Shown: piece after piece, positions 1-64,000 of the stretch | Layout: each line of letters begins with the position of its first letter | Position numbering within the stretch: position 1 is the first letter of the stretch | NCBI RefSeq assembly: GCF_021568315.1 | Contig: NZ_JAKGSI010000001.1 | Coordinates: 620,001 to 684,000 of the forward strand | Direction: 5' to 3' | DNA from: Corynebacterium uropygiale | GTDB taxonomy: Bacteria; Actinomycetota; Actinomycetes; Mycobacteriales; Mycobacteriaceae | DNA length: 64,000 nt | Translations under genes and position numbers: made by a program | The notes under the pieces: generated by a model | What the model saw: the letters and a program-made list of their open reading frames with translations, nothing else | Databases searched by the model: none | What the model was told of the DNA's origin: nothing

Positions 1-192
1 GACGGAGGAAGCGGGAGGGCTTACCTCAATCTGCTCGGAATCCTCCTCGGCAGTATTGACAGCGGGGCTCTCAATTGGCGCTGAGGCCGCCTGGTCTTCA
101 AGTGCGGCCTTTTGCTCCTCGGCCTGGAGAGTGAGTACGTCGAAGAGATCCATCTCATAAGCATTCGGATCATGACGGTTTCGACGGCGCAT
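1..192 (-). CDS. 5' end of an unknown element gene (runs off left edge)
   Basis: Sixty-four codons are open from an ATG at 192 to the window edge. The start is well supported: GGAGGA (201-206 on the plus strand as TCCTCC) lies 8 nt upstream. The visible protein opens with a basic stretch (MRRRNRHD), followed by DLFDVL and an Ala/Gln/Glu-rich, probably helical and flexible segment. I recognise no domain in this part. The gene is the last seen of a minus-strand group and has a TGACGGC repeat block (265-320) directly upstream, as the neighbouring element genes do, so it probably belongs to the same mobile element and regulon. Its function cannot be judged from the N-terminus alone. Confidence 0.6.
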   Translation of the reverse strand, partial: MRRRNRHDPNAYEMDLFDVLTLQAEEQKAALEDQAASAPIESPAVNTAEEDSEQIEVSPPASSV

Positions 193-264
193 AGAGCCAC
201 TCCTCCAAAGGTAAGACGAAAAAAAGTACCAACGATTCTACTGGTCACATGGACTTTTCCCGGT

Positions 265-320
265 GCCGTCAAGCCGTCATGACGGCTTGACGGCTAGCCG
301 TCCAGACGGCATGACGGCTA
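265..320. repeat. TGACGGC octad repeat block 1
   Basis: The block has several copies of the 7-mer TGACGGC and its reverse complement GCCGTCA, mostly spaced at 8 nt, including a palindrome GCCGTCATGACGGC. It lies between the start of the gene leaving the window and the terminator of the acidic-protein gene. This is typical of an operator or centromere bound by ribbon-helix-helix proteins, and such a protein is encoded at 844-1074. The binding itself is an inference. Confidence 0.75.
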
Positions 321-341
321 CCTTCTACCTGCGGAAACAAG

Positions 342-368
342 AAAAAGGGGAGGGCAATGTGCCCTCCC
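342..368 (-). terminator. Rho-independent terminator after the 133-aa gene
   Basis: A perfect 9-bp stem (348-356 with 360-368) with a 3-nt loop is followed, reading the minus strand, by a run of five T (346-342). It lies just downstream of the stop of the 389-790 gene and would end the recombinase-ParA-RHH-acidic protein transcript. Confidence 0.8.
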
Positions 369-388
369 TGCGCTAGGGTGCTGTGGCC

Positions 389-790
389 CTAAAAGAGATA
401 TTGCTGTTCTTCGCGTGCCCAGTTGTCGGGGTCGTTGAGGTCGTCTTCGTCCTCCTCGGGCACCCACCTGTCGTCCTCCTCACCACCAAAGGGCTCGGGG
501 TGCTTGGCGTAATACTCACGAAGGGGCCCGTTGATGTACTCCTCGCGCACCCATTCTTCAGCGATTTGCGCGGCGCGTCCAGAAGTCGCCATGGTGCATT
601 CGGGGGTCTGCATTCCGTGACGAACTTCCGGGTGTTCCTTCCACCACTTCTCCATGAGGCCCAAGTGCAATTCGGAGAAATAGTCTGTGAAGTCATCACA
701 GGCGTCAAGATATAGCTCTTTTACGGTGTCGTCATCGTAGGGCTGGCCGAGAGTCTTCTGAACCATACGGATATCGGAAGGCGTGATCAT
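389..790 (-). CDS. acidic 133-aa element protein, copy 1 (unknown family)
   Basis: I do not recognise this protein. It is strongly acidic (about 34 Asp/Glu against 12 Lys/Arg), has no signal peptide or membrane segment, and ends in a tail rich in Glu and Asp. Fixed blocks seen in all three copies of the family are LMEKWWKEHPEVRHG, QTPECTM, EYINGPLREYYAKHPEPFGG and EEDDRWVPE. The region around residues 25-45 differs between copies. The ATG at 790 follows AAGAAAGGA at a good distance. The gene follows the RHH gene after a 53-nt gap filled with TGACGGC repeats, so it may be co-transcribed with parA and also have its own RHH-controlled promoter. An acidic DNA-mimic or a third partition factor is possible, but nothing in the sequence proves either. 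Confidence 0.8.
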   Translation of the reverse strand: MITPSDIRMVQKTLGQPYDDDTVKELYLDACDDFTDYFSELHLGLMEKWWKEHPEVRHGMQTPECTMATSGRAAQIAEEWVREEYINGPLREYYAKHPEPFGGEEDDRWVPEEDEDDLNDPDNWAREEQQYLF

Positions 791-814
791 TGTTGTGTTC
801 CTTTCTTGTAGTAA

Positions 815-861
815 GCCGTCATGACGGCTTGACGGCGTGACGGCTAGCCGTCGCGACGGCT
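815..861. repeat. TGACGGC octad repeat block 2
   Basis: This block contains direct and inverted TGACGGC units, including GCCGTCATGACGGC, in front of the 133-aa gene. The last codons and stop of the RHH gene (stop at 844) are themselves formed by the repeat, so the coding end and the presumed operator overlap. Confidence 0.75.
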
Positions 862-1074
862 CTGAGAATTATGAAGAAGATCCTCGACCAGCTCGGAGAT
901 GATCTCACGGATCGGCTTCTCTATCTGCTGAGCATAGACGTGAAGCTCGCGACGAAGATCAGCATCCATGCGGATCGTGAGCTTCGGATCATGCTGCGCG
1001 GTCCTGATCGTCTGCTTCGCCTGACTGGGGGGTGTAGCCCACTTTTTCGGGCCCATAGCACTCTTCTTACTCAT
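844..1074 (-). CDS. ribbon-helix-helix DNA-binding protein, probable ParB-type partner
   Basis: The 76-aa protein has a basic, disordered N-terminus (about residues 1-30). A beta strand around KLTIRMDAD (31-39) and two helices (about 40-67) follow, which is the layout of ribbon-helix-helix (MetJ/Arc) proteins such as ParG or omega. These bind DNA as dimers on short repeated sites and act as the centromere-binding partner and repressor of small ParA ATPases. The ATG at 1074 overlaps the end of parA by 8 bp and has GGAGG inside parA as its ribosome site, so the two are translationally linked. The TGACGGC blocks at 265, 815 and 2567 are the natural candidates for its binding sites. A decayed relative lies at 3897-4058. 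Confidence 0.8.
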   Translation of the reverse strand: MSKKSAMGPKKWATPPSQAKQTIRTAQHDPKLTIRMDADLRRELHVYAQQIEKPIREIISELVEDLLHNSQSRRDG

Positions 1075-1657
1075 CCGTAGCCTCCTCGGAGGTGAGAAAC
1101 TCAGCTACATCGTCATAGCCATGCCAGGCAACTGGCTTCATGCCCCATGAGCGTTTGATGTCCTGCCGGAGCGGAATCTGCGTAGGGATCCTCGGGGTGC
1201 GTTCATCGCGAAGGACCTCAAGAAGCTCCTCGGCCTCCTTCGTCCCGAACCTCACACTCGTGAGAAGCACGTAGGCGGTCTTCGCGTGCGCGATAGCCAA
1301 CGTATTCCACATGCGAGAGGTCTCGATAGCTGACGGGCTCGTCGGCACGATCACGAGGTCGGCAACCGAGATCGCGGTGTCGATGACGTCGGTGCCGCCG
1401 GGAGGGCAGTCGATAAGGACGAAGTCCTCGCGATAGCTCTTGCTGATGGTCCGCTTATTTGCAGGAGAGACCTCAAAGTCCAGTGGTTGGTCGTTGGCCT
1501 CAGCTTCCTCAGCCCACTCGGTCGCAGAGCCTTGCGGATCTAGATCGAGGACGCGGACGCTGTAGCCCTGCGCCGTCAAGGCGCTTGCCAGGTAGATGGT
1601 CGTGGTCGTTTTGCCAGTGCCGCCTTTAAGGTTGCACAGCGCGATGGTCGTCGTCAT
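1067..1657 (-). CDS. parA: small ParA-family partition ATPase
   Basis: The 196-aa protein is a Walker-type ATPase that segregates plasmid or element DNA. It has the deviant Walker A motif KGGTGKTTT at residues 11-19, the A' region DLDPQGS near 38-44 and the Walker B-like LIDCPPG near 81-87. It has no N-terminal HTH and is shorter than chromosomal Soj/ParA, matching the small ParA type that pairs with an RHH protein. The ATG at 1657 overlaps the recombinase stop by 4 bp (ATGA), and its end overlaps the RHH gene. The order is therefore recombinase-parA-RHH-acidic protein on one transcript. A partition module beside an integrase suggests an element that spends time as a plasmid or circular intermediate. 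Confidence 0.93.
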   Translation of the reverse strand: MTTTIALCNLKGGTGKTTTTIYLASALTAQGYSVRVLDLDPQGSATEWAEEAEANDQPLDFEVSPANKRTISKSYREDFVLIDCPPGGTDVIDTAISVADLVIVPTSPSAIETSRMWNTLAIAHAKTAYVLLTSVRFGTKEAEELLEVLRDERTPRIPTQIPLRQDIKRSWGMKPVAWHGYDDVAEFLTSEEATDE

Positions 1658-2514
1658 AGTCTGATGCCTTTCAATGATGCTGCACGGATGACTTGAGTGA
1701 GATCAATCGCCGTATCCGCGTAGCGCTGAGTTGTAGTGATTGAGGAGTGCCCGAGAGCTCTTTGCACCGCGACAAGGTCGTGCCCGGTCGCGTTATATGC
1801 GGTTGTCGCGAACCGGTGTCTGAGCGTGTGCAGTGTCCAATTGCCAGGGAGGGCTCGCGATGCCAGGTGACATACCCAACGAGGAGATAGGTGCCCGTGA
1901 TCGTTGCCAGGGAAGATGTAACCCCCATATGGGGCTAATTCCCGCATGGATGTGAGCAACGTCTCAGTAAGTGGGAGGAGGCGGGCTTTCCCGCCCTTAC
2001 CCTGCACTTTTAGGATCACGAGTCCGCCTGCTCGGATTTCAACGTCTTGGCTATGGATCCGGGAGATTTCTCCGGCCCGTAACCCCATCTCGGCCGCGAG
2101 GCGAAGGATGAGTCGGGTCCTCGGCACCGCACACGCCAGTGCTTCATCGAGTTCCGAGTCCGGTATAGGCCTCGGAGGTGGGAGTTGTCGCCTGATCGAT
2201 GAGAGGCAAACCGTGGGATTCGGGTGGTCATGCGTTCTTTCAAACCACCGGAAGAACTGCCGGAAAGAAGAGTAGTAGGAGTGCCTAGTTTCTGGGAGCC
2301 AGTTTTGCCGGCCGCACCACAGTAGTAGTTCGCTTTCTTGTATGCGAGGCGACGGGTTCTCGATGCCACGCGCAAGAGTTCGCAAGTGTGTGATGCGCGT
2401 CCTAATAGTGTCTCGTCTGCGCCCCAGAGCGACAAGAATGAGCTCGAACTCTTCGATGGCTTCCCTCCAGGCGGGAGGGACGGTGGGGCTACTTGCCCCG
2501 TATGATTGCTGCAT
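1654..2514 (-). CDS. tyrosine recombinase/integrase
   Basis: This is a site-specific recombinase of about 286 aa. The N-terminal SAM-like core-binding domain covers about residues 15-105 and the catalytic domain about 120-280. The conserved residues are visible: Arg in GLRAGEI, Lys in QGKGGKAR, His and Arg in HTLRHRF, His in LGHSS and the nucleophile Tyr in TQRYAD. The ATG at 2514 is preferred. A TTG at 2541 would add nine residues, and neither has a clear ribosome site, so the start is uncertain. Its end overlaps parA. The tRNA 3' fragment at 2701-2737, less than 200 bp upstream, is the likely attachment site. A XerC/D-like resolvase role for a multimeric element is an alternative. Confidence 0.9.
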   Translation of the reverse strand: MQQSYGASSPTVPPAWREAIEEFELILVALGRRRDTIRTRITHLRTLARGIENPSPRIQESELLLWCGRQNWLPETRHSYYSSFRQFFRWFERTHDHPNPTVCLSSIRRQLPPPRPIPDSELDEALACAVPRTRLILRLAAEMGLRAGEISRIHSQDVEIRAGGLVILKVQGKGGKARLLPLTETLLTSMRELAPYGGYIFPGNDHGHLSPRWVCHLASRALPGNWTLHTLRHRFATTAYNATGHDLVAVQRALGHSSITTTQRYADTAIDLTQVIRAASLKGIRL

Positions 2515-2566
2515 AAAATAGGTATGACACAGCAACCACAAGTGCTAAAAGACCAGGTCATAAGCG

Positions 2567-2662
2567 GGCCGTCGTGACGGCGTGACGGCCTGCCGTATAA
2601 ACGTCCGGACGGCGTGACGGCCTGACGGCTAGCCGTCGAGACGGCTTGACGGCATGACGGCT
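2567..2662. repeat. TGACGGC octad repeat block 3 (longest)
   Basis: Nearly 100 bp are built of TGACGGC units at 8-nt spacing, with a few inverted or degenerate units (GCCGTC, CCGGACGG). The block lies upstream of the recombinase-parA-RHH operon. Its length and position make it the best candidate for the partition site (centromere) as well as the operon operator. Confidence 0.8.
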
Positions 2663-2700
2663 CACTAAGGTAAATAAAAAACGCGAGGACGCCAGCCAAT

Positions 2701-2737
2701 AACCCAGAGGTCGTTGGTTCGAATCCAGCCCCCGCTA
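2701..2737 (+). other. tRNA 3' fragment, probable attachment site (attR)
   Basis: The stretch matches the 3' half of a tRNA: anticodon-stem strand CCCAG, variable loop AGGTC, T arm (stem GTTGG/CCAGC, loop TTCGAAT), acceptor strand CCCCGCT and discriminator A. There is no matching 5' half: the expected anticodon loop and D arm are absent upstream. By memory the best match is actinobacterial initiator tRNA-fMet. Integrases often recombine at the 3' end of tRNA genes and leave such a fragment at one end of the element. The intact gene would then lie beyond the left edge of the window. Confidence 0.7.
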
Positions 2738-2744
2738 CGAGGTC

Positions 2745-2776
2745 GTCCCCTTTCACTTCGGTGGAAGGGGACTTTT
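2745..2776 (+). terminator. terminator following the tRNA fragment
   Basis: A 12-bp stem (2745-2756 with 2761-2772, loop TTCG) is followed by TTTT. It sits just after the tRNA 3' fragment, where the terminator of a tRNA gene would be. Confidence 0.8.
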
Positions 2777-2785
2777 CCTGTCCCT

Positions 2786-2910
2786 GGGGGGTAACACGAC
2801 GGGGGAGAAGGTCCACGACGTCGAGACCGAAGAAGTCGGCCGCTGCATAGAGCTCATCGATGGCCTGGATAGCCCCCGGCTGCATCACCACGAAGCATAC
2901 GCCCGTTGCA
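2786..2910 (-). pseudogene. possible remnant of an XRE-type regulator
   Basis: One minus-strand frame here reads QAIDELYAAADFFGLD followed by VVDLLPRR. This resembles the last helices of lambda-repressor-like (XRE) HTH domains, in which a tail of the form LG-V-V-DLLP is common. No start or stop frames a gene: the frame runs on through the terminator and tRNA fragment. It is most likely a scrap left by recombination at the attachment site. The resemblance rests on a short stretch only. Confidence 0.3.
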
Positions 2911-2961
2911 AAGGGAAGGGGTCCCCCTCGTCCCTCGCTGTGAAGTGGTGTTCCTCTCTTT

Positions 2962-3363
2962 CTAGAAGAGGTATTGCTGTTCTTCGGGTGCCCAGCTGTC
3001 GAGGTCGGTGGTGTCTTCCTCGTTCTCCTCGGGCACCCACCTGTCGTCCTCCTCGCCGCCGAACGGCTCGGGATGCTTGGCGTAGTACTCGCGGAGGGGG
3101 CCGTTGATGTATTCCTCGCGCGCCCACTCAATCACGATTTCTTGGGCTTTGGTCCACGTTTCCATGGTGCATTCTGGGGTTTGCGTCCCGTGGCGAACCT
3201 CGGGGTGCTCCTTCCACCACTTCTCCATAAGGTCAGTGAGAAGTCGATCGAAGTAGTCCCCAATTTCATCTTCATAGTCGAGATACAGTTCCCTTACGGT
3301 TTCGTCGTCGTAGGGCTGACCGAGTGTCTTCTGAACCATACGGATATCGGAGGGAAATATCAT
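2962..3363 (-). CDS. acidic 133-aa element protein, copy 2
   Basis: This is a full-length paralogue of the protein at 389-790, with the same length, the same ATG context (AAGAAAGGAACACAATC before the start) and the same conserved blocks (PSDIRMVQKTLGQPYDD, MEKWWKEHPEVRHG, YAKHPEPFGGEEDDRWVPE). It differs mainly at about residues 25-45 and in the acidic tail. It lies on the chromosome side of the presumed attachment site, so it is not part of the recombinase-parA operon. No RHH gene precedes it, only a degenerate repeat remnant (3387-3407). It appears intact but may be poorly controlled. Function unknown. Confidence 0.75.
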   Translation of the reverse strand: MIFPSDIRMVQKTLGQPYDDETVRELYLDYEDEIGDYFDRLLTDLMEKWWKEHPEVRHGTQTPECTMETWTKAQEIVIEWAREEYINGPLREYYAKHPEPFGGEEDDRWVPEENEEDTTDLDSWAPEEQQYLF

Positions 3364-3386
3364 GATTGTGTTCCTTTCTTAGATAG

Positions 3387-3407
3387 AGCCGTCATGGGGG
3401 CTTGACG
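3387..3407. repeat. degenerate repeat remnant before copy 2
   Basis: GCCGTCATG followed by CTTGACG corresponds to the start of blocks 2 and 5 but has lost the further TGACGGC units. It lies at the same place relative to the downstream 133-aa gene as the intact block 2. Confidence 0.5.
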
Positions 3408-3456
3408 TGCCCCTTCTATCTAGGGAATTCGGTTCAGGAAGGGGGTTTCCTGTTTT

Positions 3457-3858
3457 CTAGAACGGGTGGTCCCGTTCTTCGCGTGCCCAGTTATCGGGGT
3501 CGTTGGTGTCTTCCTCGTCGTCCTCGGGCACCCACCTGTCGTCCTCCTCGCCTCCGAAGGGCTCGGGGTGCTTGGCGTAGTACTCACGAAGGGGACCGTT
3601 GATGTATTCTTCGCGAGCCCACTCAATAGCGATTTCTCGTGCTTTCGGCCAGGTTTCCATGGTGCATTCTGGGGTCTGCATACCGTGGCGCACCTCCGGG
3701 TGTTCTTTCCACCACTTCTCCATCAACTGCAGGTGGACTTCATCGAAGTAGTCACCGAGTTCCTCGTTGATTTCTTGGTAGAGCTCTTCAATTGTCTCGT
3801 CATCGTAGGGCTGACCGAGAATCTTCTGGGTCCTGCGGATTTCGGTGGGGCCAATCAT
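3457..3858 (-). CDS. acidic 133-aa element protein, copy 3
   Basis: This is the third paralogue of the unknown 133-aa family. The ATG at 3858 is chosen because it aligns with the starts of the other two copies and has the same AAGAAAGGA ribosome site; the open frame extends further upstream only by chance. The conserved blocks (LGQPYDDE, LMEKWWKEHPEVRHG, EYINGPLREYYAKHPEPFGG) are kept, while the segment at about residues 25-45 and the last residues (REERDHPF) differ. Upstream lies a decayed RHH gene, so this copy repeats the RHH-acidic protein order of 389-1074. It is probably an older relative of that module. Confidence 0.75.
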   Translation of the reverse strand: MIGPTEIRRTQKILGQPYDDETIEELYQEINEELGDYFDEVHLQLMEKWWKEHPEVRHGMQTPECTMETWPKAREIAIEWAREEYINGPLREYYAKHPEPFGGEEDDRWVPEDDEEDTNDPDNWAREERDHPF

Positions 3859-3881
3859 GATTGTGTTCCTTTCTTGTAGTG

Positions 3882-3906
3882 AGCCGTCATGATTCCGCGA
3901 CGGTCC
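3882..3906. repeat. degenerate repeat remnant before copy 3
   Basis: GAGCCGTCATGA followed by GCGACGG is a decayed version of block 2 at the same place, between the RHH relic and the 133-aa gene. Only one good half-unit remains. Confidence 0.5.
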
Positions 3907-4058
3907 TGGGATGGGCGAAGAAGATCCTCGAGCAGCTGAGGGCTGATCTCGCTGGTCGTCTTCTTTGTCTGGGGAGCATAGAGGGGAGGCTCGCCATGAA
4001 GGTCTGCGTCTGTTCGAATAGTGGGGTTCGAATCGCGCTGTGCAGGCCAGATCGTGTT
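3897..4058 (-). pseudogene. decayed ribbon-helix-helix gene (relative of 844-1074)
   Basis: One minus-strand frame aligns with the intact RHH protein over about 54 codons. PTIRTDADL matches LTIRMDADL, and LLEDLLRPSQDRR matches LVEDLLHNSQSRR. The DNA also aligns without obvious gaps. The relic has no start codon in frame. Helix residues are replaced by prolines and glycine (HGEPPLYAP for RRELHVYAQ), so it is unlikely to fold as a working RHH dimer. It precedes copy 3 of the acidic protein just as the intact gene precedes copy 1, which shows that the pair was duplicated or acquired twice. No parA remains next to it. Confidence 0.7.
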
Positions 4059-4194
4059 CCTCGTCCCCGGGTGGCCTGATCCCCTCGTGGCCCCTCATCG
4101 AGCTGTATCGTGGCGAAAAGGGTGGTTCTTCGCCACCACGGCAGACGCCTGGTGTCTGAGCCGCCATGTAGTTTTCTCTCCCCGGAGGCACCCC

Positions 4195-5106
4195 GTGCAG
4201 GAATTCGTCGCACTTGATTTCGAGACAGCCAATGAACAGCGTTGTTCGGCGTGCTCAGTTGGCCTTGTGGCCTTTGACACCAATGGTGAGGTCAGTGATC
4301 GGTTTGATCAGATTCTCCGCCCTCACCCCGACGTGGACTACTTCAATCCCGTCAATACCTGGGTCCATGGAATGACCGCGGCGGATGTCGCGGATGCGCC
4401 GCAGTGGTCAGATATCAAGTCCGCCGTCGATTCCTTCATCGGGGACCGGCCGCTTGTCGCGCACAATATGGCCTTCGATGGCTTTGTTCTTTCGGATCTC
4501 AATGCCCTCTATGGGTGTGAGGATTATCCGAATCGGCGCTACTGCACGCTACGTCTGGCTCGGAGGCTTCTGGCGGACAAGCTGCAGCGAAAGAGCCTCG
4601 ACCGCTTATTTGATTATTACTTCCCGGGTGATTCCTTCGCCCATCATGACGCGAGTTCTGATGCGGAAGTCTGCGGCCGCATTTTCGCTCGCATGCAGTC
4701 CCAGTGGGGTATTGATTATCTCTCGGAGCTGTGTCCTCCTACCGGATCGGTGAGAAAGCGCGGCTCGACGTCGGGGCGCTCTGTGACGAAACAAGGGCTT
4801 GAAGAACTCATTACCCAATATTCCAACCCTGAGGCCCTCGCCGGTGAGACTGTTGTTTTCACGGGGACGCTTCAGCGCGGGCAGCGTTCGGTGATCCAGG
4901 CTCTGGTGAAGGAGCTGGGCGGGACCCCCGATAAGAGCCTCACGAAGAGGACCACCATTCTCGTCGTCGGTATTCCGAATCCGGGGGCGTTTGCGGAGGG
5001 GGCAACGGCCTCGCGGAAGCTCACGAAGGCGACGCAGCTGCGTGAGTCGGGATCGCCCATCCAGGTGATGAGCGAAGAGGAGTTCTTCCACCGATTGGAA
5101 AAATAA
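4195..5106 (+). CDS. DnaQ-like 3'-5' exonuclease with C-terminal BRCT domain
   Basis: The 303-aa protein has a DEDD exonuclease domain at about residues 3-165: Exo I motif LDFETA, Exo II HNMAFDGF and Exo III HHDASSDAE, placing it in the DEDDh group. A BRCT domain follows at about 218-300 (VVFTGTL, LVKELGGTPDKSL, TTILVVG). The pair suggests a proofreading or repair nuclease directed to DNA ends or repair complexes, like the DnaQ-BRCT proteins of other actinobacteria. GTG at 4195 is chosen because CGGAGG lies 7 nt upstream and the Exo I motif then starts at residue 6. The gene stands alone and marks the right border of the element region. Its base composition is between that of the element and the core. 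Confidence 0.85.
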   Translation: MQEFVALDFETANEQRCSACSVGLVAFDTNGEVSDRFDQILRPHPDVDYFNPVNTWVHGMTAADVADAPQWSDIKSAVDSFIGDRPLVAHNMAFDGFVLSDLNALYGCEDYPNRRYCTLRLARRLLADKLQRKSLDRLFDYYFPGDSFAHHDASSDAEVCGRIFARMQSQWGIDYLSELCPPTGSVRKRGSTSGRSVTKQGLEELITQYSNPEALAGETVVFTGTLQRGQRSVIQALVKELGGTPDKSLTKRTTILVVGIPNPGAFAEGATASRKLTKATQLRESGSPIQVMSEEEFFHRLEK

Positions 5107-5176
5107 CGGCCCGTCGCGCTCTGCTGATAGATTCATGGGGAGAAATCGAACGTCGTGGAGTGGAAGGTGTGCCTGG

Positions 5177-5773
5177 GTGACTCAGGAATTTGAGCATCGT
5201 TTCGCCGATGGTGAGGCCGAGATTCAGGTCGAGGTCGTGGACGGGGAGGGGACCGTCCTGGGAACCGTCGGCAAACTTGAGGCCCACGTGCCCCCGGGGA
5301 TTCTGCACCGCGCCTTCTCTCTCTTCCTTTTTGATCCCGACGGCCGCATGGTGCTGCAACGCCGGGCCGCCACCAAGTACCACTCACCGCTGCTCCTCAC
5401 GAACGCAACGTGTTCCCATCCGCGGCCGGGGGAGCCCGTCGAGGATGCGGTTCGACGTCGGGCCGCCGAAGAACTGGGCGCGCACCTGGAGGAGCTGCGG
5501 GAGGTGGGGATCGTCGTCTACCAGGTGCATGACGAGCGATCTGGCCTCTCTGAGCACGAGTACAACCACGTCTTCGCGGGCAGGGTGGACGCAAGTGCGC
5601 TGCGCCCGGACCCGGAAGAAGTGGATGAGATCGTGCTGGTGACCCCGGAGGAACTGGAAGCCCGGCGAGGATCGGAGCCCTTCACCGAGTGGTTCTCTCA
5701 CGTCTGGGAGCGCGTGGCGCCCGTGGCCGGGGAATTCGGCTTCCGAGCTGGGGATACGCCCGCCGAGGGCTGA
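5177..5773 (+). CDS. idi: isopentenyl-diphosphate delta-isomerase, type 1
   Basis: This enzyme interconverts isopentenyl and dimethylallyl diphosphate for polyprenol, menaquinone and carotenoid synthesis. The 198-aa protein is a Nudix-fold Idi. It shows the catalytic Cys in TNATCSHPRPGE, a Nudix-like helix with RRRAAEELG, and the metal/catalytic Glu in EHEYNHVF. GTG at 5177 is preferred, with GGAAGG about 9 nt upstream. An ATG at 5135 would add 14 residues that look unrelated and has no ribosome site. The gene is monocistronic, and its stop lies in the first copy of a 26-bp tandem repeat. Confidence 0.93.
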   Translation: MTQEFEHRFADGEAEIQVEVVDGEGTVLGTVGKLEAHVPPGILHRAFSLFLFDPDGRMVLQRRAATKYHSPLLLTNATCSHPRPGEPVEDAVRRRAAEELGAHLEELREVGIVVYQVHDERSGLSEHEYNHVFAGRVDASALRPDPEEVDEIVLVTPEELEARRGSEPFTEWFSHVWERVAPVAGEFGFRAGDTPAEG

Positions 5774-5818
5774 ACCTGGCCGGGGTGGGCGCGGGCTGAA
5801 CGTGGCAGGGGTGGGCGT
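5767..5818 (+). repeat. 26-bp imperfect tandem duplication at the end of idi
   Basis: Two adjacent 26-nt units (5767-5792 and 5793-5818) differ at three positions. The first contains the idi stop codon, so the second is a copy of the gene end lying outside the reading frame. Confidence 0.75.
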
Positions 5819-5886
5819 CGAGAATGCGCGGCGGGCAGGCGGAATGCAGGAATTTTGCCAATTCGTGCGAGGCCGCGCGAAACGGC

Positions 5887-5915
5887 TGACAATGTCCGTG
5901 TGACGGGTCTAACAT
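5887..5915 (+). promoter_or_regulatory. candidate promoter of the 2-keto-acid decarboxylase gene
   Basis: TGACAA (5887-5892) and TAACAT (5910-5915) are 17 nt apart, close to a sigma-A promoter. The start of transcription would be about 70 nt before the GTG at 5989. No operator was seen. Confidence 0.45.
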
Positions 5916-5988
5916 TGCTGGGAGTGCGGAACACCCACCGCGACAACTGTTGACGATCGGCCTATCCGGCCGTAGAGAGGATCAGCCT

Positions 5989-7641
5989 GTGTCCCACGGA
6001 TATCGTGTCGGAGATTATCTTTTGGACCGCATTGCGGAATTCGGGGTCAAGGACGTTTTTGGCGTCCCGGGGGATTACAACCTGGCGTTCATGGACATCA
6101 TTGATGAGCATGACTCGCTGCGCTGGGTGGGCACGGCCAACGAGCTCAACGCCTCCTACGCCGCTGATGCCTATGCGCGCGCCCGGGGGCTCTCCGCGAT
6201 GGTGACCACCTACGGCGTCGGGGAGCTCAGCGCGATCAACGGCACGGCCGGCAGCTTTGCGGAGTTTGCGCCGGTGCTGCACATCGTGGGCGCCCCGAAG
6301 ACGACGCTGCAGAAGGAGCACGGGGTGCTCCACCACTCGCTCGGCGACGGCGACTTTGACCACTTCTACGAGATGGCCCGCCACGTGACCGTCGCGCAGG
6401 CCAAGCTCACCGCGCAGAACGCGGCGGCGGAGATCGACCGTGTGCTCCGCGAGGTGGTCCTGGAATCCCGGCCGGGGTACATCATGCTGCCGGCGGACGT
6501 CGCCGAGGCGGAGATCTACCGCCCCGCCGGGCCGCTCCAGGGCATTGAGCGCAGCTCCTCCCCGGATGCGCTCGACGCCTTCCAGCGCGCCGCGCGGAAG
6601 CAGCTGAAGGACTCCTCCGTGACGATCCTCGCGGACCTCATCGTGGACCGGCTGGGGGCTACCGAGGAGCTGCACTCGCTCATTGAGAACACCGAGGTGC
6701 CCTACAGCACCTGCGCCTGGGGCAAGTCGCTGGTGGATGAGTCCTCGCCGCGCTTCGCGGGGATCTACGCCGGGGCGGCCTCCCAGGAGCGTGCGCGCAA
6801 GGCTGTCGAGGAGGCGGACACCCTCGTGAAGATTGGCGTCATCTTCAATGACTCCATCACCGCCGGCTTCACCGACAACATCGACCCCGAGCGGGTCATC
6901 TCCATCGACTCGGGCGTGGCGACCGTCGGCGACGTCATGTTCGCGCCCATCGCGATGCGCGACGCCATCACGGCGCTCAAGGAGATCGCGGCGGAGGAGC
7001 CCTGGACCCCGCAGCCCCTCGACGAGCTCCCCGAACCGGAAGCCACCGACGTCGATCCCAACGCACCGCTCACCCAGGATGAGCTGTGGAATCACGTCGC
7101 TGCTGGCTGCACCCGCGGGCAGACCGTCATCGCTGACCAGGGCACGAGCTTCTACGGCATCGCGCCGCACTCCCTGCCCACCGACTCCCTCTTCATCGGG
7201 CAGCCCCAGTGGGGCTCCATCGGCTACACGCTGCCGGCGACGCTCGGCGCCTGTCTCGCGCGCCCCGACCAGCGCACGGTCCTCCTCATTGGCGACGGCT
7301 CGGCGCAGCTCACCCTCCAGGAGCTCGGCACCATGCTGCGCCTGGGGCTCACCCCGTTCATCATCCTGGTGAACAACGACGGCTACACCGTCGAGCGGGC
7401 CATCCGCGGCCCCGAGAAGGGCTACAACGACATCCAGCCCTACAACTGGCAGAAGGTCCTGGAAGCCTTCGGCGGCACCGAGGATCAGTGCCTCACCCTC
7501 CGCGCGGAGACCCTCAGCGAGCTGCGCGAGGCACTCCAGACCGCGACGGATACCCAGGACAAGCTCGTCCTCCTCGAGGTGTGCACCGAGCGCCTCGACT
7601 ACCCGCCGCTCCTCCAGGCGCTCGCCGAGAGCGCCAAGTAG
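5989..7641 (+). CDS. ThDP-dependent 2-keto-acid decarboxylase (indolepyruvate/phenylpyruvate type)
   Basis: The 550-aa protein belongs to the pyruvate/indolepyruvate decarboxylase family, which removes CO2 from 2-keto acids to give aldehydes. The N-terminal PYR domain has the activating Glu region (GTANELNASYAADAYAR) and the paired histidines in HGVLHHSLGDGDF. The C-terminal PP domain has the ThDP motif, from GDGSAQLT to VNNDGYTVE. GTG at 5989 has GAGAGG 8 nt upstream and gives the usual family length. Substrate choice between pyruvate, indolepyruvate, phenylpyruvate and branched keto acids cannot be read reliably. Indolepyruvate (Ehrlich or auxin route) is my best guess from the overall match. 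The gene has its own promoter and terminator. Confidence 0.88.
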   Translation: MSHGYRVGDYLLDRIAEFGVKDVFGVPGDYNLAFMDIIDEHDSLRWVGTANELNASYAADAYARARGLSAMVTTYGVGELSAINGTAGSFAEFAPVLHIVGAPKTTLQKEHGVLHHSLGDGDFDHFYEMARHVTVAQAKLTAQNAAAEIDRVLREVVLESRPGYIMLPADVAEAEIYRPAGPLQGIERSSSPDALDAFQRAARKQLKDSSVTILADLIVDRLGATEELHSLIENTEVPYSTCAWGKSLVDESSPRFAGIYAGAASQERARKAVEEADTLVKIGVIFNDSITAGFTDNIDPERVISIDSGVATVGDVMFAPIAMRDAITALKEIAAEEPWTPQPLDELPEPEATDVDPNAPLTQDELWNHVAAGCTRGQTVIADQGTSFYGIAPHSLPTDSLFIGQPQWGSIGYTLPATLGACLARPDQRTVLLIGDGSAQLTLQELGTMLRLGLTPFIILVNNDGYTVERAIRGPEKGYNDIQPYNWQKVLEAFGGTEDQCLTLRAETLSELREALQTATDTQDKLVLLEVCTERLDYPPLLQALAESAK

Positions 7642-7712
7642 GCGGAGGCTCACGCGGGTGCGCTCGCCGGGCCGCAAGCCCACGCGCGCCCACGCTGCCG
7701 CACCCCATCTCA

Positions 7713-7744
7713 CCCCCTGAAGGGCCCAGCACTCAGGGGGTTTT
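7713..7744 (+). terminator. terminator after the decarboxylase gene
   Basis: An 8-bp stem (CCCCCTGA 7713-7720 with TCAGGGGG 7733-7740) is followed by TTTT. The T run overlaps a possible -35 box (TTGTTC, 7743-7748) of the next promoter. Confidence 0.8.
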
Positions 7745-7771
7745 GTTCCGCGGGAAAGGGCCCGCTATAGT
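7743..7771 (+). promoter_or_regulatory. candidate promoter of the kinase-mtnD-mtnC operon
   Basis: TTGTTC (7743-7748) and TATAGT (7766-7771) are separated by 17 nt. This would give a leader of about 75 nt before the ATG at 7855. I saw no riboswitch-like structure in the leader. Confidence 0.4.
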
Positions 7772-7854
7772 GGCCAAAAGAACAAAGCGGTCTATTTTTA
7801 TGTACCGCTTGGTTCGTGTTGGCGACCATAGATGACGAGCACAGGAGGTGGGGC

Positions 7855-9405
7855 ATGCCGAAGCTTCTCGTCGGTGTTGACGTGGGCACTCAAGGCTCCA
7901 AGGCCGCGGTGTACACAACGAGCGGAAAGCTCGTCGGCCGGGCCTATAGCCTGCACGACATCCGTTACCCGGGTGCAGGCCGCGCGGAAATGGATCCGGA
8001 GCAGCTTCTCGACGCCGCAGAAACAGCGATCCGCCAGGCCGTCGATCAGGCAGCTGCGCGCGGGATGAACCCCCGCGATATTGCGGCCGTCGGAGTGTCG
8101 GGAATCCTCGTGGGCCAGGTGCTTCTTGATCGGGACGGGCGAGTCCTCTACCCGCTCATCACCAGCCTTGATACGCGCGCGGAGGACATCGCAGCCCGGG
8201 CCGCCCGGGAGTGCGAACCCCTGTGGGTGGAAGAGTCCGGCACGTCGACGCTCGACGCCTACGCCGCCCCGTTCCTGCTCAGCTGGGTTCGGGAGAATGA
8301 GCCCGAGGTCTGGCGGGAGGTCGCGCACACGCAGAGCGTGGGGCCGTTCATCGCGGGCCGCCTTGTCGGGCAGCGGCAGCCGGTCATCGACCACACCCAT
8401 CTGTCCGGGTGGATGGTGGGCTGGGACGCCCGCTCGCGGAGTTTTTCCCCGCGGCAGCTCGACGCCTTCGGCATCCCGCAGGAGATTCTTCCTGACGTCG
8501 TGGCCTCGACGGACGTGATCGGGGACGTGACCAGCGAGGTCTCCCGGCGGACGCATCTCCCCGCGGGGACGCCGGTCATTGCGGGCGCCGGCGATGTCAT
8601 GCAGTCGAATCTCGCGGCGGGACAGGTGCAGCCAGGCCAAGCCGTCGACGTGGCGGGGACGACGAGCATCCTCGCCGTCGGCGTGGAGGGAATCCTCCCT
8701 GAGGCGTCTCGACGCCAGGGGTTGCTCTACTCCCTCGGAACGATCCCGGGGCAGTCCTTGTACTGGGGCTATGTGCGCTCCGGCGGGATGAGTTTGCGCT
8801 GGTTCCGGGATGAGGTGGCGCGCGTCGGCGAGAATGACGCGGTCTACGCGGAATTTGATGCGCTCGCTGAGGACGTGCCCCCGGGCTCGCACGGCGTCCT
8901 CTTCCTCCCGTACCTTGCGGGAGGAAATCCGGACTCCCCCTATGCGTCGGGGACGTGGCTGGGGATGGAATCGGGGACCGATACCGGGATCCTCTGGCGT
9001 TCCGCGCTCGAGTCTGTGGCCTTCGAGTACCACAGCATTCTTGGCGCCGTGCGGGACGCGGGGATGGACCTCAGCGAAGTTCTCGTCACAGGGGGAGGGG
9101 CTGCGTCGGGAACGTGGAACCAGGTGAAAGCCGATGTCACGGGCGTTCCTTGGCGCGTTCCTGGCCGCGTGGACGGGCCCGTCCTTGCTGATGCGGTGCT
9201 CGCCGGAGTGGGCGTGGGCATCTACCCCTCGGTGGCGGAGCCGTTGGAGCAGTGGAACCTCGGCGGCGCCACGCACATTCCGCGCCGTCGATCGCGAGCC
9301 CTCTATGAGAAAGCGGCGTGCATTCGAGCGGAACTCTTGGGCGGCCCCATGCAGGAGGTCTTCGCCCGCACCCGTGAACTACGCAATCTTCAAGTGGAAG
9401 GATAA
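7855..9405 (+). CDS. FGGY-family carbohydrate kinase
   Basis: The 516-aa protein has both domains of the FGGY sugar kinases (xylulokinase, glycerol kinase, rhamnulokinase). It shows the N-terminal phosphate loop GVDVGTQGSKAAVY, the middle motif VAGTTSILAVGV and the C-terminal adenosine motif VTGGGAASGTWNQVKAD. Overall it looks most like the xylulokinase branch. The ATG at 7855 has a perfect AGGAGGTG 4 nt upstream. It is the first gene of a tight operon with mtnD (3-nt gap), mtnC and a GlpD-like gene. This suggests that it phosphorylates a ketose linked to methionine salvage or glycerol metabolism, not xylulose. That substrate idea is inference only: 5-methylthioribulose, a 5-deoxyketose or glycerol are all open. 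Confidence 0.88.
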   Translation: MPKLLVGVDVGTQGSKAAVYTTSGKLVGRAYSLHDIRYPGAGRAEMDPEQLLDAAETAIRQAVDQAAARGMNPRDIAAVGVSGILVGQVLLDRDGRVLYPLITSLDTRAEDIAARAARECEPLWVEESGTSTLDAYAAPFLLSWVRENEPEVWREVAHTQSVGPFIAGRLVGQRQPVIDHTHLSGWMVGWDARSRSFSPRQLDAFGIPQEILPDVVASTDVIGDVTSEVSRRTHLPAGTPVIAGAGDVMQSNLAAGQVQPGQAVDVAGTTSILAVGVEGILPEASRRQGLLYSLGTIPGQSLYWGYVRSGGMSLRWFRDEVARVGENDAVYAEFDALAEDVPPGSHGVLFLPYLAGGNPDSPYASGTWLGMESGTDTGILWRSALESVAFEYHSILGAVRDAGMDLSEVLVTGGGAASGTWNQVKADVTGVPWRVPGRVDGPVLADAVLAGVGVGIYPSVAEPLEQWNLGGATHIPRRRSRALYEKAACIRAELLGGPMQEVFARTRELRNLQVEG

Positions 9406-9408
9406 AAC

Positions 9409-10011
9409 ATGACTCTGCTGGTGATGTGGAAAGATAGCGACCCCACAACGGAGACGCTCCGAACGACGCAGCCCGAGACGATCGCCGAGGTGCTCGGACG
9501 CATCGGTGCGCAGTATGAGCAGTGGGATTCGTCGAAGGACCTCGCCCCCGATGCTGATCAGGCGGCAGTTCTTGAGGCCTATGCCGCCGAGGTGCGCGAC
9601 ATCCGTGAGCGCGAGGGATATGACACCATCGACGTCATGCGCCTGCACAACTACGGCCAGCCGGACTTCTGGGAGCAGGCCGCGGCGGGGCGGAAGAAAT
9701 TCCTCGACGAACACACCCACTCCGATGATGAGGTCCGCTACTTCGTCGAAGGCTCCGGCACCTTCTACCTGCACGTCGGAGACGACGTCTACGCCGTTGT
9801 CTGCGAGAAAGGCGATTATCTCTCCGTCCCGGAGGGCGCGACGCACTGGTTCGACATGGGGGAGAAGAACCCCTCCTTCTGCGCGATCCGCTTCTTCCAC
9901 GACGAGGAAGGCTGGGTGGGAGAATTCACCGGCGAACCCATCGCCCGGCGCTTCCCGACCCACGATGAGTTGGCCGCATCGCTGCCGGGCTCGAGCAGGC
10001 AGGACGCATAG
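9409..10011 (+). CDS. mtnD: acireductone dioxygenase
   Basis: This enzyme catalyses the last oxygen-dependent step of methionine salvage: acireductone and O2 give the 2-keto-4-methylthiobutyrate precursor of methionine and formate. The 200-aa cupin protein shows the metal ligands HTHSDDE near residue 100 and the later His in THWFDMG, with the family signature EVRYFVEGSGTF. Length is normal. It lies 3 nt after the FGGY kinase and its stop directly abuts the mtnC start, so translation is coupled. The metal (Fe or Ni) decides the product in the family and cannot be told from the sequence. Confidence 0.95.
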   Translation: MTLLVMWKDSDPTTETLRTTQPETIAEVLGRIGAQYEQWDSSKDLAPDADQAAVLEAYAAEVRDIREREGYDTIDVMRLHNYGQPDFWEQAAAGRKKFLDEHTHSDDEVRYFVEGSGTFYLHVGDDVYAVVCEKGDYLSVPEGATHWFDMGEKNPSFCAIRFFHDEEGWVGEFTGEPIARRFPTHDELAASLPGSSRQDA

Positions 10012-10734
10012 ATGGCCATCGCGTATGTGCCGCGGCCTGCGGCGATCGTCATCGATATTGAGGGGACGACGTCCTCCACCTGGTTTGTCCATAGGACGCT
10101 CTATCCTTTCTCCCGAGCGCACTTTGAGCCCTATCTGTTGAAGGACGCCCCTGCGATCTGGGAGCTTCGGCGCAGTATCTGCGCGGAAGCGGGCCTCAGC
10201 GAGGAGTCCTCAACGCAGGAGCTCGTGGAGGTACTCAATGCCTGGCTTGACCGGGACGAAAAACGCACGCCTTTGAAGACTCTCCAGGGCATGATCTGGC
10301 GAGACGGGTTTGACAGCGGAGAGCTCACCTCCCACTTCTTCCCCGACGCCGTCCCCACCCTGAGGCGATGGCGCGGCGAAGGGATCCGCCTGGCGGTGTT
10401 TTCCTCCGGATCCATCGATGCCCAGCACGCGTGGTTTGGCCACACCCCGGAGGGAAGCATTCTTCCCCTCATCGAATCCCATCATGACACCCGCACCGCC
10501 GGGCCCAAGAAGGTGGCGCGCTCCTACGAGGTCATCCGGCAGCAGCTCGGTCTCCCGGCGCAGCGGATTCTCTTCCTTTCCGACCTGGTGGATGAACTGG
10601 ATGCCGCTGCCGCCGATGGGTGGCTCACGTGCGGGGTGCGCCGTCGCGGAGACCAATACTGGGAGCGCGGAGTGGCCGGGCACCCGGAGATCACCCGACT
10701 CGATGAGCTGCACTGGGAGGGAGGGCACCGATGA
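10012..10734 (+). CDS. mtnC: acireductone synthase (enolase-phosphatase E1)
   Basis: This enzyme converts 2,3-diketo-5-methylthiopentyl-1-phosphate to acireductone by enolisation and dephosphorylation, just before MtnD. The 240-aa HAD-family protein shows motif I DIEGTTSS, motif II FSSGS, the Lys in AGPKKVARS and motif III FLSDLVDELDAA. Length is normal. It starts directly at the mtnD stop and overlaps the next gene by 4 bp (ATGA). The order mtnD-mtnC matches their consecutive reactions. The upstream enzymes MtnA/MtnB/MtnK and the MTA nucleosidase or phosphorylase are not in the window. Confidence 0.95.
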   Translation: MAIAYVPRPAAIVIDIEGTTSSTWFVHRTLYPFSRAHFEPYLLKDAPAIWELRRSICAEAGLSEESSTQELVEVLNAWLDRDEKRTPLKTLQGMIWRDGFDSGELTSHFFPDAVPTLRRWRGEGIRLAVFSSGSIDAQHAWFGHTPEGSILPLIESHHDTRTAGPKKVARSYEVIRQQLGLPAQRILFLSDLVDELDAAAADGWLTCGVRRRGDQYWERGVAGHPEITRLDELHWEGGHR

Positions 10735-12470
10735 GCACGGCCCTGCTGCGTCGAGCGCTTCGCCGGCCAGGAGCGGGGGTGGGATGCTCGGCGGCGGGGT
10801 GTCCGCGCGTCGACGTCCTCGTGATCGGCGGGGGGATCTCGGGAGTCCAGATCGCCCGGCACTGCGCTGCGCGTGGACTGGCGACGCTCCTCGTGGAGAA
10901 GGAGGACTTCGGCTCCGGCACCTCAGCAGCGACGACGAAGGCCATCCACGGCGGGCTACGCTACCTTGAGCAAGGCGATATTCCGGTGGTGGTGGAGTCG
11001 CTTCGGGAGAGGCGCCTCCTTGGGCTTGCTGCTCCGCACCTGGTCCAGCCACGAAGCTTCCTGCTCACGGCCTATGACTGGTCAACTCCGCGGGCCCCGA
11101 TTCTCGGGGCAGGCGTGGGGCTCTATGAGGCGCTCGCCCTGGGGCGCAACCGGGGAATCCTCCGGGACCTGCGGGCCCGACGCCCGCGCTGGGTCCGTCG
11201 TGAGGAGCTTCTCACCCAGGTCCCGTGGCTGAAGCGCGAGGGGCTCGTCGGCGCGTGGCGGCATGATGACAGCCTCAACCTCCACCCCGAGCGCCTCCTC
11301 CTCGCGATCCTGCAGAGTGCCGTCGACGACGGCGCAGTGGCGCTCAATCACGCCCGCGTGACAGGGCTGCTCCCCGCGCCGCAGCGCGGAGTGCGCGTGC
11401 GCGATGAACTCACGGGGGAGAGCGCCGACATCCAGGCGGAGGTCATCATCAACGCGGCCGGGCCGTGGGCGGCGGAGGCGCTGGGTGTTGAGGCGCAACG
11501 CAATGGGGTGGCCGTCGCGCAATCCAAAGGCGTACACCTCATGACGCGGGATCTGGGAAACACCGATGGGGTGTATGTCCGCGGAGCGAATGGGCACCAC
11601 ATTGTTGTGAACCCGTGGGATGGGCGGCAGCTCATCGGACCCACGGACACCCCCATGGACGGCAGCCCCGATGATGCCCGGGCTGAGGTGAGCGACATCG
11701 AGCTCCTGCGCGAAACCTTTGATTCCGTGGCCGAGACGCCGCTGCGCCGGGAGGACGTCGTCGATACTCTCGTCGGCGTGCGGCCTCTCCTCATGAGTGG
11801 CGATTCCACCTATACATCCTCGCGGCGTTTCGACATCATCCCTGGTCAGCCGGGGGTGTACACGGTTCTTGGCGGGAAGTGGACCACGGGACGGGCGATG
11901 GGAGAGAAGGTCAGCGCGGAGATTATCGCGCGAGAGGCGGGGCTCCCGCCCACCAAGCGGATCTCCGCGGAGCTTCCCCTCCACGCCAGCATGCGGGGGT
12001 ATTCGACGATGAGCGAGGCCCTCGACGCGGCCGTGCGGGCGGCCCCGCATCTCGGGCTGGGAAGGGAGCAGAGGGAGCACCTCGCGCGAATGTATGGCGA
12101 GGACCATGTGCGCATCCTCGGGCTCGTGGCGGAGCACCCGGAACTGGGGCAGCCGCTCGAGCCACAGAAGCCTCAGGCGGCGGGCGCGAGCGGGCGCGGG
12201 TGCCTGGACTGTGCGGCGCAGGTGGTCTATGCCGTCGAGGCTGAGGGGGCATGCACGCTTCGCGACGTGGTGGACCGACGGCTCTCGCTGGGGACCCGCC
12301 GGGCGGTGAGCGCAGAAGCCCTGGATGCCGTGTGCCGTGTGCTCGCAACCGTCCTCGGGTGGAATGGCACGCGGCTGCGCGAGGAACGCGAAGCGTATAG
12401 CGCGGCACAGCGAGGCCGCGCGGAGATCCTTGACCAGGGCTTTGCGTGTCCTTCCTCGGCGCTCTCGTGA
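10731..12470 (+). CDS. GlpD-like FAD-dependent glycerol-3-phosphate dehydrogenase
   Basis: The 579-aa protein is a DAO-superfamily flavoenzyme. It has the FAD-binding motif VIGGGISGVQIA at about residues 28-39, SAATTKAIHGGLRYLEQGD (the GlpD substrate region), INAAGPWA, and a C-terminal helical DAO_C domain (about 430-560). GlpD oxidises sn-glycerol-3-phosphate to DHAP at the membrane and passes electrons to quinone. The ATG at 10731 has a strong GGGAGGGAGGG site and overlaps mtnC. Being the last gene of an FGGY kinase-mtnD-mtnC operon, it could serve glycerol use (kinase + GlpD) or oxidise another phosphorylated polyol; the sequence fits GlpD best. Confidence 0.85.
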   Translation: MSTALLRRALRRPGAGVGCSAAGCPRVDVLVIGGGISGVQIARHCAARGLATLLVEKEDFGSGTSAATTKAIHGGLRYLEQGDIPVVVESLRERRLLGLAAPHLVQPRSFLLTAYDWSTPRAPILGAGVGLYEALALGRNRGILRDLRARRPRWVRREELLTQVPWLKREGLVGAWRHDDSLNLHPERLLLAILQSAVDDGAVALNHARVTGLLPAPQRGVRVRDELTGESADIQAEVIINAAGPWAAEALGVEAQRNGVAVAQSKGVHLMTRDLGNTDGVYVRGANGHHIVVNPWDGRQLIGPTDTPMDGSPDDARAEVSDIELLRETFDSVAETPLRREDVVDTLVGVRPLLMSGDSTYTSSRRFDIIPGQPGVYTVLGGKWTTGRAMGEKVSAEIIAREAGLPPTKRISAELPLHASMRGYSTMSEALDAAVRAAPHLGLGREQREHLARMYGEDHVRILGLVAEHPELGQPLEPQKPQAAGASGRGCLDCAAQVVYAVEAEGACTLRDVVDRRLSLGTRRAVSAEALDAVCRVLATVLGWNGTRLREEREAYSAAQRGRAEILDQGFACPSSALS

Positions 12471-12493
12471 CGGGTTTCGCCCCGCACACACGA

Positions 12494-12528
12494 CATCGCC
12501 CGGCAGGACCTCTGCCTACCGGGCGATG
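12494..12528. terminator. bidirectional terminator hairpin
   Basis: A perfect 10-bp stem (12494-12503 with 12519-12528) and a short inner stem lie between two genes that converge here, the GlpD-like gene (+) and the small gene at 12553-12744 (-). There is no long T run, so strength is uncertain. Confidence 0.6.
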
Positions 12529-12552
12529 GAGTAAGGAGTGAAAGCGTCGAGC

Positions 12553-12744
12553 TTACTGCTCGGGCTGCGGGTCGCCGCCGCCCACCTGCTCGTCGATCTT
12601 GTCGCGAACCTGGTGGATCTGGTCGGCCTTGTCCTCGCCGAACTTGTCCTTGGCGGCCTGCTCGGCGCGGTCGAGAGCCTGGTCGGTGACCTGCTCGCCC
12701 TTGTCAGAGTTCAGGAATTCCTTGGCCTTGTCCATGAGACCCAT
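12553..12744 (-). CDS. MT0933-like antitoxin-family small protein
   Basis: The 63-aa acidic, helical protein (MGLMDKAKEFLNSDKG...) matches the form of the MT0933/Rv0909 antitoxin-like family of actinobacteria, which typically start with MG-hydrophobic-DKAK and continue with charged amphipathic helix. The ATG at 12744 has a modest GAGG site. No toxin partner is next to it; the neighbour is a FUSC membrane protein. In corynebacteria such orphans are common, so a stress or envelope-related role is as likely as a toxin-antitoxin role. The family assignment is from memory of the pattern. Confidence 0.65.
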   Translation of the reverse strand: MGLMDKAKEFLNSDKGEQVTDQALDRAEQAAKDKFGEDKADQIHQVRDKIDEQVGGGDPQPEQ

Positions 12745-12826
12745 GTCGGTACCTCACTTTCGTTCTAAGTTATATAAGCGTGCGGCGCCTACTGTACCAA
12801 GCGCTCGCCCGCAGCGCTAGGGGATT

Positions 12827-14557
12827 TCAGAATTTCGTGGTGGTGCGCGCCTCGCGGATCTTCGTCGTGAGCTGGGAGAGCTCGGTGAGGCTGAGCTCTT
12901 CATCGGCGTGGGCGGTGCAGTAGTCGAGGAGGGCGTAGCCGGCTTCCTGGATGGAGGTGTGCTGCGGCCACGTACTCGTGCGGCTCGCGGGGTGGTTCGC
13001 GACGAGGGAGGTCACCGCGCGCCGCTCCGCGAGGAGCTCGTATTGGAGATCCCGCCGCTGGGCGAGGGCCTCGTTGGGCGGCATGGTCATGAGCGCGCCG
13101 AGGAGCGAGCCCATGGCGCGGTAGCAGCGGTCGACGAGGCGGGCGTAGTGCTTGGGCTCGGAGTTCGGCATCCACAGCCAGAGGAAGAGGAGGGAGAAGA
13201 GGATCGCGAAGAAGACCTCGCACACGCGGGAGGTGACGACGGGCAGGAGCGGTAGCGCGATGGAATTGCCCATGAGGAGGGCGAGCGGCGTCGCGAAGAT
13301 GACGCAGAGAGCATAGTTGCGGGTCACGAAGATCTCCGCGCAGAACTGGCACACCGCGATCGCGGCGAGCAGCGTCCACCCGTGAACCCCCAGCATGTGG
13401 AAGGCGCCGAAGAGGATGATCCCCAGCAGCGAGCCGAGCAGGCGGTGCAGGCCGCGGATCGTGCCGGGAAGCTTATCCGGCCCCCACTGGAGGACGAGCA
13501 TGGCGGAGACGACGGTCCAGTCCGGGCGGTCAAAGCCCAGCGCGATGGTGATCGTTCCCGCCAAGAGGCTCGCGAGAATCACCTTGCACGTCGTGATTGT
13601 CGCGTGCGAATAGGGGTGAATAGAGCGGTAGATCCGGTAGAGATGGGACGGCCGCGAGTGCGGGATGGCATTGCGGCTGAGGTCCACGTAGCTGGGGGTT
13701 TCCGTCAGCTGGGACTCCTTCTCCCGCGCTGGGGCCATCGTCGAGGCATTCACGAGCCGGTGGTGGGCCGCGACGGTGCGTCGCACGAGGTCCGCCTGGC
13801 TCGCGTCCTGGATGCGCCCGCCGCGCACGACGCCGGCGTCGGAGAGCGTCGCCCACGTGTCCGCGAGGGCCGCCTGGGCCTGGTGATTCTTCGCGATCGC
13901 GGGCTGCGGGGCATTGATGAAGTCCTCAACGGCCTTTTCCAGCACCGCGACGGCCCGGTACTGCGGGGCCCGGCGGTGGAAGAGCAGCGGCCCGACCCCC
14001 ATGACGAGGGCGGAGAGGACACCGAAGATCGCCCAAAAGCCCACGTCCACGGGGTTGAGCCCGAGGCGCGCGACCATCGTCGAGCCGCCGCCCACCATGA
14101 CGATGAAGAAGCTCCCCGGGGGAGGCAGCCGCAGCGCATTCTGGCAGAAGGTGCCGAGGGCGGCGAGGATCGTCGTGTACACCACGATGAGCAGAAGCCA
14201 CCAGGACGTCCCGTCGCCTGCGATCTCATTCCACGTCACCGTGCCGACGAACGCCCCCGCCATCGACGCCATGACGATGAACACGCCGGCCGTGAGGATG
14301 GAGCGCCAGCGGGTGCGCAGCGGCAGCCCTTCCCCGTACACCACGCTGTATCCGCCTGCCGCGATGAGCAGCATCTCCTGGTCCAGGCCCAGCAGCAGGG
14401 CCACCGCCGCCGGGACGACGAGCGCCGCCGCCAATTTCAGAGCCGTTGGCCATCGCGGGGCAGGGGAGTGGAAGTTCGTGAAGAGGCGCCACGCGCCTGA
14501 CATTGTGGGGAGCAGTTCCGCGGGGACCGCATGCGGGGACGGGCTCGACGTATTCAC
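12827..14557 (-). CDS. FUSC-family membrane protein (putative aromatic acid or drug exporter)
   Basis: The 576-aa integral membrane protein has two blocks of transmembrane helices (about residues 40-190 and 330-460), each followed by a cytoplasmic stretch. This is the layout of FUSC/YccS/AaeB-type proteins. The second block carries the family-like sequence GTIRGLHRLLGSLLGIILF. These proteins are thought to export aromatic acids or lipophilic compounds; the substrate here is unknown. The start is a GTG at 14557 with GAGG about 10 nt upstream; an ATG at residue 19 is the alternative. It is transcribed alone, away from the hydrolase gene at 14739. Confidence 0.8.
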   Translation of the reverse strand: MNTSSPSPHAVPAELLPTMSGAWRLFTNFHSPAPRWPTALKLAAALVVPAAVALLLGLDQEMLLIAAGGYSVVYGEGLPLRTRWRSILTAGVFIVMASMAGAFVGTVTWNEIAGDGTSWWLLLIVVYTTILAALGTFCQNALRLPPPGSFFIVMVGGGSTMVARLGLNPVDVGFWAIFGVLSALVMGVGPLLFHRRAPQYRAVAVLEKAVEDFINAPQPAIAKNHQAQAALADTWATLSDAGVVRGGRIQDASQADLVRRTVAAHHRLVNASTMAPAREKESQLTETPSYVDLSRNAIPHSRPSHLYRIYRSIHPYSHATITTCKVILASLLAGTITIALGFDRPDWTVVSAMLVLQWGPDKLPGTIRGLHRLLGSLLGIILFGAFHMLGVHGWTLLAAIAVCQFCAEIFVTRNYALCVIFATPLALLMGNSIALPLLPVVTSRVCEVFFAILFSLLFLWLWMPNSEPKHYARLVDRCYRAMGSLLGALMTMPPNEALAQRRDLQYELLAERRAVTSLVANHPASRTSTWPQHTSIQEAGYALLDYCTAHADEELSLTELSQLTTKIREARTTTKF

Positions 14558-14738
14558 CTATGCACAGACCTCATTTCGTTTCGCATCGACGGCATGGATA
14601 CGGCATGGAAGACGCGCTGCATCTCGGGAATGGTTCGTGGCCCTCACCCTGCCCTCGCCCCGAGGCAGCACGCGCGCCGACGATAGTGTACGCCTCAGCG
14701 TCTGCGCGCTAATCCTGAGCTCGCCTAAGGTGGCGGGC

Positions 14739-16016
14739 ATGACGACGTCCCTCCTCTTCGGTCATCCGGTCCACTGCCATCGTCTTGAGGTCCCGGAGGA
14801 TTACGCGCACCCCGAGCGCGGCAGCATCCAGCTCTTCGCCAGGGAGATCGCCCCGGCTGAGGCGAGCCCCGACACCCCGACCCTCCTCTTCCTCCAGGGC
14901 GGGCCCGGATTCCCCTCGCCGCGCCCCGCAGCGCTGAGTGGCTGGCTGGGTGAGCTTCTCCTCCGGTATCGCGTCGTCCTCCTTGACCAGCGCGGAACCG
15001 GGCACTCCAGCCGGATCGACGCCCACGGCCCCATCCCCACGGCCGAGGAGCTGGCCTGTTACCGGGCGGACAGTATTGTTCGCGACGCCGAGGCCCTACG
15101 GGAATACCTGGGCGTTCGGCGGTGGACCCTCTTTGGGCAGAGCTTCGGGGGATTCTGCATTACGCACTATCTGTCGGCGTTCCCGGAGAGCGTCGAGCGC
15201 GCATATCTCACGGGTGGGCTCCCGGGCATCCGACAGAGCGCCGAGGAGATCTACCGCCACACCTATGCTGCGCTGGCGCGCCGCCACCAGGAGTTCTACC
15301 GCCGCTACCCCTGGTGTGAGGATCGCATCCGCGAGATCTGCCTCCACCTCGAGAACGAGGAGGAGACGCTCCCCACCGGGGAGCGCCTGAGCGCCCGCCG
15401 CTTCCGGACGATCGGCATTGAGCTCGGGCGGGGTGCTGGGATGGAGAACCTCGCCTACCTGCTGGAAGACCCCTTCCACCAGCGCGGAGGCGGGCGCCGG
15501 CTGCGCGGGGATGTTCTGGCGGAGGTCGGGCGTCGAGTCTCCTTCGTGGAGGCGCCCCTCTACGCCGTGCTCCACGAGAGCATCTACGGCGGCACCGTCC
15601 CCGGCCCCACCGCCTGGGCGGCGGCCCGCGTGGCCGAGGAGATCCCCGGCTATTCCCCCTCCGCCGATCCCCGCGCCACCGAGGAGCCCTTCTACCTCTA
15701 TGGGGAACACATCTTCCCGTGGCTCTTCGAGGAGGACCCCGCACTGAGCCCCTTCGCGGGCGTGGCCGAGGAGCTCGCGCAGCGCACCGACTGGCCCTGC
15801 CTCTATGACGAGGAGGCCCTCGCCGAGGGGCCCGCCACCTGCGCGGCGGCGATTTACGTCGACGACGTCTTCGTGCCGCGAGAGCTCTCCCTGGAGACGG
15901 CCAGCTGCTTCCGGGACCTCCGGCCGTGGATCACCAACGAGTTCCACCACAACGGGATCCACGTGGACGGGGCGCGCATTCTGCGCCGCTTGATCTCCCT
16001 GGCGGAGGATTTTTAA
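14739..16016 (+). CDS. proline iminopeptidase-like alpha/beta hydrolase
   Basis: The 425-aa protein belongs to the S33 peptidase family (proline iminopeptidase), which removes N-terminal proline from peptides. Visible are the oxyanion motif LQGGPGFPSPR, VLLDQRGTGHSS, the nucleophile Ser in FGQSFGGF, and candidate Asp and His residues in YVDDVFVP and HHNGIHVDG near the C-terminus. The ATG at 14739 has AAGGTGG 5 nt upstream. The open frame extends far upstream but overlaps the promoter and the opposite FUSC gene. Length fits the larger actinobacterial Pip enzymes. It is probably cytoplasmic, as no signal peptide is present. Confidence 0.88.
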   Translation: MTTSLLFGHPVHCHRLEVPEDYAHPERGSIQLFAREIAPAEASPDTPTLLFLQGGPGFPSPRPAALSGWLGELLLRYRVVLLDQRGTGHSSRIDAHGPIPTAEELACYRADSIVRDAEALREYLGVRRWTLFGQSFGGFCITHYLSAFPESVERAYLTGGLPGIRQSAEEIYRHTYAALARRHQEFYRRYPWCEDRIREICLHLENEEETLPTGERLSARRFRTIGIELGRGAGMENLAYLLEDPFHQRGGGRRLRGDVLAEVGRRVSFVEAPLYAVLHESIYGGTVPGPTAWAAARVAEEIPGYSPSADPRATEEPFYLYGEHIFPWLFEEDPALSPFAGVAEELAQRTDWPCLYDEEALAEGPATCAAAIYVDDVFVPRELSLETASCFRDLRPWITNEFHHNGIHVDGARILRRLISLAEDF

Positions 16017-16045
16017 GTCCGCCTCAGCGAGTACTATATGCAAGC

Positions 16046-16159
16046 ATGGAATTCCCGCTGGAGTGGATAGATCTCGCCGACTATGTGGACGAGCTCGTCG
16101 AAGTTCCGGAAGAACACCTCATCAGCCCGCATATTCTGCCGCGGGTGTATGCCTCCTAG
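16046..16159 (+). CDS. possible 37-aa acidic small protein
   Basis: An ATG at 16046 opens 37 codons (MEFPLEWIDLADYVDELVE...) ending just before the ribokinase stop on the other strand. There is no Shine-Dalgarno site. TATAT just upstream could be part of a -10 box of a leaderless transcript. The composition looks protein-like (acidic, Leu/Val-rich), but the ORF is short and could be chance. Confidence 0.25.
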   Translation: MEFPLEWIDLADYVDELVEVPEEHLISPHILPRVYAS

Positions 16160-16165
16160 GAGGTC

Positions 16166-17107
16166 TTAGGACTCTTTCGCGGAGGGGCTGCCGGGAAGCT
16201 CGTCCGTGACGGTGGGGTAGGAGGGCTGGGCGCCCTGCCCAGTCACCGCGAAGGCGCCCACGCGGGAGGCGAAGGCCGCCGCGGTGGGCAGATCATCCCC
16301 GGCCACCAGGCGGGCCGCGAAGGCCCCAGCAAACGCATCCCCCGCGCCAGTGGTGTCCACCGCGTGGACGGGGACGGAGGGAACCTCGGTGAGGACGGTG
16401 CGCTCGCCGTCGCGCTCCGCCACGAGTGATCCGCGGGATCCCAGAGTGAGGACGACGGAGCGGAAGCCCTCCTCGATGAGGGCGCGCGCCATCTCCTGGG
16501 GAGTATCCCCGCTGGGTGCGGCGCCGAGCTGCTCGAGGATGAGGCCGGCCTCGTGCTCATTGGCCATGAGGGGATCCGCCTGGCGCAGCGCCGCGGGATC
16601 CATGGGGACCACGGGAGCCAGGTTGATGAGCACGCGGGTGCCCGCCTGGGCCGCGATCTCCACGGCCTTCTCATTGCCCGAGGCGGGGATTTCTCCCTGG
16701 AGGATGAGGAGGTCGGCGTCGGCGATGGCCTGCGCGTTCTTTTCTACCGCGGCGGCGTCCACCGTCCGGTTCGCGCCGGGCACGACGATGATGGTGTTCT
16801 CCCCGTCCTCCGAGACGGTGATGACGGCGAGCCCCGTGACCTCCTCCGTCTCCGCGATGCCGCGAAGGTCCACCCCCGAGGACCGCAGGATCCGGAGGGC
16901 CTCCGCCGCGTTGGGGTCGGTGCCCACGGCCCCGACCATGGCCACCTCCGCGCCAAGGAGCGCGGCGGCAACCGCCTGGTTGGCCCCCTTGCCGCCAGGG
17001 CTGATGCCCTCGCTGTGCCCGAGGAGCGTCTCCCCGGGGTGGGGGTGGCGCTCGACCCCCACGTTGAGATCAGCATTAATGGATCCGACGACAATCACTC
17101 CGCTCAT
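16166..17107 (-). CDS. rbsK: ribokinase
   Basis: This enzyme phosphorylates D-ribose to ribose-5-phosphate. The 313-aa PfkB-family protein has the N-terminal motif GSINADL, substrate-binding GGKGANQAVAAALLGAEV (about residues 41-58), and the C-terminal ATP/anion-hole motif DTTGAGDAFAGAFA (about 255-268) with the catalytic Asp. The ATG at 17107 gives MSGVIVVGSINAD, the usual start. No ribose transporter or RbsR lies next to it. It converges with the iminopeptidase-like gene, and the CAP-protein gene upstream (17158-17622) is on the same strand after a 50-nt gap. Confidence 0.95.
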   Translation of the reverse strand: MSGVIVVGSINADLNVGVERHPHPGETLLGHSEGISPGGKGANQAVAAALLGAEVAMVGAVGTDPNAAEALRILRSSGVDLRGIAETEEVTGLAVITVSEDGENTIIVVPGANRTVDAAAVEKNAQAIADADLLILQGEIPASGNEKAVEIAAQAGTRVLINLAPVVPMDPAALRQADPLMANEHEAGLILEQLGAAPSGDTPQEMARALIEEGFRSVVLTLGSRGSLVAERDGERTVLTEVPSVPVHAVDTTGAGDAFAGAFAARLVAGDDLPTAAAFASRVGAFAVTGQGAQPSYPTVTDELPGSPSAKES

Positions 17108-17157
17108 AGGCCCCAGTTCTACCATCGTGAGGCCATGGGCGGAGTGATTTGTGCTGC

Positions 17158-17622
17158 TTAGCGGCCAAATTCCTGAACAACGATGATCTGGCCGTCCCAG
17201 GCGCGGGCGATGCCGATGCCCACGGAGCGGTGAGCACCCACCATGTTGGCCCGGTGGCCCGGGGAGTTCTCCCAGGCGCCCACCGCGTGCTCGACGGCAC
17301 CGACCTTGGCGATGTTCTCCGCGGACGCGCCGACGAGCCCGAGGTTGGCGTGCTTGAACTGGTTGGTGAGCGCCAGGTACTCGGCCCACGCAGTGGCCGT
17401 CGCGTTGAGGCGGGCGTCCTGGGCCAGCGCGGGAAGCCCCTGGGAGGCGCGGAACGCGTTGGTCTGCGCGATGACGGTGTTGGTTTCCGGGGAGATGATC
17501 GAGCTGGAGAGCTCGGAGCTGCCCGGGATGTTCGGGGTGCCGGGTGCCGGGGCGGCCTGGGCCGTGATGGGGGCGAGGAGAACCGAGCCAGCCAGCGCTG
17601 AGGCGATGAGCGTCTTCTTCAT
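17158..17622 (-). CDS. secreted CAP-domain (SCP/PR1-like) protein
   Basis: The 154-aa protein has a classical signal peptide (MKKTLIASALAG..., cleavage probably after AQA at residues 21-23) and one CAP domain (about 45-154). Typical CAP sequences are seen: NAFRASQGLPALAQD, ATAWAEYLA, the His in KHANLG, GASAENIA and the His in NSPGHRANM. CAP proteins of actinobacteria are secreted and of mostly unknown function, perhaps lipid binding or wall-related. It lacks extra wall-anchoring domains. It is divergent from thpR with 47 bp between starts. Confidence 0.9.
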   Translation of the reverse strand: MKKTLIASALAGSVLLAPITAQAAPAPGTPNIPGSSELSSSIISPETNTVIAQTNAFRASQGLPALAQDARLNATATAWAEYLALTNQFKHANLGLVGASAENIAKVGAVEHAVGAWENSPGHRANMVGAHRSVGIGIARAWDGQIIVVQEFGR

Positions 17623-17669
17623 GATTCTTGAAATGAGAAGTGGGGGAGATCTCCCCTAGGGTGACAAGC

Positions 17670-18236
17670 ATGAGGTTATTTGCCGCGCTGCGTCCCGACG
17701 ACGCCGCCATCGAGCACCTTGTTCAGACGCTTCGGCCCATCCGCCGGGATCTCCCCACGGAGCTGCGCTGGACGGATCCTGATAACTGGCACCTCACCCT
17801 CGCCTTCTATGGCGAGCAGCCCGACGGGGCGGTGGAGGACATTGTCGCCTCCCTGGGCCAGGCCGCGATGGCAGCGGAAAACCCCCTCGACCTGCACCTT
17901 CGCGGGGCGGGCGTGTTTTCCCACAAGACCCTCTGGGTGGGTGTTGGGGGCGAGACCCGCCGCCTGCGCGCGCTCGCCGCGGACGCGGGTGCCCTTCTCC
18001 CCGACACAGAAAGCGAGTGCCGACGCCACCGCGGTCACCTCACGGTGGCGCGCCTCTCGCGCCGGGGCACGCGCCCGGCCCGCTGGGATCCGGTCCTCGA
18101 TGACCTGGCCCGCGCCCTCGCCGTCTATGTGGGGCCGACGTTCACCGCCTCGGAAATCATCCTCTACCAGTCCCTCCTCGGGAAGGGGCGCGGGGGTGGG
18201 CCGCTCTATGAGCCGCTCGCCACGATCAGCCTCTGA
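17670..18236 (+). CDS. thpR: RNA 2',3'-cyclic phosphodiesterase
   Basis: This enzyme opens 2',3'-cyclic phosphates at RNA ends and is a member of the 2H phosphoesterase family (LigT/ThpR). The 188-aa protein has the two H-x-T/S motifs, HLTLAFYG (about residue 41) and HLTVARL (about 125), and the typical start MRLFAALRPDD. The ATG at 17670 matches the family start. Its end overlaps the convergent ABC-ATPase gene by 11 bp. Confidence 0.9.
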   Translation: MRLFAALRPDDAAIEHLVQTLRPIRRDLPTELRWTDPDNWHLTLAFYGEQPDGAVEDIVASLGQAAMAAENPLDLHLRGAGVFSHKTLWVGVGGETRRLRALAADAGALLPDTESECRRHRGHLTVARLSRRGTRPARWDPVLDDLARALAVYVGPTFTASEIILYQSLLGKGRGGGPLYEPLATISL

Positions 18237-19740
18237 GCGTGGGCACCGCGGCGATGAGCTCCCGGGCGTAGTCGCTGGACGGGTGGCGCATGAGCTCCTC
18301 GCTGGGGCCGCGCTCGATGACGCGGCCCTGCCGCATGATGAGCATCTCCTCGCACAGGTACCGGGTCACCGTGAGGTCGTGGGAGACGAACACGAGGGAG
18401 AGGTCGAAGTCCTCGCAGAGCTTCTCGAGCAGCTCGATGATCGTGCTGCGCACCGTGACATCGAGCGCCGAGACCGGCTCATCCGCCAGGAGGATATCCG
18501 GCTGGAGGGCGAGGGCGCGGGCGATCGAGATCCGCTGCCGCTGGCCGCCAGAGAATTCGTGGGGGAAGCGGCGGAGGGCGTCGTCGCCGATGCCGACGGC
18601 GTGGAGTACCTCGCGCACGCGCTCGCGGCGCTCGGCCCGGGAGAGGCGCTGGCCGCGCAGCGGCTCGCCGACGATGCTCTCCACGCGCATCCGCGGGTCG
18701 AGGGAGCTCATCGGATCCTGGAAGACCATGTGGATGCGCTGGCCTTCGCTTTCGACGCGCCCCTCGGTGGGGGTGTCGAGGCCCGCGAGAAGCCGCAACA
18801 GGGAGGACTTTCCCGAGCCGGACTCGCCGACGATGCCCAGGCGCGCGCCGCGCCGGAGCTCGAGGTCCACCCCGTCGAGGGCCGTGACGGGCCCGCCCCG
18901 CCGCGCCGGGCGGGGATGCACCTTGCGCAGGCCCTCGGCGCGGAGGACCACCGGGGCGTCCTCGGTGGAGCGCGGCGGGCTGATGCGAGGCTGGGAATGC
19001 GCGACGAGGCTGCGGGTGTACTCGTGCTGGGGATCGCGGAGGACCGTCTCGGTGGGGCCGGTCTCCACGATGCGCCCGCGCTGCATGACCACGACCTTCT
19101 CGCACGTGCGCTGGACGAGCCCCAGGTCATGAGTGATGAAGAGCAGCCCGGTGCCCTTGCGCTCGACGAGGGTGAGGATGAGGTCCACGATGTGCTTTTG
19201 CACCGTGACGTCGAGGGCGGTCGTCGGCTCATCGCAGATGAGGAGGTCGGGGTCGTGAGCCAGGGCCATCGCGATGAGCACGCGCTGGCGCTGCCCGCCG
19301 GAGAGCTGGTGGGGGTAGGCGTGCCAGCGGTCCTCGCGAAGCCCCACGTCCTCCCAGAGGGAGCGGGCTCGACGCGAGGCCTCGGCGCCATGCACCCCGT
19401 GCACGTGGAGGGCCTCGAGGATTTGGTCGCTCGCCTTCATGAGCGGGTCGAGGGCGGTCATCGGCTCCTGGAATACCATGGCGACGCGCGTCCCGCGGAG
19501 CTTCTGCATGGCGGCGTCGGAGCGGGGGAGCTCCTCCCCGGCCAGCCGGATCGTGCCCCGAGCATCGAGGTTCTCGGGGAGAAGGCGCGTGACGGAGAGC
19601 GCCGTGAGGGACTTGCCGGAGCCGGATTCGCCGATGAGGCCGACGCGCTCGCCGGGGCCGATGTCGAAGCTGACGTCGTCGAGAATGCCGGGGATGCTGA
19701 GCCCGGAGACGCTGAGGGTGGGTGGGGTGCTCGTCGTCAT
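18226..19740 (-). CDS. fused dual ATP-binding subunit of a peptide/nickel-type ABC importer
   Basis: The 504-aa protein carries two complete nucleotide-binding domains, equal to DppD and DppF in one chain. Domain 1 (about 8-235) has Walker A GESGSGKSLTA, signature LSGGQRQR and Walker B LLICDEPTTALD. Domain 2 (about 265-500) has GESGSGKSSLL, FSGGQRQR and ILLADEPVSALD. It powers the import of peptides or related solutes through the two permeases encoded just upstream (4-bp overlap at 19737-19740). The ATG at 19740 fits the alignment. It is the last gene of the operon. Confidence 0.93.
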   Translation of the reverse strand: MTTSTPPTLSVSGLSIPGILDDVSFDIGPGERVGLIGESGSGKSLTALSVTRLLPENLDARGTIRLAGEELPRSDAAMQKLRGTRVAMVFQEPMTALDPLMKASDQILEALHVHGVHGAEASRRARSLWEDVGLREDRWHAYPHQLSGGQRQRVLIAMALAHDPDLLICDEPTTALDVTVQKHIVDLILTLVERKGTGLLFITHDLGLVQRTCEKVVVMQRGRIVETGPTETVLRDPQHEYTRSLVAHSQPRISPPRSTEDAPVVLRAEGLRKVHPRPARRGGPVTALDGVDLELRRGARLGIVGESGSGKSSLLRLLAGLDTPTEGRVESEGQRIHMVFQDPMSSLDPRMRVESIVGEPLRGQRLSRAERRERVREVLHAVGIGDDALRRFPHEFSGGQRQRISIARALALQPDILLADEPVSALDVTVRSTIIELLEKLCEDFDLSLVFVSHDLTVTRYLCEEMLIMRQGRVIERGPSEELMRHPSSDYARELIAAVPTLRG

Positions 19741-20627
19741 TGTGCACTCCTTCGGGTCATCGTGGAGCGGGGGTCGACGAGGTCGCGGACGCCGTCGCCG
19801 AGCAGGGAGAATCCGAGGACAGTGAGGGCGATCGCGAGGCCCGGCCACAGCACGAGGTGCGGGGCCGTCGCCAGGGAGGCCTGCGCATCCTGCAGCATGC
19901 GCCCCCAGGAGGGTTGCGGCGGCGGGGTGCCGAGGCCCAGGAAGCTCAAGGCCGCCTCCGCGAGGATCGCGAGGGCAAAGCCGACGGAGATCTGCACGAG
20001 CACCAGCCCCGCGATGTTCGGGAGGACGTGGCGCGCAGCGATTTCGACGCCCGGGCGCCCCGCCTGGCGTGCCGCGAGGATGAAGTCCTGCGCCATGACG
20101 CGCAGGGTGCCTGAGCGGGCCACCCGCGCGAAGGAGGGGGAGCCGGCGAGGCCGAGCGCGGCCATCGCCGTCCACGTGGAGGGGCCGACGATGGCGGTGG
20201 CGATGATCGCCATGAGGAGACCGGGGAAGGCGAGGACGAGGTCCGCGCCGCGCATGACGAGGCTTTCCACCCAGCCGCCGCGCATACCCGCGAGGATACC
20301 GAGCGGGGTGCCGATGAGCAGCGAAATCCCGACTGCTACGAGCCCCACGCCGATGCTCGTCTGCGCGCCCACCAGGATCCGGGAGAAGACATCCCGGCCG
20401 TAGCGGTCGGTGCCCATAAGGTGCTCGGCGGAGCTGCCGAGGAGCCGGTTCGCCGGGTCCACGTGGGTGGGATCCCACGGGGTCCAGAAGAAGGACACGA
20501 GGGCCCCGAGCAGGACCAGCCCAATAATGATCGCCCCAATCCAGGCGGAGATGGGGAGGCCGCGGCGCTGCTGGCGCGGGCGGTGCGCGCTCTGCGGCTG
20601 CGCTATCTGAGTGTGCTGAGAGGTCAC
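19737..20627 (-). CDS. ABC importer permease, DppC/OppC type
   Basis: The 296-aa inner-membrane permease has a cytoplasmic N-terminal tail, a first helix at about 28-48 and five further helices. The binding-protein-dependent (EAA) loop is visible around ILAARQAGRPGVEIAARHVLPN, and the DppC signature HLMGTDRYGRDVFSRI near residues 69-84 is complete. It overlaps the ATPase gene downstream and the DppB-like gene upstream by 4 bp each, so stoichiometric expression is expected. The solute is unknown; peptides are most common in the family. Confidence 0.93.
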   Translation of the reverse strand: MTSQHTQIAQPQSAHRPRQQRRGLPISAWIGAIIIGLVLLGALVSFFWTPWDPTHVDPANRLLGSSAEHLMGTDRYGRDVFSRILVGAQTSIGVGLVAVGISLLIGTPLGILAGMRGGWVESLVMRGADLVLAFPGLLMAIIATAIVGPSTWTAMAALGLAGSPSFARVARSGTLRVMAQDFILAARQAGRPGVEIAARHVLPNIAGLVLVQISVGFALAILAEAALSFLGLGTPPPQPSWGRMLQDAQASLATAPHLVLWPGLAIALTVLGFSLLGDGVRDLVDPRSTMTRRSAQ

Positions 20628-21580
20628 GACAGTTCACTCCTCACGCGGGGGTCGATGAGGGTGGCCGTCGCGTCGACGAGGAAGTTCACGATGAGAGTGA
20701 ACGCCACGAGGCACATGACGACGGCCTGGACGAGCGGGAGATCGCGGGTGGACACAGCGTCAACGAGCAAGGAGCCCAGCCCCGGGACCATGAAGACCCG
20801 CTCGATGACGACGGCGCCGATGACGAGGCTCGTGAGCTGCACGCCCGCCACCGTGAGCACCGGCAGTGCGGCGTGGCGCAGGCCGTGGCGGCGCAGGGCC
20901 GCGCCGAGCGACAGGCCCGTCATCCGGGCGGTGCGAATGTGGTCCTCCGCGATGACGTCGAGAATGGCGCTGCGGATATAGCGGGCGAGGATCGCGCTCT
21001 GCACGAGCGTGAGGGAGACCACCGGCAACACGAGGTGCGCGAGGAAAGCTCCGGGGCGATCGCCCGGCACCACCCAGCCCATCGCGGGGAGCAGGCGCCA
21101 GTGCAGCGCGAGGATCGCGACGAGCAGCAGCGCGGCGAGGAAATTCGGGATGGCCATGCCCACCTGGCTGGCGGCGGAGACGAGCAGCCCGTCGACGTGG
21201 TGTTGGCGTCGGGCCGCCCACATGCCCACGGGGATCGCGATGAGCAGGGAGAGGATCATCGCGCAGCCGCACATGATGGCGCTGACCTGCGCGCGGTCAG
21301 CGATCATGGGGCCGATGTCATGCTTGCTGCTCAGGGAGACGCCGAAGTCTCCGCGGAGCATCCCGAGGAACCAGTCGGCGAACTGGGTGAGAAGGGGGCG
21401 GTCGGTGCCGAGCTCGTGGGAGAGCTTCGCGACGGCCTCCGGGGTGGCGCTCACGCCGAGGGAGATCGCCGCTGGGTTGCCGGGGATGATGCGCAAAGCG
21501 ATGAAGATGATGATGCTCGCGGCGATGAGCCCCGCCACCAGCCGGGCGCAGATATGGAGAAGCGGTCTAAGAATCCTCAT
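20624..21580 (-). CDS. ABC importer permease, DppB/OppB type
   Basis: The 318-aa permease has an N-terminal helix (about 10-30), a periplasmic loop with the DppB-like RPLLTQFADWFLGMLRGDFG, and five more helices. The EAA-like loop is around RTARMTGLSLGAALRRHGLR, followed by VIERVFMVPGLGSLL, typical of DppB. It overlaps the binding-protein gene by 14 bp and the DppC gene by 4 bp. It pairs with DppC to form the channel. Confidence 0.93.
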   Translation of the reverse strand: MRILRPLLHICARLVAGLIAASIIIFIALRIIPGNPAAISLGVSATPEAVAKLSHELGTDRPLLTQFADWFLGMLRGDFGVSLSSKHDIGPMIADRAQVSAIMCGCAMILSLLIAIPVGMWAARRQHHVDGLLVSAASQVGMAIPNFLAALLLVAILALHWRLLPAMGWVVPGDRPGAFLAHLVLPVVSLTLVQSAILARYIRSAILDVIAEDHIRTARMTGLSLGAALRRHGLRHAALPVLTVAGVQLTSLVIGAVVIERVFMVPGLGSLLVDAVSTRDLPLVQAVVMCLVAFTLIVNFLVDATATLIDPRVRSELS

Positions 21581-23162
21581 TGTTCTCCCTGGTCATGCGG
21601 AAAAGTTGGAGAGAGTCCGTCGTGATGGTCGGGTGGATGCCGCCGACGCCCGGCCTGCTCAGCACGATGTTCGGCACGTTCATGAGCGTGATCCCGTAGG
21701 CGTGGTCCATGATGCGGTCGACGGCGGTGCGCATCGTGGGGACCTCGGCGTCGGCGCTGCCGCGGTCGGCCTTCGTGAAGAGCTCCTGGAGCTGCGGGTC
21801 ATTGACGCCGAGGTAGTAGGTGGGATCGCCGAAGATGCGGGAGATATCGCGCGGTTCCACGTGAGCGATGAGCGACATGTCATAGTCGTGCTGCTTGTGC
21901 ACCTCAGAGAGCCACACGGCGGGGAACTCCGTCTTCTTCAGATGCACGCGGAAGCCGACGTCCACCAGCTGGGAGTAGACCACCTCGCTGGCCGCCTGCG
22001 CATAGGGGAGGGAGGGCACGGAGATGGTGATCTCCGGGCCGGGATTCGCCTCGGTGCCGTAGCCGGCCTCGCGCAGCAGGTCCCGGGCTTTCTCGGGGTT
22101 GTGCTCGTAGTACTCGTGGGGGTCGTACCAGGGGTCGGTTGGCGCGACCGGGGTCCCGCCGGTATCCGTGCCATAGCCCTCCCAAGCTGTGTCGAGGACC
22201 GCGCGCCGATCCACCGCATAGGAGACGGCTTTGCGCACGCGCTCGTCGTTAAAGGGGGCGCGCTGGTTGTTCATGCTGAGGAGGAATTCGCCGTTGCTCG
22301 TCCCCACGGAGACCTTGGGGGAGGGGTCGATGGAGTCGAGCATCTCCGGGTTCGTGTGACCCCAAATGACGTCGAGGTCCCCGGTGCTTAAGGCGTTGGT
22401 CGCGGAGATGGCGTCCGTGAAGAACTGGATGGATGCCTCGTGGAACTCCGGGGCTGTGCCCCAGTAGTCGTCCCGGGCGCGGAAGTGGATGCCCGTGCCG
22501 GGGGAGAAGAAGGTCACCCGGTAGGGGCCGGTGCCCAGTGGGTCCGTGCCGATCCGCTCAATCCCCTGGGGTGCCATCATGGCGCCGACGAAGGTCGTCA
22601 TCCGCCAGAGCCACTGCGTTGAGCGGTGGGAGAGCGTGATGGTGAGCGTGTGCGGGTCCGGGGTAGCGATGTCCGAGATGACGTCGAGCTGGCGGGCGGA
22701 GGTGTTGATCCACTCCTCCCGGGCGCGGCGCAGGGAGAAGGCTGCCGTCTCCGAGGTGAAGGGGCTGCCGTCCGAGAACGTGACCTCGGGACGCAGGCGG
22801 AAGGTGTAGGTGAGCTCATCGGGGCTCACCTCCCAGGAGCTGGCCAGGCATGGGGCGAGGTGGCCGTCGTCATCGATGGTGATGAGCGTTTCGTACACGT
22901 TTCCCATGAGCGCCTGGGGGATGGCGGCCCCGGAGTCCCGGGTGAAGTCCATGCTCATCATCGCTGTGGTTGTCCCGACGCGCACCGTGTCCTCCGCCGA
23001 GGCGCTGCCGACAGGGACGGCAGTGTGCCCCGCGGCGCAGCCACCGAGGCTGAGCGCGAGGCAGAGCGCGAAGCCCGCCGCGGCGACCCGGCGGCTGGGG
23101 CTCGGGGTGCGACGGCGGGAGGGCGGTTGGGCACGATGGTCGGGGATCCGGAACGGCCTCAT
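21567..23162 (-). CDS. solute-binding lipoprotein of the ABC importer (family 5)
   Basis: The 531-aa protein has an unusually long N-terminal region and a lipobox SLGGC with Cys at about residue 42. SRRVAAAGF before the hydrophobic core resembles a Tat signal. The mature part is an extracellular family-5 (DppA/OppA-like) binding protein, with YETLITIDDDGHLAPCLASS and FRLRPEVTFSDGSPF as the usual signatures. It captures the solute for the permeases encoded downstream. The ATG at 23162 lacks a Shine-Dalgarno site and is 5 nt from a hairpin (23168-23188). The GntR gene lies 42 bp upstream on the same strand. Confidence 0.9.
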   Translation of the reverse strand: MRPFRIPDHRAQPPSRRRTPSPSRRVAAAGFALCLALSLGGCAAGHTAVPVGSASAEDTVRVGTTTAMMSMDFTRDSGAAIPQALMGNVYETLITIDDDGHLAPCLASSWEVSPDELTYTFRLRPEVTFSDGSPFTSETAAFSLRRAREEWINTSARQLDVISDIATPDPHTLTITLSHRSTQWLWRMTTFVGAMMAPQGIERIGTDPLGTGPYRVTFFSPGTGIHFRARDDYWGTAPEFHEASIQFFTDAISATNALSTGDLDVIWGHTNPEMLDSIDPSPKVSVGTSNGEFLLSMNNQRAPFNDERVRKAVSYAVDRRAVLDTAWEGYGTDTGGTPVAPTDPWYDPHEYYEHNPEKARDLLREAGYGTEANPGPEITISVPSLPYAQAASEVVYSQLVDVGFRVHLKKTEFPAVWLSEVHKQHDYDMSLIAHVEPRDISRIFGDPTYYLGVNDPQLQELFTKADRGSADAEVPTMRTAVDRIMDHAYGITLMNVPNIVLSRPGVGGIHPTITTDSLQLFRMTRENNEDS

Positions 23163-23167
23163 GGGGC

Positions 23168-23188
23168 CTGAGCCTAGAGAGGGCTCAG
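23168..23188 (-). promoter_or_regulatory. hairpin just before the binding-protein start codon
   Basis: A perfect 7-bp inverted repeat (CTGAGCC with GGCTCAG, 7-nt loop) occupies the gap between the GntR gene and the ATG at 23162, where a ribosome site would normally be. It could be an operator or a translational control hairpin. There is no T run after it. Confidence 0.35.
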
Positions 23189-23204
23189 AGGAGGGGAAGA
23201 ATCG

Positions 23205-23993
23205 CTAAACCTGAGAATGTCCGGACAAGTTTCCTGGGGCTGGGGCCGGGGACGCGGCGGCCTTGCGGAGGGAGAGCCGCAGCGGGGAGGCCGTGTGCCG
23301 GTGCGTGCTCACGGAAAAACTCACGGCATCCGCGCGATAGTGATAGCTCGAGCTCTCCAGGGGGCGACGGCGCCGATCCCACGCCTGAACCCGCACGCAC
23401 AGGAGGGGCTCGCCGGGCTGAAGCCCCAGGAGTGGCGCCTCCTCGGCGGGGCAGGGGAGCGCCTCGAGGTGACGCTCAACCTCCTGGTAGTCCACGCCAT
23501 CGGCGAGGAGCCGGGCATGAAGATCCTCGGCCTCGGGCGGGAGGTCGAGCAGCGGGCGCCCGATCTCCCAGGGGAAGTGAAGGTGCTCGACGAGCACCGG
23601 CCGCCCATTCGCCGTGCGCACCCGGCTGATCGCGATGATGTTCTCCCCCTCGCGCACGTCCAGCTCGCGGGCGAGCTCCCCCTCGGCCGGGGCGGGCTCG
23701 GCGCGGAGGAGCTCATGCCCGGGCCGGTGCCCGAGCCGCCGGAGGACGGCGCCTGCAGAGATGACCCCTTCGAAGGACTCGTGCGGGGTGGTGTCCACGA
23801 CGCGCGAGCGGCGCCCCTGGCCGGAGCGGATGAGCCCCTCGTGGCGCAGCGTGTCGAGGGCCTTCCGAGCCGACCATCGCGAGCACCCAAAATGCGCTGT
23901 GAGCTCGGCTTCTGTGGGCAGTGGTGCTCCCGGGCGGGAGCTCAAGATGATCTCGCGGAGATACGCGGTGATCTGTTCGTGAATGGCGGGCAC
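23205..23993 (-). CDS. GntR-family regulator, HutC type
   Basis: The 262-aa protein has a winged HTH (about residues 5-70; PLPTEAELTAHFGCSR and ARKALDTLRHEGLI) and a UTRA/HutC effector domain (about 90-235; ISRVRTANGRPVLVEHLHF). Such regulators bind small effectors and repress transport or catabolic genes. GTG at 23993 is chosen because the HTH then begins at residue 3, as usual; no ribosome site is seen. It is the first gene before the peptide ABC operon (42-bp gap, same strand) and is divergent from the TRAP-type permease. It may control either or both. A palindrome (24029-24042) lies in the divergent region. Confidence 0.88.
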   Translation of the reverse strand: MPAIHEQITAYLREIILSSRPGAPLPTEAELTAHFGCSRWSARKALDTLRHEGLIRSGQGRRSRVVDTTPHESFEGVISAGAVLRRLGHRPGHELLRAEPAPAEGELARELDVREGENIIAISRVRTANGRPVLVEHLHFPWEIGRPLLDLPPEAEDLHARLLADGVDYQEVERHLEALPCPAEEAPLLGLQPGEPLLCVRVQAWDRRRRPLESSSYHYRADAVSFSVSTHRHTASPLRLSLRKAAASPAPAPGNLSGHSQV

Positions 23994-24028
23994 AGCAGGC
24001 CAGTCTAGCGCCGCTATGTTTTCCCCAC

Positions 24029-24042
24029 AGTGACATGTTACT
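24029..24042. promoter_or_regulatory. ACATGT-centred palindrome, candidate GntR operator
   Basis: AGTGACATGTTACT is an inverted repeat with one mismatched pair, lying between the divergent GntR (23993) and permease (24071) starts. Its core TGACATGTTA differs in one base from TAACATGTTA at 26477-26486, which lies in the other GntR-containing divergent region. Confidence 0.55.
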
Positions 24043-24070
24043 GTTGCTCGCACCACCCTGAGGACAGACT

Positions 24071-25441
24071 ATGAATGGGGACACCTTTATGGGCATTATT
24101 GCACTCCTGGTGTTTATCGCCGTGACCGTCGTGATCAACGTCGGCCTTCGCCGCGATATCGCCGAAGCCCTGCTCGTGGGGCTCATCGCTACCGCCCTCG
24201 TCGGCGGAACCCGCGCTCCCGAGCTTCTACTCACCGCGATCGTCAAAGGAGCCCAGTCGGAGGTGACCTTCGCGGGCATGGCCTTCGTCTTCATGGGGGT
24301 GGTGGTGCAGGCCACGGGCCTCATCGACCGCCTCATCGGCATCCTCAACTCCCTCTTCGGGAAGATGCGCGGCGGACCCGCATATGTCTCGACGCTCGGC
24401 TCCGCGCTCATCGGCCTCATCGCGGGCTCGACGGCCGGAAACACCGCCACCGTCGGGTCGGTGACGATCCCGTGGATGGAGCGGACCGGCTGGAAGCCGG
24501 AGCGGGCGGCCACCCTCGTCGCCGGGAACTCGGGACTCGGCGTGGCCCTGCCGCCCAACAGCACGATGTTCATCCTGCTCGCCATGCCCGTTGCGGCCGC
24601 CGTTTCCTCCTCGAGCGTCTACGTGGCGCTGGCTTGCGCGGGAGCGTACGCGGTGCTCTACCGGCTCGTCGTCGTGTGGTGGTGGGTGCGCCGTGATGGT
24701 GTCCCGCCCACCCCGGAGTCCGAGCGCCAACCGCTCCGCGAGTCCTGGGCGCAGGGGTGGCGCTCGCCGTCGATCTTCCTCGGCATCCTCATCCCGGTGA
24801 TCCTCACGATCGGGCCGGTCTCCCAGTGGCTCCAATCCGAGGTGCGCATCGGCGCCGACGGGGTCAAGGCGATCTCCATCATCGTGTGGGTTCCGATCCT
24901 CATCACGCTTATCGCGCTCGCCGAGGGCTACCGCCGCATCCGCCAGAACAACGCGCACTTCCGCGTCCAGATCAAAAAGGACATGGCCCAGTTCGCGACC
25001 GTGGGCATCTCCCTCTTCTCCGCCCTCGGCGCGGCCACCATCATGGAGGAGCTCGGGGTCGGCCCGCAGCTGTCGAACTTCCTCGGCTCCCTTGACCTGC
25101 CGCGCTCGCTCATGGTGCTCATCGTCGGGGTGATGGCGGTCATCGTCGCCACGCCGTTGAGCTCGACGGCCACCGCGGCCGCCGTCGGGGCGCCTGCCGT
25201 CGCGGCCCTCAGCGCGGTGGGGATCGACCCCGTCGTTGCGATCATCGTTGTGCTGCTGTGCACCTCGACGGAGGGGGCGTCTCCGCCAGTCGGGGCGCCG
25301 ATCTACCTGGCTGCCGGCATGGCCTCGGCGGATCCCAAGAAGATGTTCATCCCCCTCATCCTCTACTTCGTCCTGCCCATGATTGCGCTGTCCTGGCTGA
25401 TCGGGATGGGCATTCTCCCGCTGTACGTCCCGGCCGGCTAG
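24071..25441 (+). CDS. TRAP-type large permease (DctM-like)
   Basis: The 456-aa protein is hydrophobic with about 11-12 helices. It carries DctM-like stretches: FAGMAFVFMGVVVQATGLID, NSLFGKMRGGPAYVSTLGSA, GSTAGNTATVGSVTIPWM and, in the second half, STEGASPPVGAPIY. TRAP transporters import carboxylates with an external binding protein (DctP) and a small permease (DctQ). Neither is encoded here; only a 78-aa membrane protein follows. The ATG at 24071 has GAGGACAG nearby. From context (GntR regulators, a 2-hydroxyacid dehydrogenase 1 kb on) the substrate could be an organic acid, but this is inference. Confidence 0.85.
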   Translation: MNGDTFMGIIALLVFIAVTVVINVGLRRDIAEALLVGLIATALVGGTRAPELLLTAIVKGAQSEVTFAGMAFVFMGVVVQATGLIDRLIGILNSLFGKMRGGPAYVSTLGSALIGLIAGSTAGNTATVGSVTIPWMERTGWKPERAATLVAGNSGLGVALPPNSTMFILLAMPVAAAVSSSSVYVALACAGAYAVLYRLVVVWWWVRRDGVPPTPESERQPLRESWAQGWRSPSIFLGILIPVILTIGPVSQWLQSEVRIGADGVKAISIIVWVPILITLIALAEGYRRIRQNNAHFRVQIKKDMAQFATVGISLFSALGAATIMEELGVGPQLSNFLGSLDLPRSLMVLIVGVMAVIVATPLSSTATAAAVGAPAVAALSAVGIDPVVAIIVVLLCTSTEGASPPVGAPIYLAAGMASADPKKMFIPLILYFVLPMIALSWLIGMGILPLYVPAG

Positions 25442-25469
25442 GCCCTTGCACCATGAGAAAGGATCTCCG

Positions 25470-25706
25470 ATGACCCGCGTCTTTTCCCTTGTCCGCGTCC
25501 TCTTCTTCGTCTTCCTCGCACTCTTCCTTCTCGGCGGGGTGGCCATTGTGGGCGCCCAGGCCCTCGGCGTGCTGCTCCTCAACGGCGGCATGGTGACCGG
25601 GGTAAGCAAGACCCTCGCCCCGTGGGTGTTTAGCGCCGCAACGGTGTGCTCGGTGTGCGCCTTCGTCCTGCGCTATCAGCCCTCCGCGGAGAAGCCGCAG
25701 ACGTAG
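25470..25706 (+). CDS. small two-helix membrane protein, partner of the permease
   Basis: The 78-aa protein has two hydrophobic segments (about residues 7-30 and 46-66) separated by a short loop. It starts at an ATG with GAAAGGA upstream, 28 nt after the permease stop, so it is co-transcribed. It is much shorter than DctQ-type small TRAP permeases (about 160 aa, four helices). It may be a reduced partner or stabiliser. Its end overlaps the convergent GntR gene by 31 bp. No family is recognised. Confidence 0.7.
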   Translation: MTRVFSLVRVLFFVFLALFLLGGVAIVGAQALGVLLLNGGMVTGVSKTLAPWVFSAATVCSVCAFVLRYQPSAEKPQT

Positions 25707-26452
25707 GCGTTCCAGATGGCCGGCACCGCGGAATCCGGGTCGGGGTGCCCTGCGCGGCGCAGCGCCTGCCGGAGAAGGAGGCGCCCGGTGTTCTCGACGT
25801 GCGCGGCCATCGCCTGGCGGGCGCCGGGGGCATCCCCGGCGAGGATGGCCTCAATGACGGGCAGGTGCTCCCGGCGAATGTCCTCCAGAGAACGGGATGT
25901 CCCGGCCGTCGAGGGGCCGAGTATGCGCGTGTGGGTGCGCAGCTGCTCGACGAAGCGCCAGCCCCTCTCCGAGCGGCCGGTGAGCACAATGAGCCGGTGC
26001 AGCTCGGTGTCGAGGCGGAAGAAAAGCTCGGTGTCATCGGCGGAGGCGGCCGCGTCGAGGTCCTCAAGGAGCGTCTGGGTGGCGGTGCGGAAGGCGTCGA
26101 GGGCCTCGGCATCGGCTGCGAGGAGACGCGCGGCCCGGAAAGCGGCGGGGGCTTCGATTCCCAAGCGCAGAGCGAAGATCTCCGCGACATCCTCGGGGTG
26201 GGTGGGGACAATCTGGAAGCCGCGATTCTTCGTGAAGCGCACGAGCCCGGCCTCCTCAAGGCGAAGGAGGGCATCGCGGACCGGGGAGCGCGAGACCCCC
26301 AGCTGCTCAGAGAGCTGGTAGACGCTGTACCACGTGTCGCAGGGCATGGCGCCGCTGTGGACGGCGTCGCGGACGTACACCATGACTTTCTCGGTGAGAG
26401 TGAGCTCCGTGCCGGAGCGATTCACGGGCCAGTGATCCATAGCGATGATCAT
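25676..26452 (-). CDS. GntR-family regulator, FadR/FCD type
   Basis: The 258-aa protein has an N-terminal winged HTH (about 20-85; YQLSEQLGVSRSPVRDALLRLEEAGLV) and an all-helical FCD domain (about 100-230), in which the metal/ligand residues appear in RLDTELHRLI and REHLPVIEAI. LldR, GlcC and PdhR are of this type and sense lactate, glycolate or pyruvate. The start is uncertain: 26452 has AGGAG 12 nt upstream; 26440 and 26491 are also possible, but 26491 would place the palindrome 26477-26486 inside the gene. It is divergent from the 2-hydroxyacid dehydrogenase and very probably controls it. Confidence 0.88.
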   Translation of the reverse strand: MIIAMDHWPVNRSGTELTLTEKVMVYVRDAVHSGAMPCDTWYSVYQLSEQLGVSRSPVRDALLRLEEAGLVRFTKNRGFQIVPTHPEDVAEIFALRLGIEAPAAFRAARLLAADAEALDAFRTATQTLLEDLDAAASADDTELFFRLDTELHRLIVLTGRSERGWRFVEQLRTHTRILGPSTAGTSRSLEDIRREHLPVIEAILAGDAPGARQAMAAHVENTGRLLLRQALRRAGHPDPDSAVPAIWNAYVCGFSAEG

Positions 26453-26476
26453 GCCAGGATGCCCACTCCTGAGTGC

Positions 26477-26486
26477 TAACATGTTA
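26477..26486. promoter_or_regulatory. TAACATGTTA palindrome, candidate GntR operator
   Basis: A perfect 10-bp palindrome lies in the short divergent region between the FCD regulator and the dehydrogenase ATG at 26490. Only three bases separate it from that ATG, so bound protein would cover the start of transcription. A close variant is at 24029-24042. Confidence 0.6.
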
Positions 26487-26489
26487 CCC

Positions 26490-29384
26490 ATGTGTTGCGG
26501 AGATCACGATCGCGCGGAAACCCAGAGCACGGCCGCGCTCCACGCGCGAACCCGCCTGCGCACGGACATGGGAACGCGGGCGGCCTACACCTCGGATGCC
26601 TCCATTTTCCGACGGGTGCCGGCCGCCATCCTCGAGCCCCGCACGGTTCAGGACATCCGCGATGGCCTCGCTATTGCCCGGGCTAAGGGCTGGTCGGTGG
26701 TCGGCCGCGGCGGCGGGACCTCCGTCGCGGGCAATGCGATCGGGGAGGGGCTCATCATTGATACCTCCCGCCACTTCCACCGCATCCTGGACATCGACCC
26801 CGAGGCGCGCACGGCCACCGTCGAGCCCGGCGTCGTCTGCGATCAGCTCCGCGAGGCAGTGGCGGAGTACGGCCTTACCTACGGGCCGGACCCCTCCACC
26901 CATAGCCGCTGCACCATCGGCGGAATGGTGGCCAACAACGCCTGCGGCTCGCACTCCGTGGCGTGGGGGACCGCGGCGGAGAACCTCCTTGAGGTCACGC
27001 TCATGCTGGCCGACGGTCGCGAGGTCACCATCGGTGACAAAGGCTGCGATGACCCGGAGATCGACGCCGCCCTCCGCGCGCTCGCCGAGGAGAACGCGGA
27101 GATCATCGAGGCGGAGCTCGGCCGCTTCCCGCGGCAGGTCTCTGGCTATGGCCTCCACTACCTGCGCACGCACCCGGCGCGGGCGCTCGCCGGGACGGAG
27201 GGCACCGTCGGCATCATGACGCGGCTGAAGGTGAGCCTCGTGCCGGTGCCGCGGGCCACGGCCCTCGCGGTCCTTGCCTTTGACACGGTCTTTGATGCCG
27301 CGGCGGCCGCCCCGCAGCTGCGCCTGCCGGGGGTGACCACCATCGAGGGGATGGGAGGGGACCTGCTCGCGGCGCTGCGCTCGAAGAATGGGCAGGATCG
27401 GGCGGGGGAGAACCTGCCCGGGGTGGGGCCCGAGGGGGCCGAGGCCGGCGGGTGGCTCTTTTGTGAGGTCGGCGCCGAGACGGCGGAGGAGGCCTGGCGG
27501 CAGGCGGCGGCGCTCGTCGAGAAGGTGCCGGTAATGGATTCTGTCGTCGTCGATGATGCCCCGGCCATGCGGGCTTTGTGGCACATTCGGGAGTCGGCGG
27601 CAGGGATCGTTACCCGCCTTCCCGACGGCGGGGAGGCCTGGCCCAACTGGGAGGACTCCGCGGTGCCCCCGGAGAATCTGGCCGACTACCTGCGTGATCT
27701 CTACGCCCTCATGGCGAAGCATGAGTATGAGGGGATCCCCTTCGGGCACTTCGGCGAGGGCTGCGTCCACGTGCGCATCAGCTTTGACTTTGCCTCCGAG
27801 GCGGGCATCGAGCGCTTTCGCACCTTCATGGTGGAGGCCGCCCAGCTGGTGAGCCGCCACGGGGGCTCGCTCTCCGGGGAGCACGGGGATGGGCGCGCCC
27901 GCTCCGCGCTGCTCAGCGAGATGTATTCCCCCGAGATGCGCCGCCTCTTCGAGCGCTTCAGCCTCATCTTCGACCCCGATCGCATCTTCAACCCCGGCGT
28001 CCTCGTGTGGGCGGAGCCCGTGACCCAGGGGCTGCGCATGGACCCTGGCCAGGCCGCCCACGTCCCCGAGCCGCGCCACCTCTTTCCCACGGACGAGGGC
28101 AGCCTGCGCCGCGCCATCAACCGCTGCGTCGGGGTGGGGGCCTGCCGCTCGATGAGCGGGGCCATGTGCCCCTCCTTCCAGATCACCCACGACGAGGTCC
28201 ACTCCACACGCGGCCGGGCGCGCATCCTCTCCGAGGTGATGCGCGGGGAGACCCTCGACGGCTTCTCCTCGACGGAAGCCCGGGAGGCCCTCGACCTCTG
28301 CCTGAGCTGCCGGGCCTGCGCTCACGAGTGCCCGGTGAACGTCGACATGGCGAGCCTCAAAGCCGAGTTCCTCTCCCACCACTACCAGGGGAAACTCCGC
28401 CCCCGCGCCCACTACCTCATGGGCCTGCTGCCCTTCTCCATGGCGATCCTTCACCGCATCCCCGGGGCGCCGCGCGTAGTGGACGCGCTCATGCGATCCC
28501 AGCGCCTGGCGCCGATCATCGCCCGGGTGAGCGGCCTCGATCACCGGCGACCGCTCATCCGCGTGAGCCCGGTGAGCCTGCGCCGCTGGTGGCGCCGGGA
28601 CGGCCGGTCCGCCGAGGCAGCGGAGGGGACGCGGCGCGTCGTGCTCTGGCCGGACTCCTTCTCCGCCTCGCTGGACACCCGGCCCGCCCAGGCGGCGGTC
28701 TCGGTGCTGCGCACACTGGGGGTTGATCCGGTCCTGCCTTCGGAGTTCGTGTGCTGCGGGCTGACCCTCCACTCGACGGGTCAGGTCGACGGCGCGCGGG
28801 CGATCCTCGAGCGCAGCGCACGCGTCATGGCCCCCTACCTCGACGAGGGGCTGCAGGTCATCGGCCTGGAGCCCTCCTGCACCGTCATGCTCCGCAAGGA
28901 GGCGACGGGCCTCAGCACCTCCCCGGAGGTAGCACGCCTGGCGAAGGCCACGACGAGCTTCGGCGAGTTCATCGCTCCCCTGGTGGAGGAGGCCCTCCAG
29001 CGCGGGGAGGTCGCCGTCGCGAAGGAGCACGTCGCGGCGCTCACCCAGGTGCACTGCCACGAGCGCTCGCTGGGGGACCCCTCGGCCTCCCGGCGGCTCC
29101 TCGAGGCGCTGGGTGTGGAGGAATCCCAGATCGAGACGGGCTGCTGCGGCCTCGCCGGCAACTGGGGCTTCGAGCCCGGGCACGCGGAACTCTCCCGCCA
29201 GCTGGGGGAGCGGGAGCTCTTCCCGCGCGTGCGGGCGGCCAGGGAGAGCGCCGAGCGCGAGGGGACGCGCGTCGAGATCATTGCCGACGGCTTCTCCTGC
29301 CGCACCCAGGTGGAGCAGGGAACCGGAGAGCGGGCGCGGCACATCGCGGAGGTCCTCGACACGATTCTGAGGCCCGCGCCGTGA
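26490..29384 (+). CDS. FAD/Fe-S 2-hydroxyacid dehydrogenase (D-lactate or D-2-hydroxyglutarate type)
   Basis: This 964-aa protein joins two parts. Residues about 25-520 form a GlcD/VAO-type FAD domain: WSVVGRGGGTSVAGNAIG, CTIGGMVANNACGSHS, GTEGTVGI and the C-terminal EHGDGRARS. Residues about 545-960 form a GlpC/LutA-like Fe-S part with the CVGVGACRS region, a cluster motif CLSCRACAHECPV, and CCG motifs in FVCCGLTLHS and ETGCCGLAG. Such fusions oxidise D-lactate, D-2-hydroxyglutarate or glycolate and pass electrons to the quinone pool. The ATG at 26490 lies right behind the operator, so the transcript may be leaderless. The AEC transporter overlaps its stop. Confidence 0.9.
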   Translation: MCCGDHDRAETQSTAALHARTRLRTDMGTRAAYTSDASIFRRVPAAILEPRTVQDIRDGLAIARAKGWSVVGRGGGTSVAGNAIGEGLIIDTSRHFHRILDIDPEARTATVEPGVVCDQLREAVAEYGLTYGPDPSTHSRCTIGGMVANNACGSHSVAWGTAAENLLEVTLMLADGREVTIGDKGCDDPEIDAALRALAEENAEIIEAELGRFPRQVSGYGLHYLRTHPARALAGTEGTVGIMTRLKVSLVPVPRATALAVLAFDTVFDAAAAAPQLRLPGVTTIEGMGGDLLAALRSKNGQDRAGENLPGVGPEGAEAGGWLFCEVGAETAEEAWRQAAALVEKVPVMDSVVVDDAPAMRALWHIRESAAGIVTRLPDGGEAWPNWEDSAVPPENLADYLRDLYALMAKHEYEGIPFGHFGEGCVHVRISFDFASEAGIERFRTFMVEAAQLVSRHGGSLSGEHGDGRARSALLSEMYSPEMRRLFERFSLIFDPDRIFNPGVLVWAEPVTQGLRMDPGQAAHVPEPRHLFPTDEGSLRRAINRCVGVGACRSMSGAMCPSFQITHDEVHSTRGRARILSEVMRGETLDGFSSTEAREALDLCLSCRACAHECPVNVDMASLKAEFLSHHYQGKLRPRAHYLMGLLPFSMAILHRIPGAPRVVDALMRSQRLAPIIARVSGLDHRRPLIRVSPVSLRRWWRRDGRSAEAAEGTRRVVLWPDSFSASLDTRPAQAAVSVLRTLGVDPVLPSEFVCCGLTLHSTGQVDGARAILERSARVMAPYLDEGLQVIGLEPSCTVMLRKEATGLSTSPEVARLAKATTSFGEFIAPLVEEALQRGEVAVAKEHVAALTQVHCHERSLGDPSASRRLLEALGVEESQIETGCCGLAGNWGFEPGHAELSRQLGERELFPRVRAARESAEREGTRVEIIADGFSCRTQVEQGTGERARHIAEVLDTILRPAP

Positions 29385-30316
29385 CCCAGGTTCTGAGCGG
29401 ATTCGCGATCATCCTCGTCGTCATCGGGGTGGGGTGGGTGCTGGCCGCGCGGGGAACCCTCGGCCCGGGCGGGCAGCGGGCGCTCGCGAGCCTCGTCTAC
29501 GCGGTCGCCACCCCCTGCCTGCTCTTCGACACCATGACGCACTCCGACCCGGCGGTGCTCTTCTCCAGCATCCTCGGGGTGGTGGCGCTCTCGGCGCTGC
29601 TCGTGGGGGCGTTCTTCTTTCTGCTCTGCCGTTTTGTGCTGCGGCGCAGCGCGGCGGAGTCGATCATCGGGATGCTGTCGAGCTCCTATGCCAACGGGGG
29701 AAACCTGGGGATCCCGCTGGCCGCCTACGTGTTGGGGGACGCGAGCGTCGTCATCCCGGTCATGCTCTTTCAGATCGCCTTCTATGCCCCGCTGAGCCTC
29801 AGCGCTCTGGAGGTGTGCACCTCCTCCGGGCGGACCCGCTGGCAGTCGCAGGTGAGGACCGTTCTGGGCAATCCGATGCTGCTGTCCTCGGTGTTCGGAT
29901 GCGTGGTGACGCTCAGCGGGTGGCGGGTGCCGGCGGTGATTGCGCAGCCGGTGAGCATTCTCGGTGGGGCGTCGGTGCCCCTTGCGCTGCTCGTGTTTGG
30001 GATGTCGCTGCGCGGGGCGCGGGTGCTCGGGGAGGAAGGGCGGCGCGTCGACGTCCTGCTGGCCTCAGCGGCGAAAAACCTCCTCCAGCCGTTGCTCAGT
30101 GCGGCGCTGGGGGCCTGGGTTTTTGGGATGAGCGGGGAGATGCTGCGGGCCGTCGTCGTCCTGGGGGCGCTGCCCACCGCCCAAAATGTCTATACCTATG
30201 CGGTGAAGTTCCGCGTGGGGGAGGAGCAGGCGCGCGATGCCGGGGTGGTGAGCACCCTCGTGAGCGTGCCGGTGATTATGGTGATCGCGCTCCTTTCCCA
30301 CGGAGTACCCACCTGA
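29381..30316 (+). CDS. AEC-family (auxin efflux carrier-like) transporter
   Basis: The 311-aa membrane protein has about ten helices in two five-helix halves. The first half contains YAVATPCLLFDTM and SSSYANGGNLGIPLAAYVLG, the usual proline/glycine-rich AEC signatures. In bacteria this family moves organic acids such as malate or lactate. GTG at 29381 overlaps the dehydrogenase stop (GTGA), so the transporter is made together with the enzyme and may carry its substrate or product. The start GTG lacks a separate ribosome site, consistent with translational coupling. Confidence 0.88.
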   Translation: MTQVLSGFAIILVVIGVGWVLAARGTLGPGGQRALASLVYAVATPCLLFDTMTHSDPAVLFSSILGVVALSALLVGAFFFLLCRFVLRRSAAESIIGMLSSSYANGGNLGIPLAAYVLGDASVVIPVMLFQIAFYAPLSLSALEVCTSSGRTRWQSQVRTVLGNPMLLSSVFGCVVTLSGWRVPAVIAQPVSILGGASVPLALLVFGMSLRGARVLGEEGRRVDVLLASAAKNLLQPLLSAALGAWVFGMSGEMLRAVVVLGALPTAQNVYTYAVKFRVGEEQARDAGVVSTLVSVPVIMVIALLSHGVPT

Positions 30317-30390
30317 TCGGGTGGGTCCTGGGGCTCCTGAACTGGGATAATGATGAGACCCCCAAAATCACCCTGCTATGATCATCCTTT

Positions 30391-32289
30391 ATGGGTATTC
30401 CCAGACAACCGAACACTGATCAACACGAGCCGCAGGCTCCTACCGACAGAAAGGATCACGACGGGGGGAGCGGCGCCCAGCGACCATTTCTGGGGATCAA
30501 ATCGGATCCCTTCATTTTCCTGAGCGCCAGCATTTTCATTATCGCGTTCGTCATCCTCACGATTGTGCTGGGGGACAGGGCGCGCACCACGTTCACGACC
30601 ATCGCCCAGGGACTCCTCAAGAACCTGGGGTGGATGTACATCGGCGGCGTGAGCCTCATGTTCATCTTCCTCATCGGGATCTTCGCCTCCCGCTACGGCC
30701 GGGTGAAGCTGGGGGATGATGACGACGAGCCAGAGCACTCCCTGCCCGCCTGGTTCGCCATGCTCTTCGCGGGTGGCGTCGGCGCCGTCCTCATGTTCTG
30801 GGGTGTGGCCGAGCCCATCAACCACGTGTACAACGTGCCCCGGGCGGACGTCGAGCCCCTCTCCGAGGCCGCCATCCAGGAGGCTTTCGGCTTCACCTTC
30901 TACCACTTCTGCATCCACATGTGGGTCATCCTGGCGCTGCCGGGACTGGCCCTGGGCTACTTCATTTACAAGCGGAAGCTGCCGCCGCGCCTGTCGAGCG
31001 TCTTCGCCCCGGTGCTGGGCGGCAAGATTTACTCGACGCCCGGCAAGCTCATCGACACGCTCTCCATCATCGGTACGACGTTCGGCATCGCGGTGTCCGT
31101 CGGCCTTGGCGTGCTGCAGATCAACGCGGGCATGCACAAGCTGTGGGGCGTGCCCGAGGTGAGCTGGGTGCAGCTGCTCATCATCCTCGTCATCACGGCG
31201 GTCTCCTGCCTCTCCGTCGCGTCAGGGCTGGATAAGGGCATCAAGCTGCTGTCGAACATCAACATTGCGATGGCAGTCCTGCTCCTCATCTTCATCCTCG
31301 TGACGGGGCCGACGCTCACCCTCCTGCGCCACACCGTGGAGTCCTTCGGTATCTACGCGGACTTCCTGCCCAAGAACATGTTCTGGTCGGATTCCTTCAA
31401 CAACAACCCCGGCTGGTTGGGCAAGTGGACGGTGTTCTACTGGGCGTGGACCATCTGCTGGTCGCCCTATGTGGGCATGTTCGTCGCCCGTATCTCGCGG
31501 GGCCGCAGCGTCCGCGAGTACATCGCGGGCGTCCTCGCCCTGCCGACGCTCTTCGGCATCATCTGGTTTGCCATCTTGGGGCGCGCAGGCATTGAGATGG
31601 AGCTCAACCACCCGGGCTCGCTCACGCAGCCGGTCGTCGTCGAGGAGGACGTGCCGGCGGCACTCTTCAACCTGCTGGCGGAGTACCCGTGGACGGGCGT
31701 GGTCTCGGCGTTCTCGCTCATCGTGGTGGTGATCTTCTTCATTACCTCGATTGACTCGGCGGCGCTGGTCAACGACATGTTCGCCACCGGGGAGGAAAAC
31801 AAGTCCCCGACGTCCTACCGCGTGCTGTGGGCCGTCGTCATCGGCGCGGTGGCCGGAGCGCTGCTGCTCATCTCCCCGGATACGGGGATCGTGACGCTGC
31901 AGGAAGTGGTCATTATCGTGGCCTTCCCGTTCTTCCTCATCCAGTTCGTCATGATGTACTCGCTGGTGAAGGGCATGAGCGATGACGCGGCGGCAGGGCG
32001 GCAGATCCGCACCCGCCGCTGGGAGAAGACGGACTCCCCGGAGAAACTTGAGGAGCACGAGTCTCGCCCGGCCCCCGGCTACGACGAGGACGGCAACCCG
32101 CTGCCCACGCCGGTCCTCGAGCACGATGAGGACGGCAATATCGTCATCCCGGGCAACGTCGTCATCGGCGGTGACCTGGGCGTCAAGGGGGACATGACCG
32201 ACGACCCCGAGGAGGCCGAGGACATGGCTCGACGCTTCAAGGTCGTCGAGCAATCCCGCCCGCAGACCCGCGAGGAGTGGGACTCCTAG
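30391..32289 (+). CDS. BCCT-family compatible-solute transporter (EctP/BetP-like)
   Basis: The 632-aa carrier has a hydrophilic N-terminus (1-40), 12 transmembrane helices (about 42-525) and a hydrophilic C-terminal tail of about 105 residues. Family signatures include VGAVLMFWGVAEPINH, STPGKLIDTLSIIGTTFGIA and the substrate-box region WTVFYWAWTICWSPYVGMF. These carriers import glycine betaine, ectoine or proline with sodium under hyperosmotic stress. The position near brnQ/aecD matches EctP of C. glutamicum from memory, but substrate preference cannot be read. The acidic C-terminal tail has DEDGNPLPTP and DEDGNIVIPGN repeats and may sense osmotic state. Confidence 0.9.
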   Translation: MGIPRQPNTDQHEPQAPTDRKDHDGGSGAQRPFLGIKSDPFIFLSASIFIIAFVILTIVLGDRARTTFTTIAQGLLKNLGWMYIGGVSLMFIFLIGIFASRYGRVKLGDDDDEPEHSLPAWFAMLFAGGVGAVLMFWGVAEPINHVYNVPRADVEPLSEAAIQEAFGFTFYHFCIHMWVILALPGLALGYFIYKRKLPPRLSSVFAPVLGGKIYSTPGKLIDTLSIIGTTFGIAVSVGLGVLQINAGMHKLWGVPEVSWVQLLIILVITAVSCLSVASGLDKGIKLLSNINIAMAVLLLIFILVTGPTLTLLRHTVESFGIYADFLPKNMFWSDSFNNNPGWLGKWTVFYWAWTICWSPYVGMFVARISRGRSVREYIAGVLALPTLFGIIWFAILGRAGIEMELNHPGSLTQPVVVEEDVPAALFNLLAEYPWTGVVSAFSLIVVVIFFITSIDSAALVNDMFATGEENKSPTSYRVLWAVVIGAVAGALLLISPDTGIVTLQEVVIIVAFPFFLIQFVMMYSLVKGMSDDAAAGRQIRTRRWEKTDSPEKLEEHESRPAPGYDEDGNPLPTPVLEHDEDGNIVIPGNVVIGGDLGVKGDMTDDPEEAEDMARRFKVVEQSRPQTREEWDS

Positions 32290-33305
32290 TCCGACTCGGG
32301 TCTGCTCAACCCGCTCAACCCGCAGGCGCTCGCCACCATTTCGAGTGAGCGCATGCGGGTCTCATGGCCGGTGGCCTGGAGAGACACCATGATCTCCTGG
32401 ACGCCGGCCTTTTCTGCGAACTCCTCGCAGCCGCGGCGCAGGTCCTCCTCCGTGCCCAGCACCGAGTAGCGGAACATCTCCCGCACGTTCTCCCCGATGT
32501 GGGAGTTCATGAAGGCGTCGAGCTGCGCCTCCGAGACCGGCTGCCCGCGGCCCACCTGCGCGCGCACGCGGGCGCGGATGACCCGCTCGAGTTCCGCCTC
32601 GGATTCCTCCCGGCTGGGCGCGCCGATCATCGTGAGCCCGGCGATGGCATAGGGCTCGGGGTAGCGCTCGGAGGGGTGGTAGTTGTTCCGGTAGTAGGAG
32701 AGCGCGCCCTCCAGGTGCGTCGGCGCGAAGTGCGAGGCGAAGGCGTAGGGCAGCCCCAGTTGCGCCGCGAGGCTCGCCCCGAAGAGGGAGGATCCCAGCA
32801 CATAGAGCGGCACCTGGGTGCCCTCCCCGGGGATCGCGCGGACGCCGGGGATGGGGGCGTCGTGGGGGTCGTCGGAGAGATAGCCCTGGAGCTCACGGAC
32901 ATCCTCGGGGAAGGAATCCGCGGCATGAGGGGAACGACGCACAGCCCGGAGCGTATTCATATCCGTCCCCGGAGCCCGCCCGATGCCGAGGTCAATACGG
33001 CCCGGATACATCTCCGCGAGCATCCCGAACTGCTCGGCCACAATATAGGGGGCGTGGTTGGGGAGCATGACGCCGCCGGCGCCGAGGCGGATCCGCGAGG
33101 TTTGCGCCCCAATATGGGCGATGAGCACCGCCGGTGCGGAGGAGGAAATCCGGGGCATGTTGTGGTGCTCGGCGTACCAGATACGCGAATAGCCCAAGCG
33201 CTCGGCGGCTTGGGCTATCTCGACCGAGCGGGCAATAGAGTTTCCAATGCTCTCACCCGGGTCAACGGTGCAGAAATCAATGAGCGACAGCGGCATCCTG
33301 GTCAT
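32286..33305 (-). CDS. luciferase-like (LLM) flavin-dependent oxidoreductase, YhbW type
   Basis: The 339-aa protein is a TIM-barrel of the bacterial luciferase superfamily: YSRIWYAEHHNMP, GGVMLPNHAPY, YPGRIDLGIGRAPGTD and the phosphate-binding LYVLGSSLFGASLAAQLGLPYA. These enzymes use FMNH2 to oxidise small molecules; the substrate of the YhbW group is unknown. The ATG at 33305 lies within the end of brnQ (29-bp overlap), so the two are translationally coupled. The aecD-brnQ-yhbW order is the one I recall for C. glutamicum. Its end overlaps the BCCT gene by 4 bp on the opposite strand. Confidence 0.9.
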   Translation of the reverse strand: MTRMPLSLIDFCTVDPGESIGNSIARSVEIAQAAERLGYSRIWYAEHHNMPRISSSAPAVLIAHIGAQTSRIRLGAGGVMLPNHAPYIVAEQFGMLAEMYPGRIDLGIGRAPGTDMNTLRAVRRSPHAADSFPEDVRELQGYLSDDPHDAPIPGVRAIPGEGTQVPLYVLGSSLFGASLAAQLGLPYAFASHFAPTHLEGALSYYRNNYHPSERYPEPYAIAGLTMIGAPSREESEAELERVIRARVRAQVGRGQPVSEAQLDAFMNSHIGENVREMFRYSVLGTEEDLRRGCEEFAEKAGVQEIMVSLQATGHETRMRSLEMVASACGLSGLSRPESD

Positions 33306-34671
33306 GCTCCGAGGCTACCGCCTCATCCTGGGGATCCCGCGGATGCGCGCGGGAGAGCACGATATCGACGACGAGCATGATGACAAACACCACCGAGACC
33401 GGCAGCAGCCAGCCGAGGGATTGGGCGGTGAGTGGGGACCAGCCGATGATCGCATCCCAGAAGGAACCCCAGCCGAGGTCATTGAAGGAGGTCATGGCGG
33501 ACCACACGACGGCCAGCCACACCGGGGCGTAGATGGCGTAGCGGAAGCGCAGGGAGCCCGGCAACAGGGACTCGATGAGGCTGATGATGATGAGCGTCAC
33601 GGCCGGCGGGTAGAGGAAGCCGATGACCGGCGCCGCGATGTCCAGCACGGTCTGCAGGCCCATCGTCGCCATGGCCCAGGACATCACGGCGAAGATCACC
33701 GCCCACGCGTGGTAGCGCACGCCCGGAAGCAGGCTCTCGAAGAACTCGGAGGTCGCCGCGATGAGCCCGACGGCCGTCGTCATGCACGCGAGCAGGACGA
33801 TGAGGCCAAAGACCACCTGGCCGGGCAGGCCCATCGTGAGGCGGGCGGCGTCGGTGAGGAGGGCGGCGCCGTCGGCGTACTGGCTCGGTTGGTCGATGAT
33901 CTGGCCGATATAGCCCAGCCCCAGGTAGATCACCGCGAGGATGACACCTGCGATGAGGCCAGCGCGGATCGTCCCGTGGACGAGCTGGTGGCCCTCTTTG
34001 AGACCCCGCATCCGCAGCGAGGAAATCACGACGATGCCGAACGCCAGTGCCGCGAGGGCGTCCATGGTGAGGTAGCCCTCGACGAGGCCCACCGCCGCGG
34101 GGGCGGAGGCGAACTTCTCGCTCGGCTCGCCGGGGGTGCCGTGGAACATGCCCATCGAGCAGCAGACGAGCACGACGAGGAGCACGAGCAGCGCCGGGGT
34201 GAGGATCTTCCCCAGCTTGTCGACGAGCTTCGTCGGGTTATAGGCGAGGAAGAGGGCGATGCCAAAGAACACCGCGTTGAAGAGCGCCGAGGCGAGCGTC
34301 GAGTCCCATCCCGTGATGGGCTGGAGGGCCGTCGAGAAGCTCACCGCGCCCGTGCGCGGGAGGGCATAAAAGGCCCCGATGGAGAGGTAGGCGAGGATCG
34401 GAAAGATCAGACCAAAGACGGGGCCGGCGCGGCGGGCGAGGTCCGTCACGCTGCTGCCCGAATTGGCGATGGCGATGATCGCGAGGACAGGCAGCAGCAC
34501 CGAGGTTCCCAGGAAGCCGAGGATGGCCGGGAGGAAGCTCGTGCCGGACTGTGCGCCCAGCATAGGCGGGAAAATGAGGTTCCCCGCACCGAAGAACATA
34601 GAGAAGAGGGTGAAGGAGGTGAACAGGATGATGGCGAAACCGGCGCGGCGCGGTTGGCTCTCAGAAGTCAT
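33277..34671 (-). CDS. brnQ: branched-chain amino acid carrier
   Basis: The 464-aa protein is a 12-helix LIVCS-family sodium-coupled importer of leucine, isoleucine and valine (and methionine in C. glutamicum). The N-terminal signature FSMFFGAGNLIFPPMLG (about residues 24-40) is complete, and helix 3 ends in LSIGAFYALPRTGAVSF. The ATG at 34671 follows a purine-rich stretch. It sits 56 nt after aecD and overlaps the LLM oxidoreductase, forming a three-gene unit joining sulfur amino acid breakdown with amino acid uptake. Confidence 0.95.
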   Translation of the reverse strand: MTSESQPRRAGFAIILFTSFTLFSMFFGAGNLIFPPMLGAQSGTSFLPAILGFLGTSVLLPVLAIIAIANSGSSVTDLARRAGPVFGLIFPILAYLSIGAFYALPRTGAVSFSTALQPITGWDSTLASALFNAVFFGIALFLAYNPTKLVDKLGKILTPALLVLLVVLVCCSMGMFHGTPGEPSEKFASAPAAVGLVEGYLTMDALAALAFGIVVISSLRMRGLKEGHQLVHGTIRAGLIAGVILAVIYLGLGYIGQIIDQPSQYADGAALLTDAARLTMGLPGQVVFGLIVLLACMTTAVGLIAATSEFFESLLPGVRYHAWAVIFAVMSWAMATMGLQTVLDIAAPVIGFLYPPAVTLIIISLIESLLPGSLRFRYAIYAPVWLAVVWSAMTSFNDLGWGSFWDAIIGWSPLTAQSLGWLLPVSVVFVIMLVVDIVLSRAHPRDPQDEAVASEHDQDAAVAH

Positions 34672-34727
34672 GCGTCAGCCTTTCTAAAAATGAGATCGGT
34701 TGACACTGTACTCCCACCCTGTGAGAC

Positions 34728-35870
34728 TCACGCGCTGGGGGTCAGCGCCGCCTCCAGACGATCCACCGCCTCCTCGAGGATCTCCCGCGAGGTAGCGAAG
34801 TTGAGCCGGGCATGGCCCTCGCCCGGGAGCCCAAAGGCGAGCCCCTCATTCATGGCCACCTTCGCGTGCTCGAGGCACCAGGCCGCCGGGTTGCGCCGCG
34901 CCTCCTCGGGGAGGGAAGTCTCCCGGAAGTCGAGCCACATGAGGTACGTGGCCTCCGGGCAGCTCACCCGAAGCCCCGGGATCCGGCGGGGAAGCTCCGC
35001 GGCCAGCCAATCCCGGTTCTCCCGGAGGTAGGCCAACTGCTCCTCGCGGTGGTCCGAGCGATCGCGATAACAGGCCTCCGCAGCGAAGATGCCCAGGGTC
35101 CCCACCCCGTCCGTCACCGGGCCCGGCAGGGTGCTCCAGATCTTAAAGTCCTCCGGGTTGCTGAAGATCATCTGCGCGCACTTCAGCCCCGCGATGTTCC
35201 ACGCCTTGGAGGTGGCCATCGCCGTTATCGTCACCGCGGCGGCGGTCTCCGAGACCGAGGCCGTGGGCAGGTGCTGGCCCTCGTACACGAGCGGGGCGTG
35301 AATCTCATCCGAGATGATCCGGGCCCCGTAGCGATTTGCCAGGTTCGCCAACTCGACGAGGAACTCCCTGCTGAACGTGTACCCCAGCGGGTTATGCGGG
35401 TTGCACAGCAGGATCGAGCCCGCACCCTGCTGGAAAGCCCGCTCGATGTCCCCCAGATCCAGGCCGCCCTCCGCGGAGATCTCGATCATGTCCCGGCCCG
35501 TGGCCGTGGGCAGGGCGAGGAAGGGCGGGTAGGCCGGCGTCGGGACAATGACGGCGGAATCGGGCGTCGTGAAGTAGGTGATCGCCAGGAAGAGGGAACG
35601 CACGACGTCCGGGGTGAGAACAATGTGCTCCGGGTTGGGATGCCAGCCGAACTCCTCCGCGCAGAACTCGGCGAGGGCCTGCTCCAGGTGGTCATTCGCG
35701 GGGGAGTAGCCGAAGGACTCGGCCTCCACCCGGTCCCGAAGACACTCCATGACCGCCGGTGAAGTGGCGAAATCCGATTCCGCAATCCACAGGGGAAGCA
35801 CATCCTCCCCGTACACCGTCCACTTGCGGGTCTGCCTATTCTTCAGTTGCTCAAGAGTAGGGAAATCCAT
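34728..35870 (-). CDS. aecD: C-S beta-lyase (cystathionine beta-lyase, MalY/PatB fold)
   Basis: This PLP enzyme cleaves cystathionine to homocysteine, pyruvate and ammonia and also acts on S-aminoethylcysteine. The 380-aa protein has LWIAESDFATSPAV near the N-terminus, the PLP-contacting LCNPHNPLGYTF and SDEIHAPLVY, and the Schiff-base Lys in ATSKAWNIAGLKCAQ. The fold is aminotransferase class I of the MalY/PatB branch, not the MetC branch. The 17-nt gap to the upstream ABC exporter and 56 nt to brnQ suggest read-through from upstream as well. Confidence 0.93.
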   Translation of the reverse strand: MDFPTLEQLKNRQTRKWTVYGEDVLPLWIAESDFATSPAVMECLRDRVEAESFGYSPANDHLEQALAEFCAEEFGWHPNPEHIVLTPDVVRSLFLAITYFTTPDSAVIVPTPAYPPFLALPTATGRDMIEISAEGGLDLGDIERAFQQGAGSILLCNPHNPLGYTFSREFLVELANLANRYGARIISDEIHAPLVYEGQHLPTASVSETAAAVTITAMATSKAWNIAGLKCAQMIFSNPEDFKIWSTLPGPVTDGVGTLGIFAAEACYRDRSDHREEQLAYLRENRDWLAAELPRRIPGLRVSCPEATYLMWLDFRETSLPEEARRNPAAWCLEHAKVAMNEGLAFGLPGEGHARLNFATSREILEEAVDRLEAALTPSA

Positions 35871-35887
35871 GTCCTGGAGTGTAGTAG

Positions 35888-37756
35888 TTAGGAGGTGGCG
35901 TCCCCCTCATCGTGGCGGCCAAAGCCGAAGGCCCGCAGCCGCTGCCGGTCCGCCTCCGAGGAGCTCGCCGTCAGCTGGAGGAGCTGAGAATAAATGCCGC
36001 CCGAGGTGGCGAGTTCCGCGGGGGAGCCGATCTCATCGATCCGGCCGTGGTCGAGGGTGATGATGCGGTCGACGGAGGCGATCGTCGAGAGCCGGTGGGC
36101 GATGATGAGCGTCGTGCGGTCGGCCATGAGGTCCTCGAGGCCCGCCTGGACGGTGCGCTCGGAACGGTTGTCGAGGGCCGAGGTGGCCTCGTCGAGAACG
36201 AGGATCGGCGCATCCTTGAGCATCGCGCGCGCGACGGCGACGCGCTGCTGCTGGCCACCCGAGAGCCGGAGGCCCCGCTCGCCGATGATCGTGTCATAGC
36301 CCTGAGGGAAGGACATGATGAAGTCGTGGGCATTGGCGCGCCGGGCCACCGCCTCGATGTCCTCCTGCGTGGCGCCCGGGCGGCCATAGGCGATGTTCTC
36401 GCGCACCGTCCCGGAAAAGAGGCTCGCGTCCTGAAAAACGACGCCGATGCAGGCGCGCAGCTGCGCGGAGCTGAGCTCCTCGACCGGGCGGCCGCATACC
36501 TCGAGCGAACCATGCTGCGGGGAATAAAGCCCCAACAGCAGGTTGACCAGGGTGCTCTTCCCGCCGCCGGACTCTCCCACCAGCGCGATCTTCTCCCCGC
36601 GCCGGGCCTCAAAGCTCACCCCGCGGACCACCGGATCCTCCTCCGGGCTGTAACTGAAGGTCACGTCATCGAAGCGCACCACGGGGGCAGCCGGGGCGAG
36701 CGCCGGGGGCACCGAGTCCTCCAGGTCCGGGGCATCCGAGGCGCGGGTGGCCGCGACGAGCTGCGGATCCGCGGTGGCCTCGAGGGGCTCCGCCATGACC
36801 TCGAAGTAGTCGCGGGATCCCGCCACGGCCCGCTGGGCAGAATCGACGATCCAGCTCATCATCGCGACCGGCTGCTTCGTCATCCCCAGCAGCTGGATGA
36901 GCATGACCATGTCACCCAAGGAGAAGTGCCCCGCGGCCGTGCGATAAAATAGCAGCAGGTAGAGGCCAAAGAACACGAGGTTCGCCGCCCCGCCGCGCAC
37001 CACATCCATGGAGTGCCACCAGCGAGACTGCACCGTCGTGGTATCCACCGTGCTGCGGAAACGCTGGCTGAATGAGCCGAGCTCACGAATCTCCGCGACG
37101 AAGGACTTGGCTACCTTCACCTGACCCACGACCTCCGCGAAGCGGCCGCCCGCCAGGTCTATCTGGTGGTTCTTGTCCTTCTCCCAGACCAGCCAGCGCC
37201 GGGATGTGAGCGTCGTGACCCAAAAATAGATGGGGAAGAGGAGGAAGAGGAGCACCGCGAGCGGCCAATAGTAATAGCCCGTAATCCCCAGGATGGCCAC
37301 GAGCGTGATGACCATGGGGAAGAAGTTGTTCGAGAAGGAGCGGAGGAACTGGGTCACCTCCGTGATCGAACGGTTGAGCCGCGCGATGATCGTGCCCGTC
37401 ACCTGCGTGTCGAAGTAGCGCTGGGGGAGGGCGAGCAGCGTCGCGTAGTAGCGGGTGGAGAGGATCTGCCGCATCCGCGCGGCCATGAGATCGCCCAGCC
37501 AGCCGCCTGCGTTGCTCATGAGGGTGCGGGCCACATCCGCGGCGAGAAGGCCCAGCCCCAGGAGCAGCAGCGTGCCCATGACCGCGCCCGCCTCACGCTC
37601 ACCGCTCACCACGGAGACGATGGTGTTCGTCGCCTCGCGGACGAGGAAGGGCGACACGAGAGTGAGCAGCGCCGTCACCACGGAGCTTGCGACCACGCCC
37701 AGGTAGTACGGCCACAGCGCGGAGACGCTCCGAAGGATCCGCAGGATAGAGGACAC
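35888..37756 (-). CDS. ABC exporter with fused membrane and ATPase domains
   Basis: The 622-aa half-transporter has six transmembrane helices in residues about 10-310 and an ATPase domain at about 365-600: Walker A GESGGGKST, signature LRLSGGQQQR, Walker B ILVLDEATSALD and the switch His in IIAHRLST. It probably acts as a homodimer exporting lipids, peptides or drugs. GTG at 37756 is chosen because GAAGGAGGG lies a few nt upstream and the first helix follows directly. It lies 116 bp after maltokinase on the same strand. No partner half-transporter is present. Substrate unknown. Confidence 0.9.
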   Translation of the reverse strand: MSSILRILRSVSALWPYYLGVVASSVVTALLTLVSPFLVREATNTIVSVVSGEREAGAVMGTLLLLGLGLLAADVARTLMSNAGGWLGDLMAARMRQILSTRYYATLLALPQRYFDTQVTGTIIARLNRSITEVTQFLRSFSNNFFPMVITLVAILGITGYYYWPLAVLLFLLFPIYFWVTTLTSRRWLVWEKDKNHQIDLAGGRFAEVVGQVKVAKSFVAEIRELGSFSQRFRSTVDTTTVQSRWWHSMDVVRGGAANLVFFGLYLLLFYRTAAGHFSLGDMVMLIQLLGMTKQPVAMMSWIVDSAQRAVAGSRDYFEVMAEPLEATADPQLVAATRASDAPDLEDSVPPALAPAAPVVRFDDVTFSYSPEEDPVVRGVSFEARRGEKIALVGESGGGKSTLVNLLLGLYSPQHGSLEVCGRPVEELSSAQLRACIGVVFQDASLFSGTVRENIAYGRPGATQEDIEAVARRANAHDFIMSFPQGYDTIIGERGLRLSGGQQQRVAVARAMLKDAPILVLDEATSALDNRSERTVQAGLEDLMADRTTLIIAHRLSTIASVDRIITLDHGRIDEIGSPAELATSGGIYSQLLQLTASSSEADRQRLRAFGFGRHDEGDATS

Positions 37757-37872
37757 GAGGAAAGACCCTCCTTCAGGAGAAAGTGAGGTGAGTGTGCGCG
37801 GGGCGGGGCAGCGCGTGAGGTGGGAACAGCGCGTAAGGCCGCAGGTCGCGCCGGGCTGGGCGCGGGCCCGCG

Positions 37873-39033
37873 CTAGCCGAGAGCCTTCTCGACCGCCGCG
37901 CGCGGAATGTGCGCCCAATCGGGGCGGTTATCCACCTCGTAGGCCACCTCATAGAGCGCCTTGTCCAGGACATAGGCGGTGAGGAAGGGGTCCGCCGGGT
38001 CGGCGCCATAGCCCTCGAGCAGCGCGGAGGTGGTCTCCTCCGCCCAGGTGGACGGGGCCTCGACGCTCTGGGACGCATAGTCGATCGAGCGCACGAGCCC
38101 CGCCACGTCGCGCACTGCGGCGTCGGGCTGGCGGCGCTCGGCGAGGGGCCGGGCCGGCTCCCCCTCGAAGTCGATGAGCACGTAGCGCTCGGGAGTGCGC
38201 AGCACCTGCCCAAGGTGAAGATCACCGTGGACGCGGTGCGCCGGGGTGCTCCCTTCCAGCGAGCGATAGCGCTCCTCCACGCCGGTGGCGAAGCGCTCAA
38301 GGTAGGGCACCCGATCCGCGAGGGAGCGGAAGCGCCCCATCAGCTTCGTGGCCACCTCCTCCCCGGTGAGCGCCGGGGCGGGGAAGCCTTCTGCGAGGGC
38401 CCGGTGGACGTCGGCCGTGGCCTCGCCCAGCAGCCGCGCGTCCTCGGCGAAGGACTGCCCGGCCTCAGCCCAGCGCAGGGCGCGCTTCCAGCCATCCTCG
38501 GAGTCGGCGATGAACTCCTGGGCCACCGCCGTGACATAGGTCTGCCCCTGGAACTCGGTGTCCACCCAGCCGTAGACGGGGGCGACGTGCTCCGTCGGCC
38601 CCATCCCGGCCAGTAGCTCGACCTCCGGGTTGATCCCCGGCTCGAGCTTGCGGAAGTACTTGAGGACCACGCGGTCGCGCTGGCCGTCGGAGAAGATGAG
38701 CGAGGTGTTGGACTGCTCCCCGGAGAGCTGCCGCCCGTGGAGCCCCGCGGGGAAGGGGCGCAGCTCGTGCCAGGTGCCCCAGCCGGCGGGGGTGCCGGAG
38801 CTCAGGGCCTCGCCGAGTTCCGTGGCGCGCGCCCCCAGGACGTCCTCCTCCTTGTCGTTGAGGAGGAGCTGGTAGAGGTCGCAGCTGCCGCCGTGGTGCA
38901 CGGCCACGAGGCTCAGCTGCTCGCCCTCGGCAGTGGCCGGAGCGCTGAGGAGCACCTCCGTCTCATCGATGGCTTCGGACTTCGCGCCATAGAAGCGCGC
39001 GGTGGCGAGAGTGTGGGCGAGCGACTGAGTCAC
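37873..39033 (-). CDS. mak: maltokinase
   Basis: This kinase makes maltose-1-phosphate from maltose and ATP, feeding the GlgE alpha-glucan route. The 386-aa protein has an N-terminal cap domain typical of actinobacterial maltokinases and an eukaryotic-like kinase core with the catalytic loop HRVHGDLHLGQVL (about residues 267-279) and the metal motif LIDFEGEPARPL. It starts 3 nt after treS, the enzyme that supplies maltose from trehalose; the two act as a complex in mycobacteria. GlgE itself is not in the window. Confidence 0.93.
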   Translation of the reverse strand: MTQSLAHTLATARFYGAKSEAIDETEVLLSAPATAEGEQLSLVAVHHGGSCDLYQLLLNDKEEDVLGARATELGEALSSGTPAGWGTWHELRPFPAGLHGRQLSGEQSNTSLIFSDGQRDRVVLKYFRKLEPGINPEVELLAGMGPTEHVAPVYGWVDTEFQGQTYVTAVAQEFIADSEDGWKRALRWAEAGQSFAEDARLLGEATADVHRALAEGFPAPALTGEEVATKLMGRFRSLADRVPYLERFATGVEERYRSLEGSTPAHRVHGDLHLGQVLRTPERYVLIDFEGEPARPLAERRQPDAAVRDVAGLVRSIDYASQSVEAPSTWAEETTSALLEGYGADPADPFLTAYVLDKALYEVAYEVDNRPDWAHIPRAAVEKALG

Positions 39034-39036
39034 GGT

Positions 39037-40836
39037 TTAGTCCTCCTCGGACAGGCTGAACCAGAAGAATCCGTAGGGCGGCAGGGTGACGGTCCACTCC
39101 CGGTCATACTCGATGACCGGGAAGGACTCCCCACCGGAGAGCTCCCGCGGCGTGGCCCCCGCGAAAGCGCTGAGGTCAAGGGACACCGCCTGCGGCCGCT
39201 CGGAGAGGTTGTTGACGCAGAGGAGCGTCTCCCCCTGATATTCGCGAAGGAAGCTCAAGACCGCCTCATTCGCGGAGTCCACCTCCCGGTAGCTGCCCAG
39301 GCCGAAGGCCCGGTACTGCTTGCGCACGTGGATGAAGGAGCGCGTCCACTGGAGCAGGGAGTTCCCCATCTGCATTTGGTTCTCGACGTTCACCGTCGCG
39401 TAGCCATACTGGTCGTTTTGGATGGCCGGGAGGTAGAGGCGCTCGGGATCGGCCTTGGAGAAGCCTCCGTTACGGTCCGAGGACCACTGCATGGGCGTGC
39501 GCACCCCGTCGCGATCGGGCAGCCAGATGTTGTCCCCCATGCCGATCTCATCACCGTAGTAGAGGACGGGGGAGCCGGGGAGGGAGAGCAGCAGCCCGGT
39601 GAAGAGCTCGAGCTGATTCCGGTCCCCGCCGAGAAGCGGGGCAAGGCGGCGTCGAATCCCCACGTTGGCGCGCATGCGCGGGTCCTTGGCGTATTGGCCG
39701 TACATGTAGGAGCGCTCGGCCTCGGTGACCATCTCGAGGGTGAGCTCGTCGTGATTGCGCAGGAAGATGCCCCATTGCGCGGAGGAGGGGATGTCCGGGG
39801 TGTTCGCGAGGATGTCGGAGATCGGCACCCGAGACTGCTGCCGCGCGGCCATGAAGATCCGCGGCATGAGCGGGAAGTGGAAGGCCATGTGGCACTCGTC
39901 GCCGACCTCCGGCTCGCCAAAGTACTCGACGACGTCCTGCGGCCATTGGTTTGCCTCGGCGAGGAGCACGCGGCCGGGGTACTCCTCGTCGATCACCTGG
40001 CGGACCCGCTTGAGGAAGCCGTGGGTTTCGGGGAGGTTCTCCCCATTGGTGCCCTCGCGCTCGAAGAGGTAGGGCACGGCGTCGAGGCGGAAGCCGTCGA
40101 GTCCCAGGTCCAACCAGAAGCGCATGACGTCGAGCATGGCTTCCTGGACGGCGGGGTTGTCATAGTTGAGGTCGGGCTGGTGGGAGAAGAAGCGGTGCCA
40201 GAAGTACTGCTTGCGCACTGGGTCCCACGTCCAATTGGACTCCTCGGTGTCGATGAAGATGATGCGGGCTTCGGAGTAGAGCTCCGGATCATCGGACCAC
40301 ACGTAGAAGTCCCCGTAGGGGGAATCCGGGTCCCGACGGGACTCCTGGAACCACGGATGCTGGTCGCTGGTGTGGTTCATGACGAGGTCCGTGATCACGC
40401 GCAGCCCTCGACGGTGGGCGTGGTCGATGAGCTCGACGAAGTCCTCGACCGTGCCGAACTCCGGCAGGATCTCACGGAAGTTGCGGATGTCATAGCCGCC
40501 GTCGCGCAGCGGGGAGTCGTAGAAGGGCGGAAGCCAGATGCAATCCACGCCCAGCCACTGGAGGTAGTCGAGTTTCTCCGTCAGACCCTTGATGGAGCCA
40601 GAGCCGGAGTTCTTCGGATCGTAGAAGGCCCGGACGAGGACCTCATAAAAGACCGCGTCCTTATACCACTCGGGGTCGCTGCGTTCCCAGGGGTTATCGC
40701 CGGGGGCAGGGGCCGGGGTGTCATAGTCCTCCGACTCGTGCTCGACGAGGTAGCCTTCCTCGTCAACATGAGGCCGGGGCGCAGTCTTTGCTGGCTTCGG
40801 GGTCGTGTTGTCACCGGGATAGAGGCTCTGGGTCAT
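39037..40836 (-). CDS. treS: trehalose synthase (maltose alpha-D-glucosyltransferase)
   Basis: This enzyme interconverts maltose and trehalose. The 599-aa GH13 protein shows the conserved regions [24 protein letters not shown] (nucleophile Asp), LLAEANQWP (acid/base Glu) and FLRNHDEL (third Asp). The ATG at 40836 is chosen because it matches the family N-terminus; the upstream open frame overlaps the esterase gene. It is followed after 3 nt by maltokinase. It has an N-terminal acidic extension of about 50 residues before the barrel, and a C-terminal beta domain ending in [11 protein letters not shown]. Confidence 0.95.
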
Positions 40837-40846
40837 AGCAACAACT

Positions 40847-42160
40847 TTAGCGGGTGACCCCATAGGCGCCCCGGATGTGGCCGAGGGGATCCTTTCGCAA
40901 CGTGCTCCTCGCGTGGCCTTCCTCCCGGCCCGCTCCGTGGACCTCGAGGACCGCCCGGTCCCTCTCCGCCTCATAGGGCGTCCAGGGGAGGGAGTCCGAC
41001 GCGATGAAGCGGGCGAGCATGCGTCGAGCCCACACGCTTGGCTCGGCCTCGAAGTACCAGGGGAGATCATCGCAGTGGGTGATGATCTCCCCGGCCGCCG
41101 GGTCGCTGCGGTGCTGGAGGACCCAGGTGGGGCAGGGGGAGAGCTCGGCGCCCGCTGCGACGTAGCGGCGGATCGTGCCATCGCCGATGACCTCGCCGAT
41201 CTCGTGGCCCTCGGGCAGCTGCGCGGTGTAGGAGGAGAGCGCGTCCGGGTCGCAGCCCAGATGCCGCGCGAGCCCCCGGGCAAGCGGGCGGGCAGCGGCC
41301 CTCCCATCGAGGCGCCGCGCCACCGGGTGCCGCCAGAATTCCGCATCCGTGCAGGTGAGAAGCAGCGGGACGGAGCTCACCCACTCCGAAGGCTCGAGGG
41401 GATAGGGCCCGAAGGGCACATCGGTGGGGAAGAAGTAGCGCACGCGGGGCAGCCGCCGCGCAAGCCGCTCCGGGTGCTCCCTGGCTAGGTCATTGAGCTC
41501 GCGGCGAAGAAGCGGCGTGCCGAGGGCGGTGCGCACCGCGCCGTGGCGCTGGGCAGAGGAGCCGCGCGGATAGGCCGGGGAGAGCGCGATGGCTCGACGG
41601 AAGCCCCCGCGGAAATGGTCCTTGCGCAGAAGCCACAGCACAATCCCGCCCCCGGCGGACTGGCCCATGAGCGTGACGTTGGTGGGATCCCCGCCGAAGG
41701 ACTCCACGCAGCGCTGGATCCACTCGAGCCCCAGGAGGCAATCCTCGATGCCGCGGTAGTGGCTGGGCCCGTCGCCGCGCAGCTGGGTGAAGCCGGGGGC
41801 ACTCAGCCGATAGCCCAGGCACACGCAGACGTAGCCCTCGCGGGCGAGCGCCCGGCCCTGGGTTTCTGGGTCGGCATGGGTGCCATGGATATAGGAGCCG
41901 CCGTGGATATAGGCGATGACCGGCGCATCCGCGCCGGGCGCGCTCCCCGCCGGGGCGTAGACGCTGAGGGCGGTGCGGTCTTTGTGCGTGCGCGTCGCGT
42001 CGAAGGGGGAGCCGGCGGAGCACAAGGAGGTGGCGAGGGAGGGGTCGTCAAAGGGGGCCTCGTAGTGGACGTGGGGGAGGGAGAGGAAGCAGCGGATGCC
42101 GTCGTCCTCCTCCGTGCCGGTGATCGCTCCGACGGGTGTGTCCACGGTGATCGTCCTCAT
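40847..42160 (-). CDS. type-B carboxylesterase
   Basis: The 437-aa alpha/beta hydrolase has the oxyanion motif [10 protein letters not shown] (about residues 83-92) and the nucleophile elbow [10 protein letters not shown], as in type-B carboxylesterases and para-nitrobenzyl esterases. The catalytic His is probably HCDD near the C-terminus. Carboxylesterases of this type act on short-chain esters; the natural substrate is unknown. The ATG at 42160 is divergent from the oligopeptidase gene, 31 bp away. It is followed 10 nt later by treS on the same strand, so the esterase and trehalose genes may share a transcript. Confidence 0.88.
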
Positions 42161-42191
42161 GCCCGCCAGCCTAACGCTACGATCAACAAGC

Positions 42192-44240
42192 ATGACGCAG
42201 AACATAGAGAACAACCCGCTCCTCCAGCCCTCCCCCCTGGAGTACGAGCTTCCCGATTTCGCCGCCATCCGCACGGAGCATTTCCTCCCCGCCTTCGAGG
42301 AGGCCTTCCGGCGCCACGACGCCGAGATCCGCGCCATCACCGAGGTGACGGAACCCACCTGGGAGAATGTCGTGGAGGCGATGGAACGCAGCGGCCGGGA
42401 CCTCCACCGGGTGGCCTCGGTGTTCTTTAATCTGCAGGGCACGGACGCGGATGAGGAGATCGACGCCATCGCGGAGGAGATCGCCCCGAAGCTTGCTGCC
42501 CACAGCGACGCGATCTACCAGAATTCCGCCCTCTACCAGCTCATTGAGCAGGTCACCCCGCCGGGCGACGAGGAATCCGAGCGCCTCCACGCCTACCTCC
42601 TGCGCCAGTTCCGCCGCGCCGGGGCGGACCTTACTGAGGAGGAGAAGACGCGGCTCAGCGCGATCAACCAGCGGCTCTCCACCCTCAGCGAGAGCTTCGG
42701 GCGCAACCTCCTGGCCGACACCCAGGCGCACGCCGTGCACATCGAGAACGAAGAGGAGCTCGACGGAATGAGCGAGGCGGACAAGCAGGCCGCCCGCGAA
42801 TACGCCGCCGGGCTGGGAACGGACGGCTGGGTCCTGCCGATCGAGCTCCCGACGGTGCAGTCCGCCCAGGGCAGCCTCGCCCGCCCGGAGACCCGCGCCC
42901 GACTGTGGACGGAGGCCGGGGAGCGCGGCCGCACGAGCAACCCGGAGGTGCTCGTGGAGATGGTCCGCCTGCGCGCCGAGAAGGCGGAGCTGCTCGGGTA
43001 TCGCTCGCACGCCGAGTACGTCGTCGAGGAAGAAACCGCCGACGTGGACGCCGTGCGTGAGCTCCTGGAGAACCTCGCCCCCACGGCGGCGGCGAACACC
43101 GCGGGGGAGGACAAGATCATCGCGGAGGCCGCCGGGGTGCCGAGCATCGATCCCGCGGATCGCCCCTACTTTGACAACGTCGTCCGCGAGCGCGACTACC
43201 ACCTCAACACCGCCGAGCTGCGCTGTTACTTCCCCCTGCAATCCGTCCTCCGCGAGGGCGTCTTCCGCGCAGCGCAGCGCCTCTACGGCATCACCGTGCA
43301 TCCGCGCCCTGACCTGCGGGGATACGCCGAGGGCGTGGATGTGTGGGAGGTCAAGGAGGCCGACGGCACCGGCATCGGCCTCTTCCTCACCGACTACTTC
43401 GCCCGCCCCTCCAAGCGCGGCGGGGCGTGGATGAGCAGCTTCGTCGACCAGTCGGAGCTGCTCGGCACGAAGCCCGTCATCATCAACGTCATGGGGCTGC
43501 CCGCCACGGAGGATAAGAACCCGCTCCTCAGCATCGACGACGTCCGGACCGTCTTCCACGAGTTCGGCCACGCCCTGCACGGCCTGCTCTCCGCGGTGCG
43601 CTATCCCAGCTTCTCCGGGACGAACGTGCCCCGGGACTACGTGGAGTTCCCCTCCCAGATCAATGAGAATTGGGCCTTCGACCCCTCCATCGTCCGCCAC
43701 TATGCGCGCCACTACGAGACCGGCGAGCCCATCCCGCAGAACTACCTCGACGCCATCGCCGCAGCGCAGGAGTGGGGCCAGGGCTATGGCACCGCCGAGT
43801 ACCTGGGCGCCGCCATCCTCGACTTCGCGTGGCACTCCCTCAGCCGCGCGGAGGCCGCGGAGATCCCCGCCACCCCGGAGGGCGTCGCAGAGTTTGAGAA
43901 GAAGGTCCTCGCGGAGGTGGGGCTGAGCGACGTGCCCCCGCGCTACCGCTCCACCTACTTCAACCACATCTTCGCCGGCGGCTACTCCGCGGGCTACTAC
44001 TCCTACCTGTGGGCGGAGGCCCTCGACGCCGACGGCTTCGACTGGTTCACCGAGTCCCACGCCGCCGGGCCCGACGCCCAGGAGGACGCGGCCCGGGCCG
44101 CCGGCCAGCGCTTCCGCGACCTCGTCCTCTCCCGGGGCGCATCCCGCGACTTCACGGCCTCCTTCGAGACCCTCCGCGGCCGGGGCCGGGATCTGGGGCC
44201 GCTCCTGCGCCGCCGCGGCCTGGCGGGGGCGGAGGCCTAA
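42192..44240 (+). CDS. M3-family zinc oligopeptidase (dipeptidyl carboxypeptidase/OpdA-like)
   Basis: The 682-aa cytoplasmic metallopeptidase degrades short peptides. The zinc motif FHEFGHALHG lies at about residues 454-463, with the third ligand Glu in the following helix (region VEFPSQINENW). The long helical N-terminal domain and the C-terminal SAGYYSYLWAEALDAD are typical of Dcp/OpdA. The ATG at 42192 follows AACAAGC with no strong ribosome site. Two very small membrane-protein genes follow directly (44241 and 44401). Confidence 0.93.
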   Translation: MTQNIENNPLLQPSPLEYELPDFAAIRTEHFLPAFEEAFRRHDAEIRAITEVTEPTWENVVEAMERSGRDLHRVASVFFNLQGTDADEEIDAIAEEIAPKLAAHSDAIYQNSALYQLIEQVTPPGDEESERLHAYLLRQFRRAGADLTEEEKTRLSAINQRLSTLSESFGRNLLADTQAHAVHIENEEELDGMSEADKQAAREYAAGLGTDGWVLPIELPTVQSAQGSLARPETRARLWTEAGERGRTSNPEVLVEMVRLRAEKAELLGYRSHAEYVVEEETADVDAVRELLENLAPTAAANTAGEDKIIAEAAGVPSIDPADRPYFDNVVRERDYHLNTAELRCYFPLQSVLREGVFRAAQRLYGITVHPRPDLRGYAEGVDVWEVKEADGTGIGLFLTDYFARPSKRGGAWMSSFVDQSELLGTKPVIINVMGLPATEDKNPLLSIDDVRTVFHEFGHALHGLLSAVRYPSFSGTNVPRDYVEFPSQINENWAFDPSIVRHYARHYETGEPIPQNYLDAIAAAQEWGQGYGTAEYLGAAILDFAWHSLSRAEAAEIPATPEGVAEFEKKVLAEVGLSDVPPRYRSTYFNHIFAGGYSAGYYSYLWAEALDADGFDWFTESHAAGPDAQEDAARAAGQRFRDLVLSRGASRDFTASFETLRGRGRDLGPLLRRRGLAGAEA

Positions 44241-44414
44241 ATGGACGGGCTCAGCCAGTTCCTCGTGGACCTACCCCTGTGGGCCCAGGCGCCCCTCGTC
44301 GTCCTCCTCGCCGTGCTCGTGTGCGTGGGGGTGGCCTCGCTCCTCCTCCGGGTGATCGACATCATCAATGCCTGGCTAAGGCGCGGGTATCATAACCCCC
44401 ATGGCCAATCCTGA
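44241..44414 (+). CDS. 57-aa single-helix membrane protein
   Basis: The ATG directly follows the oligopeptidase stop (TAAATG). The 57-aa protein has one strong hydrophobic segment (about residues 17-43; LVVLLAVLVCVGVASLLL) followed by the positively charged WLRRGYHNPHG. It looks like a small inner-membrane protein with its C-terminus inside. Its last 14 bases overlap the next small gene. The direct coupling to the peptidase and the lawful membrane topology support a real gene. Function unknown. Confidence 0.6.
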   Translation: MDGLSQFLVDLPLWAQAPLVVLLAVLVCVGVASLLLRVIDIINAWLRRGYHNPHGQS

Positions 44415-44541
44415 GGAGCTTCGTAAGCGCGATCGCCAACTGCCCAAGAACAAGCGCCGCTACCCGCAGTCGCGGGTCACGCAGGTGCTTGTTCTTCTCA
44501 TCGTCGTCGTGATCGTCGCGTGGCTCGTGTCCCTGCTGTAG
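44401..44541 (+). CDS. 46-aa basic tail-anchored membrane protein
   Basis: An ATG inside the end of the preceding small gene opens 46 codons: a basic N-terminal half (ELRKRDRQLPKNKRRYPQ) and a C-terminal hydrophobic helix (about 27-46). This looks like a C-tail-anchored membrane protein with a cytoplasmic basic part. The ATG has no strong ribosome site but overlaps the upstream gene by 14 bp, which suggests coupled translation. It converges with malQ, 7 nt beyond. Function unknown. Confidence 0.55.
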   Translation: MANPEELRKRDRQLPKNKRRYPQSRVTQVLVLLIVVVIVAWLVSLL

Positions 44542-44548
44542 AGGGGCG

Positions 44549-46675
44549 CTAGGGGCGCTGCGCGGCCTCGAGGATCCGCTGGGCCAGGGGGTGCTCCGTG
44601 AGGTCCTCGATGAGCACCGGCGTGCCCGCCTCATCGCAGAGGGGGATACACCAGTTGGGGTACTGCTCCCGGACCGTGCCCGGCTGGTTCTGCGTGCGAC
44701 GATCTCCCACGAGGTCGACGATCGAGGTGCAGGTGAGCAGCGCCGGGGTGCGGGCGATGAAGCGGTGGAGTCCCACCAGCTGATCGGCCAGATCGCCGCG
44801 CTCGGTGCGGCCGGAGCCTTCGAAGGCGTGGCCCTCCAGCGGCGTGTCGTGGAAGCAGCCGCTGCGCTGGGCTTCGTCGAGAATGCGATTCTGCCAGGCG
44901 CAATCGGAGGCGTCCTCGGTGGCCTCGTCGGCATCGAGGAGATCGAGCTCGGCGCGAAGCCGGACGTGGCTGCCGTCGAGCTGCCCGGCGCAGGGCGGCA
45001 TGTCGTGGGTGGTGACGGAGGCGAGGCAGAGCTCGCGGTAGTGCTCGTTGGGCTTCGGGGTGTTCTCGCCCTCCGATTCGAACCACAACACCGAGGTGCC
45101 CAGCAGGCCGCGCTGGGAGAGGACGTCTTGCACCCACGGCTCAAAGGTCCCGAGGTCCTCGCCGATGACGATCGCGCCCGCGCGCTCCGCCTCGAGGGCG
45201 ACGATGCCAAGCAGCGCCTGGAAGTCATAGGAGACGTAGGTGCCGGTGGCCGGGGGCTGGCAGCGCGGCATCCAGAAGAGACGGAAGAGGCCGAGGACGT
45301 GGTCGATGCGGATGCCGCCCGCGTGGCGGAGCACGGTGCGCAGGAGGTCGCGCCAGGGCCTGTAGCCCGCCTCGGCGAGAGCGAGCGGGTTGAGCGGGGG
45401 CTGGGACCAGTCCTGCCCGCGCGTGTTGTAGGGGTCCGGCGGGGCGCCCACGGAGGCGTCGGGGGCCAGGACCTCGGCGAGGTTGTGCGCGTCGGCCCCA
45501 CCGGGATGCACGCCCACCGCGAGGTCGGCGACGATCCCGATGCTCATGCCCGCGTCGAGCGCCGCCTGCTGCGCTGCGGCCCACTGCTCATCACAGAGGA
45601 ATTGGAGCCACATGTAGAAGTCGACGGCCACCTCGGCGTCTGGCTCGACGGCGTGCTGCCCGCGCAGCCCCTCGCGCTCGAGGTCCTGCTGGGCGCACCA
45701 GGTGGCAAAGTCGCGCAGGCCGGGGCCCTCCGCGTCAACATAGGTGCGGAAGGCGGCGCGGCGCTCGGGGACGAAGGGCTGGGCATAGAGCTCCCGCAGC
45801 ACCTGGAGCTTGGCCTCGAAGATGGGGTTGCGCTCGATGATCTCGGGCGTGCTGTTGAGCGGGAGGAAGCGCTGCGCGATGGCGTCGATCTCCGCGCGGA
45901 TGTCCTCGGGGAGCTGCTGGTACTCGGGGATGTCCTCGATGTGCAGGTAGATGGGGTTGGTGAAGCGCCGCGAGGTAGGAAGATACGGCGAATCCTCGAC
46001 GGGCGGGAAGGGCTCCCCGGCGTGCATCGGGTTGATGAGGAGGAAGTCCGCCTGCGGGGCCAGGCTCGCCGCGAGCGTGCCGAGGTCGTGGAAGTCGCCC
46101 ATCCCCCAGGACGTGCGGGAGCGCACGGAGTAGAGCTGAGCCATCACGCCGTGGCGCCGGGTGCGCTCGACGCTGATGCTCTGCGGGGTGATGACGAGGG
46201 TGCAGCGGGCGCCGTCGGCCGGCCCCTCGCTGTGGAGGAGGAGCTCGTGCCAGCCGAGGGGGAGATCCTCAGGGAGGTAGAAACTTGCTTCGCCCCACGT
46301 GATGTCGCCCACCTGCGTGGGCGGAGTCCAATTCTCGCCCTGGTAGGCCTGGCGGGTGGATCCGTCCTCGAGGAGGATGTCGACGTGGGCGGGGGCTCCG
46401 TCGGGAACATGCACGAGGACTTCTGTTGGCTGCCCGGCGGCGCTCACCACGCAGGGCGGAAGGGGGCGGGAGGCGTGCTCCTCGTGATGGCGTCGGAGAG
46501 CGGCGCCGAGGGCCTCCTCCGAGCCATCCCCGAGGTCCACACCCATGGCGCGCAGGAGGTGCTCCAGGGTTTCCGCAGGTGCATAGACCTTTTCCCCGGA
46601 GTTGGACCAGTATTCCGTGGCGATCCCGTAAACGGAGGACAGTTCGTTCAGAAGTTCGTGATGCGTCACGCTCAT
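44549..46675 (-). CDS. malQ: 4-alpha-glucanotransferase (amylomaltase)
   Basis: This enzyme transfers glucan chains between maltodextrins, releasing glucose, in maltose and glycogen metabolism. The 708-aa GH77 protein has an N-terminal extension (about 1-170), as in actinobacterial MalQ, before the catalytic barrel. Visible are GIRIDHVLGLFRLFW (nucleophile Asp), VIGEDLGTFEP (acid/base Glu), VTTHDMP (third Asp) and the typical QLYSVRSRTSWGMGDFHDL. The ATG at 46675 begins MSVTHHELL. It is divergent from fadD with about 130 bp between and works on the same sugars as TreS and maltokinase nearby. Confidence 0.95.
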   Translation of the reverse strand: MSVTHHELLNELSSVYGIATEYWSNSGEKVYAPAETLEHLLRAMGVDLGDGSEEALGAALRRHHEEHASRPLPPCVVSAAGQPTEVLVHVPDGAPAHVDILLEDGSTRQAYQGENWTPPTQVGDITWGEASFYLPEDLPLGWHELLLHSEGPADGARCTLVITPQSISVERTRRHGVMAQLYSVRSRTSWGMGDFHDLGTLAASLAPQADFLLINPMHAGEPFPPVEDSPYLPTSRRFTNPIYLHIEDIPEYQQLPEDIRAEIDAIAQRFLPLNSTPEIIERNPIFEAKLQVLRELYAQPFVPERRAAFRTYVDAEGPGLRDFATWCAQQDLEREGLRGQHAVEPDAEVAVDFYMWLQFLCDEQWAAAQQAALDAGMSIGIVADLAVGVHPGGADAHNLAEVLAPDASVGAPPDPYNTRGQDWSQPPLNPLALAEAGYRPWRDLLRTVLRHAGGIRIDHVLGLFRLFWMPRCQPPATGTYVSYDFQALLGIVALEAERAGAIVIGEDLGTFEPWVQDVLSQRGLLGTSVLWFESEGENTPKPNEHYRELCLASVTTHDMPPCAGQLDGSHVRLRAELDLLDADEATEDASDCAWQNRILDEAQRSGCFHDTPLEGHAFEGSGRTERGDLADQLVGLHRFIARTPALLTCTSIVDLVGDRRTQNQPGTVREQYPNWCIPLCDEAGTPVLIEDLTEHPLAQRILEAAQRP

Positions 46676-46808
46676 TTATTGTGCCATTGATCGATGCCGG
46701 GCGTGCACGTGGCTGGGCGCAAACTCGGCGCGAGTGCAGGGGGAGGAGAGTGTACCGTTAAACGAGGCTTGGGAAGCAACTGAGTTTGAGAACGAGGAGA
46801 GTGACGTC

Positions 46809-48641
46809 GTGCAGGAAAACAGCACCCCCGCTGCCTTCGATATTCACGAAGGGGAAACCCCGCTGACCGCCATGCTGGATTCGGCTCGGGCGCGGCCCTA
46901 CGGGATCGTCTTTACCCGGCCCAAGAATTATGAGTGGGTCAACGTCACCGCCGAGGAGTTCGTGCGGGAGGTGTATGACGTCGCGAAGGGCTTCATCGCC
47001 GCCGGCGTCGAGCAGGGGGACCGCGTGGCGCTGTGCTCGACGACGCGCTACGAGTGGACCGTCCTCGACTTCGCAATCTGGGCCGCCGGCGCCGTGAGCG
47101 TCCCGATCTACCCCTCCTCCTCGCTCAGCCAGGTGCAGTGGATCATTGAGGACTCCGAGGCCGTCTTCGCCGTGACGGAGACGCAGGAGCACACGGCCCT
47201 CATGCGCCACCTCGTGGTGGGGGACGACGGCCGCCCGGCGCTGAGCGACTCCTCCTCGCGCCTGCGCCGGATCCTGGAGATCAACTCCTCCGCCCTGCAC
47301 ACCCTGAAGTTCGAGGGGCGCCCGGTGGATGACAGCGAGGTGGACGCCCGCATCAAGGCGACGTCGACGGATGACCTCGCGAGCCTCGTCTACACCTCGG
47401 GCACGACGGGCCGCCCGAAGGGCTGCGAGCTCACCCACCGCAACTGGATCACGCAGATCCGTGCCCTGCTCACGCACCCGATTGGGGCGATTGCCGTGCC
47501 GGGCACCCGGGTGCTCACGTTCCTGCCGCTGGCTCACGTCCTGGCCCGGGCGGTGTCGCTCGCCGTGATCATCGGCGGCTGTACTCAGGCACACTGGTCG
47601 GATACGTCCATGCTCACCGCCCAGTTCCAGCGCTTCCGCCCGAACCTCATCCTCGGTGTGCCGCGCGTCTTTGAGAAGGTACGCAATGCGGCGTCGGCGA
47701 AGGCGATGGACAGCGGCCCCGTGCAAGCGGTGGCCTTCCAGCGCGCCGAGCGCAGCGCCATTGAGTACTCGCGGGCGCTCGACACGGAGGAGGGGCCCTC
47801 GCGGATGCTGCGCGCCCGGCACGCCCTCTATGACAAGGCCGTGTACTCGAAGATCCGCGAGGTCATGGGCGGCTCGGTGCGCTATTGCATCACGGGTGGC
47901 TCCTCGATGAGCGATGAGATCGGCCACTTCTTCCGCGGGCTGGGGGTTCCGGTGTATGAGGGCTATGGCCTCACCGAGTCCTGCGCCGCGGCGTGCGTGG
48001 ACTTCGAGGATCAACTCATCGGCTCCGTCGGCAAGCCGCTGCCCGGCTACGCGGTGCGCATCAATGAGGACGGGGAAATCCTCCTGCGCGGCGATGGCAT
48101 GTTCCGCGGCTACTGGCACAACGAGGAGGCCACGCGGGAGGCCTATGACGACGACGGCTGGTACAACACCGGTGACCTGGGCGAACTCCAGGACTCCGGG
48201 CACCTCGTCATCACGGGACGCAAGAAGGACCTCATCGTCACGGCCGGTGGGAAGAATGTGTCCCCGGGTCCGCTGGAGGACATCCTGCGGGCGCACCCGC
48301 TCATCAGCCAGGCGATGGTTGTGGGAGACGGGAAGCCTTTCATCGCGGTGCTCATCGCTCTCGATGACAACGCGCTCACCCGGTGGAAGCTGGATCGCAA
48401 CATCCCGATGAACCGAGCGGTGAAGGAGCTGGCCACCGAGCCCACCCTGCGCGCCGAGATTCAGGACGCCATCAACACGGCGAACCAGACGGTCTCCCAT
48501 GCGGAGGCGATCAAGAAGTTCTACATCCTTGACCGCGATCTCAGCGAGGAGGAAAACGAGCTCACCCCGACGATGAAGGTCAAGCGCAACGTCGTGGTTC
48601 GCCGCTTCAGCGATGCGATCGATCACATCTACGGGCACTAG
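46809..48641 (+). CDS. fadD: long-chain fatty acyl-CoA synthetase (FadD15-like)
   Basis: This enzyme activates fatty acids with ATP and CoA. The 610-aa ANL-superfamily protein shows the P-loop LVYTSGTTGRPKGCELTH (about residues 195-212), GYGLTESCAAAC, and the hinge/catalytic region DLGELQDSGHLVITGRKKDL. GTG at 46809 is chosen because GAGGAGAG lies 7 nt upstream; the open frame continues 25 codons further up without a better start. It is divergent from malQ and ends at a terminator (48721-48752). FadD15-type enzymes supply acyl-CoA for membrane and wall lipids. Confidence 0.92.
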   Translation: MQENSTPAAFDIHEGETPLTAMLDSARARPYGIVFTRPKNYEWVNVTAEEFVREVYDVAKGFIAAGVEQGDRVALCSTTRYEWTVLDFAIWAAGAVSVPIYPSSSLSQVQWIIEDSEAVFAVTETQEHTALMRHLVVGDDGRPALSDSSSRLRRILEINSSALHTLKFEGRPVDDSEVDARIKATSTDDLASLVYTSGTTGRPKGCELTHRNWITQIRALLTHPIGAIAVPGTRVLTFLPLAHVLARAVSLAVIIGGCTQAHWSDTSMLTAQFQRFRPNLILGVPRVFEKVRNAASAKAMDSGPVQAVAFQRAERSAIEYSRALDTEEGPSRMLRARHALYDKAVYSKIREVMGGSVRYCITGGSSMSDEIGHFFRGLGVPVYEGYGLTESCAAACVDFEDQLIGSVGKPLPGYAVRINEDGEILLRGDGMFRGYWHNEEATREAYDDDGWYNTGDLGELQDSGHLVITGRKKDLIVTAGGKNVSPGPLEDILRAHPLISQAMVVGDGKPFIAVLIALDDNALTRWKLDRNIPMNRAVKELATEPTLRAEIQDAINTANQTVSHAEAIKKFYILDRDLSEEENELTPTMKVKRNVVVRRFSDAIDHIYGH

Positions 48642-48720
48642 GCTCGGAATGCCATGCCCCGCGCGGCGCGGCCAGTTCAGCTCTGGCTGAGAAAGTGGTG
48701 AGTTTCTTTTTAACGACACT

Positions 48721-48752
48721 CCGGCGTCGTACCCCGGTATGGCGCCGGTTTT
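48721..48752 (+). terminator. terminator after fadD
   Basis: CCGGCG (48721-48726) pairs with CGCCGG (48743-48748), with an inner TACC/GGTA stem, and is followed by TTTT. The rest of the gap to 48845 shows no further gene. Confidence 0.65.
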
Positions 48753-48845
48753 CGCGTACTGTCACCAGGTGTCAGCCCAAAGTCTCAACTAGTACTTGAG
48801 GGGACGTCGCCCGGGTCGCCGGAGAATCGGAAGGAGTATCGCCAC

Positions 48846-49538
48846 ATGCAGATGAGCGCCGCTGAGCTCCGTCACCGGGAATTGACGCAGGAGCTCTACG
48901 ACATTGGCGATGAAGTGGCCGGCTACCTGGAGAACCTCATTGAAGCGGTGGAGGACTGGGACGGAGAGCTCGTGGCGGATTGCCTCGCGGAGCTCGAGGA
49001 GATCTGCGAGGACGCGGCCCGCGACTCCCGCACGTGCACCGCGGAGCTCGACGGCCTCCGCCGCGCCCTCACCTCGGGCCTGAAGAAGGGGCGCTTCTCC
49101 GTCCGGGGGCACGTCCCCACGGTGGATCACCCGGGTTTCTGGGAGGCCCCTGGTTTGGAGGCCCGCCACCCGCTGACCTCCTCACCGCTGTCGGTGCCGG
49201 ACTTGGCGCGCACCCTCCAGGCCCGCACGGCCACGACGGCCGAGACCCTGCGGGCCTACGTGGACTACTGCCTGGATCAGACGGCCTATGGCATCGAGGA
49301 GCTCGGCCAGCTGGACCTTCCCCGCTTCTACCGCGAGCTGGAGCGGGAGACCCGCACCGTGGCCTGCGCGTGGCTCGCTGCCGTCGCGGAAGCCCACCCT
49401 GGCTACACCCGCACGATGCGCGGCCAGCACCCACCGGAGTTCCTCTCTGAGCGGGCGCGGATTGACGCTGTCGTCGCGCGAGTGGCGGCCCGGAGGGGGC
49501 ATGCGGCCACTGCCTCGGGCGGCCACTACGCTTCCTAG
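48846..49538 (+). CDS. conserved-looking 230-aa protein of unknown function
   Basis: I do not recognise a family. The protein is predicted mostly helical: two long helices at about residues 5-75 rich in Glu/Leu, a middle part (SGLKKGRFSVRGHVPTVD, about 76-95), and a C-terminal helical half. It has no signal peptide or membrane segment. The ATG at 48846 is preceded by GGAAGGAG (about 10 nt). It ends 2 nt before hemW, so the two genes are probably co-transcribed, and it lies between fadD and hemW. Codon usage looks like the core genome. A role next to HemW (haem handling) is only a guess from position. Confidence 0.75.
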   Translation: MQMSAAELRHRELTQELYDIGDEVAGYLENLIEAVEDWDGELVADCLAELEEICEDAARDSRTCTAELDGLRRALTSGLKKGRFSVRGHVPTVDHPGFWEAPGLEARHPLTSSPLSVPDLARTLQARTATTAETLRAYVDYCLDQTAYGIEELGQLDLPRFYRELERETRTVACAWLAAVAEAHPGYTRTMRGQHPPEFLSERARIDAVVARVAARRGHAATASGGHYAS

Positions 49539-49540
49539 GT

Positions 49541-50719
49541 ATGACTTCTGAGGGCCCCGCTGCGCCGCCCTTCGGCGTGTATATTCACGTTCCCTTCTGC
49601 GCGACGCGCTGCGGCTATTGCGACTTCAACACCTACACCCCCGGCGAGCTCGGCACGGCTGCCGGCCCGGACAGCTACCTCGACGCTCTCGAGGAGGAGC
49701 TGCGGCTCGGCCGCGCGGAGGTGGGCGATCGCCCGGCGGAGACGGTGTTCATCGGCGGGGGCACGCCCTCCCTGCTGGGGGCGGAGGGCCTCGCCCGCAT
49801 TCTCGACGCCATCCGCTCCACCTTCGGCCTCGCCCCCGGGGCGGAGGTCACGACGGAGTCCAACCCGGAGTCCACCTCCCCGGCCTTCTTCGCCGGCCTG
49901 AGGGAGGCGGGCTATACGCGGATCTCGCTGGGGATGCAGTCGGTCTCTCCGCACGTGCTGCAGGTGCTGCAGCGCCGGCACACCCCGGGCCGGGCCCTGG
50001 CGGCGGCGCGCGAGGCCCGCGAGGCCGGATTTGCCCATGTCAACCTCGACGTTATTTACGGCACCCCGGGGGAGAGGGACGAGGACGTCGTCGAGACCAT
50101 CGAGGCGGCGCTGGCAGCGGGCGTCGACCACGTCTCCGCCTACTCGCTCATCCTCGAGGACGGGACGGCCATGGCGCGCAAGGTGCGCCGCGGGGAGCTC
50201 CCGGCCCCGGACCCGGATGTGCAGGCGGATCGCTACGGGATCATCGACGGGCTGCTCAGCGATGCCGGATTTCGCTGGTATGAGGTCTCCAACTGGGCTC
50301 TCCCCGGCGGGGAGTGCCGCCACAACCTCATCTATTGGACCGACGGCGACTGGTGGGGCGCCGGCCCCGGCGCGCACTCCCACGTTGGCGGGCGGCGTTT
50401 CGCGAATGTCAAGCACCCGGCGCGCTATGCCCGGGAGCTCGGCGAGGGGCGCCTGCCGATCGCGATGAGCGAGGAGCTGAGCGCGGAGGATCGGCACACT
50501 GAGCGCATCATGCTGGGGCTTCGGCTGCGTCAGGGGGTGGCGGAGAGCCAGCTCTCGCCCGCGGCGGCGGGGGTGATTGAGCCCTATGAGCAGCGCGGAT
50601 TGCTGCGTCGCGAGGGGGGACGGATCCGGGTGAGCGGCGAGGGGAGGCTCCTGGCGGACGGCATTATCGCGGACCTGCTTTTAGCAGAGGAGGGGCGAGT
50701 CTGCCAGAATGGGGCGTGA
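49541..50719 (+). CDS. hemW: HemW-type radical SAM haem chaperone
   Basis: The 392-aa protein has the radical SAM motif HVPFCATRCGYCDF (about residues 16-29) and the C-terminal HemN-like domain, with GGGTPSLL and TTESNPES in the barrel. HemW differs from HemN (coproporphyrinogen oxidase) in carrying only three motif Cys, CxxxCxxC, as here, and delivers haem to enzymes. It starts 2 nt after the unknown 230-aa gene and ends 48 nt before hrcA, the usual neighbour in Gram-positive bacteria. Confidence 0.9.
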   Translation: MTSEGPAAPPFGVYIHVPFCATRCGYCDFNTYTPGELGTAAGPDSYLDALEEELRLGRAEVGDRPAETVFIGGGTPSLLGAEGLARILDAIRSTFGLAPGAEVTTESNPESTSPAFFAGLREAGYTRISLGMQSVSPHVLQVLQRRHTPGRALAAAREAREAGFAHVNLDVIYGTPGERDEDVVETIEAALAAGVDHVSAYSLILEDGTAMARKVRRGELPAPDPDVQADRYGIIDGLLSDAGFRWYEVSNWALPGGECRHNLIYWTDGDWWGAGPGAHSHVGGRRFANVKHPARYARELGEGRLPIAMSEELSAEDRHTERIMLGLRLRQGVAESQLSPAAAGVIEPYEQRGLLRREGGRIRVSGEGRLLADGIIADLLLAEEGRVCQNGA

Positions 50720-50767
50720 GCCGCGGTCCGCGCACACACTGATCACCACGGAGGAGGTGCCTGCGAG

Positions 50768-51805
50768 ATGGCTGGAGAGACTGCCCGCCGCCGCCAGGAG
50801 GTGTTGAGGGCGATCGTTGCTGATTACATCGCCTCGCAGGAGCCGGTGGGTTCGAAGGCGCTGCTGGAGCGGCACCACATGCCGGTGTCCTCGGCGACGA
50901 TCCGCAATGACATGGCGGTGTTGGAGTCGGAGGGCTACATCGTGCAGGAGCACGCCTCCTCAGGCCGGATCCCCACGGAGAAGGGGTATCGGCGCTTCGT
51001 GGATGATCTGCACGAGATCAAGCCGCTCAGCCGCGCCGAGCGCCATGCCATCATGAGCTTCCTCGAGGAGGGCGTGGATCTGGAGGATGTGCTGCGCCGC
51101 AGTGTGCAGCTGCTCAGCCAGCTCACTCGGCAGGCGGCGGTGGTGCAGCTGCCCACGCTCACGGTCTCCCGGGTGAAGCACTGTGAGGTGGTGGCGCTCA
51201 CCCCGGTGCGGCTGCTCCTCGTGCTCATCACGGACACGGGCCGCGTGGATCAGCGCAACGTGGAGTTGCCGGCCCCGCTCGACGCTGACTCCGTCCACCG
51301 CGTGCGCGACCTCCTCAACTCCGCGCTCGTGGGCAAGACGCTGCAGGATGCCTCCAGCTCCCTCGCGGATCTGGCCGCCAGCGCCCCCGCGGAGCTGCGC
51401 GCGGCCGTCGTCTCGGCGTGCACGGTGCTCATTGAGACTCTCGTGGAGCAGCCGAGTGATCGGATCATCCTCGCCGGCGCTTCGAATCTCACCCGCGGGG
51501 CGCGCAGCCTTCCCTCGGGTTTGCCGACGGTGATCCAGGCCCTCGAGGAGCAGGTTGTGGTGCTTAAGCTGCTGGCGAATGTGCGGGACCCGGGCGATGT
51601 CACGGTGCTCATCGGGGAAGAGAACGCGGCCGAGCAGTTGCACGGGGCATCCGTGGTCACCTCCGCTTATGGCGCGGGGGCGGGCTCGGGCGCGGCCCTG
51701 GGCGGCATGGGTGTTGTGGGCCCCACATTTATGGACTACACGGGAACAATCGCGCGGGTGTCCGTTGTTGCGAGGTATGTGAGCCGAGTCCTCGCCGGGG
51801 AGTGA
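50768..51805 (+). CDS. hrcA: heat-inducible transcription repressor HrcA
   Basis: The repressor binds CIRCE operators of groEL/groES-type genes and is released on heat shock. The 345-aa protein has an N-terminal winged HTH (about 1-75: [35 protein letters not shown]) and the GAF-like dimerisation and inserted domains to the end ([11 protein letters not shown]). The ATG at 50768 has GGAGGTG upstream. It is followed by dnaJ after 119 bp. No CIRCE inverted repeat was recognised in front of hrcA here. Confidence 0.96.
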
Positions 51806-51924
51806 GGCGGGGAGTGGAGCGGGAGCAATGTCTGTTCCCGCGGTCCCTGCCGGTAAACTGTTCCGGCGATCGGGGTGCGAAGGTTCGTCTTTGACCTGTT
51901 GAAGGAAGGAAGTTTAGTCAGACT

Positions 51925-53073
51925 GTGGCGCGTGACTATTACGGAATCCTTGGCGTGGATAAGTCCGCGACTGACCAAGAGATTAAGAAGGCCTACCGGA
52001 GGCTTGCCCGGAAATACCATCCGGATGTGAACCCTTCGGAAGAGGCGGCGGAAAAGTTCCGGGAGGCCACCGAGGCACACGAGGTGTTAACTGACCCGGA
52101 AAAACGCCGGATCGTCGATATGGGGGGAGACCCCCTGGACCACGGAGGTCGTGGGGCGCCCGGTGGCGCCGGCGGCTTCGGAGGCTTCGGCGGCGGTTTT
52201 GGCGACATATTCGAAGCCTTCTTCGGCGAGCACGCCGGAGGTTCTCGTGGTCCGCGCTCTCGCGTTCAGCCCGGAAACGACGCTTTGCTGCGAGAAAGCA
52301 TCACGTTGGAGGACGCGTTCCAAGGGGTGCGCAAGGACATCGTCGTGGACACCGCCGTGTTATGTGACCACTGCGGTGGAACCGGCTCGGAGTCCCGCGC
52401 CAAGCCGGTGACCTGTGACCAGTGCGGCGGCACCGGCGAGATCCGGGAGATGCAGCGCTCCTTCCTGGGGAACGTCATGACGACGCGCCCCTGCCCGAAG
52501 TGCCAGGGCTTCGGCGAAATCATCCCGGATCCCTGTTCCCGCTGCGGCGGGGCGGGCCGGGTGAAGAAGCGCCGCACCCTCGTGTGCAACATCCCGGCCG
52601 GCATCCGCGACGGCATGCGCATCCGCATGGCCGGGCAGGGCGAGGTCGGCCACGGCGGCGGCCCTGCCGGCGACCTCTACGTCGAGGTCGCTATCCAGCA
52701 GCACCCGGTCTTTAGCCGCGACGGCGATGACCTCCACATGACCGTCCGCGTCCCCATGGTTGACGCCGCGCTGGGCACGGACCTCTCCGTGGACGGCCTG
52801 GGCGGGGAGAGCATCAACCTCACCATCGACCCCGGCACGCAGCCCGCCGATCACATTCGCCTCCCCGAGGCCGGCATGCCGCATGTTCGCTCGGGTCAGC
52901 GCGGGGATCTCATTGCCACGGTGGACGTCGTCGTGCCCCGGGAACTCGACCAGCGCTCGCGCGAGCTCCTGGAGAAGGTGCGCGAGCACCGCAGGGAGGA
53001 GGTCGCCGTCAACAGCGCCGACGACGGCGAGGAGTCCCTCTTCAGCCGCCTGAGGAATAAGTTCCGCCGATGA
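51925..53073 (+). CDS. dnaJ: chaperone DnaJ (second, HrcA-linked copy type)
   Basis: This is a DnaK co-chaperone. The 382-aa protein has the J domain (about 1-70) with HPD in KYHPDVN, a Gly/Phe-rich linker (about 75-110), four CxxCxGxG zinc repeats (from CDHCGGTG to CSRCGGAG, about 145-210) and the two C-terminal substrate domains. GTG at 51925 gives [12 protein letters not shown]. This hrcA-linked form corresponds to DnaJ2 of actinobacteria. It overlaps rsmE by 4 bp. Confidence 0.95.
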
Positions 53074-53825
53074 GCCTGGCCACGTATTGCGTCGAGGACC
53101 TCGCGGAGCAGCTGGCCGCGGGCGGGTCGCTGCGCCTGCGCGGGCCGGAGGGTCGCCACGCGATCACCGTGAAGCGGGTGCGCGAGGGCGAGGAGATCAT
53201 GCTCATCTCCGGGACGGGAACGTGGGCGCGCGCCCGCGTCGACTCCCTGCTGGGCAAGGAGGAGGCGCTGCTCAGCGCCCTCGATCACGGGGAGGCCCCC
53301 GAGCCGCGGCCGCGTGTCACCGTGGCTCAGGCCCTGCCGAAGTCGGAGCGCTCGGAGCTCGCGATTGACCTGGGAACCCAGGCTGGGGCGGATGCCTTCC
53401 TGCCCTGGCAGGCCGAGCACTGCGTGGCCAAGTGGTCCGGTGCGAAGAAGGTCGAGCGAGGCTTAAGCAAGTGGCGGCACGCGGCCCTCGCCGCCGCCAA
53501 GCAGTCTCGACGCCTCCGCGTCCCCACCATCAGTGACGTGCACTCCACCGCGCAGCTCGTGGAAGCGATCCGGGATCTCCGCTCTCGCGGGGGCGTGGCC
53601 CTGCTCCTCGAGGGCGATGCGGGGCAACCGATTGCGGAGTGCGATCTCGACGTCCCCGAGGTGCTGCTCGTCGTCGGCCCCGAGGGCGGGATCAGCCCCG
53701 CGGAGCGGGCGGAGCTCGGTGCGGCAGGTGCACAGGAGGTGCGCCTGGGCCCGGAGGTGCTGCGTACCGCGAGCGCAAGCATGGTGGCGCTCGCTGCGAT
53801 CGGCGTTTTAACGCAGCGCTGGTAA
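53070..53825 (+). CDS. rsmE: 16S rRNA (uracil-1498-N3)-methyltransferase
   Basis: This enzyme methylates U1498 of 16S rRNA with SAM. The 251-aa protein has an N-terminal PUA-like domain (about 15-75; [19 protein letters not shown]) and a SPOUT trefoil-knot domain (about 80-250; [16 protein letters not shown] and [16 protein letters not shown]). Length fits. The ATG overlaps the dnaJ stop (ATGA). The dnaJ-rsmE-phoH-ybeY order is the conserved actinobacterial one. Confidence 0.95.
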
Positions 53826-53873
53826 GGTGACCGGCAGTAATACTCTCGAGGAGAAGGTAGGCGCAGGAGCTAG

Positions 53874-54920
53874 GTGACTACTACGGGACGCTTTCGGGCG
53901 GCACGCCGTCGGGTGGATGTCGTGACGAAGACGGTGGATATTGCAGAGGACGCCGCGCCGGAGGTCTTCGGCATTCATGATGGGCACCTCGCGATCATCG
54001 AGGACATGGTCGGGGTGGACTGTCGGGCGAGGGGGGCAACGCTCACGCTCCGCGGGCCGGGGAATCGGGTGGCCCACGCGCTGCGCGTCGTGTCGGAGCT
54101 GGAGGCGCTGGCGGAGCGCGGGCACGCCGTGAGTCCGGACGCCGTGCGCCACACCATCTCGCTTGTCGCGGCGGAGGATCCGGCCTCGGTGGCGGATGCC
54201 CTCGGGCATGAGATTCTTTCGTGCCGCGGCAAGGTCATTGCGCCGAAGACGGTGGGGCAGCGCAGGTACGTCGATGCCATTGATGAGAACACCATCGTTT
54301 TCGGCCTCGGACCTGCGGGAACCGGGAAGACCTACCTGGCGATGGCCAAGGCCGTCCAGGCGCTCCAGGCCAAGGAGGTCTCACGGATCATCCTCACCCG
54401 GCCGGCCGTCGAAGCGGGGGAGAAGCTCGGCTTCCTCCCCGGCACCCTCAATGACAAGATTGACCCCTACCTCCGCCCCCTCCACGATGCCCTGCGCGAC
54501 ATGGTGGATCCGGAGACGATCCCGCGCCTCATGGACTCCGGGATCATCGAGGTGGCCCCGCTGGCCTACATGCGCGGGCGGACGCTCAACGACGCCTTCG
54601 TCATCCTCGACGAAGCCCAGAACACCACCCCCGCCCAGATGAAGATGTTCCTCACCCGCCTGGGCTTCGGCTCGACGATGGTCGTCACCGGCGACATCAC
54701 GCAGGTGGACCTTCCGCACGGGCAGCTCTCGGGCCTGCGGGTGGCCCGTCGAATCCTCCGCGACGTCGAGGGCATCCACATCGCGGAGCTTGGCAGCGCC
54801 GATGTGGTGCGCCACCACCTCGTGACCCGCATCATCAACGCCTACGAGGAGCATGATCGGCTCCGCGCGGTGGGCTGGGAGAAAGAAGAAGAGGCAGAGA
54901 TTCCTGGGAGTGAACGATGA
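53874..54920 (+). CDS. phoH: PhoH-family ATPase
   Basis: The 348-aa protein is a PhoH (YbeZ-type) ATPase thought to assist YbeY in rRNA processing and RNA turnover. It has a KH-like N-terminal part (about 30-120) and the P-loop domain: Walker [14 protein letters not shown] (about 145-157), [17 protein letters not shown], Walker [16 protein letters not shown] at 53874 has GCAGGAGC six nt upstream. It overlaps ybeY by 4 bp. In corynebacteria it has been linked to phosphate starvation; no Pho box was seen here. Confidence 0.93.
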
Positions 54921-55483
54921 GCATCGAGGTCTTTAATGAATCCGGCGAGGCCAGCGTCAATGAGTCCATGCTCATCGACGTCATGAGCTACGCCCTCCGC
55001 CGCCTCGACGTCCACCCGGACGCCGAGGCCAGCATCCACATCGTGGACCTAGAAACCATTGCTGACCTCCACGTTCGCTGGCTCGATCTGGAGGGCCCCA
55101 CCGACGTCATGAGCTTCCCCATGGACGAGCTCACCCCGGGCTCCGCCATGGGCGGGCGCCCCGATGCCCCCGACGCCGGCCCCGCGATGCTCGGCGATAT
55201 CGTCCTCTGCCCCGCCTTCGCCGTCAACCAGGCCAAGGCCGCGGGCCACGACCTCGGCCACGAGCTCGCCCTCCTCACCGTCCACGGCACCCTCCACCTC
55301 CTCGGCTATGATCACGCGACCCCCGCCGAGGAGCGTGAGATGTTCGCCCTCCAGAATGAGATCCTCGCCGATTGGTACGACGACCTCGCCCGCCGCGAGG
55401 TTTCCTACCAGCCCCGACCCACCGGTCCGGCGGCCTTCCCCGAGGCCTCCCAGCGCAGCGACATCTTCGCGGATGGTGAATAG
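54917..55483 (+). CDS. ybeY: endoribonuclease YbeY
   Basis: YbeY acts in 16S rRNA 3' maturation and ribosome quality control. The 188-aa protein shows the zinc motif [11 protein letters not shown] (about residues 118-128) and the preceding [10 protein letters not shown]. The length fits the actinobacterial YbeY with a C-terminal extension. The ATG overlaps the phoH stop by 4 bp, and its own stop overlaps the next gene's GTG by one base, so phoH-ybeY-corC are coupled. Confidence 0.95.
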
Positions 55484-56832
55484 TGCTCCACTATCCCATT
55501 GCCGTCCTCGTCCTCGTCACGGTGCTCGCCCTGGGCTTCGCGGGGCTCGTCGGCACCCTGGAGTCCGCGGTCTCCTCGATTTCGCGCGCCCGCGTCGAGC
55601 AGCTCGTCAAGGATGAGCGCCGCGGCGCCCGCGCTCTCCTCCACGTCGTCGACGAACGCGCCGTTCACATCAACCTCCTCGTCCTCCTGCGCACCCTTCT
55701 CGACGCCACCGCCGCGATCTTTGCCGCCGCGGTGGCCTCCCGGCTGTGGCATGACTCGGGCTGGGTGATCGTCGCCGCGATCGTCGCCGTCGGCCTGGTC
55801 TCCTTCGCGATCATCGGCGTCTTCGGCCGGACACTGGGCCGCAAGAACCCGTACACGATCTGCCTCTCCTCGGCGGTGGTGTTGCAGATGGCGGCCCGGA
55901 TCTTCGGGCCGATCACGAAGATGCTCATCTGGGTGGGCAACATCCTCGCGCCGGGGCCGGGCTTCCGCGATGGCCCCTATGCCACGGAGGTGGAGCTCCG
56001 TGAGATGGTGGACATCGCCCAGGAGCACGGCGTCGTCGAGATCGAGGAACGCAAGATGATCCAGAACGTCTTCGACCTCGCATCGACCACCGCCCGCATG
56101 GTCATGGTCCCGCGCCCGGAGATGATCTGGATCGAGGCCGATAAAACCGCTGGTCAGGCCACCTCGCTGTGTGTGCGATCGGGACACTCGCGGATCCCGG
56201 TCATCGGGGAGAATACCGATGACCTCGTGGGCGTGATCTACCTCAAGGACCTCGTAGAAAAGACGTATCACCTGGCCGACGGCGGGCGCTCCGTCACTGT
56301 CGCGGAGGTCATGCGCGAGCCCGTCTTTGTCCCGGATTCCAAGCCCCTCGACGCGCTCCTCCACGAGATGCAGGTGGCCCGCAACCACATTGCCATCCTC
56401 GTCGACGAGTACGGGGCGATCTCCGGCCTCGTCACCATCGAGGACATCCTGGAGGAGATCGTGGGGGAGATCAGCGACGAGTATGACGCCCTCGAGCTCG
56501 CCCCCGTTGAGCGGGTGGGGGAGCGCCAGTGGCGCTGCGTGGCCCGGCTGAGCCTCGATGACCTGCGCGAGGCGCTGGAAGAGGACATCGAGGAGGAGAT
56601 CAGCTTCAGCGAGGACACCCTCGACCAGGTGGATACCGTCGCCGGCCTCGTGGCCTATGGCATGGGCCGGGTCCCGCTGCCCGGAACCTCCGTCACAGTG
56701 GAGGGGCTGACACTTACCGCGGAGGGAGGCACGGACCGGCGCGGACGGCTCCGCGTCAACACGGTTCTGGTTGAGCTGCCGGAGCGCTCGCCCCAGGATC
56801 CCCGGGGCGAGGGCGAGGACGGGGCCCGCTAG
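55483..56832 (+). CDS. CNNM/CorC-type membrane protein (DUF21-CBS-CorC_HlyC)
   Basis: The 449-aa protein has an N-terminal DUF21 membrane domain with about four helices (about 1-165), a pair of CBS domains (about 200-330; MVPRPEMIWIEADKTAGQ, VDEYGAISGLVTIEDILEEI) and a C-terminal CorC_HlyC domain (about 345-430). Related proteins act in Mg2+/Co2+ efflux or homeostasis, though they are often named hemolysin. GTG at 55483 overlaps the ybeY stop. Its end overlaps the convergent LURP-one-like gene by 4 bp. Confidence 0.92.
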   Translation: MLHYPIAVLVLVTVLALGFAGLVGTLESAVSSISRARVEQLVKDERRGARALLHVVDERAVHINLLVLLRTLLDATAAIFAAAVASRLWHDSGWVIVAAIVAVGLVSFAIIGVFGRTLGRKNPYTICLSSAVVLQMAARIFGPITKMLIWVGNILAPGPGFRDGPYATEVELREMVDIAQEHGVVEIEERKMIQNVFDLASTTARMVMVPRPEMIWIEADKTAGQATSLCVRSGHSRIPVIGENTDDLVGVIYLKDLVEKTYHLADGGRSVTVAEVMREPVFVPDSKPLDALLHEMQVARNHIAILVDEYGAISGLVTIEDILEEIVGEISDEYDALELAPVERVGERQWRCVARLSLDDLREALEEDIEEEISFSEDTLDQVDTVAGLVAYGMGRVPLPGTSVTVEGLTLTAEGGTDRRGRLRVNTVLVELPERSPQDPRGEGEDGAR

Positions 56833-57434
56833 GATCCGGAGGCCGTCGTCACCACCGTCATGAGCTGGCTTTCCTTCTTCAGCTGGTGGAGGTCCACGGC
56901 GATCGCCACGCCGACGCAGAGCAGACGCTCCTCCTCCCCGAGCCCCTCGCGGAAGCTCAGCACGTAGGAGGCGGCGTCCACCATCTCCGCGCGCACCCCG
57001 GACCACTGGCGCGACATGCTCATCCACGTGGCCGTGGGGTCCTTCTCATCAGAGCTCAGGCGAAACTCCCGGTCAGAGAGCGAACCGATGACGTCGAGCT
57101 CCTCCTCGCCCGCGCAGGTGACGTGAAGTGAGGTGCCCTTCCACCCGTGGCGGCTGATGACGCGGGCGAGCTCCGTGCCCTCGGGGCTGAGGATCTCGAA
57201 GGAGTCGCGCAGGACGTTGACGGGGTCGGTGATGGTGAGGAGATGATCGCCGTCTGGCTCGCTGACGAGGTGCACCCGGCGGTTCCCCATGAGGAGGCGG
57301 CGGGCCGTCGAGCCCTGGGCCTCACTCCGCGCAATAGTGCGACCCTGCGGGGTGGCGAGGACGAGGCCCTCGCGACGACGCTTCCGAGGCCGCGTGAGGT
57401 GAAGAGTGGAGAGGGATCGGAGTGCGTCAGTCAT
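56829..57434 (-). CDS. LURP-one/scramblase-related protein
   Basis: The 201-aa protein resembles the tubby-like beta barrel of LURP-one-related and phospholipid-scramblase-like proteins: repeated short strands with RVHLVSEPDGDHLLTITDP, RDSFEILSPEGTELARVISRH and FRLSSDEKDPTATW. It has no membrane helix or signal. Function in bacteria is unknown. The ATG at 57434 gives MTDALRSLSTLHL. It is divergent from era and interrupts the otherwise conserved corC-era order on the other strand. Assignment rests on overall pattern only. Confidence 0.6.
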   Translation of the reverse strand: MTDALRSLSTLHLTRPRKRRREGLVLATPQGRTIARSEAQGSTARRLLMGNRRVHLVSEPDGDHLLTITDPVNVLRDSFEILSPEGTELARVISRHGWKGTSLHVTCAGEEELDVIGSLSDREFRLSSDEKDPTATWMSMSRQWSGVRAEMVDAASYVLSFREGLGEEERLLCVGVAIAVDLHQLKKESQLMTVVTTASGS

Positions 57435-57512
57435 GGTGCCATTTGTACACGACTATGATCACCCACTAGAACCTCTTCCGACACAGTCCCAGCGAATATC
57501 CAGGAGATAATC

Positions 57513-58430
57513 ATCAACTTCACTGACACGCCGGACGGCTTCCGCTCCGGCTTCATGAGCTTTGTCGGCCGCCCGAATACCGGCAAGTCCACCCTCACGA
57601 ATGCGCTCGTGGGGCACAAGATCGCCATCACGGCGAACCAGCCCGAAACGACACGCCACCCCATCCGCGGGATCGTGCACCGGGAGGACGCGCAGATCGT
57701 CGTCGTGGACACGCCGGGGCTGCACCGCCCGCGCACTCTCCTGGGGGAGCGGCTCAACGAGATCGTCAAGGACACCTACTCGGACGTCGATGTCATCGGG
57801 CTCTGCGTGCCGGCGGATGAGAAGATCGGGCCGGGAGATCGCTGGATCCTCGAGGCCGTCCGCAAGGTCGCCCCGCGGACCCCGCTCCTGGGGATCGTGA
57901 CGAAGATCGACAAGGCCAGTCGTGACGAGGTGGCCGCCCAGCTCGTCGCGCTCCATGAGCTCCTCGGCGAGAACGCGGAGGTCGTCCCCGTCTCCGCGCG
58001 TTCCCACGAGCAGCTCGACGTCCTCCTCGACGTCGTCACCTCGCTGCTGCCCGAGGGGCCGCGCTTCTACCCGGAGGATCACCTCACGGACGAGGACGTG
58101 GAGACCCGCATCGCCGAGCTCATCCGCGAGGCCGCTCTCTCGGGCCTGCGCGACGAGCTCCCGCACTCCGTTGCGGTGGAGGTGGACGAGATCCTGCCGG
58201 ACCCGGAGCGGGAGGGCGTCCAGAATGTCCACGCCGTGATCTACGTGGAGCGCCCGGGCCAGCGGCGCATCCTCGCAGGCCCTGATAATCGACGGCTGCG
58301 GCGCATCGTTTATCAGGCGCGCCCCGCCATCATGGAGCTTCTCGGCACGAACGTCTACCTTGACCTGCGGATGAAGGTGCTAAAGAACTGGCAGTCCGAT
58401 CCGAAGTCCCTCGGCCGGTTGGGCTTCTAG
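57513..58430 (+). CDS. era: GTPase Era, with possible AUC start
   Basis: Era binds the 3' end of 16S rRNA and supports 30S assembly. It has G1 GRPNTGKST, G3 DTPGL, G4 TKID and a C-terminal KH domain ending in VLKNWQSDPKSLGRLGF. The conserved N-terminal DGFRSGF lies before the first ATG (57555), and no ATG, GTG or TTG occurs in frame between the stop at 57456 and that ATG. AGGAG at 57502-57506 is 6 nt before an ATC at 57513, which would give 305 aa, the family length. An AUC start is therefore proposed; a sequence error or a start at 57555 (291 aa) are alternatives. RecO follows directly. Confidence 0.85.
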   Translation: MNFTDTPDGFRSGFMSFVGRPNTGKSTLTNALVGHKIAITANQPETTRHPIRGIVHREDAQIVVVDTPGLHRPRTLLGERLNEIVKDTYSDVDVIGLCVPADEKIGPGDRWILEAVRKVAPRTPLLGIVTKIDKASRDEVAAQLVALHELLGENAEVVPVSARSHEQLDVLLDVVTSLLPEGPRFYPEDHLTDEDVETRIAELIREAALSGLRDELPHSVAVEVDEILPDPEREGVQNVHAVIYVERPGQRRILAGPDNRRLRRIVYQARPAIMELLGTNVYLDLRMKVLKNWQSDPKSLGRLGF

Positions 58431-59171
58431 GTGGCCCGCCGCGGCAGCTACCGGGACCGGGCGGTCGTCGTCCGCACCTATGATTTCGCGGAGGCCGATC
58501 GGGTGGTGGTCCTGCTCACCCGCGAGCACGGGGTTGTGCGAGCGGTGGCGCGCGGGGTGCGGCGGGCGAAGTCGCGCTTCGGCTCGCGGGTGCAGCTGTT
58601 CGTCGACCTCGACGTCCTCCTCTACCCGGGCGCCAACCTTGCCACGCTGAGCGGCGCGGACACGGTGCACTTCTATGGCTCGGGGATTATCGAGGACTAC
58701 GAGCGCTACACGGCGGCGTGCGCGATCCTGGAGATCGCCGAGGGACTCGCCCACGCGGACCCGGACCCCCGACTCTACGAGGCCGTGGTGGACGCCCTGG
58801 CCCGCATGCAGCACAGCCCGGAGCCGGTCCTCGAGCTCGACGCCTTCGCGCTCACCGTGATGAGGGTGTCCGGCTGGGCCCCGCAGCTTTTCGCCTGCGC
58901 CCAGTGCAATGCCCCGGGCCCCCACCACTCCTTTCACCCGGCCTCGGGCGGGGCGGTGTGCTCCCACTGCCGCCCGCCCGGCTCCTTCGATGTGGACCCG
59001 GAAGTCCTCCACCTTATGTGGTTGCTCTCCGAGGGGCACCGCGGGATGGTCCTTGGTGCCGCCCGCGCGCATCCCGAGTACCTCCACCAGATTCATCGTC
59101 TCACGGTGAGCCACCTCCGCTGGCACGCTGAGGTGCGCCTGCCGAGCCTCGCTATTTTCGACCGGGGTTAG
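58431..59171 (+). CDS. recO: DNA repair protein RecO
   Basis: RecO helps load RecA on single-stranded DNA with RecR. The 246-aa protein has an N-terminal OB fold (about 1-80; [20 protein letters not shown]) and a helical domain with a Cys4 zinc site (CAQC about 160-163 and CSHC about 182-185). GTG at 58431 abuts the era stop, so translation is coupled. This era-recO-uppS order is conserved in actinobacteria. Confidence 0.95.
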
Positions 59172-59190
59172 GGATGGCACAATAGTCCCC

Positions 59191-59925
59191 GTGACTGCTC
59201 TAGAACCGCCGAACATTCCTGCCGAATTCCTGCCCCGCCACATCGCCCTCGTCATGGACGGCAACGGGCGCTGGGCCCAGGAACGTGGCTTGCCGCGCAC
59301 CGAGGGGCACAAGCGCGGGGAGGCCGTGCTCATGGAAGCGGTCGACGCCTGCCTCGCGATGGGCGTCCCGTACCTGTCTGCTTATGCCTTTTCGACGGAA
59401 AACTGGCGCCGCTCCACCGATGAAGTGCGATTCCTCATGGGCTTCTCCCGGGACGTGCTGCGCCGCGAGCGGGACATCCTCCACGAGAAGGGCGTCCGGG
59501 TGCGCTGGGCAGGGCGCCGCCCCCGACTGTGGCGCTCCGTCATCCGTGAACTCGAGGCCGCCGAGGAACTTACCGCCGGCAACACTCGCATGACGCTGGC
59601 GATGTGCGTGAACTATGGCGGGCGGGCGGAGATCGTCGACGCGGCCCGCGCGATCGCCGCCGCCGCGGCGAAGGGGGAGATCCGGCCCGAGCGGATCACC
59701 GAGAAGAACTTCCACGAGTGGCTCGATGAGCCGGACATGCCGGATGTCGACCTCTTCCTCCGCCCGAGCGGGGAGAAGCGCATCTCGAACTTCCTGCTGT
59801 GGCAGTCCGCCTATGCGGAGATGGTCTACCAGGATAAACTCTTCCCGGACTTCGGCGCGGAGGACCTCTTCGATGCGGTCCGCGAGTACGCGCGTCGGGA
59901 TCGTCGATTCGGGGGGACGCGCTGA
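59191..59925 (+). CDS. uppS: cis-prenyl diphosphate synthase (UppS type)
   Basis: This enzyme extends prenyl diphosphates in cis for the lipid carrier of wall synthesis (decaprenyl in mycolic-acid bacteria). The 244-aa protein has the motif [13 protein letters not shown] (about residues 14-26), [18 protein letters not shown] and the C-terminal [15 protein letters not shown] at 59191 lies 19 nt after recO. It overlaps the next gene by one base. A second UppS homologue is usual in the genus but is not in the window. Confidence 0.94.
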
Positions 59926-61037
59926 TGGAGGAGGAGCAGCAGATGACGGACGTGTCCCCGCCCTCGAAGCGGCAGATTGCCCGCTGGCGTCGCTATCTTG
60001 CCAACGAGCGAGCAGAGGCCGCGGTGTACCGCGAGCTCGCGCACCGCAAGACGGGGGAGGAGCGGGAGATTCTCCTCGCCCTCGCGAACTCCGAGTCCCG
60101 CCACGAGCAATTCTGGCGCGCGAAGCTCGGCGACTACGTGGGCATGCCTCGGCAGCCCGATTTGTCCACCCGATTCATGGGCTTCCTCGCCCAGCGTTTT
60201 GGCTCGGTGTTCGTGTTGGCGCTCATGCAGACCGCCGAGTCGCGCAGCGCTTACCTCGACGACGCCGACGCCCCGGAGCAAATCGCCGCCGATGAGCGCA
60301 TCCACGCCGAGGTCGTCCGCGGCCTCGCCGCCCGCGGCCGCGAGCAAATGTCGGGCGCTTTCCGCGCCGCGGTCTTCGGCGCGAACGATGGCCTCGTCTC
60401 CAACCTTGCGCTCGTCATGGGCGTGATGGGCAGTGGCGTGTCGAGCACCGTCGTCCTCATCACGGGTGTGTCGGGCCTCCTCTCCGGCGCGCTGTCCATG
60501 GCGGCCGGCGAGTACGTCTCGGTGAAGTCCCAGCAGGAGCTCCTCGAGGCCTCCGAGCCGGACGAAGAGGCCGATGATGCCCTCCCCATGCTCGACGTCG
60601 ACGCCAACGAGCTCGCCCTCGTCTACCGCGCCCGCGGCCTCAGCCAGGAGGAAGCGGAGCACAAGGCCCAGGATGTGCTGGCCTCCCTTCACACGACGAC
60701 GGAGCCCCCGCGCAAGAGCGAGGCCTTCGGCCGTGGCGGCCAGTCGATCACGGGGGTGGGCGGCGCCTGGCAGGCGGCCATCTCAAGCTTCCTCTGCTTC
60801 GGAAGCGGGGCGCTCCTGCCCGTGCTGCCCTTCTTCTTCGGCCTCAGCACGACGACGGCCGGCATCGTGGCGATCATCCTCGTCGCGATCGCCCTCCTGT
60901 GCACCGGTGGGACGACAGGCATCCTCTCCGGGAAGCCGCCGCTGGGGCGGGCGCTGCGCCAGCTGGCGATTGGCTTGGGCGCGGCGCTGGTCACGTGGGG
61001 GCTGGGGAGCCTCTTCGGGCAGATCACCGGGGGATAG
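59925..61037 (+). CDS. erythrin-VIT1 fusion protein, putative Fe/Mn transporter
   Basis: The 370-aa protein joins an N-terminal ferritin-like (erythrin) four-helix domain (about 12-135) to a C-terminal VIT1/CCC1 membrane domain with five helices (about 140-370). The N-part has Glu/His metal ligands in ANERAEAAVYREL, NSESRHEQFW and ADERIHAEVV. The VIT1 part opens with FGANDGLVSNLALVMGV and GALSMAAGEYVSVKSQQE. Related MbfA proteins export iron or manganese and protect against oxidative stress. The ATG overlaps the uppS stop; an alternative ATG lies at residue 7. It sits next to the Fur-family gene. Confidence 0.88.
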   Translation: MEEEQQMTDVSPPSKRQIARWRRYLANERAEAAVYRELAHRKTGEEREILLALANSESRHEQFWRAKLGDYVGMPRQPDLSTRFMGFLAQRFGSVFVLALMQTAESRSAYLDDADAPEQIAADERIHAEVVRGLAARGREQMSGAFRAAVFGANDGLVSNLALVMGVMGSGVSSTVVLITGVSGLLSGALSMAAGEYVSVKSQQELLEASEPDEEADDALPMLDVDANELALVYRARGLSQEEAEHKAQDVLASLHTTTEPPRKSEAFGRGGQSITGVGGAWQAAISSFLCFGSGALLPVLPFFFGLSTTTAGIVAIILVAIALLCTGGTTGILSGKPPLGRALRQLAIGLGAALVTWGLGSLFGQITGG

Positions 61038-61079
61038 GGGCCGGGGCTTCGGGGACCGCGGATTGTGGGCCCTGCGGCC

Positions 61080-61523
61080 TTAAGCGGCGGGGGAGTCGGG
61101 GTGCTCGTCGGATTGGCACGAGGGGCAGAGTCCGTAGATTTCCGCGTCGTGTCCCGTGAGCTGGTAGCCGAACTGCTGGGCCACGCTCTGCGCCCATTGC
61201 TCGACGGGCCCGCCCTCGATCTCCTCGGCCTGCCCGCAGCGGGTGCACACGAGGTGGTGGTGATGGGCGTCGCTGTCGCAGCGGCGGTAGAGGGTTTCCC
61301 CGCCGGCCATGTGGAGGACGTCGACGGCCTTCATCTCAGACAGAGACTGAAGGGTGCGGTACACCGTGGTGAGCCCCACCTTCTTGTCCCGACGGACAAG
61401 CTCGGTGTAGATGTCCTTGGCGGAGCTAAACGTCTCGAGGTCGTGCAGGACGTGGATGATGGCATTGCGCTGCCAGGTGTTGCGCGGCCCGAGTTTGGGT
61501 ACGGATGGTGACGTCGTAACCAT
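61080..61523 (-). CDS. zur: Fur-family regulator, probably Zur
   Basis: The 147-aa protein has a winged HTH (about 12-85; NTWQRNAIIHVL, FSSAKDIYTEL, VGLTTVYRTLQSL) and a metal domain with the structural Cys pairs CTRCG and CPSCQ and the ligand-rich DSDAHHHHLVC. These fit Zur (FurB), the zinc-dependent repressor. The ATG at 61523 follows a purine-rich region. The ArsR gene lies 126 bp upstream on the same strand, the usual znr-zur pair of actinobacteria next to glyS. The VIT1 gene is convergent. Confidence 0.9.
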   Translation of the reverse strand: MVTTSPSVPKLGPRNTWQRNAIIHVLHDLETFSSAKDIYTELVRRDKKVGLTTVYRTLQSLSEMKAVDVLHMAGGETLYRRCDSDAHHHHLVCTRCGQAEEIEGGPVEQWAQSVAQQFGYQLTGHDAEIYGLCPSCQSDEHPDSPAA

Positions 61524-61649
61524 GTGACTCCCCTCAAAAGCGATAACGATGTCGTGTACTCAAGTGTAATCCGCAGTCCGCTTTATTGGAAATGTATTGG
61601 AAAAGCGGTGTGTGGTGAGACTGGGAGGGGCGTCGGGATGGCGGCCCTC

Positions 61650-62189
61650 TTAGCTCGGATCCATGGGGGACATCCCGGGGACCGGCCGGGGGGAGGGGTT
61701 GGGGATGGTGTCCATGACGGCGTGCGGGCGGACGATCGCCGCGGCGCCGAGGGCGTTCTCCCCGCCACTCGCCTCGGTGGATTCGGCGGAGGATTCCTTC
61801 TTGGCCCGGCGATCGGCGAGCTCGTCGACCTCCCCGGGCTGTCGCCCGCTGAGCTCCGTGCCACCGTCCGGGCCCGGGTTGTGCCCGGCGACCCAGGAGA
61901 TGAGCGCGGGGATGTCGGTGCGAATGAGGCGGTAGATGACCTGCTTGCCCTTGCGAGTGGGGGCGACGATGCCGGCCTGCTTGAGAACGCGGAGGTGCTG
62001 GCTCACCAAAGGCTGGCTTTGGTCGAGCGAGGTGACAATCTGGTGAACATATAAGGGGCCCTCGGCGAGCATCAATATGATCTGGGTGCGGAGGGGTGAG
62101 TTGAGCGCGCTGATGATTGTTGCTGCGCGACTCAGGTCGTCCTTGCTGAGCGTCTCCTCTTTGTTCTGTATCACGCTGTTAGCCACCAT
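61650..62189 (-). CDS. ArsR/SmtB-family metal-sensing regulator (Znr/KmtR-like)
   Basis: The 179-aa protein has an ArsR winged HTH at about residues 15-100 (LNSPLRTQIILMLAEGPLYV, DQSQPLVSQHLRVLKQAGIV, RKGKQVIYRL). A low-complexity tail of about 75 residues, rich in Gly, Ser, Pro and Glu, follows. ArsR members beside Zur in actinobacteria sense zinc excess and control the zur gene. The usual alpha5 metal site (D-H...H-x2-H) is not obvious, since the tail has few His, so metal sensing is unproven. The ATG at 62189 is used. It is divergent from glyS with 370 bp between. Confidence 0.85.
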   Translation of the reverse strand: MVANSVIQNKEETLSKDDLSRAATIISALNSPLRTQIILMLAEGPLYVHQIVTSLDQSQPLVSQHLRVLKQAGIVAPTRKGKQVIYRLIRTDIPALISWVAGHNPGPDGGTELSGRQPGEVDELADRRAKKESSAESTEASGGENALGAAAIVRPHAVMDTIPNPSPRPVPGMSPMDPS

Positions 62190-62559
62190 TCATCTCGGTT
62201 GCCAAATCGTTAATGAATAATAGACATGGGGAGTGTGATCCCCCTAGGTCATATTAACGGAATTTTGCATGAAACCGTTTGTATCATTCCTTCAGGGCTG
62301 AAATCTGGGGCGTGAGCAGGGTATATGCCAGAGGTCTTATATTCCGGGAGTGGTGGGAAACTGCGCCCACTTCTGTGGCGAGCGTCTCACGATGTGGGAT
62401 GCCCGGGGGAGGGGCTGCGGGGCGAGGGTCGGCTCGCCCTTAGCCCGGCCCGCCGTACGGCCCCTTGCCTCGACCGTTAGAATGAGGTGAGTTTCCCCCA
62501 CTGGGGATATCCCTGTCTGGTGCTCCGTCGCAGAGTTGAAGAGGAGAACGAACGTCACC
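62190..62559. other. 370-bp divergent gap between the ArsR gene and glyS
   Basis: No gene is supported here. The left part (62190-62350) is relatively AT-rich, with TTAATGAATAAT near 62208 and an ATTCAT/ATGAAT inverted pair, possible operator DNA of the ArsR gene. The right part is GC-rich, and TAGAAT (62479-62484) could be a -10 box for glyS. A glycyl-tRNA T-box was looked for and not recognised. Confidence 0.4.
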
Positions 62560-63945
62560 ATGGCGAATAAGTCCGTCATCGATACAGTAGTGAACTTGTG
62601 CAAGCGCCGCGGGCTCGTCTACCCGGGCGGTGAGATTTACGGCGGAACCCGCTCGTCCTGGGACTACGGCCCCCTCGGTGTGGAGCTCAAGGAGAACATC
62701 AAGCGGCAGTGGTGGCGCCACATGGTGACCTCGCGTCCCGACGTCGTCGGCGTCGACACCTCCGTCATCCTGCCCCGCCAGGTGTGGGTCTCCTCTGGGC
62801 ACGTGGAGGTCTTCACGGATCCGCTCGTCGAGTCCCTTCACACACACAAGCGCTATCGCGCTGACCACCTCATCGAGGCCTACGAGGAGAAGCACGGGCA
62901 CCCGCCGGCAAACGGCCTGGCGGACATTCCGGACCCGGAGACCGGGCAGCCGGGCAAGTGGACCGAGCCGAAAGCCTTCTCTGGCCTGCTCAAGACGTTC
63001 CTGGGGCCCGTCGACGACGAAGAGGGCCTGCACTACCTCCGCCCGGAGACCGCCCAGGGCATCTTCGTGAACTTCAAGAACGTGCTCACCTCCGCGCGGA
63101 TGAAGCCGCCCTTCGGTATCGCGAACATCGGGAAGTCCTTCCGCAACGAGATCACCCCGGGCAACTTCATCTTCCGCACCCGCGAGTTCGAGCAGATGGA
63201 GATGGAGTTCTTCGTCAAGCCGGGGGAGGACGAGGAATGGCACCAGTATTGGATCGATGACCGCCTGCAGTGGTACATCGACCTGGGCATCAAGCCGGAG
63301 AACCTCCGCCTCTACGAGCACCCGAAGGAGAAGCTCTCCCACTACTCCAAGCGGACTGTCGACGTCGAGTACGCCTTCGGTTTCGCTGGCTCCACGTGGG
63401 GCGAGCTCGAGGGCGTGGCCAACCGCACCGACTACGACCTCCGCGTGCACTCGGAGGGTTCGGGTGAGGACCTCAGCTACTTCGACCAGAACGACAACGA
63501 GCGCTGGATCCCCTACGTCATCGAGCCGGCGGCCGGGCTTGGCCGTGCGATGATGGCCTTCCTCGTGGACGCCTATCACGAGGATGAGGCCCCCAACGCC
63601 AAGGGTGGCGTCGACAAGCGCGTGGTCCTCAAGCTCGACTACCGCCTCTCCCCGGTGAAGGTGGCCGTGCTGCCGCTGTCGAAGAAGCCAGAGCTCAAGG
63701 GCGTGGCGGAGAAGATCGCCAATGAGCTGCGCGGCTACTGGAACGTCGACTATGACGTGTCCGGCGCGATCGGCCGCCGCTACCGCCGCCAGGATGAGAT
63801 CGGCACGCCCTTCTGCGTGACAGTCGACTTCGACACCCTGGAGGACGACGCCGTCACCGTCCGCGAGCGCGACACCATGGACCAGGAGCGCGTGAAGGTC
63901 GCCGACCTGCCCTCCTACCTGGCCCAGCGACTGATTGGGTGCTGA
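62560..63945 (+). CDS. glyS: glycyl-tRNA synthetase (alpha2 type)
   Basis: This class II synthetase charges tRNA-Gly. The 461-aa protein is of the dimeric eukaryote/Gram-positive type: [20 protein letters not shown] at the start, motif 2 region [32 protein letters not shown] and motif 3 [13 protein letters not shown], then the anticodon-binding domain (about 360-461). The ATG at 62560 is preceded by GAAGAGGAG at a rather long distance (about 13 nt). Length is normal. A further gene begins directly after it. Confidence 0.96.
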
Positions 63946-63946
63946 C

Positions 63947-64000
63947 ATGCATTACACCTCCTGGACCCGCCGCACCGAGCACGGCGCTGACCTGCTCGTT
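63947..64000 (+). CDS. 5' end of an unknown gene after glyS (runs off right edge)
   Basis: The ATG at 63947 follows the glyS stop after one base and remains open to the window edge (18 codons, MHYTSWTRRTEHGADLL...). The close spacing suggests co-transcription with glyS. The visible part is too short for a family call. Confidence 0.5.
   Translation, partial: MHYTSWTRRTEHGADLLV

Follow-up and report, generated by a model that had tools for sequence, protein, structure and literature searches.

Background

The delta-omega system of plasmid pSM19035 (type Ib) consists of a small ParA and an RHH ParB that doubles as a repressor, together with contiguous short repeats at several promoters (PMC5016525, PMC9499535). 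In the window, by which we mean the whole stretch of 64,000 nucleotides of Corynebacterium uropygiale that was analysed (contig NZ_JAKGSI010000001.1, positions 620,001 to 684,000), there are likewise a small ParA, an RHH protein with a predicted repressor role and contiguous short repeats at several promoters. The two differ in that pSM19035 has heptads and the window octads, and in that the par genes of the window are coupled to a tyrosine integrase gene within an element that integrates, with array letters that vary between elements. Corynebacterial plasmids, pNG2 among them, also carry the ParA-RHH pair in their par loci, the RHH proteins of the nine plasmids found being 40-46% identical over the matched part. 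The three plasmids tested (pNG2, pCTNIH20 and pCdoos1) carry arrays of 8-bp pitch before parA and behind rhh, as in the window. Unlike there, the pair adjoins a replication gene in these plasmids, and no integrase is annotated ahead of it.

A second system of relevance is that of DarB of phage P1 and the DarB-like polyvalent methylase-helicases (PMC5512222), which have in common with the DarB-like protein encoded here a methylase, an SNF2-type helicase, a length of about 2000 aa and a conjugative or phage setting. The actinobacterial DarB-like genes depart from these in that their 5' part holds a predicted gene nested in +1, or that an acidic gene of its own precedes them.

Gene organization at the right end of the element

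By its predicted features (Table 1), an integrative conjugative element of ca. 38 kb, lying between direct repeats of a tRNA-Met 3' half, has its right end at this locus. The att copies are identical at 161 of 165 nt from position 2703 onward. In addition to the integrase and the repeats in a tRNA gene, the element encodes a relaxase (MobF, MOBF, E 1e-72) and a coupling protein (TraG/VirD4, E 2e-28), both over their cut-offs, as well as a T4SS ATPase, the VirB4-like protein, which lies under its cut-off (E 1e-10) and has no Pfam match. The neighbouring DarB-like protein is a DNA methylase fused to an SF2 helicase, with matches to SNF2 and Helicase_C in Pfam, where a methylase domain was not found, and to MTase_II in PADLOC (E 3e-10); it is 27-29% identical over 81-89% to phage proteins annotated as DarB. 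A search of Rfam with the first 6000 bases rendered a sub-threshold match only.

Table 1 Features at the right end of the element (window coordinates)
Feature	Position	Strand	Remarks
DarB-like methylase-SNF2 helicase gene, 5' end	1..192	-	1958 aa; runs on leftward (L013 2316-8192)
Octad array C, between acidic gene and darB-like gene	265..319		7 octads
Terminator-like hairpin 3' of acidic gene	348..368	-	Consensus scan; 3 sites found vs 2.1 expected
Acidic 133-aa protein (copy 1)	389..790	-	Stand-alone member of a family otherwise nested in DarB-like genes
Octad array B, between rhh and acidic gene	814..861		6 octads; covers last 18 bp of rhh
RHH centromere-binding protein/repressor (predicted role)	844..1074	-	76 aa, pI 9.8; profile A3; PHROG Arc-like
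Small ParA ATPase	1067..1657	-	196 aa; AAA_31/CbiA; PHROG ParA-like partition, E 9e-40
Tyrosine recombinase (integrase)	1654..2541	-	PF00589, E 6e-23
Octad array A, upstream of int	2568..2662		12 positions, 10 exact cores
att repeat = tRNA-Met 3' half	2703..2737	+	Second copy 37,909 bp leftward, inside intact tRNA-Met gene
Acidic gene copy 2, right of att repeat	2962..3363	-	77% identical to copy 1
Acidic gene copy 3	3457..3858	-	73% identical to copy 1
Decayed rhh copy	3861..4063	-	68% identity to rhh region over 227 alignment columns

The four genes that an earlier note had read from the sequence (recombinase, ParA, RHH protein and acidic protein) were all recovered on the minus strand, with the overlaps of 4 bp (parA/int) and 8 bp (rhh/parA) that it had given. 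Translation of the integrase could start at a TTG (2541) or an ATG (2514). The RHH profile, built from five relatives, matches ParG (1p94, E 7e-6) and omega (1irq, E 6e-4), and also SvtR. A single operon running from int to the acidic gene is plausible; array B separates rhh from the acidic gene. The same note had the operon headed by octad repeats, which holds for array A, but the locus has three arrays, not one. Three intact stand-alone acidic genes are found in the window, copies 2 and 3 lying beyond the interval considered in that note (389-2662), and the decayed rhh copy is, by its similarity, the remnant of a second element.

The integrase-ParA-RHH genes and their octad repeats

Relatives of the integrase were found in 24 of the 242 genomes of the genus, and among 28 related integrase loci ParA comes next in 14 and RHH in 12. 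The best pitch of the array before int is 8 in 13 of the 14 loci with parA, compared with 3 of the 12 integrase loci without it (L249 and L251, at contig ends, being excluded); in two of these controls (L240, L241) the pitch-8 score was matched by at most 3 of 200 shuffles. Behind rhh, the 8-bp pitch appears at only 7 of the 12 loci with all three genes. It is the pitch that recurs, the letters of the octads varying from element to element. The predicted integrase, ParA and RHH genes are thus a recurring module, as far as the link proposed in the earlier note concerns these three.

In the window the octads (GACGGCNN/NNGCCGTC) are in strict 8-bp register, with 10 exact cores between 2568 and 2661, 6 between 815 and 860 and 7 between 265 and 318, and TGACGGCT occurs 11 times against a shuffle mean of 2.8. 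A fourth array, with 5 exact cores, lies outside the window, 16 kb further left, between convergent genes. For all four arrays, none of 2000 mononucleotide shuffles reached the observed pitch-8 score. When the par-locus segments of this element, of a related one (G380) and of pNG2, pCTNIH20 and pCdoos1 were considered together, 8 was the best pitch in 12 of 13, compared with only 7 of 300 control windows, although several segments do not exceed the highest pitch-8 score of the controls (0.377), namely our left array (0.342) and acidic-darB segment (0.376), the int-att segment of G380 (0.344) and the upstream segments of pCTNIH20 (0.364) and pCdoos1 (0.335). The third gap of G380 showed no significant 8-bp pitch.

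The small ParA lacks an N-terminal HTH domain and is followed by the RHH protein, and short contiguous repeats occur in both orientations near the operon. The module fits an omega/ParG-like system of type Ib, in which the RHH protein would also control int. It could also be the case that the octads are nothing but operators of an RHH repressor and that ParA and RHH have no part in partitioning the element, which was found integrated and whose arrays occupy promoter positions. We consider this unlikely, given that the pair and its flanking 8-bp arrays are present on the true plasmids pNG2, pCTNIH20 and pCdoos1, and that the fourth array lies between convergent genes.

The acidic protein and its neighbours

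The acidic protein has a pI of 4.23, with 34 D+E against 12 K+R, and its AF2 model (pLDDT 83) consists of a helical hairpin and a disordered acidic tail. The dN/dS values of copies 2 and 3 relative to copy 1 (0.15 and 0.17) indicate that the predicted genes are under purifying selection. Searches of Pfam, PHROGs, NCBIfam and PADLOC rendered no significant family, and fold searches nothing at E 0.001 or better. TnpV (PF14198) matches three of ten nested relatives below its cut-off (best E 1e-5, 25.9 bits, cut-off 27), and NCBI labels several nested ORFs TnpV, whereas the window protein has no match to this model, nor did any protein of its genome match it over the cut-off. In viral contigs, alignment A1 of the family gave 9 pattern matches, none of them confirmed. 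Against the wider nested family, profile A1 gave a weak match (Prob 19) and profile A4 one of Prob 94.6.

The earlier note had proposed a fixed link from the integrase through ParA/RHH to the acidic protein, which the loci examined do not support. Within a reach of ca. 1.5 kb, an acidic gene is present at 3 of the 12 int-parA-rhh loci, free-standing in our element and in G380 and nested in G256, and none was found in the stretch examined at the other 9. The gene order of G380, which is inserted in the same tRNA half, is int-parA-rhh-acidic-darB, where the darB frame ends early, at 517 aa, and that of G256 is int-parA-rhh-array-darB. The stand-alone acidic genes of G370 and of G225, the latter at a contig end, are accompanied by neither par nor DarB over the stretch examined.

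These data bear on the suggestion that the par operon has in the acidic protein a third partition factor or a copy-control protein. Its gene does follow rhh in two elements, and in the five annotated plasmid records examined the nested ORF has a gene for ParA or an AAA ATPase upstream of it, at a distance of no more than ca. 3 kb and in one case on the opposite strand. On the other hand, searches with five ParA queries found a ParA-like gene upstream of 12 of 78 DarB loci and none at 66, 15 of the 78 having less than 4 kb of upstream sequence and divergent ParAs perhaps escaping the search; among loci with at least 4 kb the count is 8 of 63. Moreover, the par stretches of pNG2 and pCTNIH20 gave no match to the acidic family. 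By search, then, relatives of the acidic protein occur mostly away from parA, as the note had said would count against its proposal, the five plasmid records being the counter-example. Since the relatives are found mostly in DarB-like genes, with ParA at only 12 of 78 loci, a partition or copy-control factor is unlikely; the acidic protein probably does not belong to the par system, and its likely role would be that of a partner of DarB.

The remaining suggestion of the note, an anti-restriction DNA mimic, came near the mark in that a DarB companion would have an antirestriction role, but no DNA-mimic fold was found. The pI and the disordered acidic tail are what would be expected of a stand-alone mimic of the Ocr or ArdA type that blocks restriction enzymes and merely travels with darB. 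The protein matches no known antirestriction family by sequence, however, and no known fold at E 0.001, and its ordered part is a helical hairpin that is predicted for distant nested relatives too, while the long acidic tail is confined, among 19 aligned proteins, to the three copies of the window. A DNA mimic is accordingly a rather improbable reading, and a partner of DarB remains the preferred one.

A predicted nested +1 gene in DarB-like genes

Long conserved genes that overlap on the same strand are rare in bacteria, and annotation rules omit them. Relatives of the acidic protein lie mostly within the 5' part of DarB-like methylase-helicase genes, on the same strand and in the +1 frame (the best 80 of 294 relatives in the scan of genome contigs were kept). 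Among viral-contig loci (best 80 of 145), relatives in the +1 frame are found at 29 of 80 and in the +2 frame at 1 of 80. Some viral-contig matches coincide with the beginning of the methylase and may merely shadow that domain.

A shared +1 region is present at 70 of 87 loci, these being what remained of 89 after removal of the near-duplicates L065 and L130; duplicate genus copies, L046 (N-terminus identical to that of L064), the stand-alone L039 and L041 and the fragment L056 had been omitted, and matches above 92% identity or shorter than 50 aa were not counted. Across this region the DarB frame is open at 54 of the 70 loci, compared with 9.8 (sd 2.5) expected from synonymous shuffles of the nested frame, which do not preserve codon-pair context; at the other 16 the region crosses a DarB-frame stop.

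Aligned pairs are 43% identical in the nested frame and 32% in the DarB frame, a comparison that favours the nested frame because pairs were picked and aligned in it. Pairs more than 90% identical were dropped from this comparison, as were alignments shorter than 50 aa, and some genomes, recognised by identical N-termini, are doubled in it (L040/L058, L043/L059, L047/L062, L049/L082, L050/L108, L051/L123). A separate listing, likewise of pairs chosen and aligned in the nested frame, is confined to those above 35% nested identity (n=11), three of which involve L056, whose DarB frame is broken. Against the advantage of the nested frame, 445 pairs aligned in the DarB frame over the whole upstream region vary most at the third codon position of DarB (0.352/0.311/0.391). 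A codon pattern of the DarB frame was found near the head motif of DarB (0.28/0.19/0.49), in 175 pairs that are 45-95% identical and were chosen with a loose head pattern.

It might be argued that there is no dual coding, the "nested" ORF simply preceding a shorter DarB whose frame is open there by composition. Indeed, NCBI puts the helicase start behind the nested ORF in five plasmid records, the linker is of low complexity, and the length of the nested ORF lies within that of synonymous shuffles in most single-locus tests, the DarB start being misplaced at several loci. ORF length is a weak test, because the DarB linker itself permits long +1 frames. The excess of open DarB frames, relative to shuffles that ignore codon-pair context, and the codon pattern of the head speak for a DarB frame that extends through the region, and in all five annotated records the nested CDS lies wholly inside an open helicase frame, in +1. 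We therefore hold the absence of dual coding to be improbable; that the nested region and the DarB frame are both coding rests on these sequence statistics.

Conclusions

Taken as a whole, the explanation that we favour, and judge probable, is that of the end of an integrative conjugative element with an int-par unit, an octad-binding RHH protein and an acidic protein belonging to a DarB-linked nested family. The genes int, parA and rhh would together be a partition unit of type Ib that incorporates the integrase. Its RHH protein would bind the 8-bp repeats, so that the arrays could be at once the centromere (parS) and the operators of int-parA-rhh, of the acidic gene and of darB, each of which they precede. 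With one RHH repressor acting on all arrays, partition of the circle, integrase expression and antirestriction would be jointly controlled. The acidic protein would stand apart from partition and most likely bind or regulate DarB, possibly by holding it inactive on host DNA or by loading it for transfer. The layout of the locus, the recurrence of the gene order, the arrays, the sequence constraint on both frames and the tie to DarB are established from the sequences, whereas binding and repression by the RHH protein, partition of the circle and a physical association with DarB are inferred. It is conceivable, though we would not put it at even chances, that the 5' parts of DarB-like genes in actinobacterial conjugative elements hide a conserved +1 gene with its own start, entirely contained in them and hundreds of bases in length, whose product is an obligate partner of DarB, and that here this gene has been freed, brought under octad control and triplicated; that the change went from nested to free-standing is a guess.

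An overlapping gene that is common to many actinobacterial plasmids and integrative elements, in nested, adjacent and free-standing form, provides a direct test case for the origin and escape of overprinted genes, and it suggests that DarB, the antirestriction enzyme, has a partner so far overlooked. Moreover, the integrase-par unit with its changing octads offers a ready set for the study of how RHH proteins recognise DNA. If the scheme is true, integrase, partition and antirestriction are all set by a single RHH protein.

Carrier element and octad arrays

The four genes from the integrase to the acidic protein, their overlaps of 4 and 8 bp and the octads ahead of them were all found as the earlier note had described them. 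They form the right end of an integrative conjugative element in a 2.46-Mb genome, in which the 35-bp 3' half of a tRNA-Met gene at 2703-2737 has one further copy, at 584794 of the contig, within an intact tRNA-Met gene and 37.9 kb away. From 2703 on, the two att copies are the same at 161 of 165 nt, a similarity that runs into a regulator-like ORF at its 3' end, and we infer that the stretch to the right of the att repeat is the leftover of a second element in tandem.

Features of the element and of the adjoining remnant (window coordinates except where a locus is named)
Feature	Position	Details
MOBF relaxase		between the att repeats
VirD4-like coupling protein		between the att repeats
VirB4-like ATPase		between the att repeats
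Cell-wall hydrolase		between the att repeats
Serine recombinase		between the att repeats
AbiD-like gene	L013 (element stretch with the darB-like gene) 1426-2226	inside the element; PADLOC PD-T4-5 E 2e-15, AbiD E 4e-7
DarB-like methylase-helicase, 1958 aa		immediately left of the four-gene interval 389-2662
Fourth octad array		16 kb left of the others, between two convergent genes
Second-element remnant	2741-4080	regulator 3' end, two intact acidic genes, octads, decayed rhh
Acidic copies 2 and 3	2962-3363, 3457-3858
Single octads in the remnant	3387 and 3882
Decayed rhh copy in the remnant	3861-4063

Each of the element's four arrays scores best at pitch 8, with a score matched by 0 of 2000 shuffles per array; of 300 control windows taken from the same sequence, 7 had pitch 8 as their best. 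At this pitch the top control window (0.377) is level with the weaker arrays, which are credible because their exact cores stand in register, the scores alone being within the control range.

The integrase-ParA-RHH genes in the genus

Relatives of the integrase occur at 28 loci in 24 of 242 Corynebacterium genomes, with parA behind int at 14 loci and an RHH gene behind parA at 12. In the stretch before int, pitch 8 was the best in 13 of the 14 int-parA loci (score reached by 0-2 of 200 shuffles); the fourteenth, L247, had a best pitch of 11, yet its pitch-8 score was reached by 0 of 200 shuffles. Of 12 int loci without parA, three had a best pitch of 8, including L236, which resembles a true array; at L240 and L241 another pitch was best, but 3 and 1 of 200 shuffles, respectively, attained the pitch-8 score. 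Behind rhh, pitch 8 was best at 7 of the 12 trio loci. The repeat letters vary by element (AGACGGCA in our element, TGACCGCA at L230, CGACCGCA at L247), and the RHH strands of L230 and L247 (HLTVRVS and HLTVRIS) are nearly alike. Such variation is the one that should be expected of cognate RHH sites, as a correlation rather than as binding. Profile matches of the RHH protein include ParG, omega, SvtR and E73. In pSM19035, omega binds such repeats both as ParB and as a repressor of several promoters, according to PMC5016525; it requires at least four contiguous repeats (PMC9499535), as compared with the 5 to 12 octads per array in our element.

A probable gene nested in DarB-like genes

An ORF of the acidic family lies in the +1 frame, on the same strand, within the 5' part of many DarB-like genes. 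A ten-sequence profile detected there members on which it had not been trained, at L043 (4e-13), L055 (8e-12), L040 (2e-11), L044 (4e-11) and L054 (5e-9), with weaker matches (3e-4 to 5e-3) at seven further loci, among them L056, a broken DarB. The DarB-like loci from the contig scan are the best 80 of 294 relatives; by taxon label one is from Xanthobacteraceae and the remaining named ones are actinobacterial. The DarB N-termini, as printed, are identical in L046, L064 and L065, from one Corynebacterium genome and two Brevibacterium species, which indicates recent transfer across distant actinobacteria.

Nested identity exceeded DarB-frame identity in all Corynebacterium pairs printed (n=11, those above 35% nested identity); it was 72% against 61% for L047/L049 and 35 against 20% for L047/L057. 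Across 973 pairs from 82 of 98 loci, in which some genomes are represented twice, the identities were 43.1% (nested) and 32.2% (DarB), a comparison in which the choice of pairs and the alignment in the nested frame favour that frame and the pairs share ancestry. Mismatch by nested codon position in these pairs was 0.435, 0.379 and 0.459, and therefore the DarB third position is the least variable. The +2 frame, treated alike, gave 28 pairs, with higher identity in the DarB frame (67.5 vs 72.0%). When the whole upstream region was aligned in the DarB frame (445 pairs, 81 loci), mismatch was 0.352, 0.311 and 0.391, the DarB third position being the most variable, as would be expected if the DarB frame codes too. 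A +1 region common to at least three other loci was present at 70 of 87 loci. Over this region 54 of the 70 had no stop in the DarB frame, where synonymous shuffling of the nested frame gave 9.8 (sd 2.5); at 43 loci the DarB frame also stays open for 15 or more codons upstream.

At 55 of 85 loci the DarB frame has a start led by a ribosome site and, by a loose pattern, a head motif of QLSLFD type; the codon pattern around the motif matches the DarB frame (0.277, 0.190, 0.489). The motif, carried by the DarB N-termini of L042, L059, L062, L077 and others, resembles the beta-clamp-binding motif QL[SD]LF. In each of five annotated plasmid records examined (L138 2964-3426, L139-L142) the NCBI helicase start falls behind the nested ORF, there named TnpV or hypothetical, and the helicase frame is open upstream across the entire nested CDS, at +1. 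The NCBI start drops about 150 or more N-terminal DarB codons, and with them the QLSFEALW/QISIFD-like head in four of the five. Since the head motif has the DarB codon pattern and the helicase frame is open in all five records, DarB appears to start ahead of the nested gene and to read through it.

The acidic protein and its neighbours

In the AF2 model of the window's acidic protein (pLDDT 83), helices span 4-13, 20-52 and 63-96 and the acidic tail is for the most part disordered; the distant nested family is modelled with a similar hairpin (26-49 and 58-81) and further helices (pLDDT 86). Comparison of the family profiles A4 and A5 gave Prob 94.6 and E 7e-8, a score that helical composition may inflate; the smaller A1 gave Prob 19. 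The three acidic copies show dN/dS of 0.15-0.17 despite the decayed rhh beside copies 2 and 3, so that the protein seems to be useful without par neighbours. Two of the three end in EEQQYLF (392-412, 2965-2985), possibly a QxxLF tail motif.

A single-sequence query (E 0.01) found the acidic protein in 10 of the 242 genomes, our own included. Another such element, in genome G380, occupies the same tRNA half and has the order int-parA-rhh-acidic-darB of our element; its DarB frame ends early, at 517 aa, and its arrays are statistically supported at two of three places. Plasmid pCdoos1 carries one acidic gene plus a second, truncated one, adjoining a DarB-head-like ORF, with par genes 7 kb off; the gene stands alone within 16 kb in G370, at a contig end in G225 and near one in G273. 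In G171 and G210 the beginning of a DarB-like reading frame or fragment contains the acidic ORF in a different frame. The order in G256 is int-parA-rhh-octads (TGGCAACA type)-darB, with the acidic ORF nested in darB behind GGAAGAGAGTAACA-ATG; our element and G380 share this order, but with a separate acidic gene. Upstream of the nested ORF at L054 (genome G323) is another acidic-like ORF (E 0.11); this locus may hold a free copy and a nested copy in tandem.

Five ParA queries detected a ParA-like gene ahead of 12 of 78 DarB loci; the par neighbourhood is commoner than this count, since each of the five plasmid records has a gene for ParA or an AAA ATPase no more than about 3 kb upstream, on the opposite strand in one. 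Judged by gene context, DarB, rather than par, remains the probable closer partner of the acidic and nested family.

Proposed function

PMC5512222 presents DarB-like proteins as antirestriction enzymes that are transferred, and contains neither 'overlapping' nor 'alternative frame'. Among the titles and abstract starts listed by a literature search, with subscription papers mostly out of reach, there was no report of a gene nested in DarB or of an integrase-ParA-RHH unit. In the integrated state the RHH protein most likely keeps int-parA-rhh, the acidic gene and darB repressed via the octads. Upon excision or entry, the circle would be partitioned by the RHH protein and ParA, and once repression is relieved DarB and its acidic companion would shield the DNA.
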